Positions 1 to 64,000 of a stretch of 64,000 bases of DNA are shown here, one piece after another (the first letter of the stretch is position 1; every line of letters starts with the position of its first letter). The position numbers were made by a program, and so were the translations under genes. Under the pieces are notes generated by a model. The model was not told the DNA's origin, did not search any database, and worked only from the letters and a program-made list of their open reading frames with translations. The stretch lies in assembly GCA_905234395.1 (NCBI GenBank), contig CAJOHG010000002.1, positions 1 to 64,000 on the forward strand. The letters are read 5' to 3'. This DNA comes from an uncultured Selenomonadaceae bacterium (GTDB lineage Bacteria; Bacillota; Negativicutes; Selenomonadales; Selenomonadaceae).

Positions 1-650
1 GTGAACCAAAATTCGGCGTAGGCGGCTTGCCACAACAAAAAATTGCTGACACGAAGATCACCGCTCGTGCGAATCATCAAATCGACGGGCGGTTGACCAC
101 ACGTATCAAGCTCATCTTCCAAAAGTTGCGGAGAAATATTTTCGGGCGACAATTCACCTGCCGCGACACGACGCGCCAATTTCTGCGTGACACGAAGGAT
201 CTCGTCTTGACCGCCGTAATCTGCCGCGACGTTGAACTTGACGCCGGTATTGTCTTTCATCAGCTCAATCGACTCGCGCATCAATTTCTGAAGGGCGGGC
301 GAAAAATCTTCCGTGCGACCGAGAAATTTTATGCGGACGTTGTTGGCGTGCATTTCGAGCATTTCACGCTGAAGATATTCCGAGAACAGATGCATCAGAA
401 AATCAACTTCGGTGTGCGGACGTTTCCAATTTTCCGTTGAAAAGGCGTAAACCGTCAACGCTTCGAGCTTGAGATTGACCGCAGTCTTCAAAATATTTTT
501 GAGTGTCTTGACGCCGGCAGTATGTCCCGCACTGCGTAAAAGTCCGCGACAATTAGCCCAACGACCGTTGCCGTCCATTATAATTGCCACATGACGCGGC
601 ATTTTGTCCCTATCGACTCGCGCGAGCAAGTCGCCGTCGCTTTCCCACAT
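1..650 (-). CDS. uppS: Isoprenyl transferase (undecaprenyl diphosphate synthase), 3' end cut off
   Basis: Makes the C55 lipid carrier precursor for peptidoglycan by adding isopentenyl units to farnesyl diphosphate in the cytosol. About 216 residues are visible. The diphosphate-binding signature HVAIIMDGNGRWA lies near residue 20, and RTSGDLRISNFLLWQ with AYAEFWF appears just before the window edge, so roughly 30 C-terminal residues are missing. The chosen start (MWESDG) begins 3 nt after the frr stop and has a GGAAG ribosome-binding site inside the frr end. An internal ATG at 602 (MPRHVAI) is the alternative. It is the third gene of the pyrH-frr-uppS operon. The family call is firm; only the start is uncertain. 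Confidence 0.95.
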   Translation of the reverse strand, partial: MWESDGDLLARVDRDKMPRHVAIIMDGNGRWANCRGLLRSAGHTAGVKTLKNILKTAVNLKLEALTVYAFSTENWKRPHTEVDFLMHLFSEYLQREMLEMHANNVRIKFLGRTEDFSPALQKLMRESIELMKDNTGVKFNVAADYGGQDEILRVTQKLARRVAAGELSPENISPQLLEDELDTCGQPPVDLMIRTSGDLRVSNFLLWQAAYAEFWF

Positions 651-653
651 AAT

Positions 654-1211
654 TCAGACTTCCATAACTTCCTTTTCTTTGGCAGACTTGGCACCGTCAA
701 CGAGCTTGATATACTTGTCCAAAAGTTTCTGCATTTCTTCCTGCGCATCTTTACGGTCGTCTTCAGTGATTTGCTTGCCTTTTTCAAGTTTCTTGATTGA
801 CTCGTTGGCGTCGCGGCGAATATTGCGCATGGCAACCTTAGCTTCTTCCGCCTTCTTGCTGACGACTTTGACGAGTTCTTTGCGACGTTCCTGCGTAGGT
901 TGCGGAATTGCAAGGCGAATCGTCGTGCCGTCGTTATTGGGCGTCAAACCGAGGTCGGACTTTTGAATCGCCTTTTCAATTTCCTTGAGCGAATTTCTGT
1001 CGTAAGGCTTAATCATAATCATGCGCGGTTCGGGAACGGTGACGTTTGCGATTTGATTGACGGGCGTCGCCGAGCCGTAATAATCAACCGTGACTTTGTC
1101 GAGCAGACTTGGTGCGGCGCGTCCTGCGCGAAGTGTGCCGTATTCTTTCTTCAAGCCGTCGAGAGTTTTCTTGAGCCGGTCTTCCGCCGATTTGATAACG
1201 TCCTTTGTCAT
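654..1211 (-). CDS. frr: Ribosome recycling factor
   Basis: Splits post-termination 70S ribosomes together with EF-G. It has 185 residues, the usual family length. The N-terminus runs MTKDVIKSAEDRLKKTL, followed by LRAGRAAPSLLDK near residue 28 and the AIPQPTQERRKELVK segment near 105, all typical of RRF. The helical tail ends in KSAKEKEVMEV. It lies 15 nt downstream of pyrH and 3 nt upstream of uppS, so the three genes are presumably co-transcribed. Nothing unusual was seen. Confidence 0.98.
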   Translation of the reverse strand: MTKDVIKSAEDRLKKTLDGLKKEYGTLRAGRAAPSLLDKVTVDYYGSATPVNQIANVTVPEPRMIMIKPYDRNSLKEIEKAIQKSDLGLTPNNDGTTIRLAIPQPTQERRKELVKVVSKKAEEAKVAMRNIRRDANESIKKLEKGKQITEDDRKDAQEEMQKLLDKYIKLVDGAKSAKEKEVMEV

Positions 1212-1226
1212 TATGGTTTTGCCTCC

Positions 1227-1934
1227 TTATTTCACTGTAGTTCCGATGGTCTCGCCGATTGCGGCGCGATAAATGTTCTCGTAATTGTCCATGTTGAAGA
1301 CGACAAGCGGAATGTGATTGTCCATGCAAAGACTCGTTGCCGTTGAGTCCATGACGTGCAGTCCGAGATTTAAAATGTCAATGTAAGAGATTGTGTCAAA
1401 CTTTTTGGCGTCGGGAAAAAGTTTCGGGTCGCAGTCGTAAACACCGTCAACGCCGCGCTTAGCCATCAAGATAACGTCCGCTTCGACTTCAGCCGCTCGA
1501 AGTGCCGCCGTCGTATCGGTGGAGAAATATGGATTGCCTGTTCCTGCTCCGAAGATAACGACACGACCTTTTTCAAGGTGACGGACTGCTCTGCGACGAA
1601 TGTAAGGTTCAGCGACTTCTCTCATTTCGATAGCCGTTTGCACGCGAGTAAAAACTTTCATCTGTTCAAGAGCGTCCTGCAATGCGAGCGCGTTCATGAC
1701 CGTTGCCAACATGCCCATATAATCCGCCGACGTGCGATCCATGCCCTTAGCCGCACCGCTCAAGCCGCGCCAAAGATTTCCGCCGCCGACAACGATTGCA
1801 ACTTCAAGCTTCGCCTCGTGCACGCGTTTAATTTGTTGGGCAATGCTTTCGACTACGGGAGGATTGATGCCGAAATTTTTATCGCCGGCAAGAGCCTCGC
1901 CGCTCAACTTCAAAACCACACGCTTATATTTCAT
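1227..1934 (-). CDS. pyrH: UMP kinase
   Basis: Phosphorylates UMP to UDP in pyrimidine nucleotide synthesis. It has 235 residues and belongs to the amino-acid-kinase fold: [12 protein letters not shown] near residue 5, [10 protein letters not shown] near 50, and [20 protein letters not shown] near 135. The frame is open further upstream, but the start at MKYKRVV is preferred. A GGAGGCGG ribosome-binding site precedes it at good spacing, and the upstream part of the frame runs through a promoter. It is first gene of the pyrH-frr-uppS operon. The rpsB-tsf pair that often precedes pyrH in Bacillota is not here. Confidence 0.97.
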
Positions 1935-1962
1935 AAAGTTTGACCGCCTCCATTCGCCGCCA

Positions 1963-1991
1963 ATTTTACAAGTTGAATCAATTCCTGTCAA
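1963..1991 (-). promoter_or_regulatory. Sigma-70-type promoter of pyrH-frr-uppS
   Basis: On the minus strand there is a perfect -35 TTGACA (1986-1991), a 17-nt spacer and a -10 TAAAAT (1963-1968). Initiation about 7 nt downstream would give a leader of roughly 20 nt before the pyrH start at 1934, which supports that start over the longer frame. Confidence 0.85.
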
Positions 1992-2083
1992 CAATCGCTT
2001 AACTGTACGGACGCGAGTTTGATTAATAATTCACGGTGCAAAAAAGGAATTGCCGCGCCCTTCGACGAATAAGGCAACGCATT

Positions 2084-2154
2084 TTTTTACGGGAGGTTTC
2101 ACCATGAGTTACTGCTTGAAAAAATATTCGACGTGGGTGCTCCGGCACCCGTGA
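2084..2154 (+). pseudogene. Truncated copy of the trpB start, or short leader ORF
   Basis: An ATG at 2104 with a strong GGGAGG ribosome-binding site opens a 16-codon frame (MSYCLKKYSTWVLRHP) that stops at 2154. The ribosome-binding site, start and the TTGAAAAAATAT stretch match the real trpB start 102 nt downstream, so this is probably a decayed partial duplication. Its end holds a perfect 6-bp hairpin (GGGTGC TCCG GCACCC overlapping the last codons). With one Trp codon and a hairpin it could also act as a leader peptide, but no U-run follows the hairpin and no tandem Trp codons are present. The remaining bases from 1992 to 2083 show no gene. Confidence 0.5.
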
Positions 2155-2205
2155 ACATTCGATAAACTCAATCGCACGCGAAAATTTTTACACGGAGGCT
2201 TTAAA

Positions 2206-3519
2206 ATGGACTTCACAACTTACTTGAAAAAATATCCGTCAAAATCGGGACGCTTCGGACGTTTCGGCGGCGCATATCTGCCCGATCAGCTCGTGCCGGC
2301 AATGGAAGAGATCACGCAGGCTTATTTGACGATTTGTCATTCGTCGCAGTTCATCAACGAGTTGCGCCGCATTCGTCGCGAATTCCAAGGTCGTCCGACG
2401 CCCGTCTATCACTGCGAAACGTTAAGCCGCAAACTCGGCAACTGCCAAATTTATCTTAAGCGCGAAGATTTGAATCACTCCGGCGCGCACAAACTCAATC
2501 ACTGCATGGGCGAAGGTCTTTTGGCAAAATACATGGGCAAGAAACGCATCATCGCGGAGACCGGCGCAGGTATGCACGGCGTGGCACTTGCAACGGCTGC
2601 GGCTTTCTTCGGATTGGAATGCACAATTTACATGGGCGAAGTTGACATCGCCAAACAAGCTCCCAACGTCGCACGCATGAAAGTTCTCGGCGCGGAAGTC
2701 GTTCCCGTTTCTGCCGGACTTAAGACGCTTAAAGAGGCTGTCGACGCCGCGTTTGAAGACTATCTGCAAAACTACAAGGATACGATTTACTGCATAGGCT
2801 CCGTTGTCGGTCCGCATCCTTTCCCGATGATGGTGCGCGATTTTCAAATGGTCGTCGGCGAAGAGGCTCGCGCTCAATTCAAAGAAATGATGGGCTTCCT
2901 GCCCGATACCATTGCGGCTTGCGTCGGCGGCGGCTCAAATTCAATCGGTTTCTTCCTGCCGTTTATAAATGATCCCGTTGAAATTGTCGGCGTGGAACCT
3001 ATGGGTCGCGGCGATAAACTCGGCGATCATGCGGCGTCGATGACTTACGGCGTTGAAGGCGTCATGCACGGTTTCGATTCGATTATGCTCAAGGACGACG
3101 AAGGCAAGCCCGCGCCCGTTTATTCAATCGCAAGCGGTCTCGATTATCCTTCCGTCGGTCCGGAACATGCTTTCCTGCGCGAATGTGGTCGAATCAAATA
3201 CGACACGGCATCCGATTTGGAAACGATTGACGCTTTCTTCAAACTTAGTCGCTACGAAGGAATTATTCCCGCGCTCGAAAGTGCTCATGCTGTCGCTTAT
3301 GCAATGCGCTACGCCAAAGAGGTCGGCAAAGGCTCGATTCTCGTGAACTTGAGCGGTCGCGGCGATAAAGATTTGGATTACGTCATTGAGAAATACGGCT
3401 ACGGCGAAGACTTCAAAGACTTTGACAACCTTCCCGCAAAAGTTCAAGCTCCTGCACCCGTTGAAGCTCCTGTTCCCGCGCAGGAAGAAGTTCCGGTCGT
3501 TGAAGAGGATGATCTTTAA
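2206..3519 (+). CDS. trpB: Tryptophan synthase beta chain (stand-alone, with acidic Pro/Ala tail)
   Basis: A PLP enzyme that condenses indole with serine to make tryptophan. It has 437 residues. Visible family marks are [20 protein letters not shown] near 17, the PLP lysine in HSGAHKLNH (K96), [10 protein letters not shown] near 118, the phosphate-binding GGGSNSIG near 240, [11 protein letters not shown] and SGRGDKD near the end. The usual GAGQHG is GAGMHG here. The last 30 or so residues ([12 protein letters not shown] and an EEDDL end) form a low-complexity tail beyond the normal catalytic domain. No trpA or other trp gene is nearby; dedA follows directly. Indole salvage is a plausible role (inference). 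The start is ATG with an ACGGAGG ribosome-binding site. Confidence 0.9.
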
Positions 3520-4122
3520 TTGGAGCAGGTAACTCAAACTTTTCTGGCGTTTATCGACTCGTGGGGCTATCTTGCCGTTGCGGTGCTCATGGCAATGGAA
3601 AACGCTTGTATTCCCGTGCCGAGTGAATTGATTTTGGGATTTGCGGGCTATCTGGTCAGTGCGGAGCGTATGACGTTTACCGGCGCGATGATTGCGGGCA
3701 TGGTCGGCGGAATGGTCGGCTCAATCTTTGCTTACGTCGTCGGCGCAACAGGCGGTCGCAAATTCGTCGACAAGTACGGGAAATATTTCTTCATCAAAAA
3801 ATCTCACGTCGACTTGGCTCAAAAGTGGTTTGACAAGTACGGAATTCGCGCCGTGTTTTTCAGCCGCATGTTGCCCGTTGTCAGAACGTTCATTTCATTG
3901 CCGGCAGGTTTCGCTCGCGTGAACTTCAAGCAATTTCTTTTCTACACGTTCGCAGGCTCGTTGCCGTGGACAGCTCTGATTTTGTACGCGGGAGTTCTTT
4001 TGGGCGACAACTGGGAATATTTATTGGAAGTCGGACACGAATTCAGCATGGCATTTATCGCAGTGAGCGTCGTGATAATCGCGTGGCTTTACTTCCGTCA
4101 CCGCAAACGCAACTTGAAATAA
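3520..4122 (+). CDS. DedA family membrane protein
   Basis: A 200-residue integral membrane protein of the DedA/SNARE-associated family, linked in other bacteria to recycling of lipid carriers and membrane homeostasis. Family marks are IPVPSELILGFAGYL near residue 32, a Gly-rich membrane segment near 60, and FFSRMLPVVRTFISLPAGFARV near 113, split here by the conserved arginines. Several hydrophobic segments are seen and the tail is basic (RHRKRNLK). The start is TTG directly after the trpB stop, with GAGG inside the trpB end as ribosome-binding site, so translation is probably coupled. A terminator follows. Confidence 0.9.
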   Translation: MEQVTQTFLAFIDSWGYLAVAVLMAMENACIPVPSELILGFAGYLVSAERMTFTGAMIAGMVGGMVGSIFAYVVGATGGRKFVDKYGKYFFIKKSHVDLAQKWFDKYGIRAVFFSRMLPVVRTFISLPAGFARVNFKQFLFYTFAGSLPWTALILYAGVLLGDNWEYLLEVGHEFSMAFIAVSVVIIAWLYFRHRKRNLK

Positions 4123-4140
4123 TAATCGTCAAAAAAATTC

Positions 4141-4167
4141 AACCGCTCGATACGTTGAGCGGTTTTT
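4141..4167. terminator. Intrinsic terminator, probably bidirectional
   Basis: An 8-bp stem (AACCGCTC / GAGCGGTT) with an 8-nt loop is followed by a T-run on the plus strand and by ATTTTTTT on the minus strand. It lies between the converging dedA and TPR genes and could serve both. Confidence 0.8.
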
Positions 4168-4184
4168 GTTTTGAAAACTTATCG

Positions 4185-4817
4185 TTAATCTTTGTAGCCG
4201 AGTTCCTTAGCTTTTGCAAAGTCTGCTTGAGCTTTTGAATCGTCACCGAGTTCTTGATAACAAATGCCGCGATTGTGATATGCCAACGCATGATTTGGCG
4301 CGAGTTTAATGGTTTCGTCGTAGTCAGCAATGGCTAATTTGTAATCTTCCCAAATATCATCTAATAAAAAATCAAGAACTCCTAAATCAAGGTGAGCATT
4401 GCCGCGACAAAAATAAGCTTCGGCATCATTGGGATTAAGCGCAATAGCTTTGTCGGCACGGTCTAATTGTTCAAAGTATTGTTTAAATAAACAGTTAGCA
4501 GCTACGAGACGATTGTGTTGTGTAGAAGAATCATTTGGATTGAATTTCAACGCCTTGCTGAAGTCTTGAACGGCTTGCTTATATTGATTTAAGCAAAGAT
4601 GAGCATGACCGCGACTTTTGTAAGCTCTTGCATTTTCGGGATTGAGTTGAATCGCTTCGTCTAAAAGTTTAATCGCTTCGGAATAATCGCCGCTCTTATA
4701 AAGATCCCAACCCGCGTCGACTTTTTGATTTGACAGATCATTTGATTGCCCGGCGTGAACAACAGCAAACGTCATCATGCACGCTAAGGCAAGCAATGTT
4801 GATAAAAATTTTTTCAT
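4185..4817 (-). CDS. Exported TPR-repeat protein
   Basis: A 210-residue protein with an N-terminal signal peptide (MKKFLSTLLALACMMTFAVV, cleavage probably after HAG). Tetratricopeptide repeats of about 34 residues follow: GWDLYKSGDYSEAIKLLDEA, then AYKSRGHAHLCLNQYKQAVQ, AYFCRGNAHLDLG, and AYHNRGICYQELGDDSKAQA. TPRs form helical scaffolds for protein-protein contacts; no catalytic domain is present. The start is chosen at MKK because GGAGGG lies 7 nt upstream and the signal peptide begins there; the longer frame has no support. It is divergent from the flavoprotein gene. The specific role is unknown. Confidence 0.85.
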   Translation of the reverse strand: MKKFLSTLLALACMMTFAVVHAGQSNDLSNQKVDAGWDLYKSGDYSEAIKLLDEAIQLNPENARAYKSRGHAHLCLNQYKQAVQDFSKALKFNPNDSSTQHNRLVAANCLFKQYFEQLDRADKAIALNPNDAEAYFCRGNAHLDLGVLDFLLDDIWEDYKLAIADYDETIKLAPNHALAYHNRGICYQELGDDSKAQADFAKAKELGYKD

Positions 4818-4950
4818 ATCAATCCCTCCGCATAAAATTTTTTCTGCGCGTGAAATAATTTTCCTGCGTTGAGCGGTTTTTTTTGTCGCAACAGGAATTT
4901 CGCCCGCCGCGTCAAAATTTATCGCAAAGCGTATTAAGGAGGTCTTCACA

Positions 4951-5568
4951 ATGAAAGTTCTGATGATTAACGGTTCGCCGCACGCAAACGGCAACACGGC
5001 TGTCGCGCTCAACGAGATGATTAAAATTTTCGACGCCGCGCAGATTGAAACGCAACTCTTTCACGTCGGCAACAAATCGATTCGCGGGTGCGTCGCCTGC
5101 GGAAATTGTTTCAAGCTCGGCAAATGCGTCTTTGATGACGTTGTCAACGAAGTCGCGCCAAAATTCGCGGAGGCTGATGGTCTGGTCGTCGGCACGCCCG
5201 TTTATTACAGCTCGCCAAACGGTACAATTCTTTCTTTCCTCGACAGACTGTTTTACAGTGCACATTTCAACAAGACGATGAAAGTCGGCGCGGGAGTCGT
5301 CATTTGTCGTCGCGGCGGAGCAACTGCGTCCTTCGACGTGCTCAATAAATATTTCGCGATAAGCGGCATGCCCATTGCCACGAGTCAATATTGGAATATG
5401 GTTTACGGTCTCAAGGAAGGCGAGGCGGCTCAAGACGGCGAAGGACTTCAGACAATGCGAACTCTTGCCCGCAACATGATTTTCCTTATGAAGTCGATCG
5501 CGCTCGGCAAAGAGCAATTCGGTCTGCCCGAAAAAGAAGATTGGATTCCGACTCATTTCATCAGATGA
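4951..5568 (+). CDS. NADPH-dependent FMN reductase / iron-sulfur flavoprotein family
   Basis: A 205-residue flavodoxin-fold protein. MKVLMINGSPHANGNT at the N-terminus is the FMN phosphate-binding loop. A Cys cluster GCVACGNCFKLGKC near residue 47 matches the multi-cysteine pattern of iron-sulfur flavoproteins, and GTPVYYSSPNG near 80 is the second flavin-contact loop. It is probably a cytosolic redox enzyme; the substrate is unknown. The ribosome-binding site is TAAGGAGG. Its stop overlaps by 4 nt (ATGA) the start of a truncated lysine-methylase copy, suggesting that the methylase gene was originally coupled to it. Confidence 0.88.
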   Translation: MKVLMINGSPHANGNTAVALNEMIKIFDAAQIETQLFHVGNKSIRGCVACGNCFKLGKCVFDDVVNEVAPKFAEADGLVVGTPVYYSSPNGTILSFLDRLFYSAHFNKTMKVGAGVVICRRGGATASFDVLNKYFAISGMPIATSQYWNMVYGLKEGEAAQDGEGLQTMRTLARNMIFLMKSIALGKEQFGLPEKEDWIPTHFIR

Positions 5569-5726
5569 AAATTTTTCATCCCGCTTACGTCAAGGAATTT
5601 AAATGCGATGGCTTAGCTTGCGGCGCGCGATGTTGCCGAGATTGGCGAATCGTCGTTGACACTCCGACGCGTGAAAAATTTTTACAGCTGCCCGTTGATG
5701 GCGATGATGATTTTTGCGGAAGGTGA
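5565..5726 (+). pseudogene. Truncated 5' copy of the adjacent lysine N-methylase gene
   Basis: A 53-codon frame beginning MKIFHPAYVKEFKCDGL that repeats residues 1-46 of the next gene with only a handful of base differences over about 130 bp, then runs into a short unrelated end (GDDDFCGR). The repeat period is 173 bp. It overlaps the flavoprotein stop by 4 nt, so it is probably still translated. A functional product is unlikely because only the first cysteine cluster remains. It looks like a tandem duplication of the gene start. Confidence 0.85.
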
Positions 5727-5737
5727 TTTGCCGGAAA

Positions 5738-6802
5738 ATGATTAAATGTTTTCGTCCCGCTTACGTCAAGGAATTTAAATGCGATGGCTTAGCTTGCGGC
5801 GCGAGATGTTGTCGAGATTGGCGAATCGTCGTTGACAATTCGACGCGTGAAAAATTTTTACAGCTGCCCGTTGATGACCGCGAAGAATTTTTCCGCCACG
5901 TGACCACGATTGATGACGCGCAACTTTTGCAGATGAAACCGTCGGGCGAATGTCCGTTCCTTGACGAAAATTTTTTGTGCAAACTTCAGCTCAAGCACGG
6001 CGAAGATTTTTTGACGGCGGTCTGTCAAAGTTTTCCGCGCGTGACGTACAAATTCGACGACGAAACTTTTTTGCAGGCAATGACGTTGACTTGTCCAATC
6101 GCGGCGATTTCAATCCTTCTGCGCGGACAAATCGGCTTTGAAGTCGTCGACAAGCTCACGGCTCGAATGGTCTTCGACTTCACGACGAAACTTTCAAAGC
6201 CCGTCGACGAATTTTTATCTCAACAACACGCGGCGATAAAAATTCTTCAGCGGCGAGACTTGTCGATTAATCGGCGGCTGATGATGTTGTGCGAATTCTT
6301 CGGCGAAAAAATTTCCGTGCCCGTCGAATTTGACACGGAGAGCAACGCGGCGGCATTGGTTGAGATTTTCGGAGAAATGTACGACGCAAATTTGACGGTC
6401 GGCAAAAAAAATCGGCTCGTCGAAATTTTTTTGACTGCACGCGAAAAAATTTTGTCGCAACTGCATGAGAACTTCGCGCCGCTGATTGAAAATTATCTCG
6501 TCAACGAATTTTTCATGCGGCTCTATCCGTGCGCGTTCGTCGGCGATGAAAAATTCAATGTGCGCGTGTTCGTGACGGCGTGGCGGGCAATCGAATTCGC
6601 GGCGGTCTTAACGACAATATCAAAGTCGCGGCTTGAGCTGGAAGATTTTTTGGAATTGCTCTGTTCGTTGAGCGACAAACTCGATCACAGTCGCGGCGGC
6701 ATGACGGCGATTAAATCTTTTGCCGAATTGCACGACGCAGAAATTTTTTACGCAATGATGGTTGAAGATTGCGAGATTACAAGATCGCGAGATTGCGAGT
6801 AA
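5738..6802 (+). CDS. FliB-like lysine N-methylase (flagellin methylase family)
   Basis: A 354-residue protein of the FliB family, which methylates lysines on flagellin in some enterics. The N-terminal signature is YVKEFKCDGLACGARCC followed by WRIVVD; a second cluster CPFLDENFLCKLQ near residue 75 and AVCQSFPRV near 95 complete the Cys-rich part. The rest is helical with no known motif. The start at MIKCFRP is used because it aligns with the duplicated copy; the frame is open 8 codons further. The last codons run into an inverted repeat, which gives the odd end EITRSRDCE. No flagellar gene is in the window, so the target is unknown. Confidence 0.8.
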   Translation: MIKCFRPAYVKEFKCDGLACGARCCRDWRIVVDNSTREKFLQLPVDDREEFFRHVTTIDDAQLLQMKPSGECPFLDENFLCKLQLKHGEDFLTAVCQSFPRVTYKFDDETFLQAMTLTCPIAAISILLRGQIGFEVVDKLTARMVFDFTTKLSKPVDEFLSQQHAAIKILQRRDLSINRRLMMLCEFFGEKISVPVEFDTESNAAALVEIFGEMYDANLTVGKKNRLVEIFLTAREKILSQLHENFAPLIENYLVNEFFMRLYPCAFVGDEKFNVRVFVTAWRAIEFAAVLTTISKSRLELEDFLELLCSLSDKLDHSRGGMTAIKSFAELHDAEIFYAMMVEDCEITRSRDCE

Positions 6803-6823
6803 AAAACTTGTAATCTTGCAATC
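6767..6823. repeat. Inverted repeat made of short tandem units at the methylase stop
   Basis: Arms of 17 nt at 6767-6783 and 6807-6823 match at 16 of 17 positions, with the methylase TAA in the loop. The DNA around it consists of near-repeats of 7-8 nt (GCGAGATT, CTTGCAAT). It resembles the other short-unit hairpins of this window. It may act as a weak terminator, but no T-run follows. Confidence 0.7.
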
Positions 6824-6858
6824 TTGTCACTTGCAATCTTAAAACGAGGTGATGATTC

Positions 6859-7338
6859 ATGAAAGAAATACTCGAACTGCTGGAGCACAACGCGCGCCTT
6901 TCAACCGGCGAACTTGCTTCCATGCTGCAAAAATCCGAATATGAAATCGAAAAGGAGATCGCCGTTCTCGAAAAGGAAAAAATTATTCTGTCATACGGCA
7001 CGCTGATTAATTGGGAAAAATTCGGCGACGACGTTGTAACCGCGATAATCGAAATTAATTTGACGCCGCAACGTGAAGTCGGTTTCGACTCAATCGCCGA
7101 GAGAATTTATCGTTTCGACGAGGTGCGCACCGTTTATTTGATGAGCGGCAACTTTGACCTGCTCGTCATCATTGAAGGCAAATCGTTAAAGGACGTGGCA
7201 AATTTCGTCGCAACGAGACTTTCGACAATCGAAGGCGTCACACAAACGCGAAGCCATTTCATGTTGAAGGCTTACAAAAAAGACGGCGTCATCATTGAAG
7301 ATTCAGAACGCGATCGCAGGTTGGTGGTTGCGCCATGA
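6859..7338 (+). CDS. Lrp/AsnC family transcriptional regulator
   Basis: A 159-residue regulator. The N-terminal winged helix-turn-helix covers roughly residues 1-55 (LSTGELASMLQKSEYEIEKE is the recognition part), and the C-terminal alpha-beta ligand-binding domain covers about 65-145 (VRTVYLMSGNFDLLVIIEG). It overlaps the following aminotransferase gene by 4 nt (ATGA), the same pairing as AlaR-AlaT (YugG-YugH) of Bacillus subtilis. It probably senses an amino acid and controls this operon (inference). The ribosome-binding site is CGAGGTGAT. Confidence 0.92.
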   Translation: MKEILELLEHNARLSTGELASMLQKSEYEIEKEIAVLEKEKIILSYGTLINWEKFGDDVVTAIIEINLTPQREVGFDSIAERIYRFDEVRTVYLMSGNFDLLVIIEGKSLKDVANFVATRLSTIEGVTQTRSHFMLKAYKKDGVIIEDSERDRRLVVAP

Positions 7339-8501
7339 ATTGGAACGACAAGCTGTCGAATTCGGTTAAGTCCGTCGCTCCGAGCGGTATCAGAAAATTT
7401 TTCGACATCGCCGCGAAAATGCAGGACGTTATCTCTTTGGGCGTAGGTGAGCCCGATTTTGTGACGCCGTGGCCCATTCGTGAAAGTTGCGTTTACGGTT
7501 TGGAACGCGGCTACACGAGCTACACTGCCAATCGCGGAATGCTCAAGTTGCGCACGGAAATTGCCAATCACTACGCCGAAAAGTTCAAGCTCAATTACGA
7601 CGCGGAGACGGAAATTTTAGTGACGGTCGGCGTCAGTGAGGCTCTTGATTTGGCGTTGCGTGCGATTGTAAATCCCGGCGACGAAGTTTTAATTCCCGAA
7701 CCGTGTTACGTCTCGTATCAAGCCTGCACGTTTCTTGCAAACGGTGTGCCCGTCAGCGTGCCCGCGAAGATTGAAAACGAGTTCCGCATTACGCCCGAAG
7801 AGTTGGAACCGTTCATCACTCCGAAGACCAAAGCAATTTTAATCGGCTACCCGAACAATCCGACCGGCGCGATTATGGAACGTGATGATTTGCTTAAGAT
7901 TGCAGATTTTGCCGAGGCGCACGACTTGATTGTTATCAGCGACGAAATTTACGGCGACTTGACTTACGGCGGCGTTCACGAATGTTTTGCGGCTCTTCCG
8001 AAGATGCGCGACCGTACAATTCTTTTGAACGGTTTCAGCAAGGCTTATGCGATGACCGGCTGGCGAATCGGTTACGCGTTGTCGAATCCCGACTTCATTG
8101 CGGCGATGAACAAAATTCATCAGTACACGATTCTCTGCGCGCCGATAACTGCGCAAATGGCGGCTGTCGAAGCTCTTCAACGCGGCGAAAAGTACATGAA
8201 AAAAATGGTTGCCGACTACGACAGACGACGCCGACTGATTCACGACGGCTTTAAGACTTTGGGACTCGACAGCTTTGAACCGCGCGGAGCATTTTACATT
8301 TTCCCGAACATCACGGCGAGCGGCTTGAGCTCTGAAGATTTTGCGGAACGTTTGATTCAAGCTGAACACGTCGCACTTGTCCCGGGCACGGCGTTCGGCA
8401 AATGCGGTGCGGGTCACGTGCGCTGTTCATATGCCACGAGCGTCGACAAAATTTCCGAGGCTCTCAATCGCATTGAACATTTCTTGAAGTCGCACAAGTG
8501 A
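7335..8501 (+). CDS. Class I/II PLP aminotransferase (AlaT/AspC-like)
   Basis: A 388-residue aminotransferase of fold type I. Marks seen are GVGEPDFVTP near residue 36, the YPNNPTGA loop near 175, ISDEIYGDLTY near 203, and the PLP lysine in GFSKAYAMTGWRIGY near 235. The late arginine of the substrate site is in HVRCSYATS. It transfers amino groups between an amino acid and 2-oxoglutarate; alanine or aromatic amino acids are the likeliest donors, judged from the Lrp-coupled homologs. Translation is coupled to the regulator by a 4-nt overlap. The exact substrate cannot be read from the sequence. Confidence 0.9.
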   Translation: MNWNDKLSNSVKSVAPSGIRKFFDIAAKMQDVISLGVGEPDFVTPWPIRESCVYGLERGYTSYTANRGMLKLRTEIANHYAEKFKLNYDAETEILVTVGVSEALDLALRAIVNPGDEVLIPEPCYVSYQACTFLANGVPVSVPAKIENEFRITPEELEPFITPKTKAILIGYPNNPTGAIMERDDLLKIADFAEAHDLIVISDEIYGDLTYGGVHECFAALPKMRDRTILLNGFSKAYAMTGWRIGYALSNPDFIAAMNKIHQYTILCAPITAQMAAVEALQRGEKYMKKMVADYDRRRRLIHDGFKTLGLDSFEPRGAFYIFPNITASGLSSEDFAERLIQAEHVALVPGTAFGKCGAGHVRCSYATSVDKISEALNRIEHFLKSHK

Positions 8502-8516
8502 ACGGAGATTTTTAAC

Positions 8517-10073
8517 GTGGACACATGGAAAATTTATTCGCAGGCTCTGGAACAGTTTAATGCGGAAAATTACGACGCGGCGTTGAAAATTCTCGACGAC
8601 TTGAAACGACTTGCGCCCGATTATCGAAAAGCTTACTCGCTGGAAGTTTGCATTTGGGACAAACTTAATAACCCGCTCAAAGAACTTTTCGCTCTCGAAA
8701 AAATGTTGCCGATGTTCGATTTGTCGTTGCCCGAAGAAAAAAATTTCGCGGCGGACGCATTGTCACGCATGGCAAGAGATTTGGACGCTTTGTCAATGCC
8801 GGAAGAGGCGATTAAATTTTTGCGGGCGGCGGCATCAATTTCAACCGACAACGTGACGGCTTGCGCAAAGTTGAGCAACGCGATATTCATCGGGTGCAGT
8901 ATCGAAAATTTTTCCGTTGAAGACTTCCGTGCGCTTTACGACGAGTACAAAAAATATTTGGCGGACATCGTGCCTTTCAAGAGAAAACTTTATAATCATG
9001 ACAAGATTCGCGTCGGTTATCTTTCCGCCGATTTTAATAATCATACCGTGATGAATTGGAGCTGGTCGCTGATAAACAAGCTCGATAAAAATTCCTTCCG
9101 CGTCTGTTTTTATTCGTCCACGAAAAATTTTGACGTTATAACGAATCATTTGCGCAAGACTGTCGACTGTTGGCGAGACATTTCAAATTTGACGGACGCT
9201 CAAGCCGCCAAAGTCATTCGCGACGACGAGATCGACATTCTCTTTGATTTGTCGGGTCACACGGCGGGCAATCGACTGCGTGTCGCGGCCTATCATCCCG
9301 CAACGATTCAAATAAGCGGCGTCGGCTACATGAATTCAACCGGGCTTGAATGCTTTGATTATTTTCTATCGGACGTTTACTGCGCGGGCAATTCCGGCGA
9401 TTATTTCACGGAGAAAATCATTCGTCTGCCGCACAGTCACATCTGCCATGAACCTTCGACGACGTTGGAAATTTCGGAGCCGCCCTGTCTGTCAAAAGGT
9501 TTCGTGACGTTCGGCAGCTTTAACAATTTCGTCAAGGTGACCGATTCGATTTTGCACACGTGGAAAAAAATTCTCGACCTCGTGCCCAACAGTCGGCTGC
9601 TACTCAAGACGAAAATTTTCAACACGGAGGACGGTTGCAACTTTGTCGGCGAACGTCTCAAAAAAATTGGCTTTGACTTGTCGCGAATTGAAATGCGCGG
9701 CTTCACGACGAATTATCTTGTCGATTATGCGGACGTTGATATTGCGCTCGACACTTTCCCATATACCGGCGGCGTCACGACTTGCGAGGCTCTGTATATG
9801 GGCGTTCCCGTCGTCAGTCTTTACGGAGATCGTCACGGCACGCGATTCGGCTTGAGCATTCTCTCGAACGTCGGGCTTGATGTGTTGGCTGTCGATAACG
9901 TCAACGATTACATTCAACGCGCTGTAATTTTGGCGAGCGATTGGAATTTGCTCGACGGCTTGCGAAAAAATCTGCGCGGCATGATAGAACGTTCGCCGCT
10001 GATGAATTCAACTGCTTATGTTCGCGACGTGGAAGTTGCTTTCAAAAATTTGATGTTGAACAGGAGTGATTGA
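8517..10073 (+). CDS. TPR-GT41 (SPINDLY/O-GlcNAc-transferase-like) glycosyltransferase, copy 1
   Basis: A 518-residue protein. Residues 1-120 form TPR-like helices (ALEQFNAENYDAALKIL). Residues 160-510 are the GT41 catalytic region, with IRVGYLSADFNNHTV near 162, DILFDLSGHTAGNRLRVAAY near 241, GFVTFGSFNNFVKVT near 330, and DTFPYTGGVTTCEAL followed by MGVPVVSL near 415. GT41 enzymes add GlcNAc or hexoses to Ser/Thr or, in HMW1C-like members, to Asn of N-X-S/T sites in cytosolic proteins. A close paralog lies at 26862-28433 beside the RTX genes. The start is GTG with a CGGAG ribosome-binding site. The target protein is unknown. Confidence 0.88.
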   Translation: MDTWKIYSQALEQFNAENYDAALKILDDLKRLAPDYRKAYSLEVCIWDKLNNPLKELFALEKMLPMFDLSLPEEKNFAADALSRMARDLDALSMPEEAIKFLRAAASISTDNVTACAKLSNAIFIGCSIENFSVEDFRALYDEYKKYLADIVPFKRKLYNHDKIRVGYLSADFNNHTVMNWSWSLINKLDKNSFRVCFYSSTKNFDVITNHLRKTVDCWRDISNLTDAQAAKVIRDDEIDILFDLSGHTAGNRLRVAAYHPATIQISGVGYMNSTGLECFDYFLSDVYCAGNSGDYFTEKIIRLPHSHICHEPSTTLEISEPPCLSKGFVTFGSFNNFVKVTDSILHTWKKILDLVPNSRLLLKTKIFNTEDGCNFVGERLKKIGFDLSRIEMRGFTTNYLVDYADVDIALDTFPYTGGVTTCEALYMGVPVVSLYGDRHGTRFGLSILSNVGLDVLAVDNVNDYIQRAVILASDWNLLDGLRKNLRGMIERSPLMNSTAYVRDVEVAFKNLMLNRSD

Positions 10074-10075
10074 TT

Positions 10076-10324
10076 GTGATTAAAATGAAAACTGTCCGTA
10101 AGAAAATGCTCGCCCGCGACTTGAAAGGGCTGATTGACCTTCCCGACTACGACGACGCTCAACCCGTGGAAGTTGCCGTTACGCCTGAAGAGCAAACGGA
10201 ACTTTCGGCGGAAGAGTTGAAAAAAGTTGTTAAGTCTCTAGTCGGAGCAATTCCGTACACCGACAAAACTTTGGACGAGTTGCGCATGGAAAGGTTGGAA
10301 AAAAGATATGCGATTGCTGATTGA
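10076..10324 (+). CDS. Small antitoxin-like protein (VapB-like)
   Basis: An 82-residue acidic protein starting GTG after AGGAG. It contains LARDLKGLIDLPDYDD near residue 12 and a helical end ELRMERLEKRYAIAD. No family is certain from the sequence alone, but the next frame, overlapping by 17 nt, begins like a PIN-domain toxin (MRLLIDTNVA). That arrangement is the standard antitoxin-toxin order. An internal ATG at 10085 is an alternative start. The role as antitoxin is an inference from context. Confidence 0.55.
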   Translation: MIKMKTVRKKMLARDLKGLIDLPDYDDAQPVEVAVTPEEQTELSAEELKKVVKSLVGAIPYTDKTLDELRMERLEKRYAIAD

Positions 10325-10373
10325 TACAAACGTCGCAAAACGATTTAAACGTGTAAATTTCTTTTATGTATAG
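10308..10373 (+). pseudogene. Truncated PIN-domain (VapC-like) toxin start
   Basis: The 21-residue frame begins MRLLIDTNVAKRFKRV, the typical first strand and first acidic residue of PIN-domain ribonucleases, then ends in a stop at 10371. A full VapC has about 130 residues, so the catalytic centre is missing. The break coincides with the arrival of a palindromic repeat starting at 10377. It is read as a toxin gene truncated by insertion or deletion. Confidence 0.6.
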
Positions 10374-10376
10374 GAT

Positions 10377-10410
10377 CTACTTTTTCTTTGCGTGCCCAAA
10401 GAAAAAGTAG
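10377..10410. repeat. Perfect 14-bp palindromic element
   Basis: CTACTTTTTCTTTG, a 6-nt spacer, then CAAAGAAAAAGTAG form a perfect hairpin, followed by AGCAAAAAGAAAGGGCACC. Similar hairpin-plus-flank sequences are recalled from intergenic regions of many unrelated bacteria, so this may be a dispersed mobile repeat. It sits where the VapC-like frame is cut. The rest of the stretch to 10547 shows no gene. Confidence 0.75.
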
Positions 10411-10547
10411 CAAAAAGAAAGGGCACCGCTGCGCGCGGAGCGATGCAAACTTTTCGACACGTTCAGCCGTTCACGTTGATTCAATTCCTAATTGCTAATT
10501 TCTATTTGATTCAGCGCGTCTATGCACATCTAATTTATCGCTGTCAG

Positions 10548-10570
10548 AGGAGTGATTGATTGTGATTAAA
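10548..10570 (+). repeat. 23-bp direct repeat covering the cysS ribosome-binding site and start
   Basis: These 23 nt are identical to 10062-10084, which hold the ribosome-binding site and start of the VapB-like gene. The two copies flank a 463-bp segment containing the VapBC remnant and the palindrome. One copy must have been duplicated when the segment was inserted, or the segment arose by recombination between gene starts. Confidence 0.85.
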
Positions 10571-12094
10571 GTTTTTAATACGATGAGCCGCACGAAGGAA
10601 ATTTTTAAGCCGCTCAAAAAAGGCGAGGTCAGTATTTACTGCTGCGGAGTGACGCCGTACAACGCGCCGCACATTGGCAACGCCCGACCTTTTGTCACGT
10701 GGGATGTCATTCGCAGATTTTTGGCTAAAAGCGGTTACAAAGTCACTTACATTCAAAATTTCACCGACGTTGACGACAAAATCATCAAGACGGCAAATGA
10801 GCAGGGCGTCACGTGGAAAGATGTTGCCGAAAAAAATATCGCCGCTTATTTCAAGAGCATGGACGCGCTCAACGTCCGCCGCGCAGATTTTTATCCTTCC
10901 GTCTCTGAAACGATGGATGATATTATCAAAATGATTCAAACGCTCGTCGACAAAGGTTTTGCTTACGTTCTTGACAACGGCGACGTTTTTTACAGCGTGG
11001 AGAAGATTAAAAATTACGGCAAGCTCAGTAAACGCACGCTCGACGATATGCTTGCCGGTGCACGCGTTGCCGTCGACGAACGTAAACATCACCCGATGGA
11101 CTTCGCGTTGTGGAAGTCGGCTAAGCCCGGCGAACCGTCGTGGGAAAGTCCTTGGGGCAAAGGTCGTCCCGGTTGGCACATTGAATGCTCGGCGATGTCG
11201 CTGAAATATTTGGGCGAGAAGTTTGATTTTCACGGCGGCGGCTCCGATTTGATTTTCCCGCACCACGAAAACGAGATCGCTCAAAGTCAAGCGGCTATCG
11301 GCGACGAAAATTCTTTCGCGCAATATTGGATTCACAACGGCTTCATCACCGACGGCAACGAGAAAGTCAGCAAGTCCAACAAAGAAATGGTTAAGCGCAA
11401 CAAAGGCTTTTTCACGGTCGAAGAGATTTTGGCGAAATATCCCGGCGAAGTCGTGCGCTTACTTTTGCTGCAGACGCATTATCGCAACCCGTTGGAGTTC
11501 AATGAAGAGCGCGTCATTGAGGCGCAGGAATTTTTCGGCAAACTCGCGAAGGCTTATTGGCAGCTGGACACTTTGGCGCGGAAAATTCATGCAGGCGAAT
11601 TCATCAAAGACACGGGCGAAAAAAATTTTGCGATAACGGTCAGTCGTGCCGGCGGTCTCGTCGAAGAGTCGGAACGTTTGCTTGCGAATTTTTATGACGC
11701 AATGAGCGACGACTTCAACACCGCACTTGCGATAACTCACCTGTTCGAGTTGGCGCAGGAAGTCAGTAGCTATTACGACGACTTTAACGCCGGAAAAATT
11801 TTGCCCGTGACGATTGACGGCGACATTCTTCTGCGCGTCCGCGATATTTATCTTGAAATGGCGAGCATTATCGGAATTTTTGAGCAGCCCGTTCCCGTCG
11901 AGAAAGTTGAAGAAAAATCCGAAGCCTCTTCCGAACTTGTCGACGCGCTGATGAAAATTATTCTGTCGTTGCGTCAAGAGGCACGCGCCGCTAAAAATTG
12001 GGCGGTTGCCGACAAAATCCGCGACGAGCTCAAATCGGCAGGCATCACCGTCGAAGACACTGCGCAGGGTGCAACGTGGAAACGGTCGCTGTAA
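10562..12094 (+). CDS. cysS: Cysteinyl-tRNA synthetase
   Basis: Charges tRNA-Cys with cysteine in the cytosol. It has 510 residues, some 40 more than many homologs. Class I marks are VTPYNAPHIGNARPFVTWD near residue 30 (HIGH-type, HIGN) and EKVSKSNKEM near 265 (KMSKS-type, KVSKS). Probable zinc ligands include the early Cys in YCCGVTPY, the Cys in GWHIECSAMS and the His pair in FPHHENEIAQS. The GTG start is chosen because AGGAG lies 9 nt upstream. A 196-bp tail segment of the gene with its terminator is repeated directly downstream. The gene itself is intact. Confidence 0.95.
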   Translation: MIKVFNTMSRTKEIFKPLKKGEVSIYCCGVTPYNAPHIGNARPFVTWDVIRRFLAKSGYKVTYIQNFTDVDDKIIKTANEQGVTWKDVAEKNIAAYFKSMDALNVRRADFYPSVSETMDDIIKMIQTLVDKGFAYVLDNGDVFYSVEKIKNYGKLSKRTLDDMLAGARVAVDERKHHPMDFALWKSAKPGEPSWESPWGKGRPGWHIECSAMSLKYLGEKFDFHGGGSDLIFPHHENEIAQSQAAIGDENSFAQYWIHNGFITDGNEKVSKSNKEMVKRNKGFFTVEEILAKYPGEVVRLLLLQTHYRNPLEFNEERVIEAQEFFGKLAKAYWQLDTLARKIHAGEFIKDTGEKNFAITVSRAGGLVEESERLLANFYDAMSDDFNTALAITHLFELAQEVSSYYDDFNAGKILPVTIDGDILLRVRDIYLEMASIIGIFEQPVPVEKVEEKSEASSELVDALMKIILSLRQEARAAKNWAVADKIRDELKSAGITVEDTAQGATWKRSL

Positions 12095-12114
12095 ATTTTG
12101 ACAACCGATAAAAA

Positions 12115-12154
12115 AATCCGGCTCCGATAAATTATCGCGGTCGGAATTTTTTTT
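12115..12154 (+). terminator. Intrinsic terminator of cysS
   Basis: An imperfect stem (ATCCGGCTCCGATAA against TTATCGCGGTCGGAAT) is followed by a run of eight T. It is copied, with one change in the stem and one T fewer, at 12310-12348. Confidence 0.75.
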
Positions 12155-12162
12155 GCGTAAAG

Positions 12163-12357
12163 CGTTGCGTCAAGATGCACGCGCTGCTAAAAATTGGGCG
12201 GTTGCCGACAAAATTCGCGACGAGCTCAAATCGGCAGGCATCACCGTCGAAGACACTGCGCAAGGTGCAACGTGGAAACGGTCGCTTTAAATTTTGTCAA
12301 CCGATAAAAAATCCGGCTCCGATAAATTATCACGGTCGGAATTTTTTTGCGTAAAGC
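12163..12357 (+). pseudogene. Duplicated cysS tail including its terminator
   Basis: This segment repeats 11967-12162 with few differences. It carries the last 41 codons of cysS in an open frame without a start ([13 protein letters not shown] to TWKRSL), the stop codon and the downstream hairpin. It has no ribosome-binding site, so it is a tandem duplication of a gene end. From 12358 to 12431 no gene or motif was seen. Confidence 0.9.
12310..12348 (+). terminator. Second copy of the cysS terminator
   Basis: Duplicate of the hairpin at 12115-12154 (stem with ATTATCACGG in place of ATTATCGCGG) followed by seven T. It now stands between cysS and valS, so transcription from cysS meets two terminators in a row. 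Confidence 0.7.
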
Positions 12358-12431
12358 TCGCGGGCAGCTCCCAATCACTTTGCTTGACGAAAGGGCGCAC
12401 GCAGTTTATTATGCAATCAATTTCAAAAACT

Positions 12432-12440
12432 GGAGGAGGG
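12432..12440 (+). promoter_or_regulatory. Strong ribosome-binding site displaced from valS
   Basis: GGAGGAGGG is the only good Shine-Dalgarno match upstream of valS, but it lies 77 nt before the ATG. A hairpin-forming repeat (12443-12515) fills the gap; folding it would leave about 6 nt between this site and the start. No better site lies within 20 nt of the ATG. Confidence 0.6.
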
Positions 12441-12442
12441 AA

Positions 12443-12515
12443 CAGCTTTAAGCTTTAAGCTGTAAGCTGTAAGGAAAATTTCCTAAAAGCTCAAAGCTCA
12501 AAGCTAAAAGCTAAA
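12443..12515. repeat. Heptanucleotide-repeat hairpin upstream of valS
   Basis: Degenerate 7-nt units (AGCTTTA, AGCTGTA, AAAGCTC, AAAGCTA) form two imperfect complementary arms around the centre AGGAAAATTTCCT. The same structure, in the opposite orientation, occupies 35233-35337 between murE and murF. It therefore belongs to a repeat family of this genome. Confidence 0.85.
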
Positions 12516-12517
12516 CA

Positions 12518-15169
12518 ATGAGCAACATACCGAAAACTTACGAGCCGCAAAATTTTGAACGCGAAACTTATGCGGCATGGGAACGCGATAAAAATTTTCA
12601 TACCACTGCCGACGCCAAAGGTGAGCCGTTTTGCATTGTCATACCGCCGCCGAATGTTACCGGGCAACTTCACATGGGTCACGCGCTCGACGAAACTTTG
12701 CAGGATATTTTGATTCGTTGGCACCGCATGAAAGGCGACAATACTCTCTGGATGCCCGGCACAGATCACGCAGGAATTGCCACTCAAGCAAAAGTTGAGG
12801 AGCAACTTCGCGGCGAAGGCACCAACCGTTACGAACTCGGTCGCGAAAAATTTTTACAGCGCGTTTGGCAATGGAAGGAGACTTACGGCAACCGAATCAG
12901 CTATCAACTGCGAACGCTCGGCTCAAGCTGCGATTGGGAGCGCGAACGTTTCACGATGGATAAAGGCTGTTCAAAGGCTGTCCGCAAAGTTTTCGTTCAG
13001 CTTTACAACGAAGGCTTGATTTATCGCGGCACGCGAATCACAAATTGGTGTCCGAAATGCAACACGGCGTTAAGCGATATTGAGGTTGAGCACGAGACGG
13101 AGCAAGGTCATCTGTGGCATTTGCGCTATCCATTCAAAGACGGCAGCGGTTATGTTGAAGTCGCCACGACGCGTCCGGAAACTATGCTCGGCGACACGGG
13201 AGTTGCAGTTCATCCCGATGACGAACGTTATAAAAATCTTGTCGGCAAAACGTTGATTCTGCCGCTCGTCAATCGCGAAATTCCGCTCTTCGCCGATTCT
13301 TACGTTGACAGAGAATTCGGCACGGGAGCCGTCAAAGTCACGCCTGCGCACGATCCGAACGATTTTGAAATGGGACTGCGCCACAATCTCGAACAAGTCA
13401 AAGTCATCAATAACGACGGCACTATGGCTGAAGGTCTCGGCAAATACAGCGGGCTTGACCGTTACAAATGCCGTGAACTTATCGTTGCGGACTTGACGGC
13501 TGCCGGAGTTCTCGTCGCGACTGAAAATCATGAACACGCCGTCGGACATTGTCAACGCTGTCATACGACTGTTGAGCCGCTCATCAGCAAGCAATGGTTT
13601 GTAAAAATGGAGACGTTGGCTGAACCTGCGATTGAGGCTGTCAAAAGCGGTGAACTTCAATTTGTGCCCGAACGTTTCACGAAAATTTACATCAACTGGC
13701 TTGAAAACATTCGCGATTGGTGCATAAGTCGGCAGCTTTGGTGGGGACATCAAATTCCCGCGTGGTATTGCGACGATTGCGGCGAAATGACCGTTAGCGA
13801 AGTTGACGTGGACGAGTGCCCGCATTGTCACGGCAAAAATTTGCGCCGCGATGAAGACGTTTTGGACACGTGGTTTAGTTCCGCGTTATGGCCCTTCTCG
13901 ACGCTCGGCTATCCTAATGACACGCCCGAATTGAAAAAATTTTATCCGACGAATGTTCTCGTCACGGGCTACGATATAATTTTCTTTTGGGTTGCGCGAA
14001 TGGTGATGATGGGCTTGAAATTTCGCGGCGAAGTTCCTTTCCGCAAAGTTTTTATCCACGGACTTGTTCGCGACAAATTCGGGCGCAAAATGTCCAAGTC
14101 GCTCGGCAACGGCGTCGACCCGGTTGAAGTTATCAATCAATACGGCGCGGACAGTTTACGGTTTATGTTGGTGACCGGCAACACTCCCGGCAACGATTTG
14201 AGATTTTTTGATGAGCGCGTCGAAGCTGCCCGCAACTTCGCCAATAAAATTTGGAACGCGTCAAGATTTTTGCTGATGAATTTGGAAGGCTTTGATTCGA
14301 CGTTCACTCCGACACGCGACGATTTGGAATTGGCTGACCGTTGGATAATTAATCGCTTGGCTTATCGAATCGGCACCGTGACGGATAATCTTGAACGCTT
14401 TGAACTCGGCGAGGCTGCCCGTCAACTTTACGAGTTCATCTGGTTTGAATTCTGCGATTATTATATTGAACTGACCAAAGCGCGGCTTTACGGCTCCGAC
14501 GTTCAAGCTAAGACCACGGCTCTTTATGTGCTGTCGACGGTGCTTGAAAGTTCGCTTAGACTTTTGCATCCGTTTATGCCGTTCTTGACGGAAGTCATCA
14601 GACAAAAGCTCCCGAACGCTCAAGGCTCAATCATGCTCGCGAAATATCCGACAGTCGACGAACTCAAAGGCTTGCTTCCCGCTGAAGATGAAAACATCAA
14701 AGAAATTGCCGACGTGATTTTGAACATTGTCAAAACCGTGCGCAACCTCAAATCGGAAATTGGAATTGATTCGCGCAAGAAAACTGCCGTCGTGTTGAAA
14801 GTGACGCGTGCCGAATTCGTCGACGTGCTGAAGTCTCACGCCGGTTACGTGACGGAACTTGCCGCCGCCGACCCGATAATTTTTGCCGACGAAAAACCTG
14901 CTCACGCGATGAGCGGTGTTGTTGACGGTGCGGAAATTTATCTGCCGCTCGAAGGTTTAATCGACACGCAAAAAGAGATCGCCCGCCTCACGAAGGAACT
15001 CGACAAATTGCGCACTGTGGCAAAATCTACCGAGAATAAGCTCAACAACGAACGTTTCATCAGCAAGGCTCCCGCGCAGGTCGTTCAATCGGAACGCGAC
15101 AAACTCGTCGCAACCAACGAAAAAATTTCCGCGCTCGAACAGAGGATTAAGCAACTTGAAAACTTATGA
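12518..15169 (+). CDS. valS: Valyl-tRNA synthetase
   Basis: Charges tRNA-Val and edits mischarged threonine. It has 883 residues, normal for the family. Class I marks are PPPNVTGQLHMGHALD near residue 45 and DKFGRKMSKSLGNGVDPV near 520. The editing domain shows ATTRPETMLGDTGVAVHPDD near 210, and the C-terminal coiled-coil arm (LDKLRTVAKSTENKL) is intact. An in-frame TAA two codons before the ATG fixes the start. Initiation is odd because the ribosome-binding site is separated from the start by a hairpin repeat. It overlaps folC by 14 nt. Confidence 0.97.
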   Translation: MSNIPKTYEPQNFERETYAAWERDKNFHTTADAKGEPFCIVIPPPNVTGQLHMGHALDETLQDILIRWHRMKGDNTLWMPGTDHAGIATQAKVEEQLRGEGTNRYELGREKFLQRVWQWKETYGNRISYQLRTLGSSCDWERERFTMDKGCSKAVRKVFVQLYNEGLIYRGTRITNWCPKCNTALSDIEVEHETEQGHLWHLRYPFKDGSGYVEVATTRPETMLGDTGVAVHPDDERYKNLVGKTLILPLVNREIPLFADSYVDREFGTGAVKVTPAHDPNDFEMGLRHNLEQVKVINNDGTMAEGLGKYSGLDRYKCRELIVADLTAAGVLVATENHEHAVGHCQRCHTTVEPLISKQWFVKMETLAEPAIEAVKSGELQFVPERFTKIYINWLENIRDWCISRQLWWGHQIPAWYCDDCGEMTVSEVDVDECPHCHGKNLRRDEDVLDTWFSSALWPFSTLGYPNDTPELKKFYPTNVLVTGYDIIFFWVARMVMMGLKFRGEVPFRKVFIHGLVRDKFGRKMSKSLGNGVDPVEVINQYGADSLRFMLVTGNTPGNDLRFFDERVEAARNFANKIWNASRFLLMNLEGFDSTFTPTRDDLELADRWIINRLAYRIGTVTDNLERFELGEAARQLYEFIWFEFCDYYIELTKARLYGSDVQAKTTALYVLSTVLESSLRLLHPFMPFLTEVIRQKLPNAQGSIMLAKYPTVDELKGLLPAEDENIKEIADVILNIVKTVRNLKSEIGIDSRKKTAVVLKVTRAEFVDVLKSHAGYVTELAAADPIIFADEKPAHAMSGVVDGAEIYLPLEGLIDTQKEIARLTKELDKLRTVAKSTENKLNNERFISKAPAQVVQSERDKLVATNEKISALEQRIKQLENL

Positions 15170-16331
15170 CGACGCGTTAAATTGGCTGAACTACCTTTGC
15201 ACATTCGGCATCAAGGAAGGTCTCGAACGAATCACACAGCTTGCCGACACGCTCGACAATCCGCAAAATTCTTATCGGACGATTCACGTTGCCGGCACCA
15301 ACGGCAAAGGTTCGGTTTGCGCCATGCTCGACGAAATGCTCCGCGCTCAAGGTCTGCACGTCGGAATGTTCACGTCGCCGCATTTGGAAAGTTATTGCGA
15401 ACGAATTCGCGTTGACGGTGAAAATATTTCGGAAGACGACTTCGCCGCGATTATTGCCCGCGTGAAAAGTTGCAACGTCCACTGCACGCACTTTGAGGCT
15501 TTGACTGCCGCCGCTTATCTCTATTTTCGTGAACGCGCCGTTGACGTGGCGGTTATCGAAGTCGGTTTAGGCGGAACGTTTGATTCAACGAACATCATCA
15601 CGCCGGAAGTCGCGGTTATCACGAACGTTGCGCTCGACCACGAAAATATTTTGGGCGATTTGGAAAACATTGCCCGCAACAAAGCCGGCATCATCAAGCC
15701 GAACGTTCCGACAGTCACGGGTGCGACAGGTCGTCCGCTTGAAATTATTCGCTCCGTTGCTCGCGAAAAAAATTCTCCGTTGCACGAGGTCACGCCGCTT
15801 GAAAATGTTGCTGTCAATCTGCGCGGCGATTATCAAAAATTTAATGCGGCTGTTGCGATTGAGACGGCGAAAATTTTCGGCGTGAACGATTCGGCGATTA
15901 AAAGCGGTCTTGAGCACGTGAACTGGGCAGGACGTTTTGAAGTCGTTAAAAATTCGGCGGGCGTCGTCGTGATTGACGGTGCGCATAATCCTCACGGTGC
16001 AAAGGCTCTGCGTCAAAGTCTCGACAAAAATTTTCCGCAAGGTCGTCGGACGTGGCTGTTCGGTGCACTGCGCGACAAAAACTTTTCCGCAATGATTGAA
16101 CTCCTTTTCCGTCCGAATGATTTTGTTATCGTCACGCCGCCCGATTCCGAACGCGCCGTATCGACCGAAATTCTCTGCGGCAAACTTCGCGAACTCGGCA
16201 TTGCGTGCGTTGCAGTCGAAGACAATTTCGCGGCGGTCAATCGGCTGATGAATTCCGTTTCCGACGTGAAAATTATCGCCGGCTCGTTGTATCTGATTGG
16301 CGCGGTGAGAAAGTTTGTATGGAGGTGGTAA
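15156..16331 (+). CDS. folC: Folylpolyglutamate / dihydrofolate synthase
   Basis: Adds glutamates to folates, and may also make dihydrofolate from dihydropteroate. It has 391 residues of the Mur-ligase-like family. Marks are the P-loop VAGTNGKGSVCAMLDEML near residue 45, FTSPHLESYCERIRVDG near 70, VIEVGLGGTFDSTN near 135, and VIDGAHNPHGAKAL near 275. The TTG start, inside the valS end with GAGG upstream, gives the normal N-terminus KTYDDALNWLNYL; no ATG is available in frame. valS-folC is a common Bacillota pairing. Confidence 0.93.
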   Translation: MKTYDDALNWLNYLCTFGIKEGLERITQLADTLDNPQNSYRTIHVAGTNGKGSVCAMLDEMLRAQGLHVGMFTSPHLESYCERIRVDGENISEDDFAAIIARVKSCNVHCTHFEALTAAAYLYFRERAVDVAVIEVGLGGTFDSTNIITPEVAVITNVALDHENILGDLENIARNKAGIIKPNVPTVTGATGRPLEIIRSVAREKNSPLHEVTPLENVAVNLRGDYQKFNAAVAIETAKIFGVNDSAIKSGLEHVNWAGRFEVVKNSAGVVVIDGAHNPHGAKALRQSLDKNFPQGRRTWLFGALRDKNFSAMIELLFRPNDFVIVTPPDSERAVSTEILCGKLRELGIACVAVEDNFAAVNRLMNSVSDVKIIAGSLYLIGAVRKFVWRW

Positions 16332-16332
16332 C

Positions 16333-16698
16333 ATGTTGGAAGTTCAAATGTTCGCAGGCACGAGCTTGATGATGATTTCGCTGGCGTGCTTTGCATTAAT
16401 CGGCGTCGTCGTCGTGATTTATTTGAGCAGTCGCGATTCAAAGAAGAACGAAGGCTTGCTTGACGAACTTGTTCTCGGCGAACGGCAAGAAAATCGCGAC
16501 GGCTACACGTCCGTCACTGACAAGAGCAAATTTCTCGGCGCAATCGGCGTTTGCGTGACTGACTTGCGTCCGGCGGGAACAATCACTGTTGACGGTGAAC
16601 CGCTTGATGTTGTCGCGGAAGGCAGTTTCGTCAAGGCGGGCGTTCAAGTCAAAGTCATCAACGTCGACGGCTCACGCGTGCTCGTCCGTCAAATTTAG
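16333..16698 (+). CDS. Short NfeD-like membrane protein
   Basis: A 121-residue protein with one N-terminal transmembrane segment ([19 protein letters not shown]) and a C-terminal OB-fold-like NfeD domain: [20 protein letters not shown] near residue 62 and [20 protein letters not shown] near 92. Small NfeD proteins pair with flotillin-like proteins in membrane microdomains, and floA follows 16 nt downstream. The ATG at 16333 with GGAGGT upstream is chosen over the longer TTG frame that overlaps folC. Confidence 0.85.
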
Positions 16699-16714
16699 AG
16701 AGGAGGTTTTTCTT

Positions 16715-17707
16715 ATGGATATGGTAATCGGCTCGGCGTTTTTCCTGTTGGCAGGATTAATCGTCGCGGCAGTATTCTTGCACTTTGTACCAATCGGGCT
16801 GTGGATCTCGGCATTGGCGGCTGATGTTCACGTCGGCATTTTCACGCTAATCGGAATGCGTATGCGTCGCGTCCCGCCCGCAAAAATCGTCATGCCGCTC
16901 ATCAAAGCCAACAAAGCCGGTCTTGATGTCAACGTCAATCAGTTGGAGGCTCATTATCTCGCCGGCGGAAATGTTGATAAAGTCGTCGACGCTTTAATCG
17001 CCTCGCAACGTGCGCAAATCGTTCTGCCGTTTGAACGTTCTGCTGCGATTGATCTTGCCGGGCGTGACGTGTTGGAAGCAGTTCAAATGAGCGTCAATCC
17101 GAAAGTTATCGAGACACCCGTTGTCAGTGCCGTTGCAAAAAACGGTATCGAACTCAAAATCAAAGCACGTGTCACCGTTCGCGCGAACATTGACAGACTC
17201 GTCGGCGGCGCAGGTGAACCGACAATTATTGCGCGTGTCGGCGAAGGCATCGTTACCACGGTCGGCAGCTCGGAGAATCACACGGACGTTTTGGAAAGTC
17301 CCGACGAAATTTCCAAGACTGTTCTCGGCAAAGGTTTGGACGCGGGCACGGCATTTGAAATTTTGTCAATCGACATTGCGGACGTTGACGTTGGCAGAAA
17401 CATCGGCGCACAACTTCAAACCGATCAAGCAGAAGCTGATAAACGAATCGCTCAAGCAAAGGCTGAAGAACGTCGCGCAATGGCAGTCGCCAAAGAACAG
17501 GAAATGAAAGCTTACACGCAGGAGATGGAAGCAAAAGTCGTCGAAGCTCAAGCAGAAGTTCCGCACGCCATGGCGGAAGCATTCAAAGCCGGCAATTTGG
17601 GCGTCATGGATTATTACAACATGATGAACGTTCAAGCCGATACCGAAATGCGCAAATCAGTCAGCGACGTCGGCAAGAGTCGTAAACACATTCCCGCGCA
17701 GAAGTAA
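16715..17707 (+). CDS. floA: Flotillin-like protein FloA
   Basis: Scaffold of membrane microdomains. It has 330 residues, the family length. An N-terminal hydrophobic hairpin ([20 protein letters not shown]) is followed by the SPFH-like region ([19 protein letters not shown], then [20 protein letters not shown] near 108) and an Ala/Glu-rich coiled coil ([18 protein letters not shown]) near residue 250. The end is RKHIPAQK. The AGGAGG ribosome-binding site decides the start at 16715. It is last gene of the valS-folC-nfeD-floA run; a terminator follows. Confidence 0.93.
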
Positions 17708-17762
17708 AAAAAATTTTAGCGGAGTCTCGCAGGTAATGAACTTGCAAATCTCCGCTGTTTGT

Positions 17763-17799
17763 AAGTCTCGCAGGTCATGAACTTGCGGGACTTTTTTTT
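17763..17799 (+). terminator. Intrinsic terminator downstream of floA
   Basis: A stem of AGTCTCGCAGGT against ACTTGCGGGACT is followed by eight T. A second, related hairpin (AGCGGAG / CTCCGCT) lies at 17717-17757 and contains the same CTCGCAGGT..ATGAACTTGC core, so the region holds two copies of one element. Confidence 0.8.
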
Positions 17800-17925
17800 A
17801 ACGAATTTTGAGCCGCTGATTTTGTAGATGTCGTCGTTGACGTGGAAAGTTGAGGCGGTGAAGTCTTTCAAAGTGACGGAGCCAATCACGCCGATTGAGA
17901 ATGTGACTTTCTCTAAGACGTGGTG
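17799..17925 (-). repeat. Duplicated C-terminal end of the RTX gene 17953-20331
   Basis: These bases repeat the last 40 or so codons of the neighbouring RTX gene (minus-strand reading TLKDFTASTFHVND) with a 162-bp offset; the copy has no start and decays after about 125 bp. It is a tandem duplication of a gene end downstream of the intact stop codon. No other gene was seen between floA and the RTX gene. Confidence 0.85.
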
Positions 17926-17952
17926 AAGTCGCTGGAAATTCTAAGCAGACCG

Positions 17953-20331
17953 TTATTGCTTGACGAATTTTGAGCCGCTGATTTTGTAAGTCGAGTCGTT
18001 GACGTGGAAAGTTGAGGCGGTGAAGTCTTTCAAAGTGACGGAGCCAATCACGCCGATTGAAAACGTGACTTCCTTTGCGGACTTATTGTAAGACGTGGTG
18101 AAATTGTAATCGATTTTAAGGAGGTCGTCGTTCCCGAAACCGTAGACAACATCGTTACCGTCGACGGCGGAAAAATAAATCGTGTCGGAACCTTTACCGC
18201 CCCAAAGTGAATCGTTGCCGCTTCCGCCGCTAAGATAATCATCGCCCGCGCCGCCGTAAAGTTTATCATTGCCGGGACCGCCGTAAATGTAATCGTTACC
18301 GTCGCCGCCGCTAAGTGAATCATTGCCGTTGCCGCCAAGGAGCGTATCATTACCACTGCCGCCGCTCAAAGTGTCCTTGCCGTCGTTGCCATAAAGTGAA
18401 TCGTGACCATTGCCGCCGAGGAGTTTGTCATTGCCTGCGCCGCCGTCGAGAGTGTCGTTATCGTCGCCGCCGTTGAGTGAATCACTTGCATTGCCGCCGA
18501 AAATTTTATCATAGCCCGCGCCGCCCGATAACGTGTTCTTGCCGCTGCCGCCGAGGATAGTGTTGCTTAGCTTGTTGCCGACGATTTTAATTGCCTTTGT
18601 CCGCGCAGAGGCATCGACTACTTGAACATTTGAGCCGAGCGTTACTTTTGATGACGAGCTGTTGTCAAGAAGTTGTGCGCCGCCTATAATCGTGCGTTCC
18701 GTGCCGTTGACGATGACGGAGAGATTTTTATTAAAGCCGTCCTTGACGGTCAAAGAGCCGTTGCCGACATTGAAGACCGCATCCGAACCGTTGACAGTGG
18801 AGCCTGTGATTGACGCGCTGAATTTGATTTTGTCGCCCGTTGCATAGTCGGTGATAACATCTTTGCCCGCAGTATAAACAAATAAATCGTCGCCGTCGCC
18901 GCCCGTCAACGTGTCATTGCCATTGCCGCCCGATAACGTGTCTCTGCCTGCTTTGCCGAAGAGCGAATCATTGCCTTTGCCGCCGACGATTGAATCATGC
19001 CGTTTGCCGCCGTAGAGAGAATCATTGCCGCTGCCGCCGACGATTGTATTTGAAAGAGTGTTGCCGGTGATTTTAACAGCCTTCGTGCGAGACGAGGCGT
19101 TGATTTTCTTGATTGATGATGCGACAGTCACGGGCGATTTTGTAGAATCGGTGACGGTCTTTAACGTGGCGTTGCTGCTTGCCAATGTTCCGTTGATGTC
19201 GATTGTGTTTGCGTCAACTGCAGCCGTTGCGTTTTTGAGACGGAGAGAGCCTTTGCCGACCTTGATAATCACGTCGTCGCCGCTGACAACGGAAGTATAT
19301 TTCGCGCCCGTGATTTGAAGTTTGTAATTCATCGTGCCGTCGTCGTCAATGGTGCTCCAAACGGTGTCGTTGCCGTCGCCCGAAGCGTATTTAATCAACG
19401 CGTTCTCGGTGTAGGAGCTCAAGCTGATTTTGTCGTTGCCCTTGCCGCCGATTATTGTTGAGTCGTTGCCGCTCACGACGATTGAATCATTTCCTTTGCC
19501 GCCGTCGAGCAAAGCATTGTAGCCCGTGCTTTCGATTGTGTCTTTGCCTGCGCCGCCGCGAATCGTGTTGGAAAAGTTTCTGTTGTAAATGTAATCGTTG
19601 CCGTCGCCCGCGTTGATTGAAGAATATTCGCCTTCGTGATGAATTGAATCATCACCTGTGCCCGCGTTAATGGTCTCGTAATTGCCGCCGTTGCCGCCGC
19701 TGATTGAGATTGTGTCATTGCCTTTGCCGCCGACGATTGAGCAGTGATTTGAGTAATCGTAAATGTAATCGTTGCCTGCGCCGCCGTTGAGCGTCGAGTA
19801 AGAGCAATAGCTGAAGGCGATCGTATCATTGCCGACGCCGCTTTTGATTAGCATGTGTTCATTGCGTTGCCCGATGATTGAGTCGTTGCCCTTGCCGCTG
19901 TCGACTGTGACATAATCGGCGTATTCGTAGATGTCAATCGTGTCGTTGCCGTCGCCCGCGATGATTGAAGTTTTTTCTCCGCCGCCGCTTGCCGCACCGC
20001 CGCCGTTGTGAATATAGTTGTCGCCGTAGAGTGCTTGAATTGTGACGCGGTTGCCGCTGTTATAAATTGTGTCGTTGCCGGTGCCTGCGCTGATAAAAAC
20101 TTTGTCGCCGTGATAATTGGAAAGGTAGTCGTTATCTTCGCCGCCGTAGATTTTGACGTTTTTGCCGCCGTCGATGTCATAGGAGCCGCCGCTCGGATAA
20201 AATTTGGTGCCGCCGTTCTCGACGGTGTCATTGCCTTTGCCGAAGCTGATATAAACGTTGTCGCCCCAATTAAAAATGCTGTCGTTGCCGTTCGAGCCGG
20301 AGAAGCTTGCGCCTTTAATGCTGTTGTCCAT
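17953..20331 (-). CDS. Large RTX (calcium-binding nonapeptide repeat) protein 1
   Basis: A 792-residue protein without a signal peptide. Residues 1-310 alternate GGxGNDxIx nonapeptides with a second degenerate nine-residue unit. A module near 315-380 (ITGAKYTSVVSGDDVIIKVG) interrupts them, and two blocks of canonical GGxGxDxL repeats follow (SLYGG and SLSGGDGNDYIYGG near 430-500 and 590-720). The C-terminal cap GFGNDDLLKI to SGSKFVKQ is shared by all RTX proteins here. Such repeats fold into calcium-loaded beta rolls after type I secretion; no secretion genes are in the window. The start is ATG with AAGGAG. Function is probably surface-associated (inference). Its own promoter carries a terminator-like hairpin. 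Confidence 0.9.
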   Translation of the reverse strand: MDNSIKGASFSGSNGNDSIFNWGDNVYISFGKGNDTVENGGTKFYPSGGSYDIDGGKNVKIYGGEDNDYLSNYHGDKVFISAGTGNDTIYNSGNRVTIQALYGDNYIHNGGGAASGGGEKTSIIAGDGNDTIDIYEYADYVTVDSGKGNDSIIGQRNEHMLIKSGVGNDTIAFSYCSYSTLNGGAGNDYIYDYSNHCSIVGGKGNDTISISGGNGGNYETINAGTGDDSIHHEGEYSSINAGDGNDYIYNRNFSNTIRGGAGKDTIESTGYNALLDGGKGNDSIVVSGNDSTIIGGKGNDKISLSSYTENALIKYASGDGNDTVWSTIDDDGTMNYKLQITGAKYTSVVSGDDVIIKVGKGSLRLKNATAAVDANTIDINGTLASSNATLKTVTDSTKSPVTVASSIKKINASSRTKAVKITGNTLSNTIVGGSGNDSLYGGKRHDSIVGGKGNDSLFGKAGRDTLSGGNGNDTLTGGDGDDLFVYTAGKDVITDYATGDKIKFSASITGSTVNGSDAVFNVGNGSLTVKDGFNKNLSVIVNGTERTIIGGAQLLDNSSSSKVTLGSNVQVVDASARTKAIKIVGNKLSNTILGGSGKNTLSGGAGYDKIFGGNASDSLNGGDDNDTLDGGAGNDKLLGGNGHDSLYGNDGKDTLSGGSGNDTLLGGNGNDSLSGGDGNDYIYGGPGNDKLYGGAGDDYLSGGSGNDSLWGGKGSDTIYFSAVDGNDVVYGFGNDDLLKIDYNFTTSYNKSAKEVTFSIGVIGSVTLKDFTASTFHVNDSTYKISGSKFVKQ

Positions 20332-20345
20332 GAGAATCGCTCCTT

Positions 20346-20385
20346 AAAAAAATTAAGCGGCGAAGTCAAATGCTCTCCGTCGCTT
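20346..20385 (-). terminator. Terminator-like hairpin in the RTX 1 leader (possible attenuator)
   Basis: On the minus strand TAAGCGACGGAG and CTTCGCCGCTTA form a 12-bp stem with two mismatches, followed directly by seven T and then AAGGAG, the RTX 1 ribosome-binding site. It lies between the promoter (20438-20466) and the start codon. It could be the terminator of the decayed upstream RTX copy or an attenuator of RTX 1. Confidence 0.65.
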
Positions 20386-20387
20386 AG

Positions 20388-20889
20388 TTAAATGGTTGTC
20401 GATCTATTTCGTGTGCTTAAGTTCAACTTCTGCGCGAATTCTATCACACGCTGAAAACGGTGTAAACTATTTCCGCCGCCTGATATGCCGACGATATTGA
20501 GCGAATTGTTCGGTGCGCCGAGCAAAGTTATCTTGCTTTTGCCGACAGTGAGGATAACGTCGATGCCGCTGACTGCCGTTGAAGTCGCAGAAATTATCGT
20601 TGTCTGCGCCGTCGCAAATCTTAATGATGTTGCCGTTAACGCCGTAGAAAGTATCGTTGTATGTCCCGCCGCAAATCTTGATGTTGTCGTCGCCGACGCA
20701 GAAAGTATCGTTGTCTGTCTTGCCGCAGTTGATAATTGTGTCGTCGCCTTCTCTGCCGTAAACCATAACATTGCATTTACAGGGCGCAATTAAGTCATCG
20801 CCGCCTCTGATGTAAACGTTGTCATCCCAATTTAAAATGCTGTCGTTTTCGTTGGAACCGGTGCTTGACCCTTCAATGCTGTTGTCCAT
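20388..20889 (-). pseudogene. Decayed, frameshifted RTX gene
   Basis: The N-terminus MDNSIEGSSTGSNENDSIL is close to that of RTX 1. The repeats are degenerate (NDTFCVGDD, unusual cysteines), and the frame breaks after about residue 100. The continuing reading frame carries SGIDVILTVGKSKITLLG, which matches the inserted module of RTX 1, then ends at 20388. No C-terminal cap is present. It is a truncated and shifted paralog; its start still has an AAGGAGGG ribosome-binding site and a promoter. Confidence 0.8.
20438..20466 (-). promoter_or_regulatory. Promoter of RTX gene 1
   Basis: Minus strand: -35 TTTACA (20461-20466), 17-nt spacer, -10 TAGAAT (20438-20443). The hexamers, spacing and following GAAGTTGAAC are nearly the same as in the promoter of the decayed copy at 20934-20962, so the two units are related by duplication. 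Confidence 0.65.
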
Positions 20890-20933
20890 GAAAATTCCCT
20901 CCTTGCGATGATCTTGCGTTCAACTTCAGAAAG

Positions 20934-20962
20934 ATTCTATCACGAGCGGCAGGTCATGTAAA
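20934..20962 (-). promoter_or_regulatory. Promoter of the decayed RTX gene
   Basis: Minus strand: -35 TTTACA (20957-20962), 17-nt spacer, -10 TAGAAT (20934-20939), about 45 nt before the start codon. Confidence 0.6.
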
Positions 20963-20984
20963 TTTTCTTACGAAATTTTAACGG

Positions 20985-23852
20985 TCACTGCTTGACGAAT
21001 TTATTCTTGCTGTTGATGTGATAAGTTGAGTCGTTGACATGGAAAGTTGACGCTGTGAAGTCATGAAGAGTGATTGCATTGGCAGTGGAACCGACTTTGA
21101 AATAAACTTCCGACTTCGACTTGTTGTAAGAAGCAGAGAAAGTCCCTGTGATTTTTAACAGGTCATTGTCGCCGAAGCCGTAAATAACATCTTTGCCGTC
21201 GCCGTCGTTGTAAATGAACGTATCAGCTCCCGCATTGCCCCAAAGCGAATCATTTCCTTTGTCGCCGCGCAGAGTGTCATTGCCCGTGCCGCCATAAAGT
21301 TTATCGTCGTATGAACCGCCGCGAATTGAATCGTTGCCTTTGCCGCCGTTAATCGTGATTTTGTCGCCGTAATTTCTAATCGTGTCGTTGCCGTCTCCGC
21401 CGAGAATTGAAACGTTCGAGCCGTTGCTGGAAATGGTATCGTCATCTGCGCCGCCGTTAATCGTGACGTTGGAGCCGTAATTTCTAATCGTGTCGTTGCC
21501 GTCACCGCCGAGGATTGTCACTTTGGAGCCGTCTTGATTGTTGATAAAGTCGTTGCCCGCGCCGCCGTCGAGCAGAGATTTTTCGGGCGAGCTGATAATT
21601 TTGGAAGTGTTGGTTGCGTCGTCCCATTTGCTGTAAGTTACGTTATAAATTTCGTCATTGCCGGAGCCTGTGCGTATCGTCGCTTTGAAGCCGCTGTTGT
21701 CGACAACATCATTGCCTTTGCCCGTGCTGATTGAAACATTTGAGCCGGTGTTGCTGACATAATCATTGCCCGTGCCGGAATTAATCGTTGCCTTGTCGCC
21801 GAGATTTTCTATGCCGTCAAGCCCGGAGCCGGTCGTTACTTTGACTTTGTCGCCTTCGTTGTGAATGTACCAGCTGCCCTTTGTCTTGTTGATGGTCTTA
21901 GAATTTTTCGTGTTGGTGAATGGCGTGCGTCCCGCCTTGATGACTTTGACGTTGCCTGTAGAATCTTTGACGCTGATTTTGTCCGCATCGACGTGTTCAA
22001 AAGTGAGCGAGCCTTTGCCGACGTTGACGACGATATTTCCGTTGTCAGCCTTTGTCGTTGAATAGGTGCCGCTTGTCAAGTTGACGGTCAATGATGCGCC
22101 GCGTGAGCCGTAAGAACCGTGAATCACGTCATTGCCGTCGCCGCTTGAGTAAATAATTTCGGTGTTGCCGTTCGCGCGAATGGTATCGTCACCTTTGCCG
22201 CCGTTGACAGTGACATTGTCGCCGAAGCTTTGAATTAAATCGTTGCTCTTGCCGCCGCTGATTGAAACGTTCGCGCCGTAACTATAGATGACGTTTGAAG
22301 ACGACTTGCCCTTGATAGTTGTGTTGCTGTCGAAATTGGCGATGATGTTGACAGGAGAAATATTTTTCGTCGACGTGGCGATATTTATCTTTGAAACGTC
22401 AGATACGCCGTTAAGCGTAATCGTGTGCTTGCCGACTTTGACGAGAGCATAACCGTCCTTTTGAGTTTTGGTGTATTTTGCGCCACTTATGACAAGAGTA
22501 TCGAGCATGTTGAAATTGTTGATTGTGTCGTTGCCGTCGCCGGATTTGTAAACATAAACCGTGCCCACACCGTAAGAATTGAGAGTATCGTTGCCTTTGC
22601 CGCCGAGAATCGTCGCGTTGTCGCCTTCGCTTGAAATGTAATCGTTTCCGTCGCCGCCGTTCATTGAAACGTTATCGCTGTAGCTGTCAATTTCGTCATT
22701 GCCCGCGCCTGCGTCGATTGAAACGTTCGAGCTCTCATTGACAATCCAATCGACACCGTCGCCGCCGAGAATTTTGACGTTCGAGCCGTAGTTTTCAATA
22801 TAATCATTGCCTTTGCCGCCGTTTATGCTGACGTTCGCGCCGTAATTGGTTATCGTGTCTTTGTCTGCACCACCGCTTATCGTGACGTTGTTGCCGCCGT
22901 TGCTGATTGAATCATTACCGTTGCCGCCGACGAGTGTGGAGTGAGCCGCTTGATTTCCGATATAATCATCACCTGCACCGCCGACAAGTGAAGAATATTC
23001 GCCGACCTCGCTGTAGCTTTCGATATAATCATTGCCGTTGCCGCCGCTGATTGTGGTGTGAGTGCTCCAATTCTGCGCAAGGTCATTGCCGTCGCCCAAA
23101 TCGACATAATTTTTCGTGCCGCTTGTCTTGGTAAAATCATTTCCTGTACCCGCGCTTATCGTGACTTTTGAATAGCCGCGCGAATAATCATTGCCAGTCC
23201 AATTCGTGCTGATGATAACGTCGTCGCCGCTCGTGCCCTTGACTTTGGCTTTATTTTTGTTGTTATGAATGATGTTCAGCTGTTCGACATCCTTAACCGA
23301 AGCAACCGTATTGATTGAGTCTCTCCCATAATCCTTGATGACGATTGAGCCGCCGTCGCTCATGCTGATTGTAAAGTCGCCGTTGTCGTAATTGCGAACC
23401 GAAGATTTAACGCTTGCTTTGCCGAGAACGAGCGTGCTTGAAAGTTGGAAACTTTGCAGAGTGTCGTTGCCGCCGCCGTAAACATAAGCCATGCCTTCGC
23501 CCCAGCTTTGTATATAATTTTTGCCTTTGCCGCCGCTGATTGTGACGTTGTCGCCGCCGCTTAAAATTGAATCGTTGCCGGTGCCGCCGTCGATTGAAGC
23601 ATTTGGGCTGTATGAATTGTCAATGTAATCGTTGCCGTCTCCCGCGCTGATTGTGACGTTGTCGCCGCCGCTTAAAATTGAATCGTTGCCGTTGCCCGCG
23701 TTGATTGAAACGTTCGAGCCGTCCCAGTTGCTAATCGTGTCATTGCCGGCTCCGGATTTGATTGTGACGTTAGAGCCGCTGTTTGTGATTGAATCGGCTT
23801 TACTTGTGCCGTTGATAGTCTTTCCGTCGATGTCATTATTAAACACTGCCAT
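20985..23852 (-). CDS. Large RTX (calcium-binding repeat) protein 2
   Basis: A 955-residue protein (MAVFNNDIDGKTINGTSK start, chosen because GAGGAGAGG precedes it; the longer frame runs through the promoter). The body alternates GGxGNDxIx with NxGxNVxIx units, an 18-residue period. Three inserted modules are seen; a clear one reads VYVYKSGDGNDTINNF, then LVISGAKYTKTQKDGYALVK and VGKHTITLNGV near residue 510. The C-terminal cap matches RTX 1 and 3 (GFGDNDLLKI, ITLHDFTASTFHVND). No signal peptide or enzymatic domain was seen. Likely a secreted or surface calcium-binding protein; transport genes lie elsewhere. Confidence 0.9.
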   Translation of the reverse strand: MAVFNNDIDGKTINGTSKADSITNSGSNVTIKSGAGNDTISNWDGSNVSINAGNGNDSILSGGDNVTISAGDGNDYIDNSYSPNASIDGGTGNDSILSGGDNVTISGGKGKNYIQSWGEGMAYVYGGGNDTLQSFQLSSTLVLGKASVKSSVRNYDNGDFTISMSDGGSIVIKDYGRDSINTVASVKDVEQLNIIHNNKNKAKVKGTSGDDVIISTNWTGNDYSRGYSKVTISAGTGNDFTKTSGTKNYVDLGDGNDLAQNWSTHTTISGGNGNDYIESYSEVGEYSSLVGGAGDDYIGNQAAHSTLVGGNGNDSISNGGNNVTISGGADKDTITNYGANVSINGGKGNDYIENYGSNVKILGGDGVDWIVNESSNVSIDAGAGNDEIDSYSDNVSMNGGDGNDYISSEGDNATILGGKGNDTLNSYGVGTVYVYKSGDGNDTINNFNMLDTLVISGAKYTKTQKDGYALVKVGKHTITLNGVSDVSKINIATSTKNISPVNIIANFDSNTTIKGKSSSNVIYSYGANVSISGGKSNDLIQSFGDNVTVNGGKGDDTIRANGNTEIIYSSGDGNDVIHGSYGSRGASLTVNLTSGTYSTTKADNGNIVVNVGKGSLTFEHVDADKISVKDSTGNVKVIKAGRTPFTNTKNSKTINKTKGSWYIHNEGDKVKVTTGSGLDGIENLGDKATINSGTGNDYVSNTGSNVSISTGKGNDVVDNSGFKATIRTGSGNDEIYNVTYSKWDDATNTSKIISSPEKSLLDGGAGNDFINNQDGSKVTILGGDGNDTIRNYGSNVTINGGADDDTISSNGSNVSILGGDGNDTIRNYGDKITINGGKGNDSIRGGSYDDKLYGGTGNDTLRGDKGNDSLWGNAGADTFIYNDGDGKDVIYGFGDNDLLKITGTFSASYNKSKSEVYFKVGSTANAITLHDFTASTFHVNDSTYHINSKNKFVKQ

Positions 23853-23891
23853 AAAAATCCTCTCCTCTGAAAATTTTTGATTGTCAAATTC

Positions 23892-23921
23892 ATTATAATA
23901 GTTGTCTTTTTTGTTTGTCAA
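23892..23921 (-). promoter_or_regulatory. Promoter of RTX gene 2
   Basis: Minus strand: -35 TTGACA (23916-23921), 18-nt spacer, -10 TATAAT (23892-23897), both perfect consensus. The spacer begins AACAAAAAAGACAAC, an interrupted A-tract. Confidence 0.85.
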
Positions 23922-23950
23922 TTTCGGCACGCCATGTTTAATCAAACTTT

Positions 23951-23975
23951 AAAAAAAATCCCGCCTTTCGACGGG
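23951..23975 (-). terminator. Terminator of RTX gene 3
   Basis: Minus strand: CCCGTC GAAA GGCGGG hairpin with a GNRA-type loop followed by ATTTTTTTT, about 20 nt after the RTX 3 stop. Confidence 0.85.
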
Positions 23976-23995
23976 TGAAGATTATCAATCAGATT

Positions 23996-26734
23996 TTATT
24001 TCTTGACGAGCTTTGAACCGCTGATTCTGTAAATCGAGCTGTTGACATGGAAGGATGTTGCGTCAAAGTCACTCAAGGTAATTGCCTTTGCAGTGGTGCC
24101 GACTTTGAAATAGACTTCGTCCTTAGATTTACTGTAAGAAGCCGAGAAAGCTCCCGTAATCTTGAGCAAGTCGTTGTCGCCGAAGCCGTAAATAACGTCC
24201 TTGCCGTCGCCCTTGGCATAAATGAACGTGTCTTTGTATGAACTGCCCCAAAGTGAATCGTTGCCCTTGCCGCCGTTGATTGACACGTTCGCGCCATAAT
24301 TTTGAATTGAATCGTTGCCTTTGCCGCCAAGGATTTTGACGTTCGCACCGTCGTTGGTGATTGAATCGTTGCCGTCGCCGCCGCGTATAGTCGTTTTCTC
24401 GCCATAGCTTTGAATGTAGTCGTTGCCTTTGCCGCCGGTGATTGAAACGTTCTCGCCGCTGTTGACGATGCGATCGATGCCCGCGCCGGAATTAATTGTT
24501 GCTTTGTTGCCGTTGTTGCTGATGCCGTCGGAGCCGGAGCCGGTCGTTATCTTAGCTTTCGAACCGCTGTTTGAAATGTACCAACTGCCCTTTGTCTTGC
24601 TGATGGTCTTAGAATTTTTCGTGTTGGCAAATTTAGTTCTGCCCGCGTTGATGACGACAGACTTGCCCTTAGAATCTTTGACGGTGATTTTATCGAAGAG
24701 AGAGTCTTTGAACGTGAGCGAACCTTTGCCGACTTTGACGACAATATCGCCGTTGCCGGACTTTGAAGTTGAGCCGAGAGTTCCGCTTGTCAAATTGACG
24801 GTCAAATTCGCGCCGCCCATATTGCTCTTGTTGCCAAGGATGATGTCATTGCCGTCGCCGGACGCGTAGAAAAGTTTGACGTTATCGCCGGTCGTGTCAA
24901 TGGTGTCGTTGCCTGTGCCCGCGTTGATTGAAACGTTCGTTGCGTTGTAGCTATTGTAAATTGAATCGTTGCCGGCTCCCGCGCTGATTGAAACGTTATC
25001 GCCGCTGCTTTGGATAATATCAACACTTTTTCCGCCGAGTATTGTAACGTCGTCGCTATAGTTCCTTATGTAATTTGAAGTCGACTTGCCCTTGACGGTT
25101 GTATTGCCGGCGTTATTGTCGATGACGTTGACGGGCGTGATGCCTTTGGTTGACGTGGCGATATTGACGGTGGAAACGTCCGTCACTCCTGCGAGCGTGA
25201 TGTTGTTCTTGCCGACAGTGACGAGAGCATAACCGTCCTTTTGAGTTTTAGTGTATTTCGCGCCGCTGACAACGAGAGTATCGAGCATTCCGAAATTTTG
25301 AATGCAGTCGTTGCCGTCGCCCGATTTGTAAACATAAACATTGCCGATTCCGAATACGGAATTAAAAGTATCGTTACCTGCACCGCCGAGGATTGTCGTG
25401 TTGGAACCTGAAGTGTAAATGCAATCATTACCTTCACCGCCGTTGATTGAAACATTGTTGTTGTCGTTGTCAATAGTGTCGTTGCCCTTGCCGCCGTTGA
25501 TTGACACGTTTAAGCCATTGTTTCTGATCGAATCATCACCTGCACCGCCGCTGATTGAGACGTTGTCGCCGGAATTGTAGATGGTATCGTTCCCTTCGCC
25601 GCTCGTGATTGTGACGTTGTCGCCGCCGTTGTTTATCGAATCATTACCTGCACCGCCGCTGATTGAAACGTTCTTTGCACCGTCGCCGTCAATTCCACGG
25701 TCGTTAAAAATGGTGTCATCACCTGCGCCGCCGTTGATTGAGACATTTGCGCCATTGTTGTAAATGAAATTGTTTCCGTTACCGCCGTCGATTGTGACGT
25801 TGGAGTTGTAACTGCGAATCTTGTCGTAACCGCCGCCGCCTTTAATCACGACTTTGGAGCCGCTGTTATAAATGTCGTCGGTACTTTTGCCGCCGCTTAT
25901 CGTGACGTTATTTGCGTAATTCCTTATCCAGTTCGAGGACGATCTGCCTTTAATTTGTTTCTTGGTCGTGTTGTTGCTGACGACGTTTACGGGTGCAATG
26001 CCCTTTGCAGACGTGACGATATTGACATTGGCAAGTTCGGAGGCATCGGCGAGCGTGATTGTATTCTCTCCGACTTTGACGAGAACATCTTCGCCGCTCT
26101 TGACCGTAGTAAAGTCCGCACCGTCGATAACCAATGTCTCCAAAATTCCAAAGCCGTTGATATAGTCATTGCCGTCGCCGGGCTTGTAAACATAAACCAT
26201 GCCTGCCTCGGAATTGTAAACGGTATCGCTGCCCTTGCCGCCGATAATTGTCGTGTTGAAACCCGAATTGTAAATTACATCGTTATCCGCGCCCGCATTG
26301 ATTGAGGAATTGTTGCGTTTGTTGTCAATGGTGTCGTCGCCCTTGCCGCCGTTGATTGATACGTCTTTATAGTTGCCAAGAACGTAATCGTAATCGTTGA
26401 TGTAACCGTAATCGTTGCCTTTATCGCCGGCAGTTATGTCGTTAAAAATGTAGTCGTTGCCATTGCCGCCGTTGATTATGACTTTCGAGCTGTAATTGAC
26501 AATCGAATCGTCGCCGTTGCCGCCATAAATTTCAGATCCATTATGACCGTTTGAGAGCGAAATTGAATCTTTGCCGTTGTAGCCATAAAAAATAAGCGCA
26601 TGATCCGTTTCACCGGGCGGATATTGACCGGCACTCGTCATGCCATCGTCTTCGCCCGTCCCTTTAAGTATATACCAATCAGCTGGATGTTTTCCGGTTA
26701 TTCCGCCTTCATAATGTACTCCTATCAATGCCAT
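23996..26734 (-). CDS. Large RTX (calcium-binding repeat) protein 3
   Basis: A 912-residue protein. The first 60 residues (MALIGVHYEGGITGKHPADW) differ from the other RTX proteins. Then come alternating GGxGNDxIx / NxGxNVxIx units, three inserted modules (KTQKDGYALVTVGKNNITL near 500 is the clearest), and the shared C-terminal cap ending SGSKLVKK. The start at MALIG follows GAGGAGAGG. Like its neighbours it lacks a signal peptide, as expected for type I secretion. Its promoter contains a 12-nt A-tract, which makes variable expression likely. Function is inferred only as a secreted or surface protein. Confidence 0.9.
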   Translation of the reverse strand: MALIGVHYEGGITGKHPADWYILKGTGEDDGMTSAGQYPPGETDHALIFYGYNGKDSISLSNGHNGSEIYGGNGDDSIVNYSSKVIINGGNGNDYIFNDITAGDKGNDYGYINDYDYVLGNYKDVSINGGKGDDTIDNKRNNSSINAGADNDVIYNSGFNTTIIGGKGSDTVYNSEAGMVYVYKPGDGNDYINGFGILETLVIDGADFTTVKSGEDVLVKVGENTITLADASELANVNIVTSAKGIAPVNVVSNNTTKKQIKGRSSSNWIRNYANNVTISGGKSTDDIYNSGSKVVIKGGGGYDKIRSYNSNVTIDGGNGNNFIYNNGANVSINGGAGDDTIFNDRGIDGDGAKNVSISGGAGNDSINNGGDNVTITSGEGNDTIYNSGDNVSISGGAGDDSIRNNGLNVSINGGKGNDTIDNDNNNVSINGGEGNDCIYTSGSNTTILGGAGNDTFNSVFGIGNVYVYKSGDGNDCIQNFGMLDTLVVSGAKYTKTQKDGYALVTVGKNNITLAGVTDVSTVNIATSTKGITPVNVIDNNAGNTTVKGKSTSNYIRNYSDDVTILGGKSVDIIQSSGDNVSISAGAGNDSIYNSYNATNVSINAGTGNDTIDTTGDNVKLFYASGDGNDIILGNKSNMGGANLTVNLTSGTLGSTSKSGNGDIVVKVGKGSLTFKDSLFDKITVKDSKGKSVVINAGRTKFANTKNSKTISKTKGSWYISNSGSKAKITTGSGSDGISNNGNKATINSGAGIDRIVNSGENVSITGGKGNDYIQSYGEKTTIRGGDGNDSITNDGANVKILGGKGNDSIQNYGANVSINGGKGNDSLWGSSYKDTFIYAKGDGKDVIYGFGDNDLLKITGAFSASYSKSKDEVYFKVGTTAKAITLSDFDATSFHVNSSIYRISGSKLVKK

Positions 26735-26777
26735 AAAAATCCTCTCCTCTGAAAAATTCTTGATTGACTTCCTGCTC

Positions 26778-26807
26778 ATTATAATAGCTGTTTTTTTTTT
26801 TTGTCAA
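26778..26807 (-). promoter_or_regulatory. Promoter of RTX gene 3 with an A12 tract in the spacer
   Basis: Minus strand: -35 TTGACA (26802-26807) and -10 TATAAT (26778-26783), both perfect, separated by 18 nt. An A12 homopolymer (26791-26802) starts at the last base of the -35 box and fills 11 of the spacer positions. Length changes in the tract would alter the spacing directly. Confidence 0.85.
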
Positions 26808-26828
26808 TTCAGGACGCGAGCTTTTTGC

Positions 26829-26852
26829 AAAAAAAATCCCGTCTTTCGACGG
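26829..26852 (-). terminator. Terminator of the second GT41-like gene
   Basis: Minus strand: CCGTC GAAA GACGG perfect hairpin followed by GATTTTTTTT. It is nearly the same element as at 23951-23975. Confidence 0.85.
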
Positions 26853-26861
26853 TTGTAAGAT

Positions 26862-28433
26862 TCACATTAATTTTCGTTCATTGGTTAAGATTATCAGGAA
26901 AGTTTCTTCGACGGCGCGAACATAAGCAGTTGAATTCATCAGCGGCGAACGTTCTATCATGCCGCGCAGATTTTTCCGCAAGTCGTTGAGCAATTCCCAA
27001 TCGTTTGCCAATATCACCGCGCGTTGAACATAATCGTTGACGTTATCTACTGCGAACACTTCAAGCCCGATGTTTTTCAACATGCTCAAGCCGAACCGCG
27101 TGCCGTGTCTGCCGCCGTAAAGACTGACAACGGGAACGCCCATATACAGAGCCTCGCAGGTCGTGACGCCGCCGGTATAAGGAAACGTATCAAGCGCGAT
27201 GTCAACGTCTGCATAATCGGCAAGGTGATTCGCAGTGTAGCCGCGCATGTCAACTCGCGCAACGTCAATGCCGAAATTTTTCAATCGTTCGCCGACAAAG
27301 TTGCGACAATCTTCCGTGTTGAAAATTTTATGTTTGAGCAGAAGCCGACTGTTGGGCACGGCATCAAGAATTTTTTTCCACGCACGCAAAATCGAATCGG
27401 TCACCTTGCTGAACTGATTGAAACTTCCAAACATCACGAAACCTTTCATGCGGCAAGGCAACGGAAAAGTTTCAAGTTTGACGGAAGAATTGTAGCAGAC
27501 GTGACTTTGCGGCAACATGATGATTTTTTCGCTGAAGTATTCGCGCATTGCCGACGCATTGCCCGCGCAGTGAATATCCGACAGAAAATAATCAAAACAT
27601 TCAAGTCCGGTTGAGTTCATGTAGCCGAGACCGCTCACTTGCACCGAGGCAGGACGATATGCCGCGACGCGCAGACGATTGCCCGCCGTATGACCCGCCA
27701 AATCAAAGAGAATGTCGATCTCGTCGTTGCGAATGACTTCGGCTGCTTGAGCGTCCGTCAAAGTTGAAATGTCTCGCCAACCGTCGACAACCTTGAGCAA
27801 ATTTTCCGTGACAACGTCGACTTCGGCGGAATTCGAGTAGCAATAGACGGCGAAAAATTTTTTGTCGAGACCCGTCAACAAATCCCAACTCCAAGCCATC
27901 GCGACGTGCCAATTAAAATCGGCGGACACGAATCCCACGCGAATTTTGCCGTGATTGTAAAATTTTCGCGGATAGGGCGTGATGTCCGCCAAATATTTTT
28001 TGTAGTCGTCATAAAGTGCGCGGAAGTCTTCGGCAGAAAAATTTTCGGAATTATTTGCGGCAAAGAGCGCGTTACTTATCTCGACGCAAGATTTTTCGCC
28101 GTTATTCTCCAGAGCCGCCGACAATCGGAAACTTTCCACTGCCTCCGAAATTCTTCCGACTTCGCGAACGACCGAGCCATAGACGCTCAAAGCATCAGCC
28201 GCCAAATATTTTTCGTCGGGCGAATTCAAATCGAATCGCGGCAAAAGTTCTTCGAGCACGCGAATTTCTTTGATATATTCGGTTTGTTCGCGCCAAATGT
28301 AAGCCTCAAGCAGGGAAGGTTTTTTCCAATGCGGTGCGGCAGATTTTATGTCGTTGACAAGCTCCAGTGCCGCGTCGAAATTTTTTGCCTTGAACAGTGC
28401 GAGAGCTTGAGCATATCGTTCCAAAATTTCCAA
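26862..28433 (-). CDS. TPR-GT41 (SPINDLY/O-GlcNAc-transferase-like) glycosyltransferase, copy 2
   Basis: A 523-residue paralog of 8517-10073 with the same layout: helical TPR-like N-terminus (ALALFKAKNFDAALELV), then GT41 motifs IRVGFVSADFNWHVAM near 164, DILFDLAGHTAGNRLRVAAY near 244, GFVMFGSFNQFSKVT near 335 and DTFPYTGGVTTCEAL near 420. The start is TTG, 12 nt after the ChW gene, so it is probably co-transcribed with smpB and that gene. It ends 128 nt before the RTX 3 start, with a terminator between. The position beside RTX proteins rich in Asn-Asp-Ser/Thr suggests a modification role (inference). Confidence 0.88.
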   Translation of the reverse strand: MEILERYAQALALFKAKNFDAALELVNDIKSAAPHWKKPSLLEAYIWREQTEYIKEIRVLEELLPRFDLNSPDEKYLAADALSVYGSVVREVGRISEAVESFRLSAALENNGEKSCVEISNALFAANNSENFSAEDFRALYDDYKKYLADITPYPRKFYNHGKIRVGFVSADFNWHVAMAWSWDLLTGLDKKFFAVYCYSNSAEVDVVTENLLKVVDGWRDISTLTDAQAAEVIRNDEIDILFDLAGHTAGNRLRVAAYRPASVQVSGLGYMNSTGLECFDYFLSDIHCAGNASAMREYFSEKIIMLPQSHVCYNSSVKLETFPLPCRMKGFVMFGSFNQFSKVTDSILRAWKKILDAVPNSRLLLKHKIFNTEDCRNFVGERLKNFGIDVARVDMRGYTANHLADYADVDIALDTFPYTGGVTTCEALYMGVPVVSLYGGRHGTRFGLSMLKNIGLEVFAVDNVNDYVQRAVILANDWELLNDLRKNLRGMIERSPLMNSTAYVRAVEETFLIILTNERKLM

Positions 28434-28445
28434 TTAAGTCACCCG

Positions 28446-29012
28446 TCAATAATAATAATCGTCGTCGTATCTGCGGTGTCCTCTGTAATAATCGTCGTCA
28501 TATCTGCGATTTCTTCTATAATCGTCGTCGTCATCATAACGCGAATTTTTTTCGACAAGGCGAATCTGCACAGCCTCCATACGCAAACTTTGACCCGTGG
28601 TGCCTGCAACTTCGCCGTTTTTCACCCAATCAAGCCAGCCGTAGTCCGCAATGTGCGCACGATAATAAATGTCGTAACGACGTGCCGCAGAGCCTGTAAG
28701 CTCAATTCTGACCGCCTCCATTTGCAAACCTTCACCGGTCGTTCCTGCAATTTCACCGCTTCTGACGGGATCGAGCCAACCGTAGTCCGCAATGTGCGCA
28801 CAGTATCTGATGCCGCCGTCAAAATTTATTCGCAGAGCCTCCATACGCAGACTTTCGCCTGTGGTGCCGGCGACTTCGTTGTTGCCGACGGGCTCAAGCC
28901 AGCCATAGTCCGCAATGTGCGCCTGATAAGTGATTCGCGGATAAGCGGAAACGTTCTGCGCGAAGGTCAACATTAACGCCAAAATCATTGCGGCAAAAAT
29001 TTTTTTAATCAT
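28446..29012 (-). CDS. Secreted ChW-repeat protein with Arg/Asp/Tyr-rich tail
   Basis: A 188-residue protein. A signal peptide (MIKKIFAAMILALMLTFAQ, cleavage after VSA) is followed by three repeats of about 45 residues, each with AHIADYGWLDPV and EVAGTTGQSLRMEAVRI, the clostridial hydrophobic-W (ChW) pattern. The last 33 residues are a charged tail of RRYDDDYY-like units. ChW repeats are found on the outer face of Bacillota cells and are thought to bind surface components. It overlaps smpB by 4 nt (ATGA), so it is translationally coupled to a housekeeping gene, which is unusual. Confidence 0.85.
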   Translation of the reverse strand: MIKKIFAAMILALMLTFAQNVSAYPRITYQAHIADYGWLEPVGNNEVAGTTGESLRMEALRINFDGGIRYCAHIADYGWLDPVRSGEIAGTTGEGLQMEAVRIELTGSAARRYDIYYRAHIADYGWLDWVKNGEVAGTTGQSLRMEAVQIRLVEKNSRYDDDDDYRRNRRYDDDYYRGHRRYDDDYYY

Positions 29013-29473
29013 TTCGTTCTCTCCTTTAATGCCCGTTCAATGTCGCGTTGAGCTGATTTTTCGTGCAAGGCGGCGCGTTTGTCGTAATTGTGTTTGCCGC
29101 TCGCCAATGCCAATTCCAATTTCGCACGACCCTTTTTAAAATAAATTTTCAGCGGCACGAGTGTGAAACCTTTTTCCCGCGTCTTGCCGAAAAGTTTTAA
29201 AATCTCGCGCTTGTGAAGGAGCAACCGTCTGCGGCGCAACGGCTCATGATTAAAAATATTTCCCTGCTCATAAGGGCTGATGTGCAGGTGTTTAATAAAA
29301 ACTTCACCGTCTCGGACTTCGGCGTAGCTGTCGCGCAGATTGGCTTTACCCGCCCGCAAACTCTTGACTTCCGTACCTTGCAGTTCAATGCCCGCCTCGT
29401 AAATCTCATGGATAAAATAATCGTGACGCGCCTTGCGATTTTCGCAGACGGTTTTAAATTCGTCTTTCTTCAT
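29009..29473 (-). CDS. smpB: SsrA-binding protein SmpB
   Basis: Partner of tmRNA in rescuing stalled ribosomes. It has 154 residues, the family length. Marks are ENRKARHDYFIHEIYEAGIE near residue 10, LQGTEVKSLRAGKANLRDSY near 30, and the C-terminal LASGKHNYDKRAALHEKSAQ. The start at MKKDEF has GAGGTGA upstream. No tmRNA gene (ssrA), often nearby, was recognised here. Confidence 0.96.
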   Translation of the reverse strand: MKKDEFKTVCENRKARHDYFIHEIYEAGIELQGTEVKSLRAGKANLRDSYAEVRDGEVFIKHLHISPYEQGNIFNHEPLRRRRLLLHKREILKLFGKTREKGFTLVPLKIYFKKGRAKLELALASGKHNYDKRAALHEKSAQRDIERALKERTK

Positions 29474-29545
29474 ACAAATCACCTCGTCGCGAAAATTTAT
29501 ACCATATCCGACACTGGGAATCAATTAAACAAGATTAGGATTGTG

Positions 29546-30340
29546 TTAGGAATTTATGTCGCGGAGCTTGTCGCCGAGCAGATTGAACGTCGCCACCGTG
29601 ATGAAAATCGCTGTACCCGGTGCAAGAATCACCCACGGCGCAGTTTGCAACATTGACCGCCCGTTATTCATCATCGCGCCCCATTCGGCTGTCGGAGGCA
29701 TTGCGCCAAGTCCGAGGAACGATAAGCCCGCCAATTCCATGATTATCGTACCAATGTCAAGAGCCGCCGTCACGAACACAGGCCCGGCAATATTCGGCAG
29801 GACGTGCACAAATAAAATCGTCGTCGAGCTTGAGCCGGACATTTTCGCCGCGTCGAGGTAAGGCATTGATTTTATCGCCAGCACCAGCCCGCGTGAGATT
29901 CTTGCGTATTTTGTCCAACCGATTAACGCCAAAGCCGCCGCCGCGTTCAAAAGTCCGCCGCCGAGTGCTCCCGCTACCGCAATAGCGAAAACCATCTGCG
30001 GGAAGGCTAAAAACACGTCAGACAGCCGCATTAAGAACGTATCGATTTTTCCGCCGTGGTAGCCGCAAAGTGCTCCGATAAAACTGCCGACGCTTGACAT
30101 CACCGCCAACAAAATCAGTGACGCGCATAAAGTTGTTTGCGAACCGACAATCACGCGCGATAAAACGTCCCGACCATATCTGTCAGTGCCAAGTAAATTT
30201 GTCAAATTCGGCGGCGCGAGTGCTCCTTCCAAATCTTGTGCGTATGGATCAAACGGCGTCAACCACTCTGCGAAAATCGCAACGAGGATTAAAATTGCCG
30301 AGGCAGTCACATACGGAATTAACGGACGAAATTTTTTCAT
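29546..30340 (-). CDS. ABC transporter permease, DppC/NikC type
   Basis: A 264-residue inner-membrane permease of the peptide/nickel family. After the first transmembrane segment comes LLGTDRYGRDVLSRVIVG near residue 48. The ATPase-contact loop is AAKMSGSSSTTILFVHVLPN near 165, and SFLGLGAMPPTAEWGAM near 215 is the usual C-terminal mark. It overlaps the DppB/NikB gene by 4 nt. No binding protein or ATPase gene is adjacent, so the substrate (dipeptide, oligopeptide or nickel) cannot be decided. Confidence 0.9.
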   Translation of the reverse strand: MKKFRPLIPYVTASAILILVAIFAEWLTPFDPYAQDLEGALAPPNLTNLLGTDRYGRDVLSRVIVGSQTTLCASLILLAVMSSVGSFIGALCGYHGGKIDTFLMRLSDVFLAFPQMVFAIAVAGALGGGLLNAAAALALIGWTKYARISRGLVLAIKSMPYLDAAKMSGSSSTTILFVHVLPNIAGPVFVTAALDIGTIIMELAGLSFLGLGAMPPTAEWGAMMNNGRSMLQTAPWVILAPGTAIFITVATFNLLGDKLRDINS

Positions 30341-31260
30341 GACAATTCACCAAGTCGCACGCGAGGATCCAGCCAATGATAGAGTAAATCTGCCGCGAGA
30401 TTTATCAGCACATAGATTATCGCCATCCACACGACATAAGCTTGAATCAGCGGGTAATCGCGCATCAAAATTGCATCGACCGCCATTTTGCCGACACCGT
30501 CCCACATGAAAATCGTTTCGACAATCGCCGTGCCGCCGAGAAGCGATCCCATTGACAGCGCGAGCAACGTGATTATCATGATTAAACTTGAGCGCAGAAC
30601 ACTTTTAATCAGAATGGTCAATTCGTCGACGCCGCGACTCCTTGCGCCCATGACGTATGGTTTGTCGAGTTCTTCCAATACGACTGCGCGGATTTGTCTC
30701 GTGTATTTGGCACCCATTGCGATTGTTAACGTCAACGCGGGCATTATGACATTTTGTCCGATTATCGGCAGGAGATTTAGTTTGAGCGCGAGGAAATAAA
30801 TCAGCAACAGTCCGACGAAAAAATTTGGCAGTGAGTTGCCGATGAATGTCAGCGTGCGAATCATGTAGTCGAGCGGACGATTTTGATTGACGGCAGAAAG
30901 AATTCCGAGCGGTGTCGCAATTAAGACCGTCAGCAGGATTGACACGAGCATTAATTCAATCGTCGCGGGCAATTTGTCGGCGAACGTTTCAAAGACGAGC
31001 TTGCCGCTTATGAATGAGCGTCCCATATCGCCCGTTAAAATTCCGCCGAGCCAATTTCCGTATTGAATCAGAAACGGTTGGTCAAGTCCGAGTTCCGCAC
31101 GTTTGGCGGCTTTAATTTCCTCCGACACGCCGCCCGATTGCTCAAAAATTTTGTCGACCGCATCGTCCGCCGCGAATTGCATCATTCCGAACGTCAAGAA
31201 CGTCACGCCGAGAATTATCGGCACAAGCTGAACGAGTCGCGCTAAAAAATATTTCTTCAT
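30337..31260 (-). CDS. ABC transporter permease, DppB/NikB type
   Basis: A 307-residue inner-membrane permease. The N-terminus MKKYFLARLVQLVPIILGVT and the region GLDQPFLIQYGNWLGGILTG near 58 are typical of the family; MGARSRGVDELTILIKSVLR near 200 is the ATPase-contact loop, and the protein ends in YHWLDPRVRLGE. It forms the heterodimer partner of the DppC/NikC gene. A perfect 15-bp palindrome lies 4 nt upstream of the start and may bind a regulator. The rest of the transporter must be encoded elsewhere. Confidence 0.9.
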   Translation of the reverse strand: MKKYFLARLVQLVPIILGVTFLTFGMMQFAADDAVDKIFEQSGGVSEEIKAAKRAELGLDQPFLIQYGNWLGGILTGDMGRSFISGKLVFETFADKLPATIELMLVSILLTVLIATPLGILSAVNQNRPLDYMIRTLTFIGNSLPNFFVGLLLIYFLALKLNLLPIIGQNVIMPALTLTIAMGAKYTRQIRAVVLEELDKPYVMGARSRGVDELTILIKSVLRSSLIMIITLLALSMGSLLGGTAIVETIFMWDGVGKMAVDAILMRDYPLIQAYVVWMAIIYVLINLAADLLYHWLDPRVRLGELS

Positions 31261-31263
31261 GCG

Positions 31264-31278
31264 CCGATTTTAAATCGG
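31264..31278. promoter_or_regulatory. Perfect palindrome at the permease operon start
   Basis: CCGATTT T AAATCGG, directly upstream of the DppB/NikB-like ATG. It could be an operator or simply a small hairpin over the ribosome-binding region; no clear ribosome-binding site is otherwise seen for this gene. Confidence 0.4.
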
Positions 31279-31404
31279 TTGCGTAAAAAAAATAAGCCCT
31301 GCGCGGGGATAAGGCGGAAAATTTTTTTGCAACGGCTTTTCAATGTCAAAGTTTCGCGGTAGAATATCGCCGTTTAACGCAGTACTGTTTTAGGAGTGAT
31401 TTTT

Positions 31405-32436
31405 GTGGTCATTATCATGAATCCCGAAGCGACTTCGCAAAACATCGACGAGGTCATTAAGGCGATAAAGAGCGTCGGACTTGATGCCAAGATTATGGAG
31501 GGTGCGCAACAGAAAATCGTCGGCGTCATTGGCGACAAAACTAAGCTTGCCTCCGTCGCGATTGATGCATTGCCCGGCGTTGAAAGTTCCGTCGCAATTT
31601 CAAAGAGCTACAAACTTGCAAGCCGTGAGTTTCATCCGCAAGCAAGCATTATCGACGTTGGCGGCGTGAAAATCGGCGGAGGTCTTCCCGTCGTTATGGC
31701 AGGTCCTTGCGCTGTCGAAAGTCGCGAGCAACTTCTCAAGGCGGCTCAAATCGTCAAGGACGGCGGTGCAAAATTTCTGCGCGGCGGTGCTTATAAACCG
31801 AGAACTTCGCCGTACTCGTTCCAAGGTCTCGAAGTCGAAGGCTTGAAATATCTTGCGGAGGCTCGTGAAGTTACGGGCTTGAAAATCGTCACGGAAGTCA
31901 CAACCGTTGAAGGCATTGCTCCCGTTGCCGAATATGCAGACATGTTGCAAATCGGCGCACGTAATATGCAGAACTTTGGCTTGCTTAAAGAGGTCGGCAA
32001 ATGCAAACGTCCCGTGCTTTTGAAACGCGGACTTGCCGCAACGATTGACGAGTGGCTTAACGCTGCCGAATACATCATGAACGCCGGCAATCCCGAAGTC
32101 GTCCTTTGCGAACGCGGCATCAGAACTTACGAGACTTACACGCGCAACACGTTGGACTTGTCTGCAGTCGCGGCGGTCAAACATCTGTCGCACTTGCCGA
32201 TAATCGTCGATCCAAGTCACGGCACCGGCAAATGGCGCATGGTTAAGCCAATGGCTTTTGCGGCAATCGCGGCGGGAGCAGACGGCTTGATGATGGAAGT
32301 GCACCCGAATCCCGCGCGAGCATTATCGGACGGTCCGCAATCTTTGACGCCCGAACATTATCGCTCAATCATGAACGGCATAAAAAAATTGGCAACGTTC
32401 CTGCGCGACGAAAATTTAATCGGACTGGAGGAATAA
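31405..32436 (+). CDS. aroF: 3-deoxy-7-phosphoheptulonate (DAHP) synthase, class I-beta
   Basis: First step of aromatic amino acid synthesis (phosphoenolpyruvate plus erythrose 4-phosphate). It has 343 residues. An N-terminal ferredoxin-like regulatory domain (about 1-70, [18 protein letters not shown]) precedes the barrel, as in the Thermotoga-type enzyme that is inhibited by Tyr or Phe. Barrel marks are [19 protein letters not shown] near 95, [20 protein letters not shown] near 120, and [13 protein letters not shown] near 270. The GTG start has AGGAG 8 nt upstream, better than the ATG four codons later. A weak -10-like TAGAAT is at 31360. trmB follows after 2 nt. Confidence 0.93.
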
Positions 32437-32438
32437 TT

Positions 32439-33062
32439 TTGCGGCTTAGGAAAAAGCCTCACACCGACGAGAAATTACAAGCATTCGCGGACTTCGTGAC
32501 GGTCGGTGACGTTCAACCGATAAGCAACGATTCAGAGCGGGAACTCTGCGTTGAACTCGGCACGGGCATGGGTGAATTCATCACGCAGATCGCTGAACTT
32601 AACCCGCAAATAAATTTCATCGGGCTTGAAGTCGAAAAGACTTGCGTATTGTCGGCGGCGCGTAAAGTTCGCGAGAAAAATTTATCGAACGTCCGGCTGA
32701 TTGTCTTCGACGTGAACAACATCACGGAAATTTTCGGCGAACACGTCATCGACAGGCTTTACATAAATTTTTGCGATCCGTGGCCCAAAAAACGTCATGC
32801 CAAACGCCGCTTGACGCACATCAGATTTTTGGAAATGTACAGGCAAATTCTCAAGGTCGGAGGCGAAATTTTTTTCAAGACGGACAATCGCGCCCTGTTC
32901 GATTTTTCATTGGAGCAATTCGCACTGGCGGGCATGAACGTTTACGACGTGACCAACGACTTGCATTCCAATGAGCCGCTTGAAAACATTCGCACCGAAT
33001 ACGAGAATAAATTTTCCGCGCAGGGCGTCCCGATTAATTTTTGTCGTATCACTTTCGATTAG
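32439..33062 (+). CDS. trmB: tRNA (guanine-N7)-methyltransferase
   Basis: Methylates G46 of tRNA using S-adenosylmethionine. It has 207 residues. The N-terminus MRLRKKP is typical; the SAM-binding loop is CVELGTGMGEFITQIAELNP near residue 35, the acidic strand FIGLEVEKTCVLSAARK near 60, and INFCDPWPKKRHAKRRL near 110 is the family signature. The start is TTG with GGAGGA at the end of aroF. It is followed by a nitroreductase gene. Confidence 0.94.
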   Translation: MRLRKKPHTDEKLQAFADFVTVGDVQPISNDSERELCVELGTGMGEFITQIAELNPQINFIGLEVEKTCVLSAARKVREKNLSNVRLIVFDVNNITEIFGEHVIDRLYINFCDPWPKKRHAKRRLTHIRFLEMYRQILKVGGEIFFKTDNRALFDFSLEQFALAGMNVYDVTNDLHSNEPLENIRTEYENKFSAQGVPINFCRITFD

Positions 33063-33083
33063 CGCAAGAAAGGTCGTGATTAA

Positions 33084-33605
33084 ATGGAAATATTGGAGGT
33101 TATGCGTTCGCGGCGAAGCGTTCGTCGTTACACAGAGGAAAAAATTTCCGACGAGCAACTGAAAAAAATTTTGAGCGCGGCACTTTTGGCACCGAGCGGT
33201 CACTCAAAATATCCGTGTGAATTTATAGTCGTCAAGAACCGTGAACTACTGGATAAGATGTCGCATTGTCGCAAAGGTGTCGCAAAAATGTTGGAAGGTG
33301 CGGCGGCGGCAGTAGTCGTCATTGCCGATAAAGATAAATCCGATACGTTCGTTGAGGATTCTTGCGTGGCGATGATGAACATGGAATTGGCGGCGACTTC
33401 GTTGGGAATTGGCAACTGTTGGATTCAAGTGCGCAATCGTGCGGCTGAAGACGATTCGGCAAGCGAAGACTATCTGCGCGGACTGCTGAACTTCCCGGAA
33501 AATTTTGCGTGTCAATCGATTCTGTCATTAGGTTTTCCCGCCAAAGAGCCGCGTGCTCGCGAATTGGATAAGCTCAACTTCGACAAGGTGCGCGTCGTCG
33601 AATAA
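33084..33605 (+). CDS. Nitroreductase family protein
   Basis: A 173-residue FMN-dependent oxidoreductase. MEILEVMRSRRSVRRYTEE at the N-terminus holds the FMN phosphate-binding Arg/Ser residues, LLAPSGHSKYPCEF near 36 is the second flavin contact, and AATSLGIGNCWIQVRN near 100 with SLGFPAKEP near 150 complete the family pattern. The substrate is unknown. It ends the aroF-trmB run, with a strong terminator behind it. Confidence 0.9.
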   Translation: MEILEVMRSRRSVRRYTEEKISDEQLKKILSAALLAPSGHSKYPCEFIVVKNRELLDKMSHCRKGVAKMLEGAAAAVVVIADKDKSDTFVEDSCVAMMNMELAATSLGIGNCWIQVRNRAAEDDSASEDYLRGLLNFPENFACQSILSLGFPAKEPRARELDKLNFDKVRVVE

Positions 33606-33620
33606 AACGTTCTTTTAATC

Positions 33621-33656
33621 GGGACAAGAAGGAATTTTTCTGACTTGTCCCTTTTT
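33621..33656 (+). terminator. Intrinsic terminator after the nitroreductase
   Basis: GGGACAAG and CTTGTCCC form a perfect 8-bp stem followed by TTTTT. Confidence 0.9.
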
Positions 33657-33686
33657 CTGTGCCGCAACCAAAAATTTCGCGGCGGC

Positions 33687-33716
33687 TTGTGTTTTAATGC
33701 AACGTTCAATTATAAT
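33687..33716 (+). promoter_or_regulatory. Promoter of the murE-murF-mraY run
   Basis: -10 TATAAT (33711-33716) is perfect; -35 TTGTGT (33687-33692) is at 18 nt. The murE start lies 27 nt downstream of the -10 box. Confidence 0.65.
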
Positions 33717-33743
33717 TGTCGAAAAAGAATTGGAGGCGAGACC

Positions 33744-35240
33744 TTGATTAAAAAACTTAGCGAACTTGCATTGCTCATTCCCAACGCAAAAATTATCGGC
33801 GACGATATTTCTATCAGCGGCATTGAGCACGATTCGCGCAAGGTCACGGCAAAAAATTTATTCGTGTGCATGGAAGGCGCACACGTTGACGGACATAATT
33901 TCATCGGGCAGGCAGTTGCAAATGGTGCGGTCGCTGTCTTGACGGCTCGGAAAAATTTCACTCCGCCCGAAAATATTTCCGCGTTAATCGTTCCCGACAT
34001 GTTAAATGCTCTTGCGGTCATCGTTCCGTATTTTTACGATTATCCTGCGCGGGCAATGCGTGTCGTAGGCGTGACGGGCACCAACGGCAAGACTACCACG
34101 ACTTACATGCTCCGCGAAATTTTTTTGGCGGCGGGCTTGCGAGTCGGACTTATCGGCACGATTCAAATTTTAATCGGCGACGAAAGTTTTCCGAATCCAA
34201 ACACCACGCCCAACGTCATCGACTTGCAACACGTCTTCGCCGAAATGCGCGACAAGAAAATTCAAATCGTCGTCATGGAAGTTTCAAGTCATGCGCTGGC
34301 AGAAAATCGAGTTGCGGGCGTCGAATTCGATACGGCGGTTTTCACGAACTTAACGCAAGATCATTTGGACTTTCACGGCACGATGGAAAATTATCTTCGC
34401 GCAAAGGCAAAACTTTTCGACGCGGTAAGTCGCAGCGGTCGCAAGCCTTTCAAGTCTGCAGTTGTCAACGTCGACGACGCGGCGAGCACTGAAATTCTCA
34501 AGCATTGTCTGTGCAAAAAATTTTCTTACGCAATAAAAAATCCCGCCGACATTCACGCCGAAGAAGTTGACGTTCGCGCCGACGGTATGGAAATTCAGTT
34601 GGGAGTCAGGAGTGTGGAGTTTGGAGTTGATACGCTCGACTTGTCGTTGCAAGTGACGGGCATGTTCAACGTTTACAACGTGCTTGCGGCGATTGGTGCG
34701 GCGTTGGCGGAAAATATTCGGCTTGACGTCATCACGAATGCGCTTAAAAATTTTCGGAGTGTGCCCGGACGTTTCGAGCGAATTTTTGTCGACGTGCCCT
34801 TCACTGTGATTGTTGACTATGCTCACACGCCCGACGGTGTCAAAAACGTTCTGCAGACTGCCGCGCAGATTGTCAACGGAAAAATTATCACGGTCTTTGG
34901 TTGCGGCGGCGACAGAGACAGTCGCAAACGTCCGCTCATGGGAAAAATCGCAGCTGAACTTTCCGACGTTGTTATTGCCACGAGCGACAATCCGCGCACC
35001 GAAAATCCCGAAAAAATTCTTGACGACGTGGAAGCCGGCGTCCGTGAAGTTATCGGCAAAAAATTTTACGAGCGAATCACTGACAGACGCACCGCGATTT
35101 TCAGAGCGATTGAACTTGCCAAATCGGGCGATGTTGTTTTGATTCTCGGCAAAGGTCACGAAACGTATCAAATCCTTAACACCGGCACGATTCACTTTGA
35201 CGACCGCGAAGTTGCTCGCGAGGCGATTGGAAAGCTTTGA
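33744..35240 (+). CDS. murE: UDP-MurNAc-tripeptide synthetase MurE (meso-DAP type)
   Basis: Adds the third peptide residue to the peptidoglycan precursor. It has 498 residues. Marks are GIEHDSRKVTAKNLFVCMEG near 28, the P-loop VVGVTGTNGKTTTTYM near 108, HALAENRVAGVEFDTAVFTN near 190, FTVIVDYAHTPDGVKN near 350 and SDNPRTENP near 410. DNPR is the residue set that selects meso-diaminopimelate. The TTG start follows TTGGAGG. Four tandem heptads inside the gene encode LGVRSVEFGVD, and the stop lies inside another heptad array. Confidence 0.95.
   Translation: MIKKLSELALLIPNAKIIGDDISISGIEHDSRKVTAKNLFVCMEGAHVDGHNFIGQAVANGAVAVLTARKNFTPPENISALIVPDMLNALAVIVPYFYDYPARAMRVVGVTGTNGKTTTTYMLREIFLAAGLRVGLIGTIQILIGDESFPNPNTTPNVIDLQHVFAEMRDKKIQIVVMEVSSHALAENRVAGVEFDTAVFTNLTQDHLDFHGTMENYLRAKAKLFDAVSRSGRKPFKSAVVNVDDAASTEILKHCLCKKFSYAIKNPADIHAEEVDVRADGMEIQLGVRSVEFGVDTLDLSLQVTGMFNVYNVLAAIGAALAENIRLDVITNALKNFRSVPGRFERIFVDVPFTVIVDYAHTPDGVKNVLQTAAQIVNGKIITVFGCGGDRDSRKRPLMGKIAAELSDVVIATSDNPRTENPEKILDDVEAGVREVIGKKFYERITDRRTAIFRAIELAKSGDVVLILGKGHETYQILNTGTIHFDDREVAREAIGKL
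34602..34629 (+). repeat. Four tandem heptads inside murE
   Basis: GGAGTCA, GGAGTGT, GGAGTTT and GGAGTTG stand in direct tandem within the coding region, encoding GVRSVEFGV between two MurE core strands. They resemble the heptad arrays in the intergenic regions of this window and look like a tolerated in-frame insertion. Confidence 0.7.
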
Positions 35241-35337
35241 GCTTTAAGCTTTGAGCTTTAAGCTTTGAGCTTTTAGCTTTGAGCTTTTAGCTTTTAGGAA
35301 TTTTCCTTAAAGCTTACAGCTTACAGCTTAAAGCTAA
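35233..35337. repeat. Heptanucleotide-repeat hairpin between murE and murF
   Basis: About nine direct units of AGCTTTN start inside the last codons of murE, followed by the near-palindromic centre AGGAATTTTCCTT and then units of the opposite sense (AAGCTTACAGCTTACAGC). The two arms can pair imperfectly over some 35 nt. It is the reverse-oriented relative of 12443-12515. The murF ribosome-binding site lies just after it and is not displaced. Confidence 0.85.
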
Positions 35338-35354
35338 TCAGGAGGTTACGACCA

Positions 35355-36713
35355 ATGGATAAATTGACATTGACGGAAGTCGCGCAAGTCACGGGCGCAG
35401 ATACAAATTCCGACGAAAAAATTTTTTTCAACGACGTGACGACAGACAGCCGCAAAGTTACGAGCGGCGTGTTGTTTATCGCGCTCAAAGGCGAAATTTT
35501 CAACGGCGAGGACTTCGCGGAAGATGCACTGCGTAAAGGCGCGGCGGCAGTTCTCGTCAGCAAAACGGCTAAAAAAATTTCCGGCGGCATCGTGCTCAAA
35601 GTCGACGACACTTTGAAGGCTTATCGGCAAATCGCGGGCGCGTGGCGAAATCGTTTCAAAATTCCCGTCGTCGCAGTCACCGGCTCCAACGGCAAGACTA
35701 CCACGAAAGATTTAACTGCAGCGGCATTGAGCGAACTCGGGCACGTGCAAAAGACTTCGGGCAACTTCAACAACGAGGTCGGCGTTCCAATGACTTTGCT
35801 CTCTCTCAACGCCAAACACAATGCGGCGGTCGTCGAAATCGGCATGCGCGGTTTAGGGCAGATCGAATCGCTTGCAGAAGTCGTTAAGCCCACAATCGGT
35901 ATCGTCACGAACGTCAGCGAAGCTCATATCGAATTGCTCGGCTCGATTGAAAATATTGCGCGCGCGAAAAGCGAAATGGTCTCTGCAATTCAAAACGGCG
36001 GCACGATAATTTTAAACGCTGATAACGTCTATACGGCGGAGATGAAAAATCTTGCGGGCGAAGGCGTTCGCGTGTTGACTTATTCGCTTGAGGGCGATGC
36101 TGATTTTGTTGCGACGGAAATTTTAATCGGCTCGGTGTCGACGGAATTCACGCTGAACTTTCGCGGCAAGAAGTATGACTTTGAAATTCCAATGCTCGGT
36201 CGCCACAACGTTTCAAATGCATTGGCGGCAATCGCGGCGGGCTATGCTTGCGGCTTGAGCGTCCCGGAAGTGCAACGCGGTTTTTCCAGCTTGACAACGA
36301 CTAAAATGCGCTACGAAGTCATTCGGCACGACGGCTTGACGATTATCAACGACGCTTACAATGCAAGTCCCGCGTCAATGCGTGCGGCGATTCACACGAC
36401 GGCGGAAGTTTATGACGGTCGGTTAATTGCAGTTCTCGGCGACATGTTGGAACTCGGAACTTTTGCGGAAAAAATTCATCGCGAAATTGGCGAGGAGCTT
36501 GTCGAAAACAAATTCCACACGCTGATAACTTTAGGAGAGCTTGGAAAATTTATTGCGGCAGGTGCACGCGACGCCGGCTTGGAAAATGTTTACACCTTCG
36601 ACACGCACGAAGACGCCGCCAAAAAAATTCTGGAGTTTGTCCGCGAAGGCGACACGATTTTATTCAAAGCGTCGCACGTTATGCACATGGAAAAAATTAT
36701 TGAGCTGATTTGA
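35355..36713 (+). CDS. murF: UDP-MurNAc-tripeptide:D-Ala-D-Ala ligase
   Basis: Adds D-Ala-D-Ala to the peptidoglycan precursor. It has 452 residues. Marks are DSRKVTSGVLFIALKGE near residue 31, the P-loop VVAVTGSNGKTTTKDLTAAA near 103, NNEVGVPMTLL near 138, INDAYNASPASMRAAI near 333, and VLGDMLELG near 360. AGGAGG precedes the ATG. Its last 40 bp are duplicated downstream. It is second in the murE-murF-mraY order of the division/cell-wall cluster. Confidence 0.95.
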   Translation: MDKLTLTEVAQVTGADTNSDEKIFFNDVTTDSRKVTSGVLFIALKGEIFNGEDFAEDALRKGAAAVLVSKTAKKISGGIVLKVDDTLKAYRQIAGAWRNRFKIPVVAVTGSNGKTTTKDLTAAALSELGHVQKTSGNFNNEVGVPMTLLSLNAKHNAAVVEIGMRGLGQIESLAEVVKPTIGIVTNVSEAHIELLGSIENIARAKSEMVSAIQNGGTIILNADNVYTAEMKNLAGEGVRVLTYSLEGDADFVATEILIGSVSTEFTLNFRGKKYDFEIPMLGRHNVSNALAAIAAGYACGLSVPEVQRGFSSLTTTKMRYEVIRHDGLTIINDAYNASPASMRAAIHTTAEVYDGRLIAVLGDMLELGTFAEKIHREIGEELVENKFHTLITLGELGKFIAAGARDAGLENVYTFDTHEDAAKKILEFVREGDTILFKASHVMHMEKIIELI

Positions 36714-36777
36714 CGCGCGGCGATTAACTTCAAGCTGTCGTGACATTGAACGCGTAAGTTGGATGCAACGCCACGTT

Positions 36778-36817
36778 GCCACGTCATGCACATGGAAAAA
36801 ATTATTGAACTGATTTG
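36778..36817 (+). repeat. Duplicated murF tail
   Basis: Repeats the last 40 bp of murF (36674-36713, encoding HVMHMEKIIELI and the stop) 104 bp downstream with two or three changes. The DNA between the copies holds a small palindrome (GCAACGCCACGTTGC) that recurs in similar form at 39493-39515. The mraY ribosome-binding site overlaps the end of the copy. Confidence 0.85.
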
Positions 36818-36833
36818 AGGAGAAAAATTTTTA

Positions 36834-37787
36834 ATGGAAAAACTTTTGATGGCGGGAGCAATCGCGGCGGGCGTCGTATTGTTGCTTGCACCGATTTGCA
36901 TTCCGATTTTGCACCGCTTGAAATTCGGGCAGAGCATTCGCGCCGAAGGTCCGAAAAGTCATCAAGCAAAGAGCGGCACACCGACCATGGGCGGAATATT
37001 TTTAATCGCGGGCATTGTCGCGGCAACGCTGATTGTCGCCGAGTGGAACGTTGAAATTTTCCTCGCGCTGTTCATTCTAATCGGGCACTTCATTTTGGGT
37101 TTCGTCGACGATTATTTAAAAGTTGTCCGCAAACACAATCAAGGACTGCTTGCCCGTTACAAACTCGCGGGACAAATTCTAATCGTCATCATCACGACTT
37201 TTGTCGCAAGCGAATTGCTGATAAACTTCAGCCCGACGATTTGGCTGCCCGTTGTCAACGTGACAATCGACGCGGGAAAATTGTATCTGCTGTTCATGCT
37301 GATTGTTATGGTTGGCGCATCGAACGCGGTGAATTTGACGGACGGTCTTGACGGCTTGGCATCGGGTTGCATGGCGATTGCGGCGAGTTGTTACGCGGTG
37401 ATTTGTCTGCTGACGGGACACGATGAGCTTGCAATTTTCTGCGCGGCGACGGTCGGAGCATGTATAGGTTTTTTGAAATTCAATTTCCATCCCGCCAAAA
37501 TTTTCATGGGCGACACCGGCTCATTGGCATTAGGCGGAGCATTCGCGGCAGTCGGAATTTTGTCGCGCACGGAAGTTTTATTGGCAGTTGTGGGCTTTGT
37601 ATTTGTCTGCGAGGCGTTGTCCGTGATTCTGCAAGTCATCTCGTTTCAGACGACGGGCAAGCGAATTTTCCGCATGAGTCCGTTGCATCATCATTTCGAG
37701 TTAGGCGGCTGGTCGGAAGTCAAAGTCGTATTCGTTTTTTGGACGGTCGGCTTAATCTTCGGCGTTATCGGCTTGTCGTTGCTTTGA
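36834..37787 (+). CDS. mraY: Phospho-MurNAc-pentapeptide transferase
   Basis: Membrane enzyme that makes lipid I by moving phospho-MurNAc-pentapeptide to undecaprenyl phosphate. It has 317 residues with about ten transmembrane segments. Marks are KSHQAKSGTPTMGGIFLIAG near residue 40, GFVDDYLKVVRKHNQGL near 88 (catalytic Asp pair), NAVNLTDGLDGLASG near 162, and FMGDTGSLALGGAFAA near 222; HHHFELGGWSE near 285 is the cytosolic His motif. The run ends here; murD and the later cluster genes are not in the window. Its last bases are duplicated downstream. Confidence 0.95.
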   Translation: MEKLLMAGAIAAGVVLLLAPICIPILHRLKFGQSIRAEGPKSHQAKSGTPTMGGIFLIAGIVAATLIVAEWNVEIFLALFILIGHFILGFVDDYLKVVRKHNQGLLARYKLAGQILIVIITTFVASELLINFSPTIWLPVVNVTIDAGKLYLLFMLIVMVGASNAVNLTDGLDGLASGCMAIAASCYAVICLLTGHDELAIFCAATVGACIGFLKFNFHPAKIFMGDTGSLALGGAFAAVGILSRTEVLLAVVGFVFVCEALSVILQVISFQTTGKRIFRMSPLHHHFELGGWSEVKVVFVFWTVGLIFGVIGLSLL

Positions 37788-37815
37788 ACGTAAAAAATTT
37801 TGCGTGAGCTCATTC

Positions 37816-37875
37816 GGACGGTCGGCTTAATCGCGGGCGTGATTGGCTTGATGTTGATTTAACGTAAAAAAAAAT
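37816..37875 (+). repeat. Duplicated mraY tail
   Basis: GGACGGTCGGCTTAATC and the following bases repeat the last codons and the stop of mraY (37741-37800) with an offset of 75 bp, decayed at several positions. No start codon or ribosome-binding site belongs to it. Confidence 0.8.
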
Positions 37876-37876
37876 T

Positions 37877-37905
37877 GGGACTGCGAATAATTCACAGTCC
37901 CTTTT
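37877..37905. terminator. Terminator between mraY and the SYLF gene
   Basis: GGGACTG and CAGTCCC form a 7-bp stem followed by TTTT on the plus strand and CAATTTTTTTTT on the minus strand, so it can end both converging units. Confidence 0.85.
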
Positions 37906-37922
37906 AATTTGCGCGCAATCGT

Positions 37923-38495
37923 TCAGTTGAGTTTCTTATCTTTGTAAATTTTCGTGCCTTTGAGTGTTGCTTCCAACGCGAGACCTTTAGTCGTCATTTG
38001 GAAGACCCAAACGCCCGGCGCAACGTATTCTGCACCTTCAATCGTGCCGCCGCTTACGCCGTCATCAGCCGATGCTTCCGCACTTGCTCCGAAACGTGTT
38101 TTGCCGACGATGAAATTGTCCCAGGCGTCTTTGGTGTTGATAAGGAAAATCAGATTGTACTCCTTCGCGCCGAGACCTAAACCTGCCGAAAGTTCTTTCA
38201 TGCGCAGATAAACACGTTCGCCGGTCTGATTGTTTACGGCAACTCCTCGCCCGTGACTTGAGCCGATAAACAGCACTTTGACGCCGGAATTCGACAACGT
38301 TGCCCACGCGTAGCACTCATTCTCAATGATGCGTTTGGCGTGCGGATATTTGGCGTAGAGTTTTTCAAGCGTCCGTTGGCTAAGTTCATCGACTTGTCTG
38401 CGTTGTTCGGCAACAGAACTTTTGCTTGCCGCATTGACCGTAGTCATCATCACAAGACACATCAGCACCGTCAATGCCGCAAAAAATTTTTTCAT
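37923..38495 (-). CDS. Exported SYLF-domain (YSC84-like) protein
   Basis: A 190-residue protein with a signal peptide (MKKFFAALTVLMCLVMMTT, cleavage after VNA). The rest matches the SYLF lipid-binding pattern: SSHGRGVAVNNQTGERVYLR near residue 80, AGLGLGAKEYNLIFLINT near 105, KTRFGASAEASADDGVSGG near 135, and a C-terminal ALEATLKGTKIYKD. SYLF domains bind phosphoinositides in eukaryotes; the bacterial role is unclear. The start at MKK has GGAGG 8 nt upstream. It follows the fucosyltransferase-like gene by 19 nt. Confidence 0.75.
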   Translation of the reverse strand: MKKFFAALTVLMCLVMMTTVNAASKSSVAEQRRQVDELSQRTLEKLYAKYPHAKRIIENECYAWATLSNSGVKVLFIGSSHGRGVAVNNQTGERVYLRMKELSAGLGLGAKEYNLIFLINTKDAWDNFIVGKTRFGASAEASADDGVSGGTIEGAEYVAPGVWVFQMTTKGLALEATLKGTKIYKDKKLN

Positions 38496-38514
38496 AAGCA
38501 TTGCCTCCGAAGCG

Positions 38515-39492
38515 TCATTCGTACCTGCCGAGATTGAAAAAATACGCGTGCTCAAAATTTTCGCCCATTATCGCAACCACCGAAGTTCCGCTGCAACGTG
38601 CGCCCACAAATGAATTGCACATCGACAAGAGCACCATCTGCTTCAAATAATCATTGCCTTGAATGAAATGATCGTTTTCTCTGTCCAAATGTTGAACACA
38701 AACTCTGTTGCCCGGTTGCGGCTCATAATCTACATATTCGCGGTCAAGAGTAATGCACACATCGCCGAAGGCGGCTTTGATTTTCTCCACGATGGTTTTG
38801 TCTTCCGTCGCGAGGAAAATTTTGTTGCAGTTCCATTCCTTGAGCTTTTTTGAGATAGTGCTTATCGCAAGTTCCACGGAAGGCTGTACAGGGTGCCCTT
38901 GCAAGCGAAGTGTTACGTAGTCTGTGCCGCGCAGGAGAACGCCCAGCACTCGATCATTCGGCGCGAACAATTTTTCACGTGTCGCCAAAATTTCTTTCAT
39001 GCGTGCGGGCTTTATTTTCATGTAACCTTGCTTGATTAAATTTCGCCATTCTGCCAGAGAATTGTTTTTGTTTTCAAGCAATGACATTGCGTGACCGGGA
39101 CGCGGCTCTATGAAGTTGCCTCTGCCCAAAATTACATTCTCACCGTTGTAAGCCTCTTCAAGTCCGACTCGCATTGGTTGCTCGAAATAATATTCCCACG
39201 AATTTTCTTTGCCGAGCTTTTCGGGCGGCAAATAAGGATTGGGATAATATTGCATATCGACAACGGGAATCCAACCCTTGGACAGCGCGTAACGAACGTG
39301 ACCCATAATCAATCTGTATCTTGCAAAAAGACCTTCGCCTTCAAAATTTCGACGAATGATATAGTAAGTCGGCTTGTTCGGGTCACCACGCTTGATATAG
39401 TGTTCCTTGGAATCTTTATCAAACAAAAATTTCTCCTCCAAAAAAATCGGGCGACGACTCAACTGTACGAATCGCCGCCCAAAATATTTCAT
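38515..39492 (-). CDS. Fucosyltransferase-like glycosyltransferase
   Basis: A 325-residue protein. Residues 40-100 (YYIIRRNFEGEGLFARYR, VRYALSKGWIPVVDMQYYPN) and the later GVLLRGTDYVTLRLQGHP near 185, IFLATEDKTIVEKIKAAFGD near 225 and NSFVGARCSGTSVVA near 290 resemble GDP-fucose-type GT-B transferases (NodZ / protein O-fucosyltransferase group), in which the Arg-Gly-Asp-like loop binds the nucleotide sugar. The acceptor is unknown. It lies between gpmI and the SYLF gene on the same strand. The family assignment is from pattern memory only. Confidence 0.55.
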   Translation of the reverse strand: MKYFGRRFVQLSRRPIFLEEKFLFDKDSKEHYIKRGDPNKPTYYIIRRNFEGEGLFARYRLIMGHVRYALSKGWIPVVDMQYYPNPYLPPEKLGKENSWEYYFEQPMRVGLEEAYNGENVILGRGNFIEPRPGHAMSLLENKNNSLAEWRNLIKQGYMKIKPARMKEILATREKLFAPNDRVLGVLLRGTDYVTLRLQGHPVQPSVELAISTISKKLKEWNCNKIFLATEDKTIVEKIKAAFGDVCITLDREYVDYEPQPGNRVCVQHLDRENDHFIQGNDYLKQMVLLSMCNSFVGARCSGTSVVAIMGENFEHAYFFNLGRYE

Positions 39493-39515
39493 GTTGGATG
39501 CGACGTTACGTTGCT

Positions 39516-41051
39516 TTATTTCATGGTGACAAGCGGCTTGCCGGTCATTTCGGCAGGAATTTCCATGCCCGCCATAGTCAGCAACGTGGGAGCAACGTCG
39601 CAGAGAGCACCGTCTTTGACTTCGGCAACTCTGTCTGAAACGACGATAATCGGCACGGGATTTGTCGTGTGCGCAGTGAACGGCTCCTTAAGGTCGTAGT
39701 CATACATTTTATCTGCGTTGCCGTGGTCAGCGATGATGACGACTTCGCCACCGACTTTCTTCATGCACGCGACGAAAATTCCGACGCAAACATCAACGGT
39801 TTCGACAGCTTGAACAGCCGCCTTCATGACGCCGGTATGACCGACCATATCGCCGTTAGCGTAGTTGAGAATGATGAAGTCGTATTTCTCGGAGAGAATC
39901 GCTTCGGCAACTTTCAACGTGACAGTCGGCGCGCTCATTTCCGGTTTCAAATCGTAAGTTGCAACTTTCGGGCTGGGAACGAGAATTCTGTCTTCGCCCG
40001 CGTAAGGTTCTTCGACGCCGCCATTAAAGAAGAACGTGACGTGCGCATATTTTTCGGTCTCGGCAATTCTAAGCTGATTCAAGCCGGCTTTGCTGATTGT
40101 CTCGCCCAAACCGTTCTTGACACTTTCGGGCGGATAAGCAACGTCAACATTGAGACCTTCCTCGTATTGCGTCATCGTCGCGAAAGGAATGCCAACGATT
40201 TCTTCGACGCGCGGGAAGCCGTCAAAAGCTTTGTCGGTGAATGCGTGAGTAAGTTCGCGAGCACGGTCGGGACGGAAATTGAAGAAAATCACGCCGTCAG
40301 CTTTGGCAATGCCGGGATAATCGCCGATTGCAACGGGATTGACAAATTCATCAGTAACTTTCGCATTGTATGAATCGTGAATCGCCACGTCGGACGAATC
40401 TTTTTTCGGAGCGTCGGCTTTGGCAATGGCGTCGTAAGCTTTCTGAACTCTGTCCCAACGTTTGTCTCTGTCCATTGCGTAATAACGTCCGCTGATCGTC
40501 GCGATTTGACCAATGCCGATTTCCTTAATCTGCGCCTCAAGGTCGGCAAGATATTCAGCGGCAGAACTCGGCGGCACGTCACGACCGTCAAGGAACGCGT
40601 GGACGTAAACTTTTGCAACGCCCTTTTTCTTTGCAAGCTGAAGTAAGCCGTAAAGGTGATCCGTGTGACTGTGAACGCCGCCGGGCGAAACGAGTCCCAT
40701 CAAATGCAATGCGCCGCCGGAAGCTTGAACTTTGTCGATAACGCCGACGAGAGCTTTGTTCTCAAAAAAGTCGCCGTCACGAATCGCTTTGGTGATTTTC
40801 GTCAGCGGTTGATAAATGATTCTGCCCGCGCCGATGTTCATGTGTCCGACTTCGGAGTTGCCCATTTGTCCGTCGGGAAGACCGACGAATTCGCCCGACG
40901 CCTGCAATTTCGCGTTGGGATATTTTTTTGTCAGCTCGTCGAGGACGGGCGTGTTGCCGACTTGAATCGCGTTGAATTTGTCGGTGACGTCGCCAATGCC
41001 CCAACCGTCCATGATGATTAAGCAAATCGGTGCGTGTTTAATTGTTGCCAT
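39516..41051 (-). CDS. gpmI: 2,3-bisphosphoglycerate-independent phosphoglycerate mutase
   Basis: Interconverts 3- and 2-phosphoglycerate in glycolysis. It has 511 residues. Marks are CLIIMDGWGIGD near residue 10 (metal-binding Asp), GLPDGQMGNSEVGHMNIGAG near 56 with the phosphoserine, HAFLDGRDVPPSSA near 150, FNFRPDRARELT near 260, and IADHGNADKMYDYD near 440. The start at MATIKH follows AAAGGAGAG; the longer frame is not supported. It is last gene of the glycolytic run gap, pgk-tpiA, small membrane gene, gpmI; eno is absent. Confidence 0.96.
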   Translation of the reverse strand: MATIKHAPICLIIMDGWGIGDVTDKFNAIQVGNTPVLDELTKKYPNAKLQASGEFVGLPDGQMGNSEVGHMNIGAGRIIYQPLTKITKAIRDGDFFENKALVGVIDKVQASGGALHLMGLVSPGGVHSHTDHLYGLLQLAKKKGVAKVYVHAFLDGRDVPPSSAAEYLADLEAQIKEIGIGQIATISGRYYAMDRDKRWDRVQKAYDAIAKADAPKKDSSDVAIHDSYNAKVTDEFVNPVAIGDYPGIAKADGVIFFNFRPDRARELTHAFTDKAFDGFPRVEEIVGIPFATMTQYEEGLNVDVAYPPESVKNGLGETISKAGLNQLRIAETEKYAHVTFFFNGGVEEPYAGEDRILVPSPKVATYDLKPEMSAPTVTLKVAEAILSEKYDFIILNYANGDMVGHTGVMKAAVQAVETVDVCVGIFVACMKKVGGEVVIIADHGNADKMYDYDLKEPFTAHTTNPVPIIVVSDRVAEVKDGALCDVAPTLLTMAGMEIPAEMTGKPLVTMK

Positions 41052-41077
41052 CGTAGCACTCTCCTTTGTTAAGAAAA

Positions 41078-41127
41078 GCCGCCAACCTAACAACCGGCAA
41101 CTAGTTACCAGCCACTAAATTGGCGGC
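41078..41127. repeat. Heptad-repeat hairpin upstream of gpmI
   Basis: GCCGCCAA and TTGGCGGC cap a core of degenerate 7-nt units (AACAACC, GGCAACT, AGTTACC, AGCCACT). On the minus strand the stem is followed by CTTTTCTT, so it may act as a partial terminator between the small membrane gene and gpmI. Confidence 0.7.
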
Positions 41128-41145
41128 TCAATTCATTTCATATGT

Positions 41146-41370
41146 TTACTTTAGAAAGATGGCGATAATCGCAAGCGTGACAAATATCGTATAGGAAATG
41201 TAAAAGTTGCGAGCATCGCGGTTGAGTGACTCAAGAAATTGTCGCGTTTTGGCGTCTTCACCGGCTTTGTACATGTAGACTTCATGTCTTTCACGAGCCG
41301 CACGCATCTCGGCAATTTCTATGTCAAGCTTTGTCAATACGTCGTTCACTCGCTGTTCAAGGTCTGTCAC
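41146..41370 (-). CDS. Small membrane-anchored coiled-coil protein
   Basis: A 74-residue protein: the N-terminal 50 residues are charged and helical (LEQRVNDVLTKLDIEIAEMR), the end is one transmembrane segment (FYISYTIFVTLAIIAIFLK). The inner GTG start (MTDLEQ) is chosen because AAGGTGG lies 8 nt upstream; another GTG start four codons earlier is possible. No family was recognised. It sits between pgk-tpiA and gpmI on the same strand. Confidence 0.65.
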   Translation of the reverse strand: MTDLEQRVNDVLTKLDIEIAEMRAARERHEVYMYKAGEDAKTRQFLESLNRDARNFYISYTIFVTLAIIAIFLK

Positions 41371-41419
41371 GACAATCACCACCTTTCTTTATTCGGAAGG
41401 CGTTTCGTCAGGTCAAAGC

Positions 41420-43357
41420 TTAGAAATTGACAATCGCGCTGAAGTCTTGAGCTTTAAGGCTCGCGCCGCCGACAAGTGCGCCGTCAACGTTCGGTTGTTG
41501 CATGAGGTCTTTAATCGTCGCGGGTTTGACGGAGCCGCCGTATTGAATGCGAATCGCGTCCGCAGCTTCTTGACCGAATTTCGCGGCGACAGCTTCACGG
41601 ATAGCTTTGCAGACTTCTTCAGCCTGGTCGAAAGTCGCGGTCTTGCCGGTGCCGATAGCCCAAATCGGCTCGTAAGCGATGACAAGTTTCTTGACTTCTG
41701 CAGGTGCAAAGCCTTCAAGCGCGGCGTTAATCTGGTTGACGACGTGCTCAATATATTTGCCGGATTCGCGAATTTCGAGAGACTCGCCGCAGCAGATAAT
41801 CGGAGTAATGCCCGCGTTGAAAGCAGCCTTCGCACGTTTGTTGACGCCTTCATCAGTTTCGCCGAAGTAGTCGCGACGTTCGCTGTGACCGAGAACAACA
41901 TAATCAACGCCGATCTCGTTCAACATGCCCGTTGAAATTTCGCCCGTGTATGCGCCTTTTGCTTCCCAGTGGACGTTCTGCGCGGCAACGTGAATGTTCG
42001 TGGACTTAACAGCCTTGGCAACGGCAGCAAGAGCGGTCGCAGTCGGAGCAACGACAACGCGGCATTCAGCGTTCTTTACGAGCGGAATCAATTCTTCGAC
42101 GAGAGCGACGCCTTGTTTAATCGTGTTGTTCATCTTCCAGTTGCCCGCGATAATCGGAGTGCGTCCGACGCCGTCAATCGCGTCAATGCCGGGCAGAACT
42201 TTGCCTTCGAGATATTCGAGAGTTGCGCCGCCGCCGGTTGAAATGTGCGAGATTTTCTTATCGAGACCGGTTTTCTTGAGAGCCGCAATCGAGTCGCCGC
42301 CGCCGACGATTGAAATTGCGCCCTTGTCCGTAGCATCGGCAACAGCCTTTGCAACCGCGAGCGTGCCTTTTGCGAAGTTGTCGAATTCAAAGACACCCAT
42401 AGGTCCGTTCCAAATAATCGTCTTCGCGCCTTCGAGAGCCTTAACGTATTCTTCGGAAGTCTTTTCGCCGCTGTCGAGACCCATCCAATCTGCCGGGCAC
42501 TGATCAACGGGAACAGTCTTGAATTCAGCATCGGCCGCGAATTTGTTGGCAACGACGATGTCAACGGGCAGAACGACTTTGACGCCTTTAGCCGCCGCTT
42601 TTTCGAGCAGAGACTTCGCGAGATCAACTTTATCAGCCTCAAGCAGGGACGTGCCGACTTCGTAGCCTTTTGCCTTGTCGAAAGTGTGAGCCATGCCGCC
42701 GCCGATAATAATCGTGTCGACTTTGTCAATCATGTTGCTGATGACGCCGATTTTGTCTGAAACTTTTGCGCCGCCGATGATGCCGACGAACGGACGTTGC
42801 GGAGCCTCAAGCGTCTTGCCGATGTAGTTAATCTCTTTTTCCATGAGGAAGCCGGACGCAGTTTCAAGGAAATGAGTAATTCCGACGTTGGAGGCGTGAG
42901 CGCGGTGAGCCATGCCGAAAGCGTCATTAACGGCAACATCAGCAAGTGCGGCGAGTTGTTTTGCGAACGCAGGATTATTTTTCTTCTCTTCCTTGTGATA
43001 GCGCAGATTTTCGAGCAAGAGAATTTCGCCGGGTTGCAGAGCGGCAGCAGCTTTTTCAGCCGGTTCGCCAATGCAGTCTTCAGCCCATTTTACTTCGCGA
43101 CCGAGAATTTCAGCGAGTTTCTTTGCAATCGGTTTTGTGGAGAATTTAGGTTCGCGAGCTTCGGTAGGACGTCCGAGATGGCAACCGATGATGACAGCCG
43201 CGCCCTGTTCGAGCAGATAGTTGAGAGTCGGAAGTGTCGCGTCAATGCGTTTGGTGTTGGTGATGTTTTGATTTTCGTCCATCGGAACGTTGTAGTCGAC
43301 GCGAAGGAATACTTTTTTGCCCTTCAAGTTGATGTCGCGAATGTTTTTCTTGTTCAT
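41420..43357 (-). CDS. Fused phosphoglycerate kinase / triose-phosphate isomerase
   Basis: One frame of 645 residues carries two glycolytic enzymes. Residues 1-393 are phosphoglycerate kinase: [20 protein letters not shown] near 17, [14 protein letters not shown] near 57, [15 protein letters not shown] near 112, and the nucleotide loop [16 protein letters not shown] near 345. Residues from about 400 are triose-phosphate isomerase: [10 protein letters not shown] near 403, [17 protein letters not shown] near 490 (catalytic His), [14 protein letters not shown] near 560 (catalytic Glu), and YGGSVKP near 605. No stop or internal start with ribosome-binding site was seen at the joint. A similar fusion is known in Thermotoga. 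The start at MNKKN follows GGGGAGG. Confidence 0.95.
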
Positions 43358-43474
43358 TAGAAAACCTCCCCAAAAATTTAACGAACGAACTTTTAAACGA
43401 AAACGACTCGGCTCAACAATGACGAAGAGCCGAGCCGTCACATTTTTAACCGTGTTCAGTTTCTAAAAATGATC

Positions 43475-44486
<1,012 letters not shown>

Positions 44487-44670
44487 TAAAAATACCTCCC
44501 TAAACACTTTAAAAATTATCTCTATTGACATGCTCCCGAAGGATTCCGCTTATTGCGCAGGACGATGCCGCGCCCTGTCTATCTCACAGAAGCCGGCGAT
44601 TTTTACTTCCGCGCAACCTCTGCTTATGCCGAAAATCAGTTTGTAAACCTTTGAAAATCAGTTCTAATCT
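44487..44670 (-). other. Long gap leader with a GC-rich, possibly structured segment
   Basis: The predicted transcript start near 44671 leaves a leader of about 185 nt before gap. Most of it (44540-44620) is far more GC-rich than the flanking intergenic DNA and contains a tetraloop hairpin (TCC TTCG GGA) and repeated TGCGC/GCGCA words that can pair. No open frame of note was seen. It could be a cis-acting RNA element or a small RNA; no known riboswitch class was matched by eye. Confidence 0.4.
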
Positions 44671-44677
44671 GTGGCTA

Positions 44678-44706
44678 ATGTTACACCAAAAATTTTTGAG
44701 TGTCAA
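44678..44706 (-). promoter_or_regulatory. Promoter of the glycolytic operon
   Basis: Minus strand: -35 TTGACA (44701-44706), 17-nt spacer, -10 TAACAT (44678-44683). Confidence 0.8.
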
Positions 44707-44780
44707 TAAATTTTCCGAACATTTTTAAATTCATGCTTGTTTCATAAAGCACGGTGATGTCAATTTTTCGCGCCAAAAAT

Positions 44781-44809
44781 TTGCAACTTCAAAGGTGCTG
44801 TGCTATATT
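44781..44809 (+). promoter_or_regulatory. Promoter of the glycan cluster
   Basis: -35 TTGCAA (44781-44786), 17-nt spacer, -10 TATATT (44804-44809), 34 nt before the first glycosyltransferase start. It is divergent from the gap promoter. Confidence 0.65.
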
Positions 44810-44843
44810 TTTGCCGCAAAATTTTTTGGAACGGAGAAGTGAA

Positions 44844-46004
44844 ATGTCCAATCAGAAAAATAAAATTCAAAAGAAAATGACGGCGAAAAGTGCGCCTGCG
44901 ACGACTGCCGCTCCCGCCGCGAACATTCCGCGATTGCCGGGCGTGTCGGTAATTATTCCAATGTACAATTCCGAACGGTATATTCGTTCCTGCGTGAACA
45001 GCGTCTTGAATCAAACGTTCAAAGAGTTTGAAATTATTTGCGTGGACGATTGCTCAACCGATGAGACTGTCAAAATTGTTTTGGAGATGGCTCAACAGGA
45101 TCGGCGAATTCGACTTGTCAGACACGCGAAAAATTCCGGTGCGGCAAGTCAACCGCGAAATACCGGCATGAGAATGAGTCGCGGAAAATATATCTCCTTT
45201 CTTGATTCGGACGACATGTACACGCCGACGGCTCTTGCCGAACTGGTTGCAATCGGCGAGAAATGGCAGGCGGACGTTGTTCACACCGAGCAAGTTTATT
45301 TCCCGGAAAATCAGGCTATCGACGTGACGCCGCAGACTAAGTTCACGACTTTCAGCAAGGAAAAGGGCGGCTTTTGCAAGGAACCGATGCTTGAGACCGA
45401 CAACCTTGCCAAACGCGTGCAAATGTTTCATCAAGGGCGTTTCTTCGGTTGGGTGCACAACAAAATGTATCGCCGCGATTACATCATGGAAAAGAATCTG
45501 CGTTTCGACGATCTGTTGACTTCCGAGGATATTGTTTTTTATTTTAAGGTTGTGTGCACCGCGCCGCGAATTGTCCGCGTGCCGAATATCATTTACATTT
45601 ACCGCCACAATCCCAACTCAATTACGCGCAAAATGGTTTCGATTGAGGCGTCGTTGCACGCGTTGACGCATTTGATGATTGAAGGCTCGAAAGTGCTCGA
45701 TGACTTCATGCAGCAATACGAATTTTTTGTTAAGAACCCGAATTATCGCCAGTTGCCGATTGACTACATTATTCAGCAACATTTGATTTGGACGCAACGA
45801 TTTTATGACAAATACACGCCCGCTCAACTCGACGTTCTCGTTCGCAAGGAGCTAAAAAAATATTGCGGAGACTTCGTGCCGTTCTTTTCCTATGTTTACA
45901 GCGCGATCCACACTTATCGCCAACGCCTTATCAAATACGACAAGGAAGTCAAAGAATTGCAGGCAAAAGTCAAATCCTTGTCGCCCGCTCCGACAATTCA
46001 ATGA
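44844..46004 (+). CDS. Family 2 (GT-A) glycosyltransferase
   Basis: A 386-residue enzyme. After a basic, Ala/Pro-rich N-terminus of 30 residues comes the GT2 core: VSVIIPMYNSERYIRSCVNS near 35, EIICVDDCSTDETVKIV near 66, and ISFLDSDDMYTPTALAELV near 115 with the metal-binding DSDD. The C-terminal 150 residues are helical and end in a short coiled coil (KYDKEVKELQAKVKS). It transfers a sugar to a surface glycan or protein; the donor is unknown. The start at MSNQKN follows CGGAGAAG. It opens the cluster 44844-52581. Confidence 0.88.
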   Translation: MSNQKNKIQKKMTAKSAPATTAAPAANIPRLPGVSVIIPMYNSERYIRSCVNSVLNQTFKEFEIICVDDCSTDETVKIVLEMAQQDRRIRLVRHAKNSGAASQPRNTGMRMSRGKYISFLDSDDMYTPTALAELVAIGEKWQADVVHTEQVYFPENQAIDVTPQTKFTTFSKEKGGFCKEPMLETDNLAKRVQMFHQGRFFGWVHNKMYRRDYIMEKNLRFDDLLTSEDIVFYFKVVCTAPRIVRVPNIIYIYRHNPNSITRKMVSIEASLHALTHLMIEGSKVLDDFMQQYEFFVKNPNYRQLPIDYIIQQHLIWTQRFYDKYTPAQLDVLVRKELKKYCGDFVPFFSYVYSAIHTYRQRLIKYDKEVKELQAKVKSLSPAPTIQ

Positions 46005-46018
46005 GAGGCGATGATACA

Positions 46019-47560
46019 ATGAAAAAAATCTACATATTTTTCACGTGGGATATTACCACAATCGGCGGCACGCAACTTTACACCGCAGGCAAGGCAAATT
46101 ATCTGCAAAAGCGCGGTTGGCAAGTGCATATCTTTTTTTCGGGCTATGACAGAGATTCTTCGGACATTCCGTTTTTGACGCCGTTCCTCAAGAAAAGCAG
46201 ACCAATGAATTTTCTCGCAAGACCGCCTTACAAATACAGAAATTATGAACGAGAATTTTGTTTAAATCACATGCTGAATAAGCTCAACATTTCCGATTTA
46301 AACGACTGCGAAATTATAATCGAATCGCATACCGACACGTTTGCTTATTGGGCGGAACTCCTTGCCTCCATACTCAAAGCTCGTCATTTTTTCATGACTA
46401 CCAACGAAAATTACAGGAATTGGGACGGAACATTCTTTGAGGACAATCTCGATTATTTTTACTTCAAATGGCAACGCAATGAAATTGTTGGGCGTCATGA
46501 AGCCGTGAAAAACTTATTCAAAGGATACAAAAACGTCACCAAAGCTCTTTACGAAATGCCGTCAACAATTCGTGAGCAAGATGCGATTCAAGATGTTGCC
46601 TTCAAAATTGAAAACGTTGCGAGACTCGACTGGAATATCTGTCACATAGGTCGCGCCGATAAATCTTATGTTCCTTATGTCATTGAAGGCGTCGGCGAAT
46701 TGGCACGGCGACATCCCGATAAGCGAATCAATTTCATCATGGTCGGCGATGTTGAGTTGATAATGACGACACTCCAAAACAAATTAAGAGACTGTCCAAA
46801 TATTTTCTTGACTTTGCTCGGAAATATGGTGCCGATTCCTCGCATTTTGTTTGCCAAGGTTGACGTTGTCTGCGCCATGTCTCAATCCGCGCTGTTTGCC
46901 GCCAATGAAGACGTTTTGACAATCTGCGGCAGTGTTACATACGAAAAAAGAACTCCCGGCGTTCTCGGTTACGACACGGAAGAATCGGTGCTTGGCAAAG
47001 GAACTTTTTCATACGTTGAGGCTTTGGAAAATGTTCTGGTCAAAAAACTCTACGCCGGCAGAAAATCTTCCATGCCCAAACTTCGCCCTGCCGATGAATG
47101 TTACGACGACTTTTGGACAATCGTGAAGAATGCCTCGCCCGTCAAGGACTATTACATCAAGCGGTTTGTTAAGGATGAGTTCCGAGATTGGACGGCGATT
47201 TTTCCCTTTGGCGCAATGACCCGCGGTGCGCGAGTGATTCTTTTCAACGAGAACAGAATCGCCAAAGATTATCGCAAACAAATTTACAGCCAGAGCGACG
47301 CGCCCAAAGAATTCGGGCTAAATTACGTCAAACCTTTGAAGCCCGACAATTATTTTCAATCGGTGGTGACAGTGGATGAGCACCCGGAAAATTTTGACGA
47401 CTCGATTTTTGGTCTTGAACGCTTGAAGGTGCGCGATTATGATGTCATAGTCATTTGCGCCGACAAAGAAAATTCCGTTGCCGCCTATGAAAAAATCGTC
47501 TCCGTTGTTCCCGATATGGCTGACAGAATCGTTTGGAATTATCTTGTCGTGTTCACGTAA
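46019..47560 (+). CDS. Glycosyltransferase, GT4-like with extra C-terminal domain
   Basis: A 513-residue protein. The N-terminus MKKIYIFFTWDITTIGGTQL followed by LQKRGWQVHIFFSG is the GT-B opening with a Gly-Gly acceptor loop. DWNICHIGRADKSYVPYVIE near 205 and INFIMVGDVELIMTTL near 238 are the usual second-domain strands, and FAKVDVVCAMSQSALFAA near 280 corresponds to the donor-site region. The last 120 residues (GLERLKVRDYDVIVICADKE) are not part of a standard GT4 domain. The target glycan is unknown. It begins 14 nt after the preceding glycosyltransferase; the ribosome-binding site is GAGG. Confidence 0.75.
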   Translation: MKKIYIFFTWDITTIGGTQLYTAGKANYLQKRGWQVHIFFSGYDRDSSDIPFLTPFLKKSRPMNFLARPPYKYRNYEREFCLNHMLNKLNISDLNDCEIIIESHTDTFAYWAELLASILKARHFFMTTNENYRNWDGTFFEDNLDYFYFKWQRNEIVGRHEAVKNLFKGYKNVTKALYEMPSTIREQDAIQDVAFKIENVARLDWNICHIGRADKSYVPYVIEGVGELARRHPDKRINFIMVGDVELIMTTLQNKLRDCPNIFLTLLGNMVPIPRILFAKVDVVCAMSQSALFAANEDVLTICGSVTYEKRTPGVLGYDTEESVLGKGTFSYVEALENVLVKKLYAGRKSSMPKLRPADECYDDFWTIVKNASPVKDYYIKRFVKDEFRDWTAIFPFGAMTRGARVILFNENRIAKDYRKQIYSQSDAPKEFGLNYVKPLKPDNYFQSVVTVDEHPENFDDSIFGLERLKVRDYDVIVICADKENSVAAYEKIVSVVPDMADRIVWNYLVVFT

Positions 47561-47584
47561 AATATTTTTGGGAAGGGATTCCGC

Positions 47585-48712
47585 ATGGTCGATTTTAATG
47601 TGCCGCCATTTGTCGGCGACGAACTGAAATACATTGAACAAGCCGTCAAAGCTCGCAGAATCAGCGGCGACGGAACGTTCACGAAGAAATGTAACGCTTG
47701 GTTGGAAAAAAATTTTCACGCGCAAAAAGTTCTGCTCACGACAAGCGGGACAAGTGCTCTTGATATGGCGATGCTTCTTTGCAATTTCCAACCCGGCGAC
47801 GAAGTGATTCTGCCGAGCTACACTTTCTCAAGCACGGCGACTTCAATTCTCGTCGGCGGTGCGATACCTGTTTTCGTTGATATTCGCTCCGACACGATGA
47901 ACATTGACGAGCGCAAAATTGAGGCGGCGATAACTCCGCGCACGAGAGCCGTTGCCGTTGTCCATTATGCAGGAATTTCTTGCGAGATGAATTCGATTGT
48001 CGACATTGCCCGCCGTCACAAGCTCAAGATCATTGAAGATGCCGCGCAGGGAGTGATGAGCACTTACAACGGAAAATTTCTCGGAACGCTCGGCGACTTC
48101 GGTTGCTACTCTTTCCACGAGACGAAAAATTTTTCCATGGGCGAAGGCGGCGCGATTGTCATAAACGATGCGGCTTACAATGAACGGGCTGAAATTTTGC
48201 GCGAAAAAGGAACCAATCGTTCAAAATTTTTTCGCGGACAGATCGACAAATACACGTGGGTTGATGTCGGCGACAGCTACTTGCCGAGCGAAATTAATGC
48301 GGCGTATCTTTACGCACAACTTCAACGCGCCGATGAAATTAACGAGAATCGTAGTGCGACGTGGCAAAAATATTTCGACGCATTTCAACCTTTGGCGAAC
48401 GCAGGAAAAATTGAGTTGCCTGCTGTTCCCGCGAATTGTCGGCACAACGGTCACCTGTTTTGGCTCAAGCTCAAGGATTTGCAACAGCGCACGGAATTTA
48501 TCAACTTCATGTGCGACAACGGCGTGAATTGCGTCTTTCATTACGTTCCGTTGCATTCCGCGCCCGCCGGCAAAAAATATTGTCGCTTCCATGGCGAAGA
48601 TCTTTTCACGACGCGGGAAAGTGAACGACTTGTTCGCCTGCCGATGTATTACGGTTTGTCGGCGGAGGATTTAAATCGCGTCGTCGAGACCGTGAAAAAA
48701 TTTTTTGATTGA
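47585..48712 (+). CDS. DegT/DnrJ/EryC1 sugar aminotransferase, WecE (RffA)-like
   Basis: A 375-residue PLP enzyme. Marks are RISGDGTFTKKCNAWLEK near residue 25, LTTSGTSALDMAMLLCNFQP near 51, VHYAGISCEMNSI near 126, EDAAQGVMSTYNG near 152, and the PLP lysine in FHETKNFSMGEGGAI near 182. The overall pattern, including HLFWLKLKDLQQR and the closing FHYVPLHSAP, fits dTDP-4-keto-6-deoxyglucose aminotransferase, which makes dTDP-4-amino-4,6-dideoxygalactose (Fuc4N). It supplies an amino sugar to the cluster (inference). Confidence 0.88.
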   Translation: MVDFNVPPFVGDELKYIEQAVKARRISGDGTFTKKCNAWLEKNFHAQKVLLTTSGTSALDMAMLLCNFQPGDEVILPSYTFSSTATSILVGGAIPVFVDIRSDTMNIDERKIEAAITPRTRAVAVVHYAGISCEMNSIVDIARRHKLKIIEDAAQGVMSTYNGKFLGTLGDFGCYSFHETKNFSMGEGGAIVINDAAYNERAEILREKGTNRSKFFRGQIDKYTWVDVGDSYLPSEINAAYLYAQLQRADEINENRSATWQKYFDAFQPLANAGKIELPAVPANCRHNGHLFWLKLKDLQQRTEFINFMCDNGVNCVFHYVPLHSAPAGKKYCRFHGEDLFTTRESERLVRLPMYYGLSAEDLNRVVETVKKFFD

Positions 48713-48723
48713 GGAGACTTAAC

Positions 48724-49810
48724 TTGAGTTTTGAAAATTTTTTGAATGAATTCAGCGCAATGACCGATGGCGTAAATTTGATTGACGATAAGATTAAAAT
48801 TCGCGGACTGCCCGTCATAATTTTCGGTGCCGGCGAGATGGCGAAGTGGGTGACGGAAAATTTGTCGGAGCGCGGAATCAACGTCGATGGTTATGCGGTC
48901 GATGCCGAATTCTTCAAGCCCGATAAAAAATTTTTGGATCGTCCCGTTTACAATTTCGCGGAACTTCGCGCTCAACCCGAACGATACGTTTTTGTTTTGG
49001 GCATGGAAGACGAGATGCAGGGCGGTAGTCGTGCCGTCAATTTTCTGCGCGACGAGCAAATCATTTCCTACCCTCTGCCGATAAACCTCAAAGGCTCATC
49101 CGAAAAAATCGGTGCGGAATTCATTGCCGACAACCGCGACGCCTTTGCGCAGACTTACGACTTGCTTGCCGATGAACTTTCGCGCCGAACGATGATAAAT
49201 TTTCTGAAGCTTAAGCTCACCGCCGATTGGACGTTGAATCTCGACGTGTTTAAGCCCGCGCCGTACTTCAACGTCTTGACCGAGAAATTTTCGCACGGAG
49301 CGTTCGTAGATTGCGGTGCCTATTGCGGTGATACGATTGCGCGATTTGTAAATTGGAGCTGCGGTCGTTACGAAAAAATTTTTGCCTTCGAACCCGACGC
49401 GGCAAATTTCTCTGCGCTTGAAAATTTCGTTCGCGCCGAAGATTACAGAGACGTTTCGCTTTTCAACTGCGGCGTTTGGCACGAGAAGGGCACAATTTAT
49501 TTTGAACGGCAAATCGAACGAATTCGGGACTGTCGCAATACACACGGAGAAACTCGACGACGTTTTGCGCGGCGAGAACGTGAGCCTCATCAAAATGGAA
49601 ATTCAAGGCAGCGAACTCAACGCTTTGAGAGGCGCGACTGAAATCCTCAAAAATCAAAAGCCCGCTTTGACGATTATGATGTTTCATTGTGAAGACAACT
49701 TGATAACCATTCCGCAATTCATCGCCTCCGTTCAAAGCGACTACAAAATTTTTCTCCGCAAACACAGTCGTTTCTATATGGGAGAGTACATCTTGTATGC
49801 AATTCCTTAA
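48724..49810 (+). pseudogene. FkbM-type methyltransferase, split by a frameshift
   Basis: The first 260 residues (TTG start after GAGGAG) hold a Rossmann-like N-terminal part (PVIIFGAGEMAKWVTENL near 29) and the methyltransferase core: AFVDCGAYCGDTIARFVNW near 195 and IFAFEPDAANFSALENFV near 218. The frame breaks near 49500 after GTIYF. The other frame continues GKSNEFGTVAIHTEKLDDVL and LIKMEIQGSELNALRGATEI, typical FkbM ends, to a stop at 49810. The total of 1087 nt fits one extra base. No homopolymer longer than four lies there, so it is either a true mutation or a sequence error. Function would be O-methylation of a sugar (inference). Confidence 0.8.
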
Positions 49811-49840
49811 TGCTTGATTCATCTTTATGAGGTGTTTCTT

Positions 49841-51082
49841 ATGAAAAAGGTTATGATTTTGGGGGCGGGGAGCGGTCAAGTGCCCTTTTTAAAGATTTGT
49901 CGCTCAAAAGGTTACGAAGTAATCGTCGTGAGCGTCCCGGGTGATTATCCCGGTTTCAAGTTGGCGGACAAGTTTTATTTCGTCGACACCAGAGATAAGG
50001 ACACGATTTTAAAAATTGCCCGTGACGAAAAGATCGACGCCATATTGACCGACCAAACCGATGTGTCTGTCCCGACTGTTGCCTTCGTTGCCGAGAAGAT
50101 GGACTTGCGCGGTATCGGCTACGAAACTGCCTTGAAGTTCACTGACAAATATTTGATGCGCAAAGCTGCCAAAGAAGCCGGCGTAGGAGTTCCCGCATTC
50201 GATAGAGCATTCAATGTTGCGGAGGCTGTGGATATAGCGGAAAAAATCGGCTACCCGCTGATAATCAAACCCGTCGACAGCAGCGGCAGCAGAGGTGTCC
50301 GTCGCATAGATTCTCCCGAAGATTTGAAAAAGGAATTCGACGCCACAAAACATTACTCGCTGTCCGGCACGGTGATTCTGGAAGGTTTCATCGAAGGCAA
50401 AGAATATCTCGTTGACGGCTATGCAATGGATTACGAGTACTGCAATTTGGATTTGGGCATAAAAGAACAATTCAATTTGCCGGGAATGTATATGTCAAAA
50501 ATGTGCATGTTCTCGTCGGCAAAGAGAATTAAAGATCGCGTGGGACAGATGGTGCTGGAGGCAAATAAAAAGCTTGCGACTTCAATGAGACTGCCCTTTG
50601 GCATTACTCACGCGGAATATCGCTACAATAAGGCGGAGGATAAAGTTTATCTGATTGAAATTGCTGCGCGCGGCGGCGGCGATTATATATCCTCTGACTT
50701 AACGGCTTTGGCGTCGGGTTTCAGCACCAATGAGCCGCTGGTTGACTACATTGTCAATGGAAATATTCATAAGGCGAACTTCGACAAATTGGACGACAAA
50801 GTTGCGGCATGGCTCGGAGTTGCTTTTCCTGCAGACGGAATTGTTCGTTACATAAAAGGTTTGGAAAATTTACAACACATACACGGCGTATACAGGCATC
50901 ACATGGACAATATTTTTATTGGCAAAAAAGTTCATCCACCTACAGACGACACAGGCAGATACGGTTTGATACTTATTCATGCCGACACGGAGGACGAATG
51001 CTACAAAATTATCGGCAAGGCTAAAAATACTCTGGACATAGAGATCGAAACGGCTGACGGCATAAAAAAACAAATCTGGTGA
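49841..51082 (+). CDS. ATP-grasp ligase
   Basis: A 413-residue protein. The N-terminal pre-ATP domain (MKKVMILGAGSGQVPFLKIC) is followed by the ATP-grasp domain: LKFTDKYLMRKAAKEAGVGV near 110, YPLIIKPVDSSGSRGVRRI near 147 with the ATP-binding lysine, ILEGFIEGKEYLVDGYA near 187, and LIEIAARGGGDYISSDL near 273 with metal-binding residues. The family (carbamoyl-phosphate-synthase-like / amino-acid ligase) joins a carboxylate to an amine using ATP. Adjacent racemase-like and DapB-like genes suggest it ligates an unusual amino acid, perhaps to the WecE-made amino sugar (inference). Base use looks somewhat more AT-rich than in housekeeping neighbours. Confidence 0.82.
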   Translation: MKKVMILGAGSGQVPFLKICRSKGYEVIVVSVPGDYPGFKLADKFYFVDTRDKDTILKIARDEKIDAILTDQTDVSVPTVAFVAEKMDLRGIGYETALKFTDKYLMRKAAKEAGVGVPAFDRAFNVAEAVDIAEKIGYPLIIKPVDSSGSRGVRRIDSPEDLKKEFDATKHYSLSGTVILEGFIEGKEYLVDGYAMDYEYCNLDLGIKEQFNLPGMYMSKMCMFSSAKRIKDRVGQMVLEANKKLATSMRLPFGITHAEYRYNKAEDKVYLIEIAARGGGDYISSDLTALASGFSTNEPLVDYIVNGNIHKANFDKLDDKVAAWLGVAFPADGIVRYIKGLENLQHIHGVYRHHMDNIFIGKKVHPPTDDTGRYGLILIHADTEDECYKIIGKAKNTLDIEIETADGIKKQIW

Positions 51083-51088
51083 GAGAAT

Positions 51089-51832
51089 ATGAGTAACGTG
51101 GTTTACGGCGGGCAAACGGTCTATGGTTATGAAGTAGGAATTATAATGCTGAACACGACTTTTCCGCGCATTGTGGGTGATGTCGGAAATGCGTTGACTT
51201 GGAATTTTCCCGTCAAATACGAGATTGTGGACAGGGTGCCCAATGACAAAGTTGTTTTGAATTTGGATGAGTCGGATCTGGTGCCTTTCATTGCGGCGGC
51301 AAAAAAACTGATTGGGGGGGGGGTTAGACTTATAACAACTTCTTGCGGTTTTTTGTCATTGTTTCAAGACCAATTGTCGCGCGAAGTCGACGTTCCAATT
51401 TTTACATCCTCTCTTATCATGTTGCCGATGATAAGGCGAATGATCAATCCCGAAAAGAAAATTTTGGTGCTCACGGCAAACAGCGAGACATTGTCGCCCG
51501 AACATTTCGCGGCAGTCGGAGTGTCACCAAAAAATTTTAATTTGGAGATATGCGGAACTCAACACAAAAAAACTTTTACCAATTTCACCGTGCATAATTG
51601 GCAATCGGTAAACGTTGACGACTGCAGGAATGATTTATTTGAAGTTCTTGAGGAAAGCACTTCATTGGCTGAAAACAAAGCGGGTGCCATAGTGCTTGAG
51701 TGCACGAACATGTGTCCGTACAGCGACGATATTCGAGAACGCTACAAGGTTCCCGTTTTTGATTTTGTTTCGATGGTTAATTTCGTTCGCGAAACGATTC
51801 ACGTTTCCGGAAAATATTGGAGATACCGATGA
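51089..51832 (+). CDS. Asp/Glu racemase-like protein containing a G10 tract
   Basis: A 247-residue protein of the Asp/Glu/hydantoin racemase fold. The two active-site cysteines are in LITTSCGFLSLF near residue 82 and IVLECTNMCPYS near 207. It probably racemises or otherwise rearranges an acidic amino acid. The codons for IGGGV (near 72) are formed by ten consecutive G, in frame as read. It begins 6 nt after the ATP-grasp stop and overlaps the DapB-like gene by 4 nt (ATGA), so the three are co-translated. Exact chemistry cannot be read from the sequence. Confidence 0.75.
   Translation: MSNVVYGGQTVYGYEVGIIMLNTTFPRIVGDVGNALTWNFPVKYEIVDRVPNDKVVLNLDESDLVPFIAAAKKLIGGGVRLITTSCGFLSLFQDQLSREVDVPIFTSSLIMLPMIRRMINPEKKILVLTANSETLSPEHFAAVGVSPKNFNLEICGTQHKKTFTNFTVHNWQSVNVDDCRNDLFEVLEESTSLAENKAGAIVLECTNMCPYSDDIRERYKVPVFDFVSMVNFVRETIHVSGKYWRYR
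51314..51323 (+). repeat. G10 homopolymer inside the racemase gene
   Basis: Ten consecutive G in the coding strand, read ATT GGG GGG GGG GTT. Loss or gain of one base would shift the frame and stop translation of the gene and probably of the coupled gene behind it. Confidence 0.95.
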
Positions 51833-52581
51833 ATTTGGCTCTGTGTGGTTTGGGTAAGGCAGGAAGAGAATTTGTTAATTACACCTTGTCTTCCGATGAA
51901 TTTGTTTTGCGTGATGTTTTGTGCCGAAAAGAAAGCAAAGACTGCGGCAAAACCGTCAGCGAGGCTTTGGGCATAATTACACCGCGCACCATTCGTGTGA
52001 CAAACTTACACGAATGGGAAAATCTCAATGAAGTTGATGTTCTTGTAGATTTTTCTCACAGTGAAACGTCCATGTTGCTATTTGATTTGTGTTGTCGAAA
52101 AAAAATCAATCTGGTTATTTGCACGACAGATTTTTCTGACGAACAGATAAACTTTATTAAGGAGAAAACTCTTCGTGAAGGCATAGGCGTTGTATATGCA
52201 CCGACTTTGACGCCGGGCATTAATCTGGTGATTGATTTCGTGAAAAAAATATCTGCCGTGTTTCCTGAATTTAATTTTGAGATCATTGAACGTCACGGAC
52301 GCAACAAGCCTGTACCGACCAGAACATCCAGGATAATCGCCGCGAATATTCTGCGAAAAGATGTGCCTATAAATTCCGTTCGATTGGACGGATATGTAGG
52401 TATCCACGAAGTCACTGCCACGGACGGTTTGGAGCGGCTGTCTTTAATCCACGAATCTTTTACGCGCGGTGCTTTTGTCAGAGGAGCTTTGTTGGCTTGC
52501 AAATACATTCATAAAAGAAATGGATTTCACACGATGAATGAAGTTGTGGCAAACATTTTGAGTAATTCTGACACCTTATAA
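51829..52581 (+). CDS. DapB-like (dihydrodipicolinate reductase family) oxidoreductase
   Basis: A 250-residue protein. Marks are the Rossmann loop ALCGLGKAGREFV near residue 3, VDVLVDFSHSETSMLLF near 70, LVICTTDFSDEQINF near 93, YAPTLTPGINLVIDFVKK near 123, and EIIERHGRNKPVPTRTS near 150, which corresponds to the HHxxK(x)DxPSGTA region of DapB but without the second lysine pattern. A true DapB of lysine synthesis is possible, yet the setting with an ATP-grasp and a racemase points to a dedicated reductase of a glycan side pathway. No ribosome-binding site is needed because of the 4-nt overlap. Confidence 0.7.
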   Translation: MNLALCGLGKAGREFVNYTLSSDEFVLRDVLCRKESKDCGKTVSEALGIITPRTIRVTNLHEWENLNEVDVLVDFSHSETSMLLFDLCCRKKINLVICTTDFSDEQINFIKEKTLREGIGVVYAPTLTPGINLVIDFVKKISAVFPEFNFEIIERHGRNKPVPTRTSRIIAANILRKDVPINSVRLDGYVGIHEVTATDGLERLSLIHESFTRGAFVRGALLACKYIHKRNGFHTMNEVVANILSNSDTL

Positions 52582-52738
52582 CTTTTTGTGAAGATGAATT
52601 TGAGTACTTTTGTTATCAAAGACGCCCTCTAAGTGATAATGACTGACAAATTTTTTCCGTCAAATGAACGTCTCCCCGATTTTTTCATGTATTGCTGTTA
52701 AAATTGCGTCCAACAAAATTGAAAGGACGGCGATTGAA

Positions 52739-52816
52739 ATGGGCGACGTGATGATAGCGGTGATGATCGTTTGCATGATGGTCTACTCGTTCGGCGACGA
52801 TATTTTTGCTGATTGA
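52739..52816 (+). CDS. Possible 25-residue membrane peptide
   Basis: MGDVMIAVMIVCMMVYSFGD and a short acidic end (DIFAD). AAAGGACGG lies 9 nt before the ATG, and a strong terminator follows 9 nt after the stop, which together suggest a real small gene. The peptide is a single hydrophobic helix rich in Met and Val. The upstream DNA (52582-52738) shows no other gene. No family is known to me. Confidence 0.45.
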   Translation: MGDVMIAVMIVCMMVYSFGDDIFAD

Positions 52817-52824
52817 CAAACTAA

Positions 52825-52856
52825 AACCGCCCTCAAGATTTGAGAGCGGTTTTTTA
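52825..52856. terminator. Terminator between the small ORF and fba
   Basis: AACCGCCCTCAA and TTGAGAGCGGTT form a 12-bp stem with one mismatch, followed by TTTTTT. It is usable from both sides, ending fba on the minus strand. Confidence 0.85.
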
Positions 52857-52876
52857 TTTGGAAAAGATTGTACAGA

Positions 52877-53875
52877 TTATTTTGCGTTGGCAAGTTCCAT
52901 GATGGCAGCAGCAGTGCCTTCGGAGCCGAGAACTTCTTTAATCTTGTGCGCCACGAGCTCTTTGATGTAAGCACGTGCGGGCGAGAGATATTGACGCGGG
53001 TCGAAGTGGTCGGGATGTTGCGTGAAGTGTTCGCGAATGCCGGCGGTCATTGCAAGACGCAGGTCGGAGTCGACGTTGATCTTGCAGACTGCGCTGCGTG
53101 CTGCTTTGCGGAGCTGTGCTTCGGGAATGCCGACAGCATCTTTCAATGCGCCGCCGTTGTCGTTGATGATTTTGACATACTTCGGAATGACGGAGCTTGC
53201 GCCGTGGAGAACAATCGGGAAGCCGGGAATTTGTTTTTCGATTTCGGCAAGGATGTCGAAACGAAGTTCGGGCGGTTCAAGAACGCCGGTTTCGGGATTG
53301 CGCGTGCACTGTTCGGGCGTGAATTTGAATGCGCCGTGGCTGGTGCCGATAGCGATTGCCAAAGAGTCGCAACCGGTCTTGCTGACAAATTCAACGACTT
53401 CTTCGGGTTTGGTGTAGTGAGCTTTGTCTGCATCAACAGAAACATCATCTTCGACGCCTGCGAGCTGACCGAGTTCCGCCTCAACCATTACGCCGTGAGC
53501 ATGAGCATATTCAACGACTTCTTTGGTCTTCTCAATGTTTTCGGCAAAAGGATAGTGCGAGCCGTCGAACATAACGGAAGTGAATCCGCCGTCGATACAA
53601 GATTTGCAGGTTGCAAAGTCCGGACCGTGGTCAAGGTGCAGAGCGATCGGAATGTCGTTGACTTCGAGAGCTGCGCGGACGAGATGAACGAGATACTGAT
53701 GATTGGCATACTTTCTTGCGCCGGCGGAACATTGAAGAATGACAGGAGATTGGAGTTCGGCAGCGGCACCGGTGATGCCCTGAACGATTTCCATGTTGTT
53801 GACGTTGAATGCGCCGATAGCGAAGCCGCCTTCGTGAGCTTTTTTGAACATAGCTTTGGTTGTGATTAACGGCAT
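52877..53875 (-). CDS. fba: Class II fructose-bisphosphate aldolase
   Basis: Cleaves fructose 1,6-bisphosphate in glycolysis; zinc dependent. It has 332 residues. Marks are FAIGAFNVNNMEIVQGI near residue 18, ALHLDHGPDFATCKSCIDGG near 78 (zinc His), VEAELGQLAGVEDD near 130, IGTSHGAFKF near 175, and VLHGASSVIP near 220; the phosphate loop is KINVDSDLRLA near 263. It has its own promoter and stands apart from the gap operon. Confidence 0.96.
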   Translation of the reverse strand: MPLITTKAMFKKAHEGGFAIGAFNVNNMEIVQGITGAAAELQSPVILQCSAGARKYANHQYLVHLVRAALEVNDIPIALHLDHGPDFATCKSCIDGGFTSVMFDGSHYPFAENIEKTKEVVEYAHAHGVMVEAELGQLAGVEDDVSVDADKAHYTKPEEVVEFVSKTGCDSLAIAIGTSHGAFKFTPEQCTRNPETGVLEPPELRFDILAEIEKQIPGFPIVLHGASSVIPKYVKIINDNGGALKDAVGIPEAQLRKAARSAVCKINVDSDLRLAMTAGIREHFTQHPDHFDPRQYLSPARAYIKELVAHKIKEVLGSEGTAAAIMELANAK

Positions 53876-53942
53876 TTACATTACCTCCCCAAAATTACTA
53901 CACAGTTTTGCGGGACTTGCGTCCCTCTCAAATAACGCTTGC

Positions 53943-53972
53943 ATTGTAACACAGTTGCGGTCAAAGTTGCAA
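53943..53972 (-). promoter_or_regulatory. Promoter of fba
   Basis: Minus strand: -35 TTGCAA (53967-53972), 18-nt spacer, -10 TACAAT (53943-53948). Confidence 0.6.
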
Positions 53973-54013
53973 CAATGAATTGAAAAATATTTTGACAATT
54001 TTATTGGCGCAGT

Positions 54014-54523
54014 TCAATTTGAATCGTCAGCAAGCCGCAAAAGTTTCAACTCAAACGGATCATCGGCTTTAGGCGGCGAGTGATGTTTGGCGATAATCTT
54101 AGCCTCTTTGAAAAGCCCAATGCGTTGAAGTTTTTGCCCGCCCAATTCCGCGTGATGATGATAGACGTAAAGCGCGTGATTGCCGTTAAGTTCCAGACGT
54201 TCAGCAAATTTCGGCGCAAAGGTCGTGATAAGCACAACGAAAATTTTTCCGCGAATCGTCAAGTCTCCGGCTTTCCTGCCAACGTCGTGCAAGAGAGCGC
54301 ATCGAATCAGAAATTCACGGTCGACGCCGCGTTTATCTTCAATGACGAGTCGTTCAATCGTGTAAGCCGTGCGCAAGCTGTGAACTTGATCGGCGACGCT
54401 CATCGCGAAAAAAAGTTTCTGCTCGTCGGCGTTGAGGTGCGCAGAAATGTATTTGCCGTCGTCGACAGTGACACGCGCCGTCACCGCCCGAACAAATTGA
54501 TAAATCCTTCTCAAAACACTCAT
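54014..54523 (-). CDS. HD-domain protein
   Basis: A 169-residue protein with a metal-dependent phosphohydrolase pattern: HSLRTAYTIERLV near residue 50, CALLHDVGRKAGDL near 77 (the HD pair), HHHAELGGQKLQRIGLF near 128. The substrate is unknown. The start is taken at MSVLRR; the bases before it are a copy of the hisZ tail, implying that the gene once overlapped the hisZ stop by 4 nt (GGCATGAG). It stands between hisZ and fba on the minus strand. Confidence 0.75.
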   Translation of the reverse strand: MSVLRRIYQFVRAVTARVTVDDGKYISAHLNADEQKLFFAMSVADQVHSLRTAYTIERLVIEDKRGVDREFLIRCALLHDVGRKAGDLTIRGKIFVVLITTFAPKFAERLELNGNHALYVYHHHAELGGQKLQRIGLFKEAKIIAKHHSPPKADDPFELKLLRLADDSN

Positions 54524-54551
54524 GCCAAATAAATTAACTCCATACAAAATT
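54521..54551 (-). repeat. Duplicated hisZ tail fused to the HD-gene start
   Basis: CATGCCAAATAAATTAACTC and the next bases recur at 54635-54665, where they form the hisZ stop. The offset is 114 bp. The region between the copies (54552-54634) shows no gene. Confidence 0.85.
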
Positions 54552-54633
54552 TTTTTTCACGCAAAAATTTCCGCGTCGAATGAGTTTTGATTCATCAGCC
54601 AGCCAAATCATCGCAACTTCTTGACGCCGTGTT

Positions 54634-55779
54634 TCATGCCAAATAAATTAACTCCGTGCAAAATTTTTCCGCGCAAGATTTTTCGGCGTCCGATTGAGTT
54701 TGAGCCGTCAACGAAACTTCAACGACTTTGCCCGCCTTGCGAAGTTCAGCAGCTCGACGAATCGCCGCGACTTCTTGACCTGCCGAGTAGCTCAAATAAA
54801 AATCTTTAGCCCGCGAATCGTCCGCAATGCCTTGAAATTTCCGCGCATCCAAAACTCGTTCGATGCCCAACGCAAATCCCGTGGCAGGACACGCCGCGCC
54901 GAAATCTTTGAGCATGTGGTCGTAACGTCCGCCGCCCGCCAACGTGTAGCCGACGCCCGGAGCATAAGCCTCGAAGACCATGCCGGTATAATATTCAAAG
55001 TCGCGAATCAAGCCGAGGTCGAAAGAAATTTTTTCCGCAACGCCGTAAATCTCAAGCAGCCGATAAATTTCCGACAAGTTGTCGATTGCGCGACGAGAAC
55101 GTTCATTTTGCGCGAGTGATTGAGCCGTCGATAAAATTTTTCTGCCGCCCTGCAACGTCGGAATTTTTTTCAGCGCGTCGTCAATGTCAAGTTTGTTCAG
55201 CGCAACGATGTCGTGGCGTTCGATTGCCGATTTAATTTGCGTTTGAACTGCGGGCGATAAATTTTCCATAAATCCCGCCGCGAATTCGACTTGACCCAGG
55301 CAAATTTTGAAGTCGACGAGTCCCGCGACGTTGAGAGCCTGCGCGGCGAGTGCGACAATTTCCGCGTCGGCAAATGCGTTTGAAATTCCCAAAAGTTCGA
55401 CGCCTGCTTGATAGAATTCGCATTGACGCCCGGGCTGATTCGTGCGGAAACGGAAGACGTTCGACAAGTAGGAGAGTTTGAGCGGCATTGACGAATCTTT
55501 TAAGCGATTGACGGCAAGTCGTGCGATTGGCGTTGTCATTTCGTTGCGCAAGGCTAATGTTCGGTTGTTGCGGTCAAACATTTTGAAAAGGTGCGGCTCA
55601 ATCACGCGCCCGCTTGAAGTTGTCAACGTCTCCAAATATTCCATTGTCGGCGTGACGACTTCTTCATAACCGAAGCTCGCGAACAGTTGCGCCAAATTTG
55701 ATTCGACTGCGCGTTTAGTCGCCGCCTCGTTCGGCAAAAAATCTCGCGTGCCGTAAGGTGTCTCTAAAAGTCCTGTCAT
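54634..55779 (-). CDS. hisZ: ATP phosphoribosyltransferase regulatory subunit HisZ
   Basis: Histidyl-tRNA-synthetase-like subunit that activates the short form of HisG in histidine synthesis. It has 381 residues. The opening TPYGTRDFLPNEAATKR near residue 7, LRNEMTTPIARLA near 77, YLSNVFRFRTNQPGRQCEFY near 103, and FDLGLIRDFEYYTGMVFEAY near 255 with GGGRYDHML near 287 mark the family; the tRNA-binding domain is absent. hisG would be expected nearby but is not in the window. Confidence 0.92.
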   Translation of the reverse strand: MTGLLETPYGTRDFLPNEAATKRAVESNLAQLFASFGYEEVVTPTMEYLETLTTSSGRVIEPHLFKMFDRNNRTLALRNEMTTPIARLAVNRLKDSSMPLKLSYLSNVFRFRTNQPGRQCEFYQAGVELLGISNAFADAEIVALAAQALNVAGLVDFKICLGQVEFAAGFMENLSPAVQTQIKSAIERHDIVALNKLDIDDALKKIPTLQGGRKILSTAQSLAQNERSRRAIDNLSEIYRLLEIYGVAEKISFDLGLIRDFEYYTGMVFEAYAPGVGYTLAGGGRYDHMLKDFGAACPATGFALGIERVLDARKFQGIADDSRAKDFYLSYSAGQEVAAIRRAAELRKAGKVVEVSLTAQTQSDAEKSCAEKFCTELIYLA

Positions 55780-55822
55780 TTAAAAACCTCCGTGTTCTGA
55801 TGTTGGGAAGATTTGCCCTTGA

Positions 55823-55850
55823 ATTGTAGCATAAAATTTTCGTTGCGCAA
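55823..55850 (-). promoter_or_regulatory. Possible promoter of hisZ
   Basis: Minus strand: -10 TACAAT (55823-55828), 16-nt spacer, -35 TTGCGC (55845-55850). It lies about 45 nt before the hisZ start. Confidence 0.45.
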
Positions 55851-55896
55851 AAAAAAATTCCCGCCGCGATTCGTCAAACGGTCGGGAAATTTTTTT
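55849..55896 (-). terminator. Terminator of the arginine/GT92 run
   Basis: Minus strand: TTCCCG and CGGGAA arms with further pairing inside are followed by TTTTTTTTT, just after the argF stop. Confidence 0.75.
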
Positions 55897-55911
55897 GATG
55901 ATTGACGTGAA

Positions 55912-56847
55912 TTAAATCGTGCCCATCGTCAACGCCATGACAGCCTTTTGCGTGTGAAGTCGATTTTCAGCCTCGTCAAAGATAACGTGCGCATTGTCTT
56001 CCAAAACGTCGTCGGTGATTTCCTCGCCGCGATAAGCCGGCAAACAGTGCAGGACGATTGCATTTTTGCTCGCGTGGCTCAAAAGATTTTTGTTGACTTG
56101 ATACGGCGCAAAGATTTTCTTGCGTGCGTCGTGTTCAGCTTCTTGTCCCATGCTCGCCCAAGTGTCCGTCGCGATAATGTCGGCGTCACGAACAGCCTCA
56201 ATCGGGTCTTGCGTCCACGAAAGTTTTGCTCCGGTCTCTTCGGCGTCGGAAAGTGCGTTCTCGAAAACTTTTTGATTCGGCTTGTAATTTTCGGGCGTCG
56301 CAACGTTGAGCGTCATTCCGACTTTCGCCGCGCCGTAAAGATAAGAATTGGTCATGTTGTTGCCGTCACCGACGTAAGCCATTTTGAGTGCGCGGAAATT
56401 TTTGCCCTTGTGTTCGCGAATCGTCAACAGATCCGTCAAAACTTGACACGGGTGCAATAAATCGGTCAAGCCGTTGATGACGGGAATATCGGCGTATTTG
56501 GCAAGCTCCTCGACTTTCGACTGCTCGAACGTGCGAATCATGATTCCGTCAAGATATCGCGCCAAAACTCTGGCGGTGTCTTTAATAGGCTCGCCGCGTC
56601 CGAGTTGCAAATCTTTGCTCGACAAAAATAATCCCGTGCCGCCAAGTTGGAAGATGCCGACTTCAAAAGATACACGCGTGCGCGTCGAAGATTTTTCAAA
56701 GATCATTCCCAACGTCTTGCCCGAAAGCAATTTGTGTTCGACGCCCGATTTCTGCATGATTTTCAATTTCGCCGCGCAGTCCAAAATTTCATAAACCTCG
56801 TCCGCGCTGAGATCGTGAATCGAAAGTAAATCTTTACCGTTCAACAA
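55912..56847 (-). CDS. argF: Ornithine carbamoyltransferase
   Basis: Makes citrulline from ornithine and carbamoyl phosphate. It has 311 residues. Marks are FEKSSTRTRVSFEVGIFQLG near residue 50 (carbamoyl-phosphate loop STRTR), NGLTDLLHPCQVLTDLLTI near 122, YVGDGNNMTNSYLYGAAKVG near 152, TDTWASMGQE near 228 and VLHCLPAYRGEEITDDVLE near 267. The start is TTG inside the end of GT92 copy 1, with GGAGAG upstream; a GTG three codons earlier (56856) is possible. Translation is coupled to the glycosyltransferase gene. A 45-bp piece spanning this start is duplicated at 58175-58219. Confidence 0.94.
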   Translation of the reverse strand: MLNGKDLLSIHDLSADEVYEILDCAAKLKIMQKSGVEHKLLSGKTLGMIFEKSSTRTRVSFEVGIFQLGGTGLFLSSKDLQLGRGEPIKDTARVLARYLDGIMIRTFEQSKVEELAKYADIPVINGLTDLLHPCQVLTDLLTIREHKGKNFRALKMAYVGDGNNMTNSYLYGAAKVGMTLNVATPENYKPNQKVFENALSDAEETGAKLSWTQDPIEAVRDADIIATDTWASMGQEAEHDARKKIFAPYQVNKNLLSHASKNAIVLHCLPAYRGEEITDDVLEDNAHVIFDEAENRLHTQKAVMALTMGTI

Positions 56848-58137
56848 AATTATCACTCTCCAAATTAAAAATGTCTTGTAAGTAATCCAAATCAACAAAA
56901 TATTGCCATGCATCAACTCTTTCTAGACCGCGGACTACTTTTTTTATCTCGCCCGTTATTCGCGGAATAGCAACTTGCTGACACGCAGCTCGCAATTCAT
57001 TGACGACAGGATAAGGCAAACTTAAAAGCTTCGGCAATTCTCGTGTAAAGAGTCTTCCGTCATTCAAAGTCACTTGGTCGAGTGATTTTAAGACAGCTTT
57101 GAGTGATGCCTCTTCATAAAATTTTGCCTGCAAAGTGTCCGCGAGTTTCGTCTGAAGATAAGCGGCGACTGCGCGGCAAGTCAAAAACGTTTCCATTTTG
57201 TCCGCGTAAAAATCTTGCGGCGTGTTCGTTGAAAGAGTCGGCGATAAATTTTTCTCTAAAGCACTTAACAATCTTTCGTCGACGTGAGAATTATCGGGCG
57301 GCTGATAAATTTTCGCTCGTGCGTCGCGATAATTTAAAATGCCGTCGTCGAATTCCTCGTTGCGGTCATAAAGGTTAAATTGTTTTTCATCGTAAGGAAC
57401 TTTGCCGGGACAAGCCCAACCTCTCGGCGTTTTTTTTGTAATAAATTCTTCGCGGGATTTTATGTAATAATGATTGACAACGATTTTTTCTGCAGTCACA
57501 GGAAAGTTAAGGTGATTGAAAGTAGGACGACCCATTTCATTTACGGGATAATGTCCTCCAAAATAAACGATATGATGCGGATCGAAAATGAATTTTATTT
57601 GTCTCGGAATGGTAATGTTTTTTATGAAAGCATTATACGATCTGTTATTAACCGTATAGTCTTTGGGAGCGCGGCGCGTGAATCGTTCGAGCACACCGCG
57701 AGAGTAGTCGGCAGTCTCCAGACCATTTGAACCGTAATGTTGCCAATTCATTACCAAGCCAGGTACGTTCGGGTTGTGCGACAAAATTTCGTCGACGACA
57801 TCAGTAATAATCCCCCCCCAACTGATTTTGGAAAGATGAATTCGTCACCGTCGATGAACGCCATATAACGACAATGATACTTGAATCGTTTCACAGCGTC
57901 GTTATAAGCAACGTATTGAACGGGTTTTCCATTAATAGGAATGTAATCGACGAGACCGGCTTCAACGTAAGGTGCGGCGACTTCGGCTTGATTGTCTGTT
58001 GAATCGTTGTCATAAAGGTAAAAATGATCTACGCCTGCCATCAAGTGATAGTCGAGCCACTCTTTCAGATACGGAGCCTCACATTTGAGAATCGCCACGA
58101 CTGCCAAATCGTGCAGGAATAAATTTTTGTCAACCAT
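56834..58137 (-). pseudogene. GT92-like glycosyltransferase copy 1, out of frame at a G8 tract
   Basis: The N-terminal 96 residues (MVDKNLFLHDLAVVAILKCE, then FYLYDNDSTDNQAEVAAP, to MAFIDGDEFIFPKS) run into VGGG and then nonsense at eight consecutive G. The second half (DVVDEILSHNPNVPGLVMNW to NLESDNFVER) lies in another frame. Adding one G makes a single 434-codon frame that aligns with copies 2 and 3, so as read the gene is OFF. Motifs as in copy 2, including GVLERFTRRAPKDY. Its end overlaps the argF start. Confidence 0.88.
57812..57819 (-). repeat. G8 (plus-strand C8) tract in GT92 copy 1
   Basis: Eight G in the coding strand read GTT GGG GGG GGA TTA. Nine G would give GGG GGG GGG ATT and restore the frame (IITDVVDEIL, matching IVEVVDEIL of copy 2). 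This is the layout of a slipped-strand contingency tract. Confidence 0.95.
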
Positions 58138-58174
58138 TGTTCAATTTCACTCCATATTGCTAAACAAGTTGTTA

Positions 58175-58219
58175 ATCGAAAGTAAATCTTTACCGTTCAA
58201 CAAAATTATCACTCTCCAA
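58175..58219 (-). repeat. Duplicated argF start behind GT92 copy 2
   Basis: 45 bp identical to 56819-56863. It covers the last codons of the glycosyltransferase and the first codons of argF (NGKDLLSI). Behind copy 2 the argF part is a useless fragment of about ten codons. It shows that the unit duplicated was one glycosyltransferase gene plus the beginning of argF, with a 1356-bp period. Confidence 0.9.
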
Positions 58220-59419
58220 TTTCAAAAGGTCTCGCAGATAATCAAACTCCACGTAATGTTTCCACCAATATCTTGCGCCGAAAACGTTCATAAACTGCGC
58301 GAGAAAATCTCGTGCGGCGTTGCGAATGAACTTCACGGCAGGATAAGGAAAGCTCAAAAGATTTGGCAGGTCACGAATAAAAAGTTGCGCCTCCGATTGA
58401 GTTGCACCGCTCAAAGATTTTAAAATCGCCTCAATCGACGCTTGCTCACAAATTTTCCAATAATCGGCGGCGGGAAATTGACTGCGCAAAAATGTTGCCA
58501 ATGCCCGGCACGTCAAAGCCGTTTCCATATTATCAACGGTCGGCAAAATTTTTATCAACGTCTCAATCACGCGGGCAAGTCTGTCGTCGCGACTTTCAAT
58601 CGAAAAATTTTCTGCACGGACTGCACGATAATACAAAATGCCGTTGTCGAACTCGTCGTTGCGGTCAAGGTTATTAAATTTCTCTCGCGTATATTGATTG
58701 ATTTCTGTATTGGCACAGGCATAACCGCGTCGAGACTTCTGCGCATATTCTTCCCACGATTTGCAATGATAATGATTGACGACAATTTTTTCGGCGGTTA
58801 CGGGTTCATTGAATTCTGCAGGAACGACTGCATCGTTCTCATTAACGGCGGTCAGCGGCTCAAAATAAATCGCGTAGTGCGGAATGCCGACAAAATCTAT
58901 CGCGCGAGGATTGGCTATCGTCTTGACTTGTTTATTTCCCGACCAATCTTTAGCGGCACGTCGAGTAAATCTTTCAAGCACGCCGCGAGAATAATCGGCA
59001 GTCTCTTGCCCGTTTGAACCGTAGATTTGCCAATTAATCGCAAGTCCCGCCGCCAATGAATCGCGCGATAAAATTTCGTCAACGACCTCAACGATTGAAC
59101 GATTGCTTTTCGGCAAGATGAATTCGTCGCCGTCAATGAATGCCATGTAACGACACTGAAACTTGAAACGTTTTACGGCGTCATTGTAGACAATCAGCTG
59201 CATTGCATTGCCGGGCGCATGAATATAATCGATGAGACCTGCCTCAACGTAAGGCGCGGCGACTTCGGCTTGATTGTCCGTTGAATCGTTGTCATAAAGG
59301 TAGAAATGTTCGACGCCGGCGAGCAAATGATAGTCGAGCCACTCTTTCAGATACGGAGCCTCACATTTGAGAATCGCCACGACTGCCAAATCATACGGGA
59401 ACAAATTTTTATTAACCAT
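58190..59419 (-). CDS. GT92-like glycosyltransferase copy 2
   Basis: A 409-residue protein. The opening LAVVAILKCEAPYLKEWLDY near residue 12, HFYLYDNDSTDNQAEVAAPY near 37, FIDGDEFILPKSNRSIVEVV near 92, and SNGQETADYSRGVLERFTRR near 130 fit the DUF23/GT92 pattern, in which the DxD-like DGDE binds the metal and sugar nucleotide. VTAEKIVVNHYHCKSWEEYA near 205 is also conserved among the copies; the last 120 residues are helical. The acceptor is unknown. It overlaps argD by 8 nt. It has no homopolymer tract. Confidence 0.85.
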   Translation of the reverse strand: MVNKNLFPYDLAVVAILKCEAPYLKEWLDYHLLAGVEHFYLYDNDSTDNQAEVAAPYVEAGLIDYIHAPGNAMQLIVYNDAVKRFKFQCRYMAFIDGDEFILPKSNRSIVEVVDEILSRDSLAAGLAINWQIYGSNGQETADYSRGVLERFTRRAAKDWSGNKQVKTIANPRAIDFVGIPHYAIYFEPLTAVNENDAVVPAEFNEPVTAEKIVVNHYHCKSWEEYAQKSRRGYACANTEINQYTREKFNNLDRNDEFDNGILYYRAVRAENFSIESRDDRLARVIETLIKILPTVDNMETALTCRALATFLRSQFPAADYWKICEQASIEAILKSLSGATQSEAQLFIRDLPNLLSFPYPAVKFIRNAARDFLAQFMNVFGARYWWKHYVEFDYLRDLLKLESDNFVER

Positions 59420-60611
59420 TGCTCAAAACATCGTCCAAAATATTGATGACTTCGTCGACGTGCGAATTCGTGATGATAAGCGGCGGAATGAAACGTAGCA
59501 CCGTGCCGACAGTGCAGTTGATAATCGCGCCGCGTTTCATGCACTCGTTGACGATTTCCACGCCCGAAATTTTTGGCTTGTCGAGTTGCGCACCGAGAAT
59601 CAGACCTTCGCCGCGAACGTCGGAAATTTGTTCGGGATATTTTTTTTGCAGTTCAATCAGACGCTGTTTGAAATATGCTCCGACCTCTTCGACGTGCGAC
59701 AAAAATTTTTCATCGGGCACTGTGTCGAGCACAACATTAGCCGCCGCACATGCCAAAGGATTGCCGCCAAAAGTCGTGCCGTGATCTCCGGCGTGAAAAG
59801 CTTGAGCAACTTTTTCCGTGCACATGAACGCGCCAATCGGAACGCCGCCCGCAAGACCTTTTGCAAGCGTGACAATGTCGGGTTTGATGCCGAATTTCTC
59901 GTAAGCGAAAAATTTTCCGCTGCGTCCCATGCCCGATTGAATCTCGTCGAGAATCAAAAGTGCGCCATATTTATCGCACAGTTCGCGGACTTTGGCAAGA
60001 TAATTATTTTTCGGAGGATAAACGCCGCCTTCGCCTTGAATCGTCTCCAACATCACCGCGCAAGTTTTGTCGGAAATTTTTTCTTCAAGCTCGGCAATGT
60101 CGTTGTAGTGCACGTAGTCGAAACCTGCGGGCAACGGTTCAAAACCTTTGTGATATTTCGGCTGACCTGTCGCAGTCAAAGTTGCGAGTGTCCGACCGTG
60201 AAAGCTGTCCCACGCCGTGATGATTTGAACTTTGTCGGGCGAAATTTTTTTTGCAAACTTGCGAGCAATTTTAATCGCGCCTTCGTTAGCTTCCGCACCT
60301 GAATTCGCGAAAAAAGCTCTGTCCAGTCCGCTAAGCGCAACGAGTTTAGTAGCGGCATCGGCTTGAGCTTGCGTGTAGTAAAGGTTGCTGACGTGAATGA
60401 CTTTGGCGGCTTGATTTGAAATTGCCTCGACTAGCGGCTTGTAAGCGTGACCCAAAACATTGACGGCAATGCCTGCGAGAAAGTCGAGATATTTTTTGCC
60501 GTTGATGTCGTAGAGATAAACGCCTTCGCCGCGCTCCAAAACGATCTTGTAACGATTGAACACGGGCAGATAATTTTTGTCGTCGCGTTCAAAAATTTTT
60601 TCTTCCGTCAA
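59412..60611 (-). CDS. argD: Acetylornithine aminotransferase
   Basis: PLP enzyme of arginine synthesis. It has 399 residues. Marks are GVYLYDINGKKYLDFLAGIA near residue 30, FFANSGAEANEGAIKIAR near 95, TAWDSFHGRTLATLTATG near 130, LILDEIQSGMGRSGKFFAYE near 215, and the PLP lysine in VTLAKGLAGGVPIGAF near 250. The TTG start (MTEEKIF) has GGAGG 9 nt upstream; a GTG three codons earlier overlaps the GT92 copy 3 stop and is less well spaced. It is sandwiched between two GT92 genes. Confidence 0.94.
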   Translation of the reverse strand: MTEEKIFERDDKNYLPVFNRYKIVLERGEGVYLYDINGKKYLDFLAGIAVNVLGHAYKPLVEAISNQAAKVIHVSNLYYTQAQADAATKLVALSGLDRAFFANSGAEANEGAIKIARKFAKKISPDKVQIITAWDSFHGRTLATLTATGQPKYHKGFEPLPAGFDYVHYNDIAELEEKISDKTCAVMLETIQGEGGVYPPKNNYLAKVRELCDKYGALLILDEIQSGMGRSGKFFAYEKFGIKPDIVTLAKGLAGGVPIGAFMCTEKVAQAFHAGDHGTTFGGNPLACAAANVVLDTVPDEKFLSHVEEVGAYFKQRLIELQKKYPEQISDVRGEGLILGAQLDKPKISGVEIVNECMKRGAIINCTVGTVLRFIPPLIITNSHVDEVINILDDVLSNG

Positions 60612-60616
60612 ATGAA

Positions 60617-61822
60617 TCACTCCTCCAATAAATCGCTGACATAATCCAATTCAACAAATTCTTGCCACATGACGCGGCTCTGCAAAAAATTTTTCAGCTG
60701 CGAAATAATTTGTCGGGCGGCAATGCGCAACTCCTTGGCGACAGGATACGACAAGCGCAAAAGATTTGGAAAGTCTTTGATAAAAAGTTGAGCTTCGGCG
60801 ATTGTCATATGCCTCAACGATTTTATAACTGCCGCAAGCGACGCCTCCTCGCAAATGCGCCAATAATCGTCGTCGGCAGGAAAATTTTTGCGCAGATAAG
60901 TTGAAATCGCTCGACAAGTCAAAGCCGTTTCCATGTCAACAGATGACGACAAATTTTCCGTCAAAGCCTCCGTCACGCGATTGAAACGTTGCGTCTTGCT
61001 CTCAAGTGAAAAATTTTCTGCGCGCTCGTTGCGATAATTCAAAATGCCGTCGTCGAAAATTTCGTTGCGGTCGTGAACGTTGAATTGCTCGTCGTCGTAA
61101 GGATTGATTGTGCCGCACGCCCAACCGCGTTGCATTTTCGTGTTGATGTATTCTTCCTTCGATTTGGCGTAGTAATGATTGGCAACCATTTTTTCCGCCG
61201 CAATCGGAAGCAAAACATTGTCCGATATGTCGTTGAAATTTTCATCAACAGCGCGGAACGGCTCAAAAAAATACGCGAAATGCATCGTCTGCAGATATTT
61301 TATCTTGCGCGGGTCGGCAATGGTCTTGACGAATTTGTTAAGCTCATCATCACTCGGAGCGCGTCGAGTAAAACGTTCAAGCACGCCTCGCGAATAGTCG
61401 GCAGTCTCTTGACCGTTCGAGCCGAAGAATTGCCAATGAATCGACATGCCCGCAATATTTGAATCGCGCGACAAAGTTTCGTCGACGACCTCAACGATTG
61501 AACGGTTGCTTTTCGGGAAGATGAATTCGTCCAAGTCAATGAACGCCATGTAACGACAACGGAACTTGAAACGCTTAACGGCGTCATTGTAGGCAAACAG
61601 TTGCATCATTTTGCCGGGCGCATCAATGTAGTCGACAATACCGGCGTCAATGTAAGGTTTGGCAATTTCGCGTTGATTGTCGGGAGAATCGTTGTCGTAA
61701 AGGTAAAAGTGATCTACACCCGCCATTAAGTGATAATCAAGCCACTCTTTGAGATACGGAGCCTCATTCTTCATGATGGCGACGACTGCCAAATCATACG
61801 GGAACAAATTTTTATCGACCAC
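60617..61822 (-). CDS. GT92-like glycosyltransferase copy 3
   Basis: A 401-residue paralog of copies 1 and 2 with FPYDLAVVAIMKNEAPYLKE near residue 6, FYLYDNDSPDNQREIAKPY near 37, FIDLDEFIFPKSNRSIVEVV near 92 (DLDE in place of DGDE) and RGVLERFTRRAPSDDELNK near 140. The GTG start lies inside the argB end (11-nt overlap) with GAGGTC as ribosome-binding site. It ends 6 nt before argD. It is the most divergent of the three copies and is intact. Confidence 0.85.
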   Translation of the reverse strand: MVDKNLFPYDLAVVAIMKNEAPYLKEWLDYHLMAGVDHFYLYDNDSPDNQREIAKPYIDAGIVDYIDAPGKMMQLFAYNDAVKRFKFRCRYMAFIDLDEFIFPKSNRSIVEVVDETLSRDSNIAGMSIHWQFFGSNGQETADYSRGVLERFTRRAPSDDELNKFVKTIADPRKIKYLQTMHFAYFFEPFRAVDENFNDISDNVLLPIAAEKMVANHYYAKSKEEYINTKMQRGWACGTINPYDDEQFNVHDRNEIFDDGILNYRNERAENFSLESKTQRFNRVTEALTENLSSSVDMETALTCRAISTYLRKNFPADDDYWRICEEASLAAVIKSLRHMTIAEAQLFIKDFPNLLRLSYPVAKELRIAARQIISQLKNFLQSRVMWQEFVELDYVSDLLEE

Positions 61823-63026
61823 CGCTGACCTCCGTGCCGAGACCTTCCGCCGTGAACAGCTCAAGAATAATCGAATGCGGAAGTCGTCCGTCAATGATGT
61901 AAGCTTTGTTAGTGCCGCGATCCAACGCTCTCAAACACGCCTCGACTTTAGGGATCATGCCGCCGCTGATTGTGCCGTCCTTGATGAATTCGCGAGCCTC
62001 GTCAGCTTTGAGCGTGGAGATAAAACTTTTCTTGTCCGCAAAATTTTTGTAAACGCCTTCGGTGTCGGTGAGCAACAAAAGTTTTTCAGCTTTGAGTGCG
62101 CCCGCAATGTCCGCCGCCACATAATCCGCATTGATGTTGAAACTTTCGCCGTCCTCGCCGACGCCAATCGGTGCGATGACGGGAACATAGCCCTGCGCGA
62201 TTAAGTCGTTGACGATTTGAATGTTAATCTGTTTTGCCTTGCCGACGTAGCCGATATCAACTTTGGTCTTTTCGCCGCCTTCGTAAACGGTCGCCAATTT
62301 TTTTGCAGCTTGAATCAAATCGGCGTCCTTGCCGCTCAAGCCGACAGCACGAAGTCCGCGACGATTTAAGAGCGTGACGATTTCCGAATTGATTTTGCCG
62401 CAAAGAACCATCTCCGCAATTTCGACAGTCTCTTCATCAGTGACACGCAAGCCGCTCACGAATGAACTTTCCTTGCCGAGTTTTTTAAGGAAACCGGTAA
62501 TTTCCGGGCCGCCGCCGTGCACGATAACGACGTTAATCCCGACGAATTTCATCAACGCAACGTCCTGCATGACCGACGCTTTAAGCTCGTCGTTGACCAT
62601 TGCATTTCCGCCATATTTAATAACCACGGTTTTGCCGTGAAACTCTTGAATGTAAGGCAACGCCTCGACGAGAATGGACGCACGATCGCTCGCGCTGTAA
62701 ATTTTCACGGGCTCGGAAATTTTTTCATCGACAACAGGCTTGTCGGGAGTCTTTGCAGGTGCAGGAATTTCTTCGGCGGGAATTTCTTTGACCTCAGCGT
62801 TTAATTCTGCCAATGCCTCGTCAATCATTTCATCGGGCAAATATTTTTTCAGCACGTCGGTTGCGCCGTTTAATTGTAAAGTTTTGTCAATCGTGTTAAT
62901 CGGCGGCTCCGAATTGTTCTTAACTTCCGTGTTGAGTTCCGATAAAGCCTCGTCAATCATTTCATCGGGCAAATATTTTTTCAACACTTCCGTTGCGCCG
63001 TTTAATTGTAAAGTTTTGTCAATCAT
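61812..63026 (-). CDS. argB: Acetylglutamate kinase with a duplicated N-terminal extension
   Basis: Phosphorylates N-acetylglutamate in arginine synthesis. It has 404 residues instead of about 295. The kinase core begins near 107 (SASDRASILVEALPYIQEF) and is complete: VVIKYGGNAMVNDELK near 130, VIVHGGGPEITGFLKKLG near 157, VTDEETVEIAEMVLCGKIN near 185 and FNINADYVAADIAGAL near 275. The first 105 residues are an extension holding two 44-residue tandem repeats (LQLNGATEVLKKYLPDEMID) and a Pro/Glu linker. The start follows GGAGGAG and overlaps the recT stop by 8 nt. The extension's role is unknown. Confidence 0.93.
   Translation of the reverse strand: MIDKTLQLNGATEVLKKYLPDEMIDEALSELNTEVKNNSEPPINTIDKTLQLNGATDVLKKYLPDEMIDEALAELNAEVKEIPAEEIPAPAKTPDKPVVDEKISEPVKIYSASDRASILVEALPYIQEFHGKTVVIKYGGNAMVNDELKASVMQDVALMKFVGINVVIVHGGGPEITGFLKKLGKESSFVSGLRVTDEETVEIAEMVLCGKINSEIVTLLNRRGLRAVGLSGKDADLIQAAKKLATVYEGGEKTKVDIGYVGKAKQINIQIVNDLIAQGYVPVIAPIGVGEDGESFNINADYVAADIAGALKAEKLLLLTDTEGVYKNFADKKSFISTLKADEAREFIKDGTISGGMIPKVEACLRALDRGTNKAYIIDGRLPHSIILELFTAEGLGTEVSGGR
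62787..63023 (-). repeat. Tandem 132-bp repeat encoding the ArgB extension
   Basis: Two copies (63023-62892 and 62891 onward, about 105 bp conserved in the second) differ at few positions. Each encodes IDKTLQLNGAT, VLKKYLPDEMIDEAL and ELN, a helical unit. Confidence 0.9.
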
Positions 63027-63849
63027 TTTTCTCCTCCGTATCGTTGTTATCGTCAGCGGTATCTTCCGGCTCGTCAAGATTGCCGGTCGTCGGCACATCG
63101 AACACGTCGCTGAAAGGAACAATTTTTTCCTCGCCGTGCTCATTGTCGACGTAGCGGAAACCGTCCTCGGTGATGACCGCTTGATCTGCCTGCAACGCCG
63201 TCGCCAACGCCACGCTCTGCTGATCGATTGAAATGATGCCGAAATTGTTCAGCAGTTTCTTTAGCACGGTCTTTTTAGCCATCGCGTCAAAGTTCGTGCT
63301 CCAAACGGAAGACTTTCTGCCCGTGCGCGAATCATAAGCATAGCTCTGCGAATATTTTTCCGCGTGAGCCTGCAGTTCCTCGACGGTCATATAAAGCGTC
63401 TTGTGGAAACCGTTAATCAGCTCCATGTAGGCGACATATCCGACAATCGTGTCGGAAATTTTTTCGCCGCGAACAATTTCACCCGTCACAAAGTCGATTT
63501 CGGCAATTTGTCCTTCGCGAACGGCTCCCGAATTCAGCGTGCGATATTGTCCGCTGCGCATGGCAAGTTGAACGTATCCGCGCCAACCGAGTTGAAATTG
63601 CGCATGTCCTTTGTACGGCACGATATAAGCGAATCCGAGCGAAGGATTTATCGGCAACTTCAACGCGGCGGCAATTCCTGCGGCGGCGAGTATCGAATTC
63701 GTCGAACACTCCTGCAATTTTGAGTTGCTCTTGACGATTGACAATATCGACGAGATAAACGACGGTGCGGAACTGTCCAAAAGCTCCTCGAAACGACGTT
63801 TGATGCCCGCCGAATTCAAAACTTGTTGCAATGACGGTTGCTCTTTCAT
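63019..63849 (-). CDS. recT: RecT family single-strand annealing protein
   Basis: Phage-type recombinase that binds single-stranded DNA and anneals complementary strands. It has 276 residues. Marks are SILSIVKSNSKLQECSTNSI near residue 38, AAALKLPINPSLGFAYIVPY near 60, AQFQLGWRGYVQLAMRSGQY near 84, and MAKKTVLKKLLNNFGI near 195. The acidic tail (EPEDTADDNNDTEEKND) is usual. The start at MKEQPS follows AAAGGAG. A prophage gene directly ahead of argB is odd; the window edge may be the end of a prophage. Confidence 0.92.
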   Translation of the reverse strand: MKEQPSLQQVLNSAGIKRRFEELLDSSAPSFISSILSIVKSNSKLQECSTNSILAAAGIAAALKLPINPSLGFAYIVPYKGHAQFQLGWRGYVQLAMRSGQYRTLNSGAVREGQIAEIDFVTGEIVRGEKISDTIVGYVAYMELINGFHKTLYMTVEELQAHAEKYSQSYAYDSRTGRKSSVWSTNFDAMAKKTVLKKLLNNFGIISIDQQSVALATALQADQAVITEDGFRYVDNEHGEEKIVPFSDVFDVPTTGNLDEPEDTADDNNDTEEKND

Positions 63850-63863
63850 GATGAATTCTCCTT

Positions 63864-64000
63864 TCAATTTTGTTGACCGCCTCGCCACTCAATCATGTTG
63901 TCGGGCAAATTGAATATGCGCAAGATTTTGTCGACGATGTGATTAATCTGCGCGTCAAGAGTTTTCGGCGTGTTGTAAAACGTCATCACGGGCGGCATGA
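63864..64000 (-). CDS. Unidentified ORF, possibly phage-derived, cut by the window edge
   Basis: The visible 44 codons read MPPVMTFYNTPKTLDAQINH, then a helix (VDKILRIFNLPDN) and MIEWRGGQQN. The ATG at 63998 may be the true start or an internal residue. It ends 14 nt before the recT start, so it belongs to the same transcript. No family was recognised. Confidence 0.5.
   Translation of the reverse strand, partial: MPPVMTFYNTPKTLDAQINHIVDKILRIFNLPDNMIEWRGGQQN

What the first reader, a model, noticed from the sequence alone, without database searches (positions are those of the whole stretch)
51314..51323. G10 homopolymer inside the Asp/Glu-racemase-like gene
Ten G in frame (IGGGV codons) in a gene of the glycan cluster that is translationally coupled to its neighbour. 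In this window the only long G/C runs noticed are this one and the G8 tract of the GT92 gene, both in genes of probable surface decoration. A one-base slip would shut down the racemase and probably the coupled DapB-like gene.
Basis: partly seen in the sequence, partly recalled or inferred. Interest (0 to 1): 0.65.

Follow-up and report, generated by a model that had tools for sequence, protein, structure and literature searches.

The report
Poly-G on/off switch in surface gene
A run of ten G's inside a sugar-decoration gene is one of about 40 such runs in this bacterium, concentrated in genes for the cell surface and DNA modification, and it almost certainly works as a slip-prone on/off switch; the mechanism is known from Campylobacter and Neisseria, but I found no report of it in this group.

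Summary
It is not chance. The window has no G/C run of 6, 7 or 9, and one simulated 2.83 Mb genome per Markov model has at most one run of 8 and none longer; the real genome has 40 runs of 8-11. They lie mostly in glycosyltransferases, sugar-modifying enzymes, capsule and teichoic-acid enzymes, Tad-pilus proteins and restriction-modification genes. Over half of those inside open frames leave the two halves out of frame, against 13-16% at control runs. Three paralogue pairs carry the tract one base apart, one readable and one not. Every genus-mate sampled has such tracts (median 15, maximum 88); other genera of the family have a median of 3. MutS and MutL are present. A relative has G8 at the same place; a Butyrivibrio homologue has none. 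Any slip that is not a multiple of three stops the racemase within a few codons, before both putative catalytic cysteines. The mechanism is known; the large repertoire in this lineage appears unreported in the papers I could search.

The parts
51314..51323 (+). G10 tract, the presumed switch
   Evidence: chance excluded
51089..51832 (+). Asp/Glu-racemase-like gene holding the tract; full length (ON) in this assembly
   Evidence: Pfam PF01177 E 6.7e-8; slip outcomes
51829..52581 (+). DapB-like gene; its ATG overlaps the racemase stop (ATGA), so it is probably translationally coupled
   Evidence: Pfam DapB_N and DapB_C; sequence
49841..51082 (+). ATP-grasp ligase-like gene of the same module
   Evidence: Pfam ATP-grasp_4 and LAL_C2; same order in L077 and L078
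47585..48712 (+). DegT-type sugar aminotransferase of the same module
   Evidence: Pfam DegT_DnrJ_EryC1 E 2.8e-88; 59% identical orthologue in L077
57812..57819 (-). second tract of the window (G8 on the minus strand), out of frame (OFF) in this assembly
56834..58137 (-). GT92 glycosyltransferase gene split by the G8 tract
   Evidence: Pfam Glyco_transf_92 in the first half; the two halves match residues 1-105 and 109-409 of the intact neighbour
58190..59419 (-). intact GT92 paralogue without a tract, used as the yardstick

Best explanation
The G10 run is a simple-sequence contingency tract. During replication the polymerase slips and adds or removes a G. Lengths 7, 10 and 13 give a full racemase-like protein (ON); the other lengths tested (8, 9, 11, 12) stop after 78-82 codons (OFF), before both putative catalytic cysteines and probably uncoupling the overlapping DapB-like gene. 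It is one member of a genome-wide set of about 40 poly-G/C tracts that independently switch surface-glycan and envelope genes and some restriction-modification genes, so a clonal population carries many surface types. Shown: the tract, its non-random origin, the genome-wide set, its gene bias, mixed frame states, one-base differences between paralogues, genus-wide enrichment, and the reading-frame consequences by translation. Inferred: slippage in living cells, the chemical step (an amino-acid-type decoration of an amino sugar), and the benefit (phage or host evasion).
For: 40 G/C runs of 8-11 in the genome against 0-1 expected; gap in run lengths between 5 and 8 in the window. Tract genes are mostly surface-glycan, envelope and restriction-modification genes; 8 tracts in GT2 genes, about 0.6 expected. 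13 of 23 intragenic tracts change frame, against 36 of 259 A/T runs of 7 or more. Paralogue pairs C8/C9, C9/C10 and G9/G10 with opposite frame states. A relative has G8 at the same site. Genus median 15 tracts of 9 or more against 3 elsewhere in the family. Slip outcomes by translation.
Against: No read-level or population data show this tract changing length. The relative with G8 (L078) has other damage in the gene, so its tract state is not clean evidence. The racemase is rare (1 of 60 genus genomes), so the tract cannot be followed across species. The assembly has some non-tract frame breaks too (FkbM-like gene at about 49530).
Confidence: 0.86

Rival explanations
1. Assembly or sequencing artefact: homopolymer miscalls, or false poly-G from two-colour chemistry, create the runs or their frame breaks.
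For: Draft of 157 contigs with some defects, such as a frame-broken FkbM-like gene without a tract and deletions in a tandem GT2 array.
Against: Runs are internal, on both strands, and coding continues across them in one frame in 10 cases; A/T runs of 7-9 in the same assembly rarely break frames; all 60 genus genomes have such runs while most other genera of the family have few; gene content is strongly biased.
Confidence: 0.05
2. Neutral decay: the runs are by-products of mutation bias in non-essential genes and the broken genes are dead.
For: The genes are accessory, and L078 shows a damaged copy of the same operon.
Against: Gene halves stay open and similar to intact paralogues away from the tract (GT92), with no other stops; runs are not spread over all genes; the genome is not GC-rich (48%), so no bias towards G runs is evident: length 6, 7 and 9 runs are missing in the window.
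Confidence: 0.05
3. Transcriptional or translational slippage: RNA polymerase or the ribosome slips at the run, so a fixed DNA length gives mixed products.
For: Slippage on long homopolymers is established for RNA polymerase and would also make out-of-frame genes partly expressed (general knowledge).
Against: DNA lengths do differ between near-identical paralogues (C8/C9, C9/C10) and at the same site in a relative, which shows DNA-level change; it may still act in addition.
Confidence: 0.04

Closest known systems
[quoted passage not shown]
   Same: Multiple G tracts of similar length inside genes for surface structures (capsule, lipooligosaccharide) and a restriction-modification enzyme; ON/OFF by frame
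   Different: Different phylum; here switching is not yet observed, MutS and MutL are present, and a racemase-like gene is among the targets
Simple-sequence phase variation in Neisseria meningitidis (PMC5084427, PMC3786947) and Helicobacter canadensis (PMC2823697)
   Same: Genome-wide sets of homopolymer tracts in or near surface genes
   Different: Those are human or zoonotic pathogens with experimental or deep-sequencing support; here only comparative sequence evidence
Group A Streptococcus mga poly-C phase variation (PMC10330708)
   Same: Slipped-strand mispairing at a poly-C tract inside a gene, shown experimentally in a Gram-positive relative
   Different: A single regulator gene, not a genome-wide set of surface genes

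Membership tests
Simple-sequence (homopolymer) phase-variable locus | Tract longer than composition allows | tested here: met
   40 runs of 8-11 in the genome, 0-1 runs of 8 in simulated genomes
Simple-sequence (homopolymer) phase-variable locus | One-base length change switches the reading frame or expression | tested here: met
   by translation: 8, 9, 11, 12 truncate at 78-82 aa; 7, 10, 13 full
Simple-sequence (homopolymer) phase-variable locus | Tract genes biased to surface structures or restriction-modification | tested here: met
   second genome
Simple-sequence (homopolymer) phase-variable locus | Length differs between copies or strains at the same site | tested here: met
   Paralogue pairs; for this very tract only G10 against G8 in a damaged relative
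Simple-sequence (homopolymer) phase-variable locus | Reversible, high-frequency switching in one clone | not testable with these tools
   No reads or cultures available
Asp/Glu/hydantoin racemase family (PF01177) | Profile match above the curated cut-off | tested here: met
   33 bits against a cut-off of 31; marginal
Asp/Glu/hydantoin racemase family (PF01177) | Two catalytic cysteines and racemase activity | not tested
   Cys present in TTSCGF and ECTNMC and kept in L077 (TSCGF, ECTNM); activity and substrate unknown

The most novel reading that the evidence does not exclude
A whole genus of what are probably gut or rumen Selenomonadaceae carries repertoires of poly-G switches of the order of, or larger than, those of the classic pathogens (2-88 tracts of 9 or more per genome), maintained although mismatch repair is present. 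Multi-locus sequence-repeat phase variation would then not be confined to pathogens, and the switched functions would include an amino-acid-type sugar decoration through a racemase/DapB-like module.
Probability: 0.7. Interest if true: 0.72.

Novelty: new member of a known kind. Interest (0 to 1): 0.6.

Why it matters
[quoted passage not shown] This genus, whose closest named relative found here is a red-deer Selenomonadaceae MAG, offers a direct test: dozens of tracts per genome in surface genes, probably in commensals, with MutS and MutL present. It also bears on how gut bacteria might vary their surface against phages and host, and gives a list of switch genes readable from existing metagenome reads.

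Tried and rejected
Protein constraint as the reason for the run was rejected (GGG 3.8% of Gly codons; the Butyrivibrio homologue has RAGC at that place). Loss of mismatch repair as the cause was rejected: MutS_I is found in 148 of 151 and MutL_C in 139 of 151 genomes of the family, own genome included. General homopolymer error was tested with A/T runs and not supported. Tract conservation among genus orthologues of the ATP-grasp_ST gene was looked for: plus-strand orthologues have no tract at that site; positions for minus-strand hits were not resolved, but only one of the orthologue loci holds any G/C run of 7 or more, so the tract there looks lineage-specific. Orthologues of the racemase: none in 59 other genus genomes. 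Literature searches for homopolymer phase variation in Selenomonas, Negativicutes, Veillonella and rumen bacteria found nothing relevant. Structure prediction was not used: it would not bear on the switch question.

Full report
OBSERVATION. The run is exactly where stated: ten G at 51314-51323 on the plus strand, read I-G-G-G-V in an ORF of 247 aa (51089-51832) that matches Pfam Asp_Glu_race (E 6.7e-8). Its TGA overlaps the ATG of a DapB-like gene (ATGA, 51829-51832; Pfam DapB_N and DapB_C). In the window, G/C runs drop from 17 of length 4 to 1 of length 5, none of 6, 7 or 9, then one 8 and one 10. One simulated genome of the same size per Markov order 2, 3 and 4 (tracts shortened in the training sequence) had 0-1 runs of 8 and none longer. 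GGG is only 3.8% of glycine codons, and 1 of 17 Gly-Gly-Gly tripeptides is written with three GGG. So neither composition nor protein need explains the run.

THE GENOME. The window is the first 64,000 bases of a 77.5 kb contig in a 2.83 Mb draft of 157 contigs. Pattern searches found 3 runs of exactly 7, 9 of exactly 8 and 31 of 9-11. Three lie on this contig within 14 kb: this G10, the G8 of the GT92 gene, and a G11 at 64994, just outside the window, in a Gfo/Idh/MocA-type oxidoreductase whose halves are in different frames.

WHICH GENES. I took stretches around all tracts and ran Pfam on the genes or gene halves. Tract genes or tract-adjacent genes include eight tracts with GT2 glycosyltransferases, GT92, GT61, GT17, two sugar-transfer ATP-grasps, a TupA-like ATP-grasp, two CDP-glycerol glycerophosphotransferase-like proteins, capsule PGA_cap proteins, hexapeptide and type-3 acyltransferases, two FkbM and one other methyltransferase, UDP-sugar dehydrogenase, two radical-SAM proteins, two TadG-like proteins, an N6-methylase/specificity fusion and an HpaII-type methylase-endonuclease fusion. 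The genome has 45 GT2 hits; 8 tracts in GT2 genes compares with about 0.6 expected if those genes cover about 44 kb (my estimate; Poisson P about 3e-7). Several tracts sit within the first ten codons behind a Shine-Dalgarno-like sequence and ATG. Exceptions exist, for example a citrate-lyase-ligase-like gene, and a few tracts lie in no recognisable gene.

FRAME STATES. Of 23 tracts of 8 or more with at least 60 open codons on both sides, 10 keep one frame and 13 change frame. The same automatic test on A/T runs of 7 or more gave 36 of 259 changed, on A/T runs of 6 gave 71 of 447, and on G/C runs of 4-5 gave 12 of 92; these baselines mostly reflect gene junctions and chance ORFs. Fisher P is 9e-6 against A/T 7 or more and 4e-5 against G/C 4-5. 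A few of the 13 are probably gene junctions too (L061, L068). The GT92 gene in the window is a clear case: its two halves match residues 1-105 and 109-409 of the intact neighbouring paralogue, and the G8 leaves them in different frames.

ONE-BASE DIFFERENCES. Three pairs of paralogues inside the genome show the DNA-level change. Tandem ATP-grasp_ST genes on contig 47 have identical flanks with C8 (frame broken) and C9 (one frame). Two GT2 genes on contig 79 start with the same N-terminal leader followed by C9 (readable into the GT2 domain) or C10 (stops). Two glycerophosphotransferase-like genes on contig 17 have G9 (one frame) and G10 (broken) at the same place.

RELATIVES OF THIS GENE. A Selenomonadaceae MAG from red deer (L078, 75% identical in two segments, 65% in a third) has G8 at the same place in otherwise diverged DNA. 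That length is out of frame, but the gene also has a second frameshift and an insertion or gap, and its ATP-grasp neighbour is partly deleted. The whole L078 genome has 39 runs of 8 or more. A Butyrivibrio homologue (52%) has no run there (GGGTGC) but keeps the same module DegT aminotransferase, ATP-grasp, racemase-like, DapB-like (59, 48, 52 and 43% identical). The racemase is in 1 of 60 genomes of the genus, so it is an accessory gene.

GENUS AND FAMILY. All 60 genus genomes sampled have G/C runs of 9 or more (median 15, range 2-88), against a median of 3 (range 0-26) in 123 genomes of other genera of the family (p about 1e-20). The richest, G003 (100% complete), has 88, with 10-14 bases in the 30 loci read. 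Among 20 of its tract genes scanned with Pfam were GT8, GT11, GT2, FkbM, radical SAM, hexapeptide/PglD-like proteins and two TonB-dependent receptors, besides one pyridine-nucleotide oxidoreductase. MutS and MutL are present in the own genome and nearly the whole family.

MECHANISM. Translating other tract lengths shows that 8, 9, 11 and 12 stop after 78-82 codons, while 7, 10 and 13 give full-length protein. The stop falls before both putative catalytic cysteines (TTSCGF and ECTNMC). Because the next start overlaps the racemase stop, loss of translation through the racemase should lower DapB-like synthesis (inference). The conserved module suggests an amino sugar (aminotransferase) acylated by an amino-acid-like group (ATP-grasp with ligase C-terminal domain), with the racemase- and DapB-like enzymes making or changing that group (inference). 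The tract would then switch one surface decoration while other tracts switch other steps.

KNOWN OR NEW. Poly-G/C phase variation of surface and restriction-modification genes is well known in Campylobacter, Neisseria and Helicobacter (PMC8437040, PMC4889913, PMC5084427, PMC2823697), and poly-C slippage is shown in group A Streptococcus (PMC10330708) (abstracts read). A survey of 99 genomes found poly-G and poly-C runs generally under-represented, with runs of 7-8 over-represented in only 9 and 11 genomes (PMC2831843). [quoted passage not shown] I found no paper on such tracts in Selenomonas, Veillonella or Negativicutes in the library held; subscription papers are not covered. The mechanism is therefore known; the lineage, the size of the set and a racemase-like target appear new.

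LIMITS. Reversible switching remains to be shown.

Noticed in passing
window 48709-49810 (+): An FkbM-like gene two genes upstream is frame-broken at about 49530 without any homopolymer tract (GTIYFE then NGKSNEF in another frame): pseudogene, indel or assembly error.
   Followed up: partly
G000 contig 79, L052:10000-15012: A tandem array of GT2 genes has short deletions at the same place (after QDFEVII) in several copies; either recombination between repeats or assembly collapse.
   Followed up: partly
L064:12926-15000 (G000 contig 9): An HpaII-type methylase-endonuclease fusion gene has a G11 tract near its 3' end, which would switch the last residues of the restriction domain: a candidate phase-variable restriction enzyme.
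   Followed up: no
L045:2575-5540 (G000 contig 40): An N6-methylase with specificity domain has a C8 tract between two Methylase_S domains, so a slip could change the DNA recognition half rather than just turn the gene off.
   Followed up: no
window 26791-26802: T12 run in what looks like an intergenic region, the longest A/T run of the window; a possible promoter-spacing tract.
   Followed up: no
L078:6490-6700: The relative's racemase gene is interrupted by an inserted stretch (with a run of N) whose two ends hold similar hairpin-like motifs, perhaps a small mobile element.
   Followed up: no
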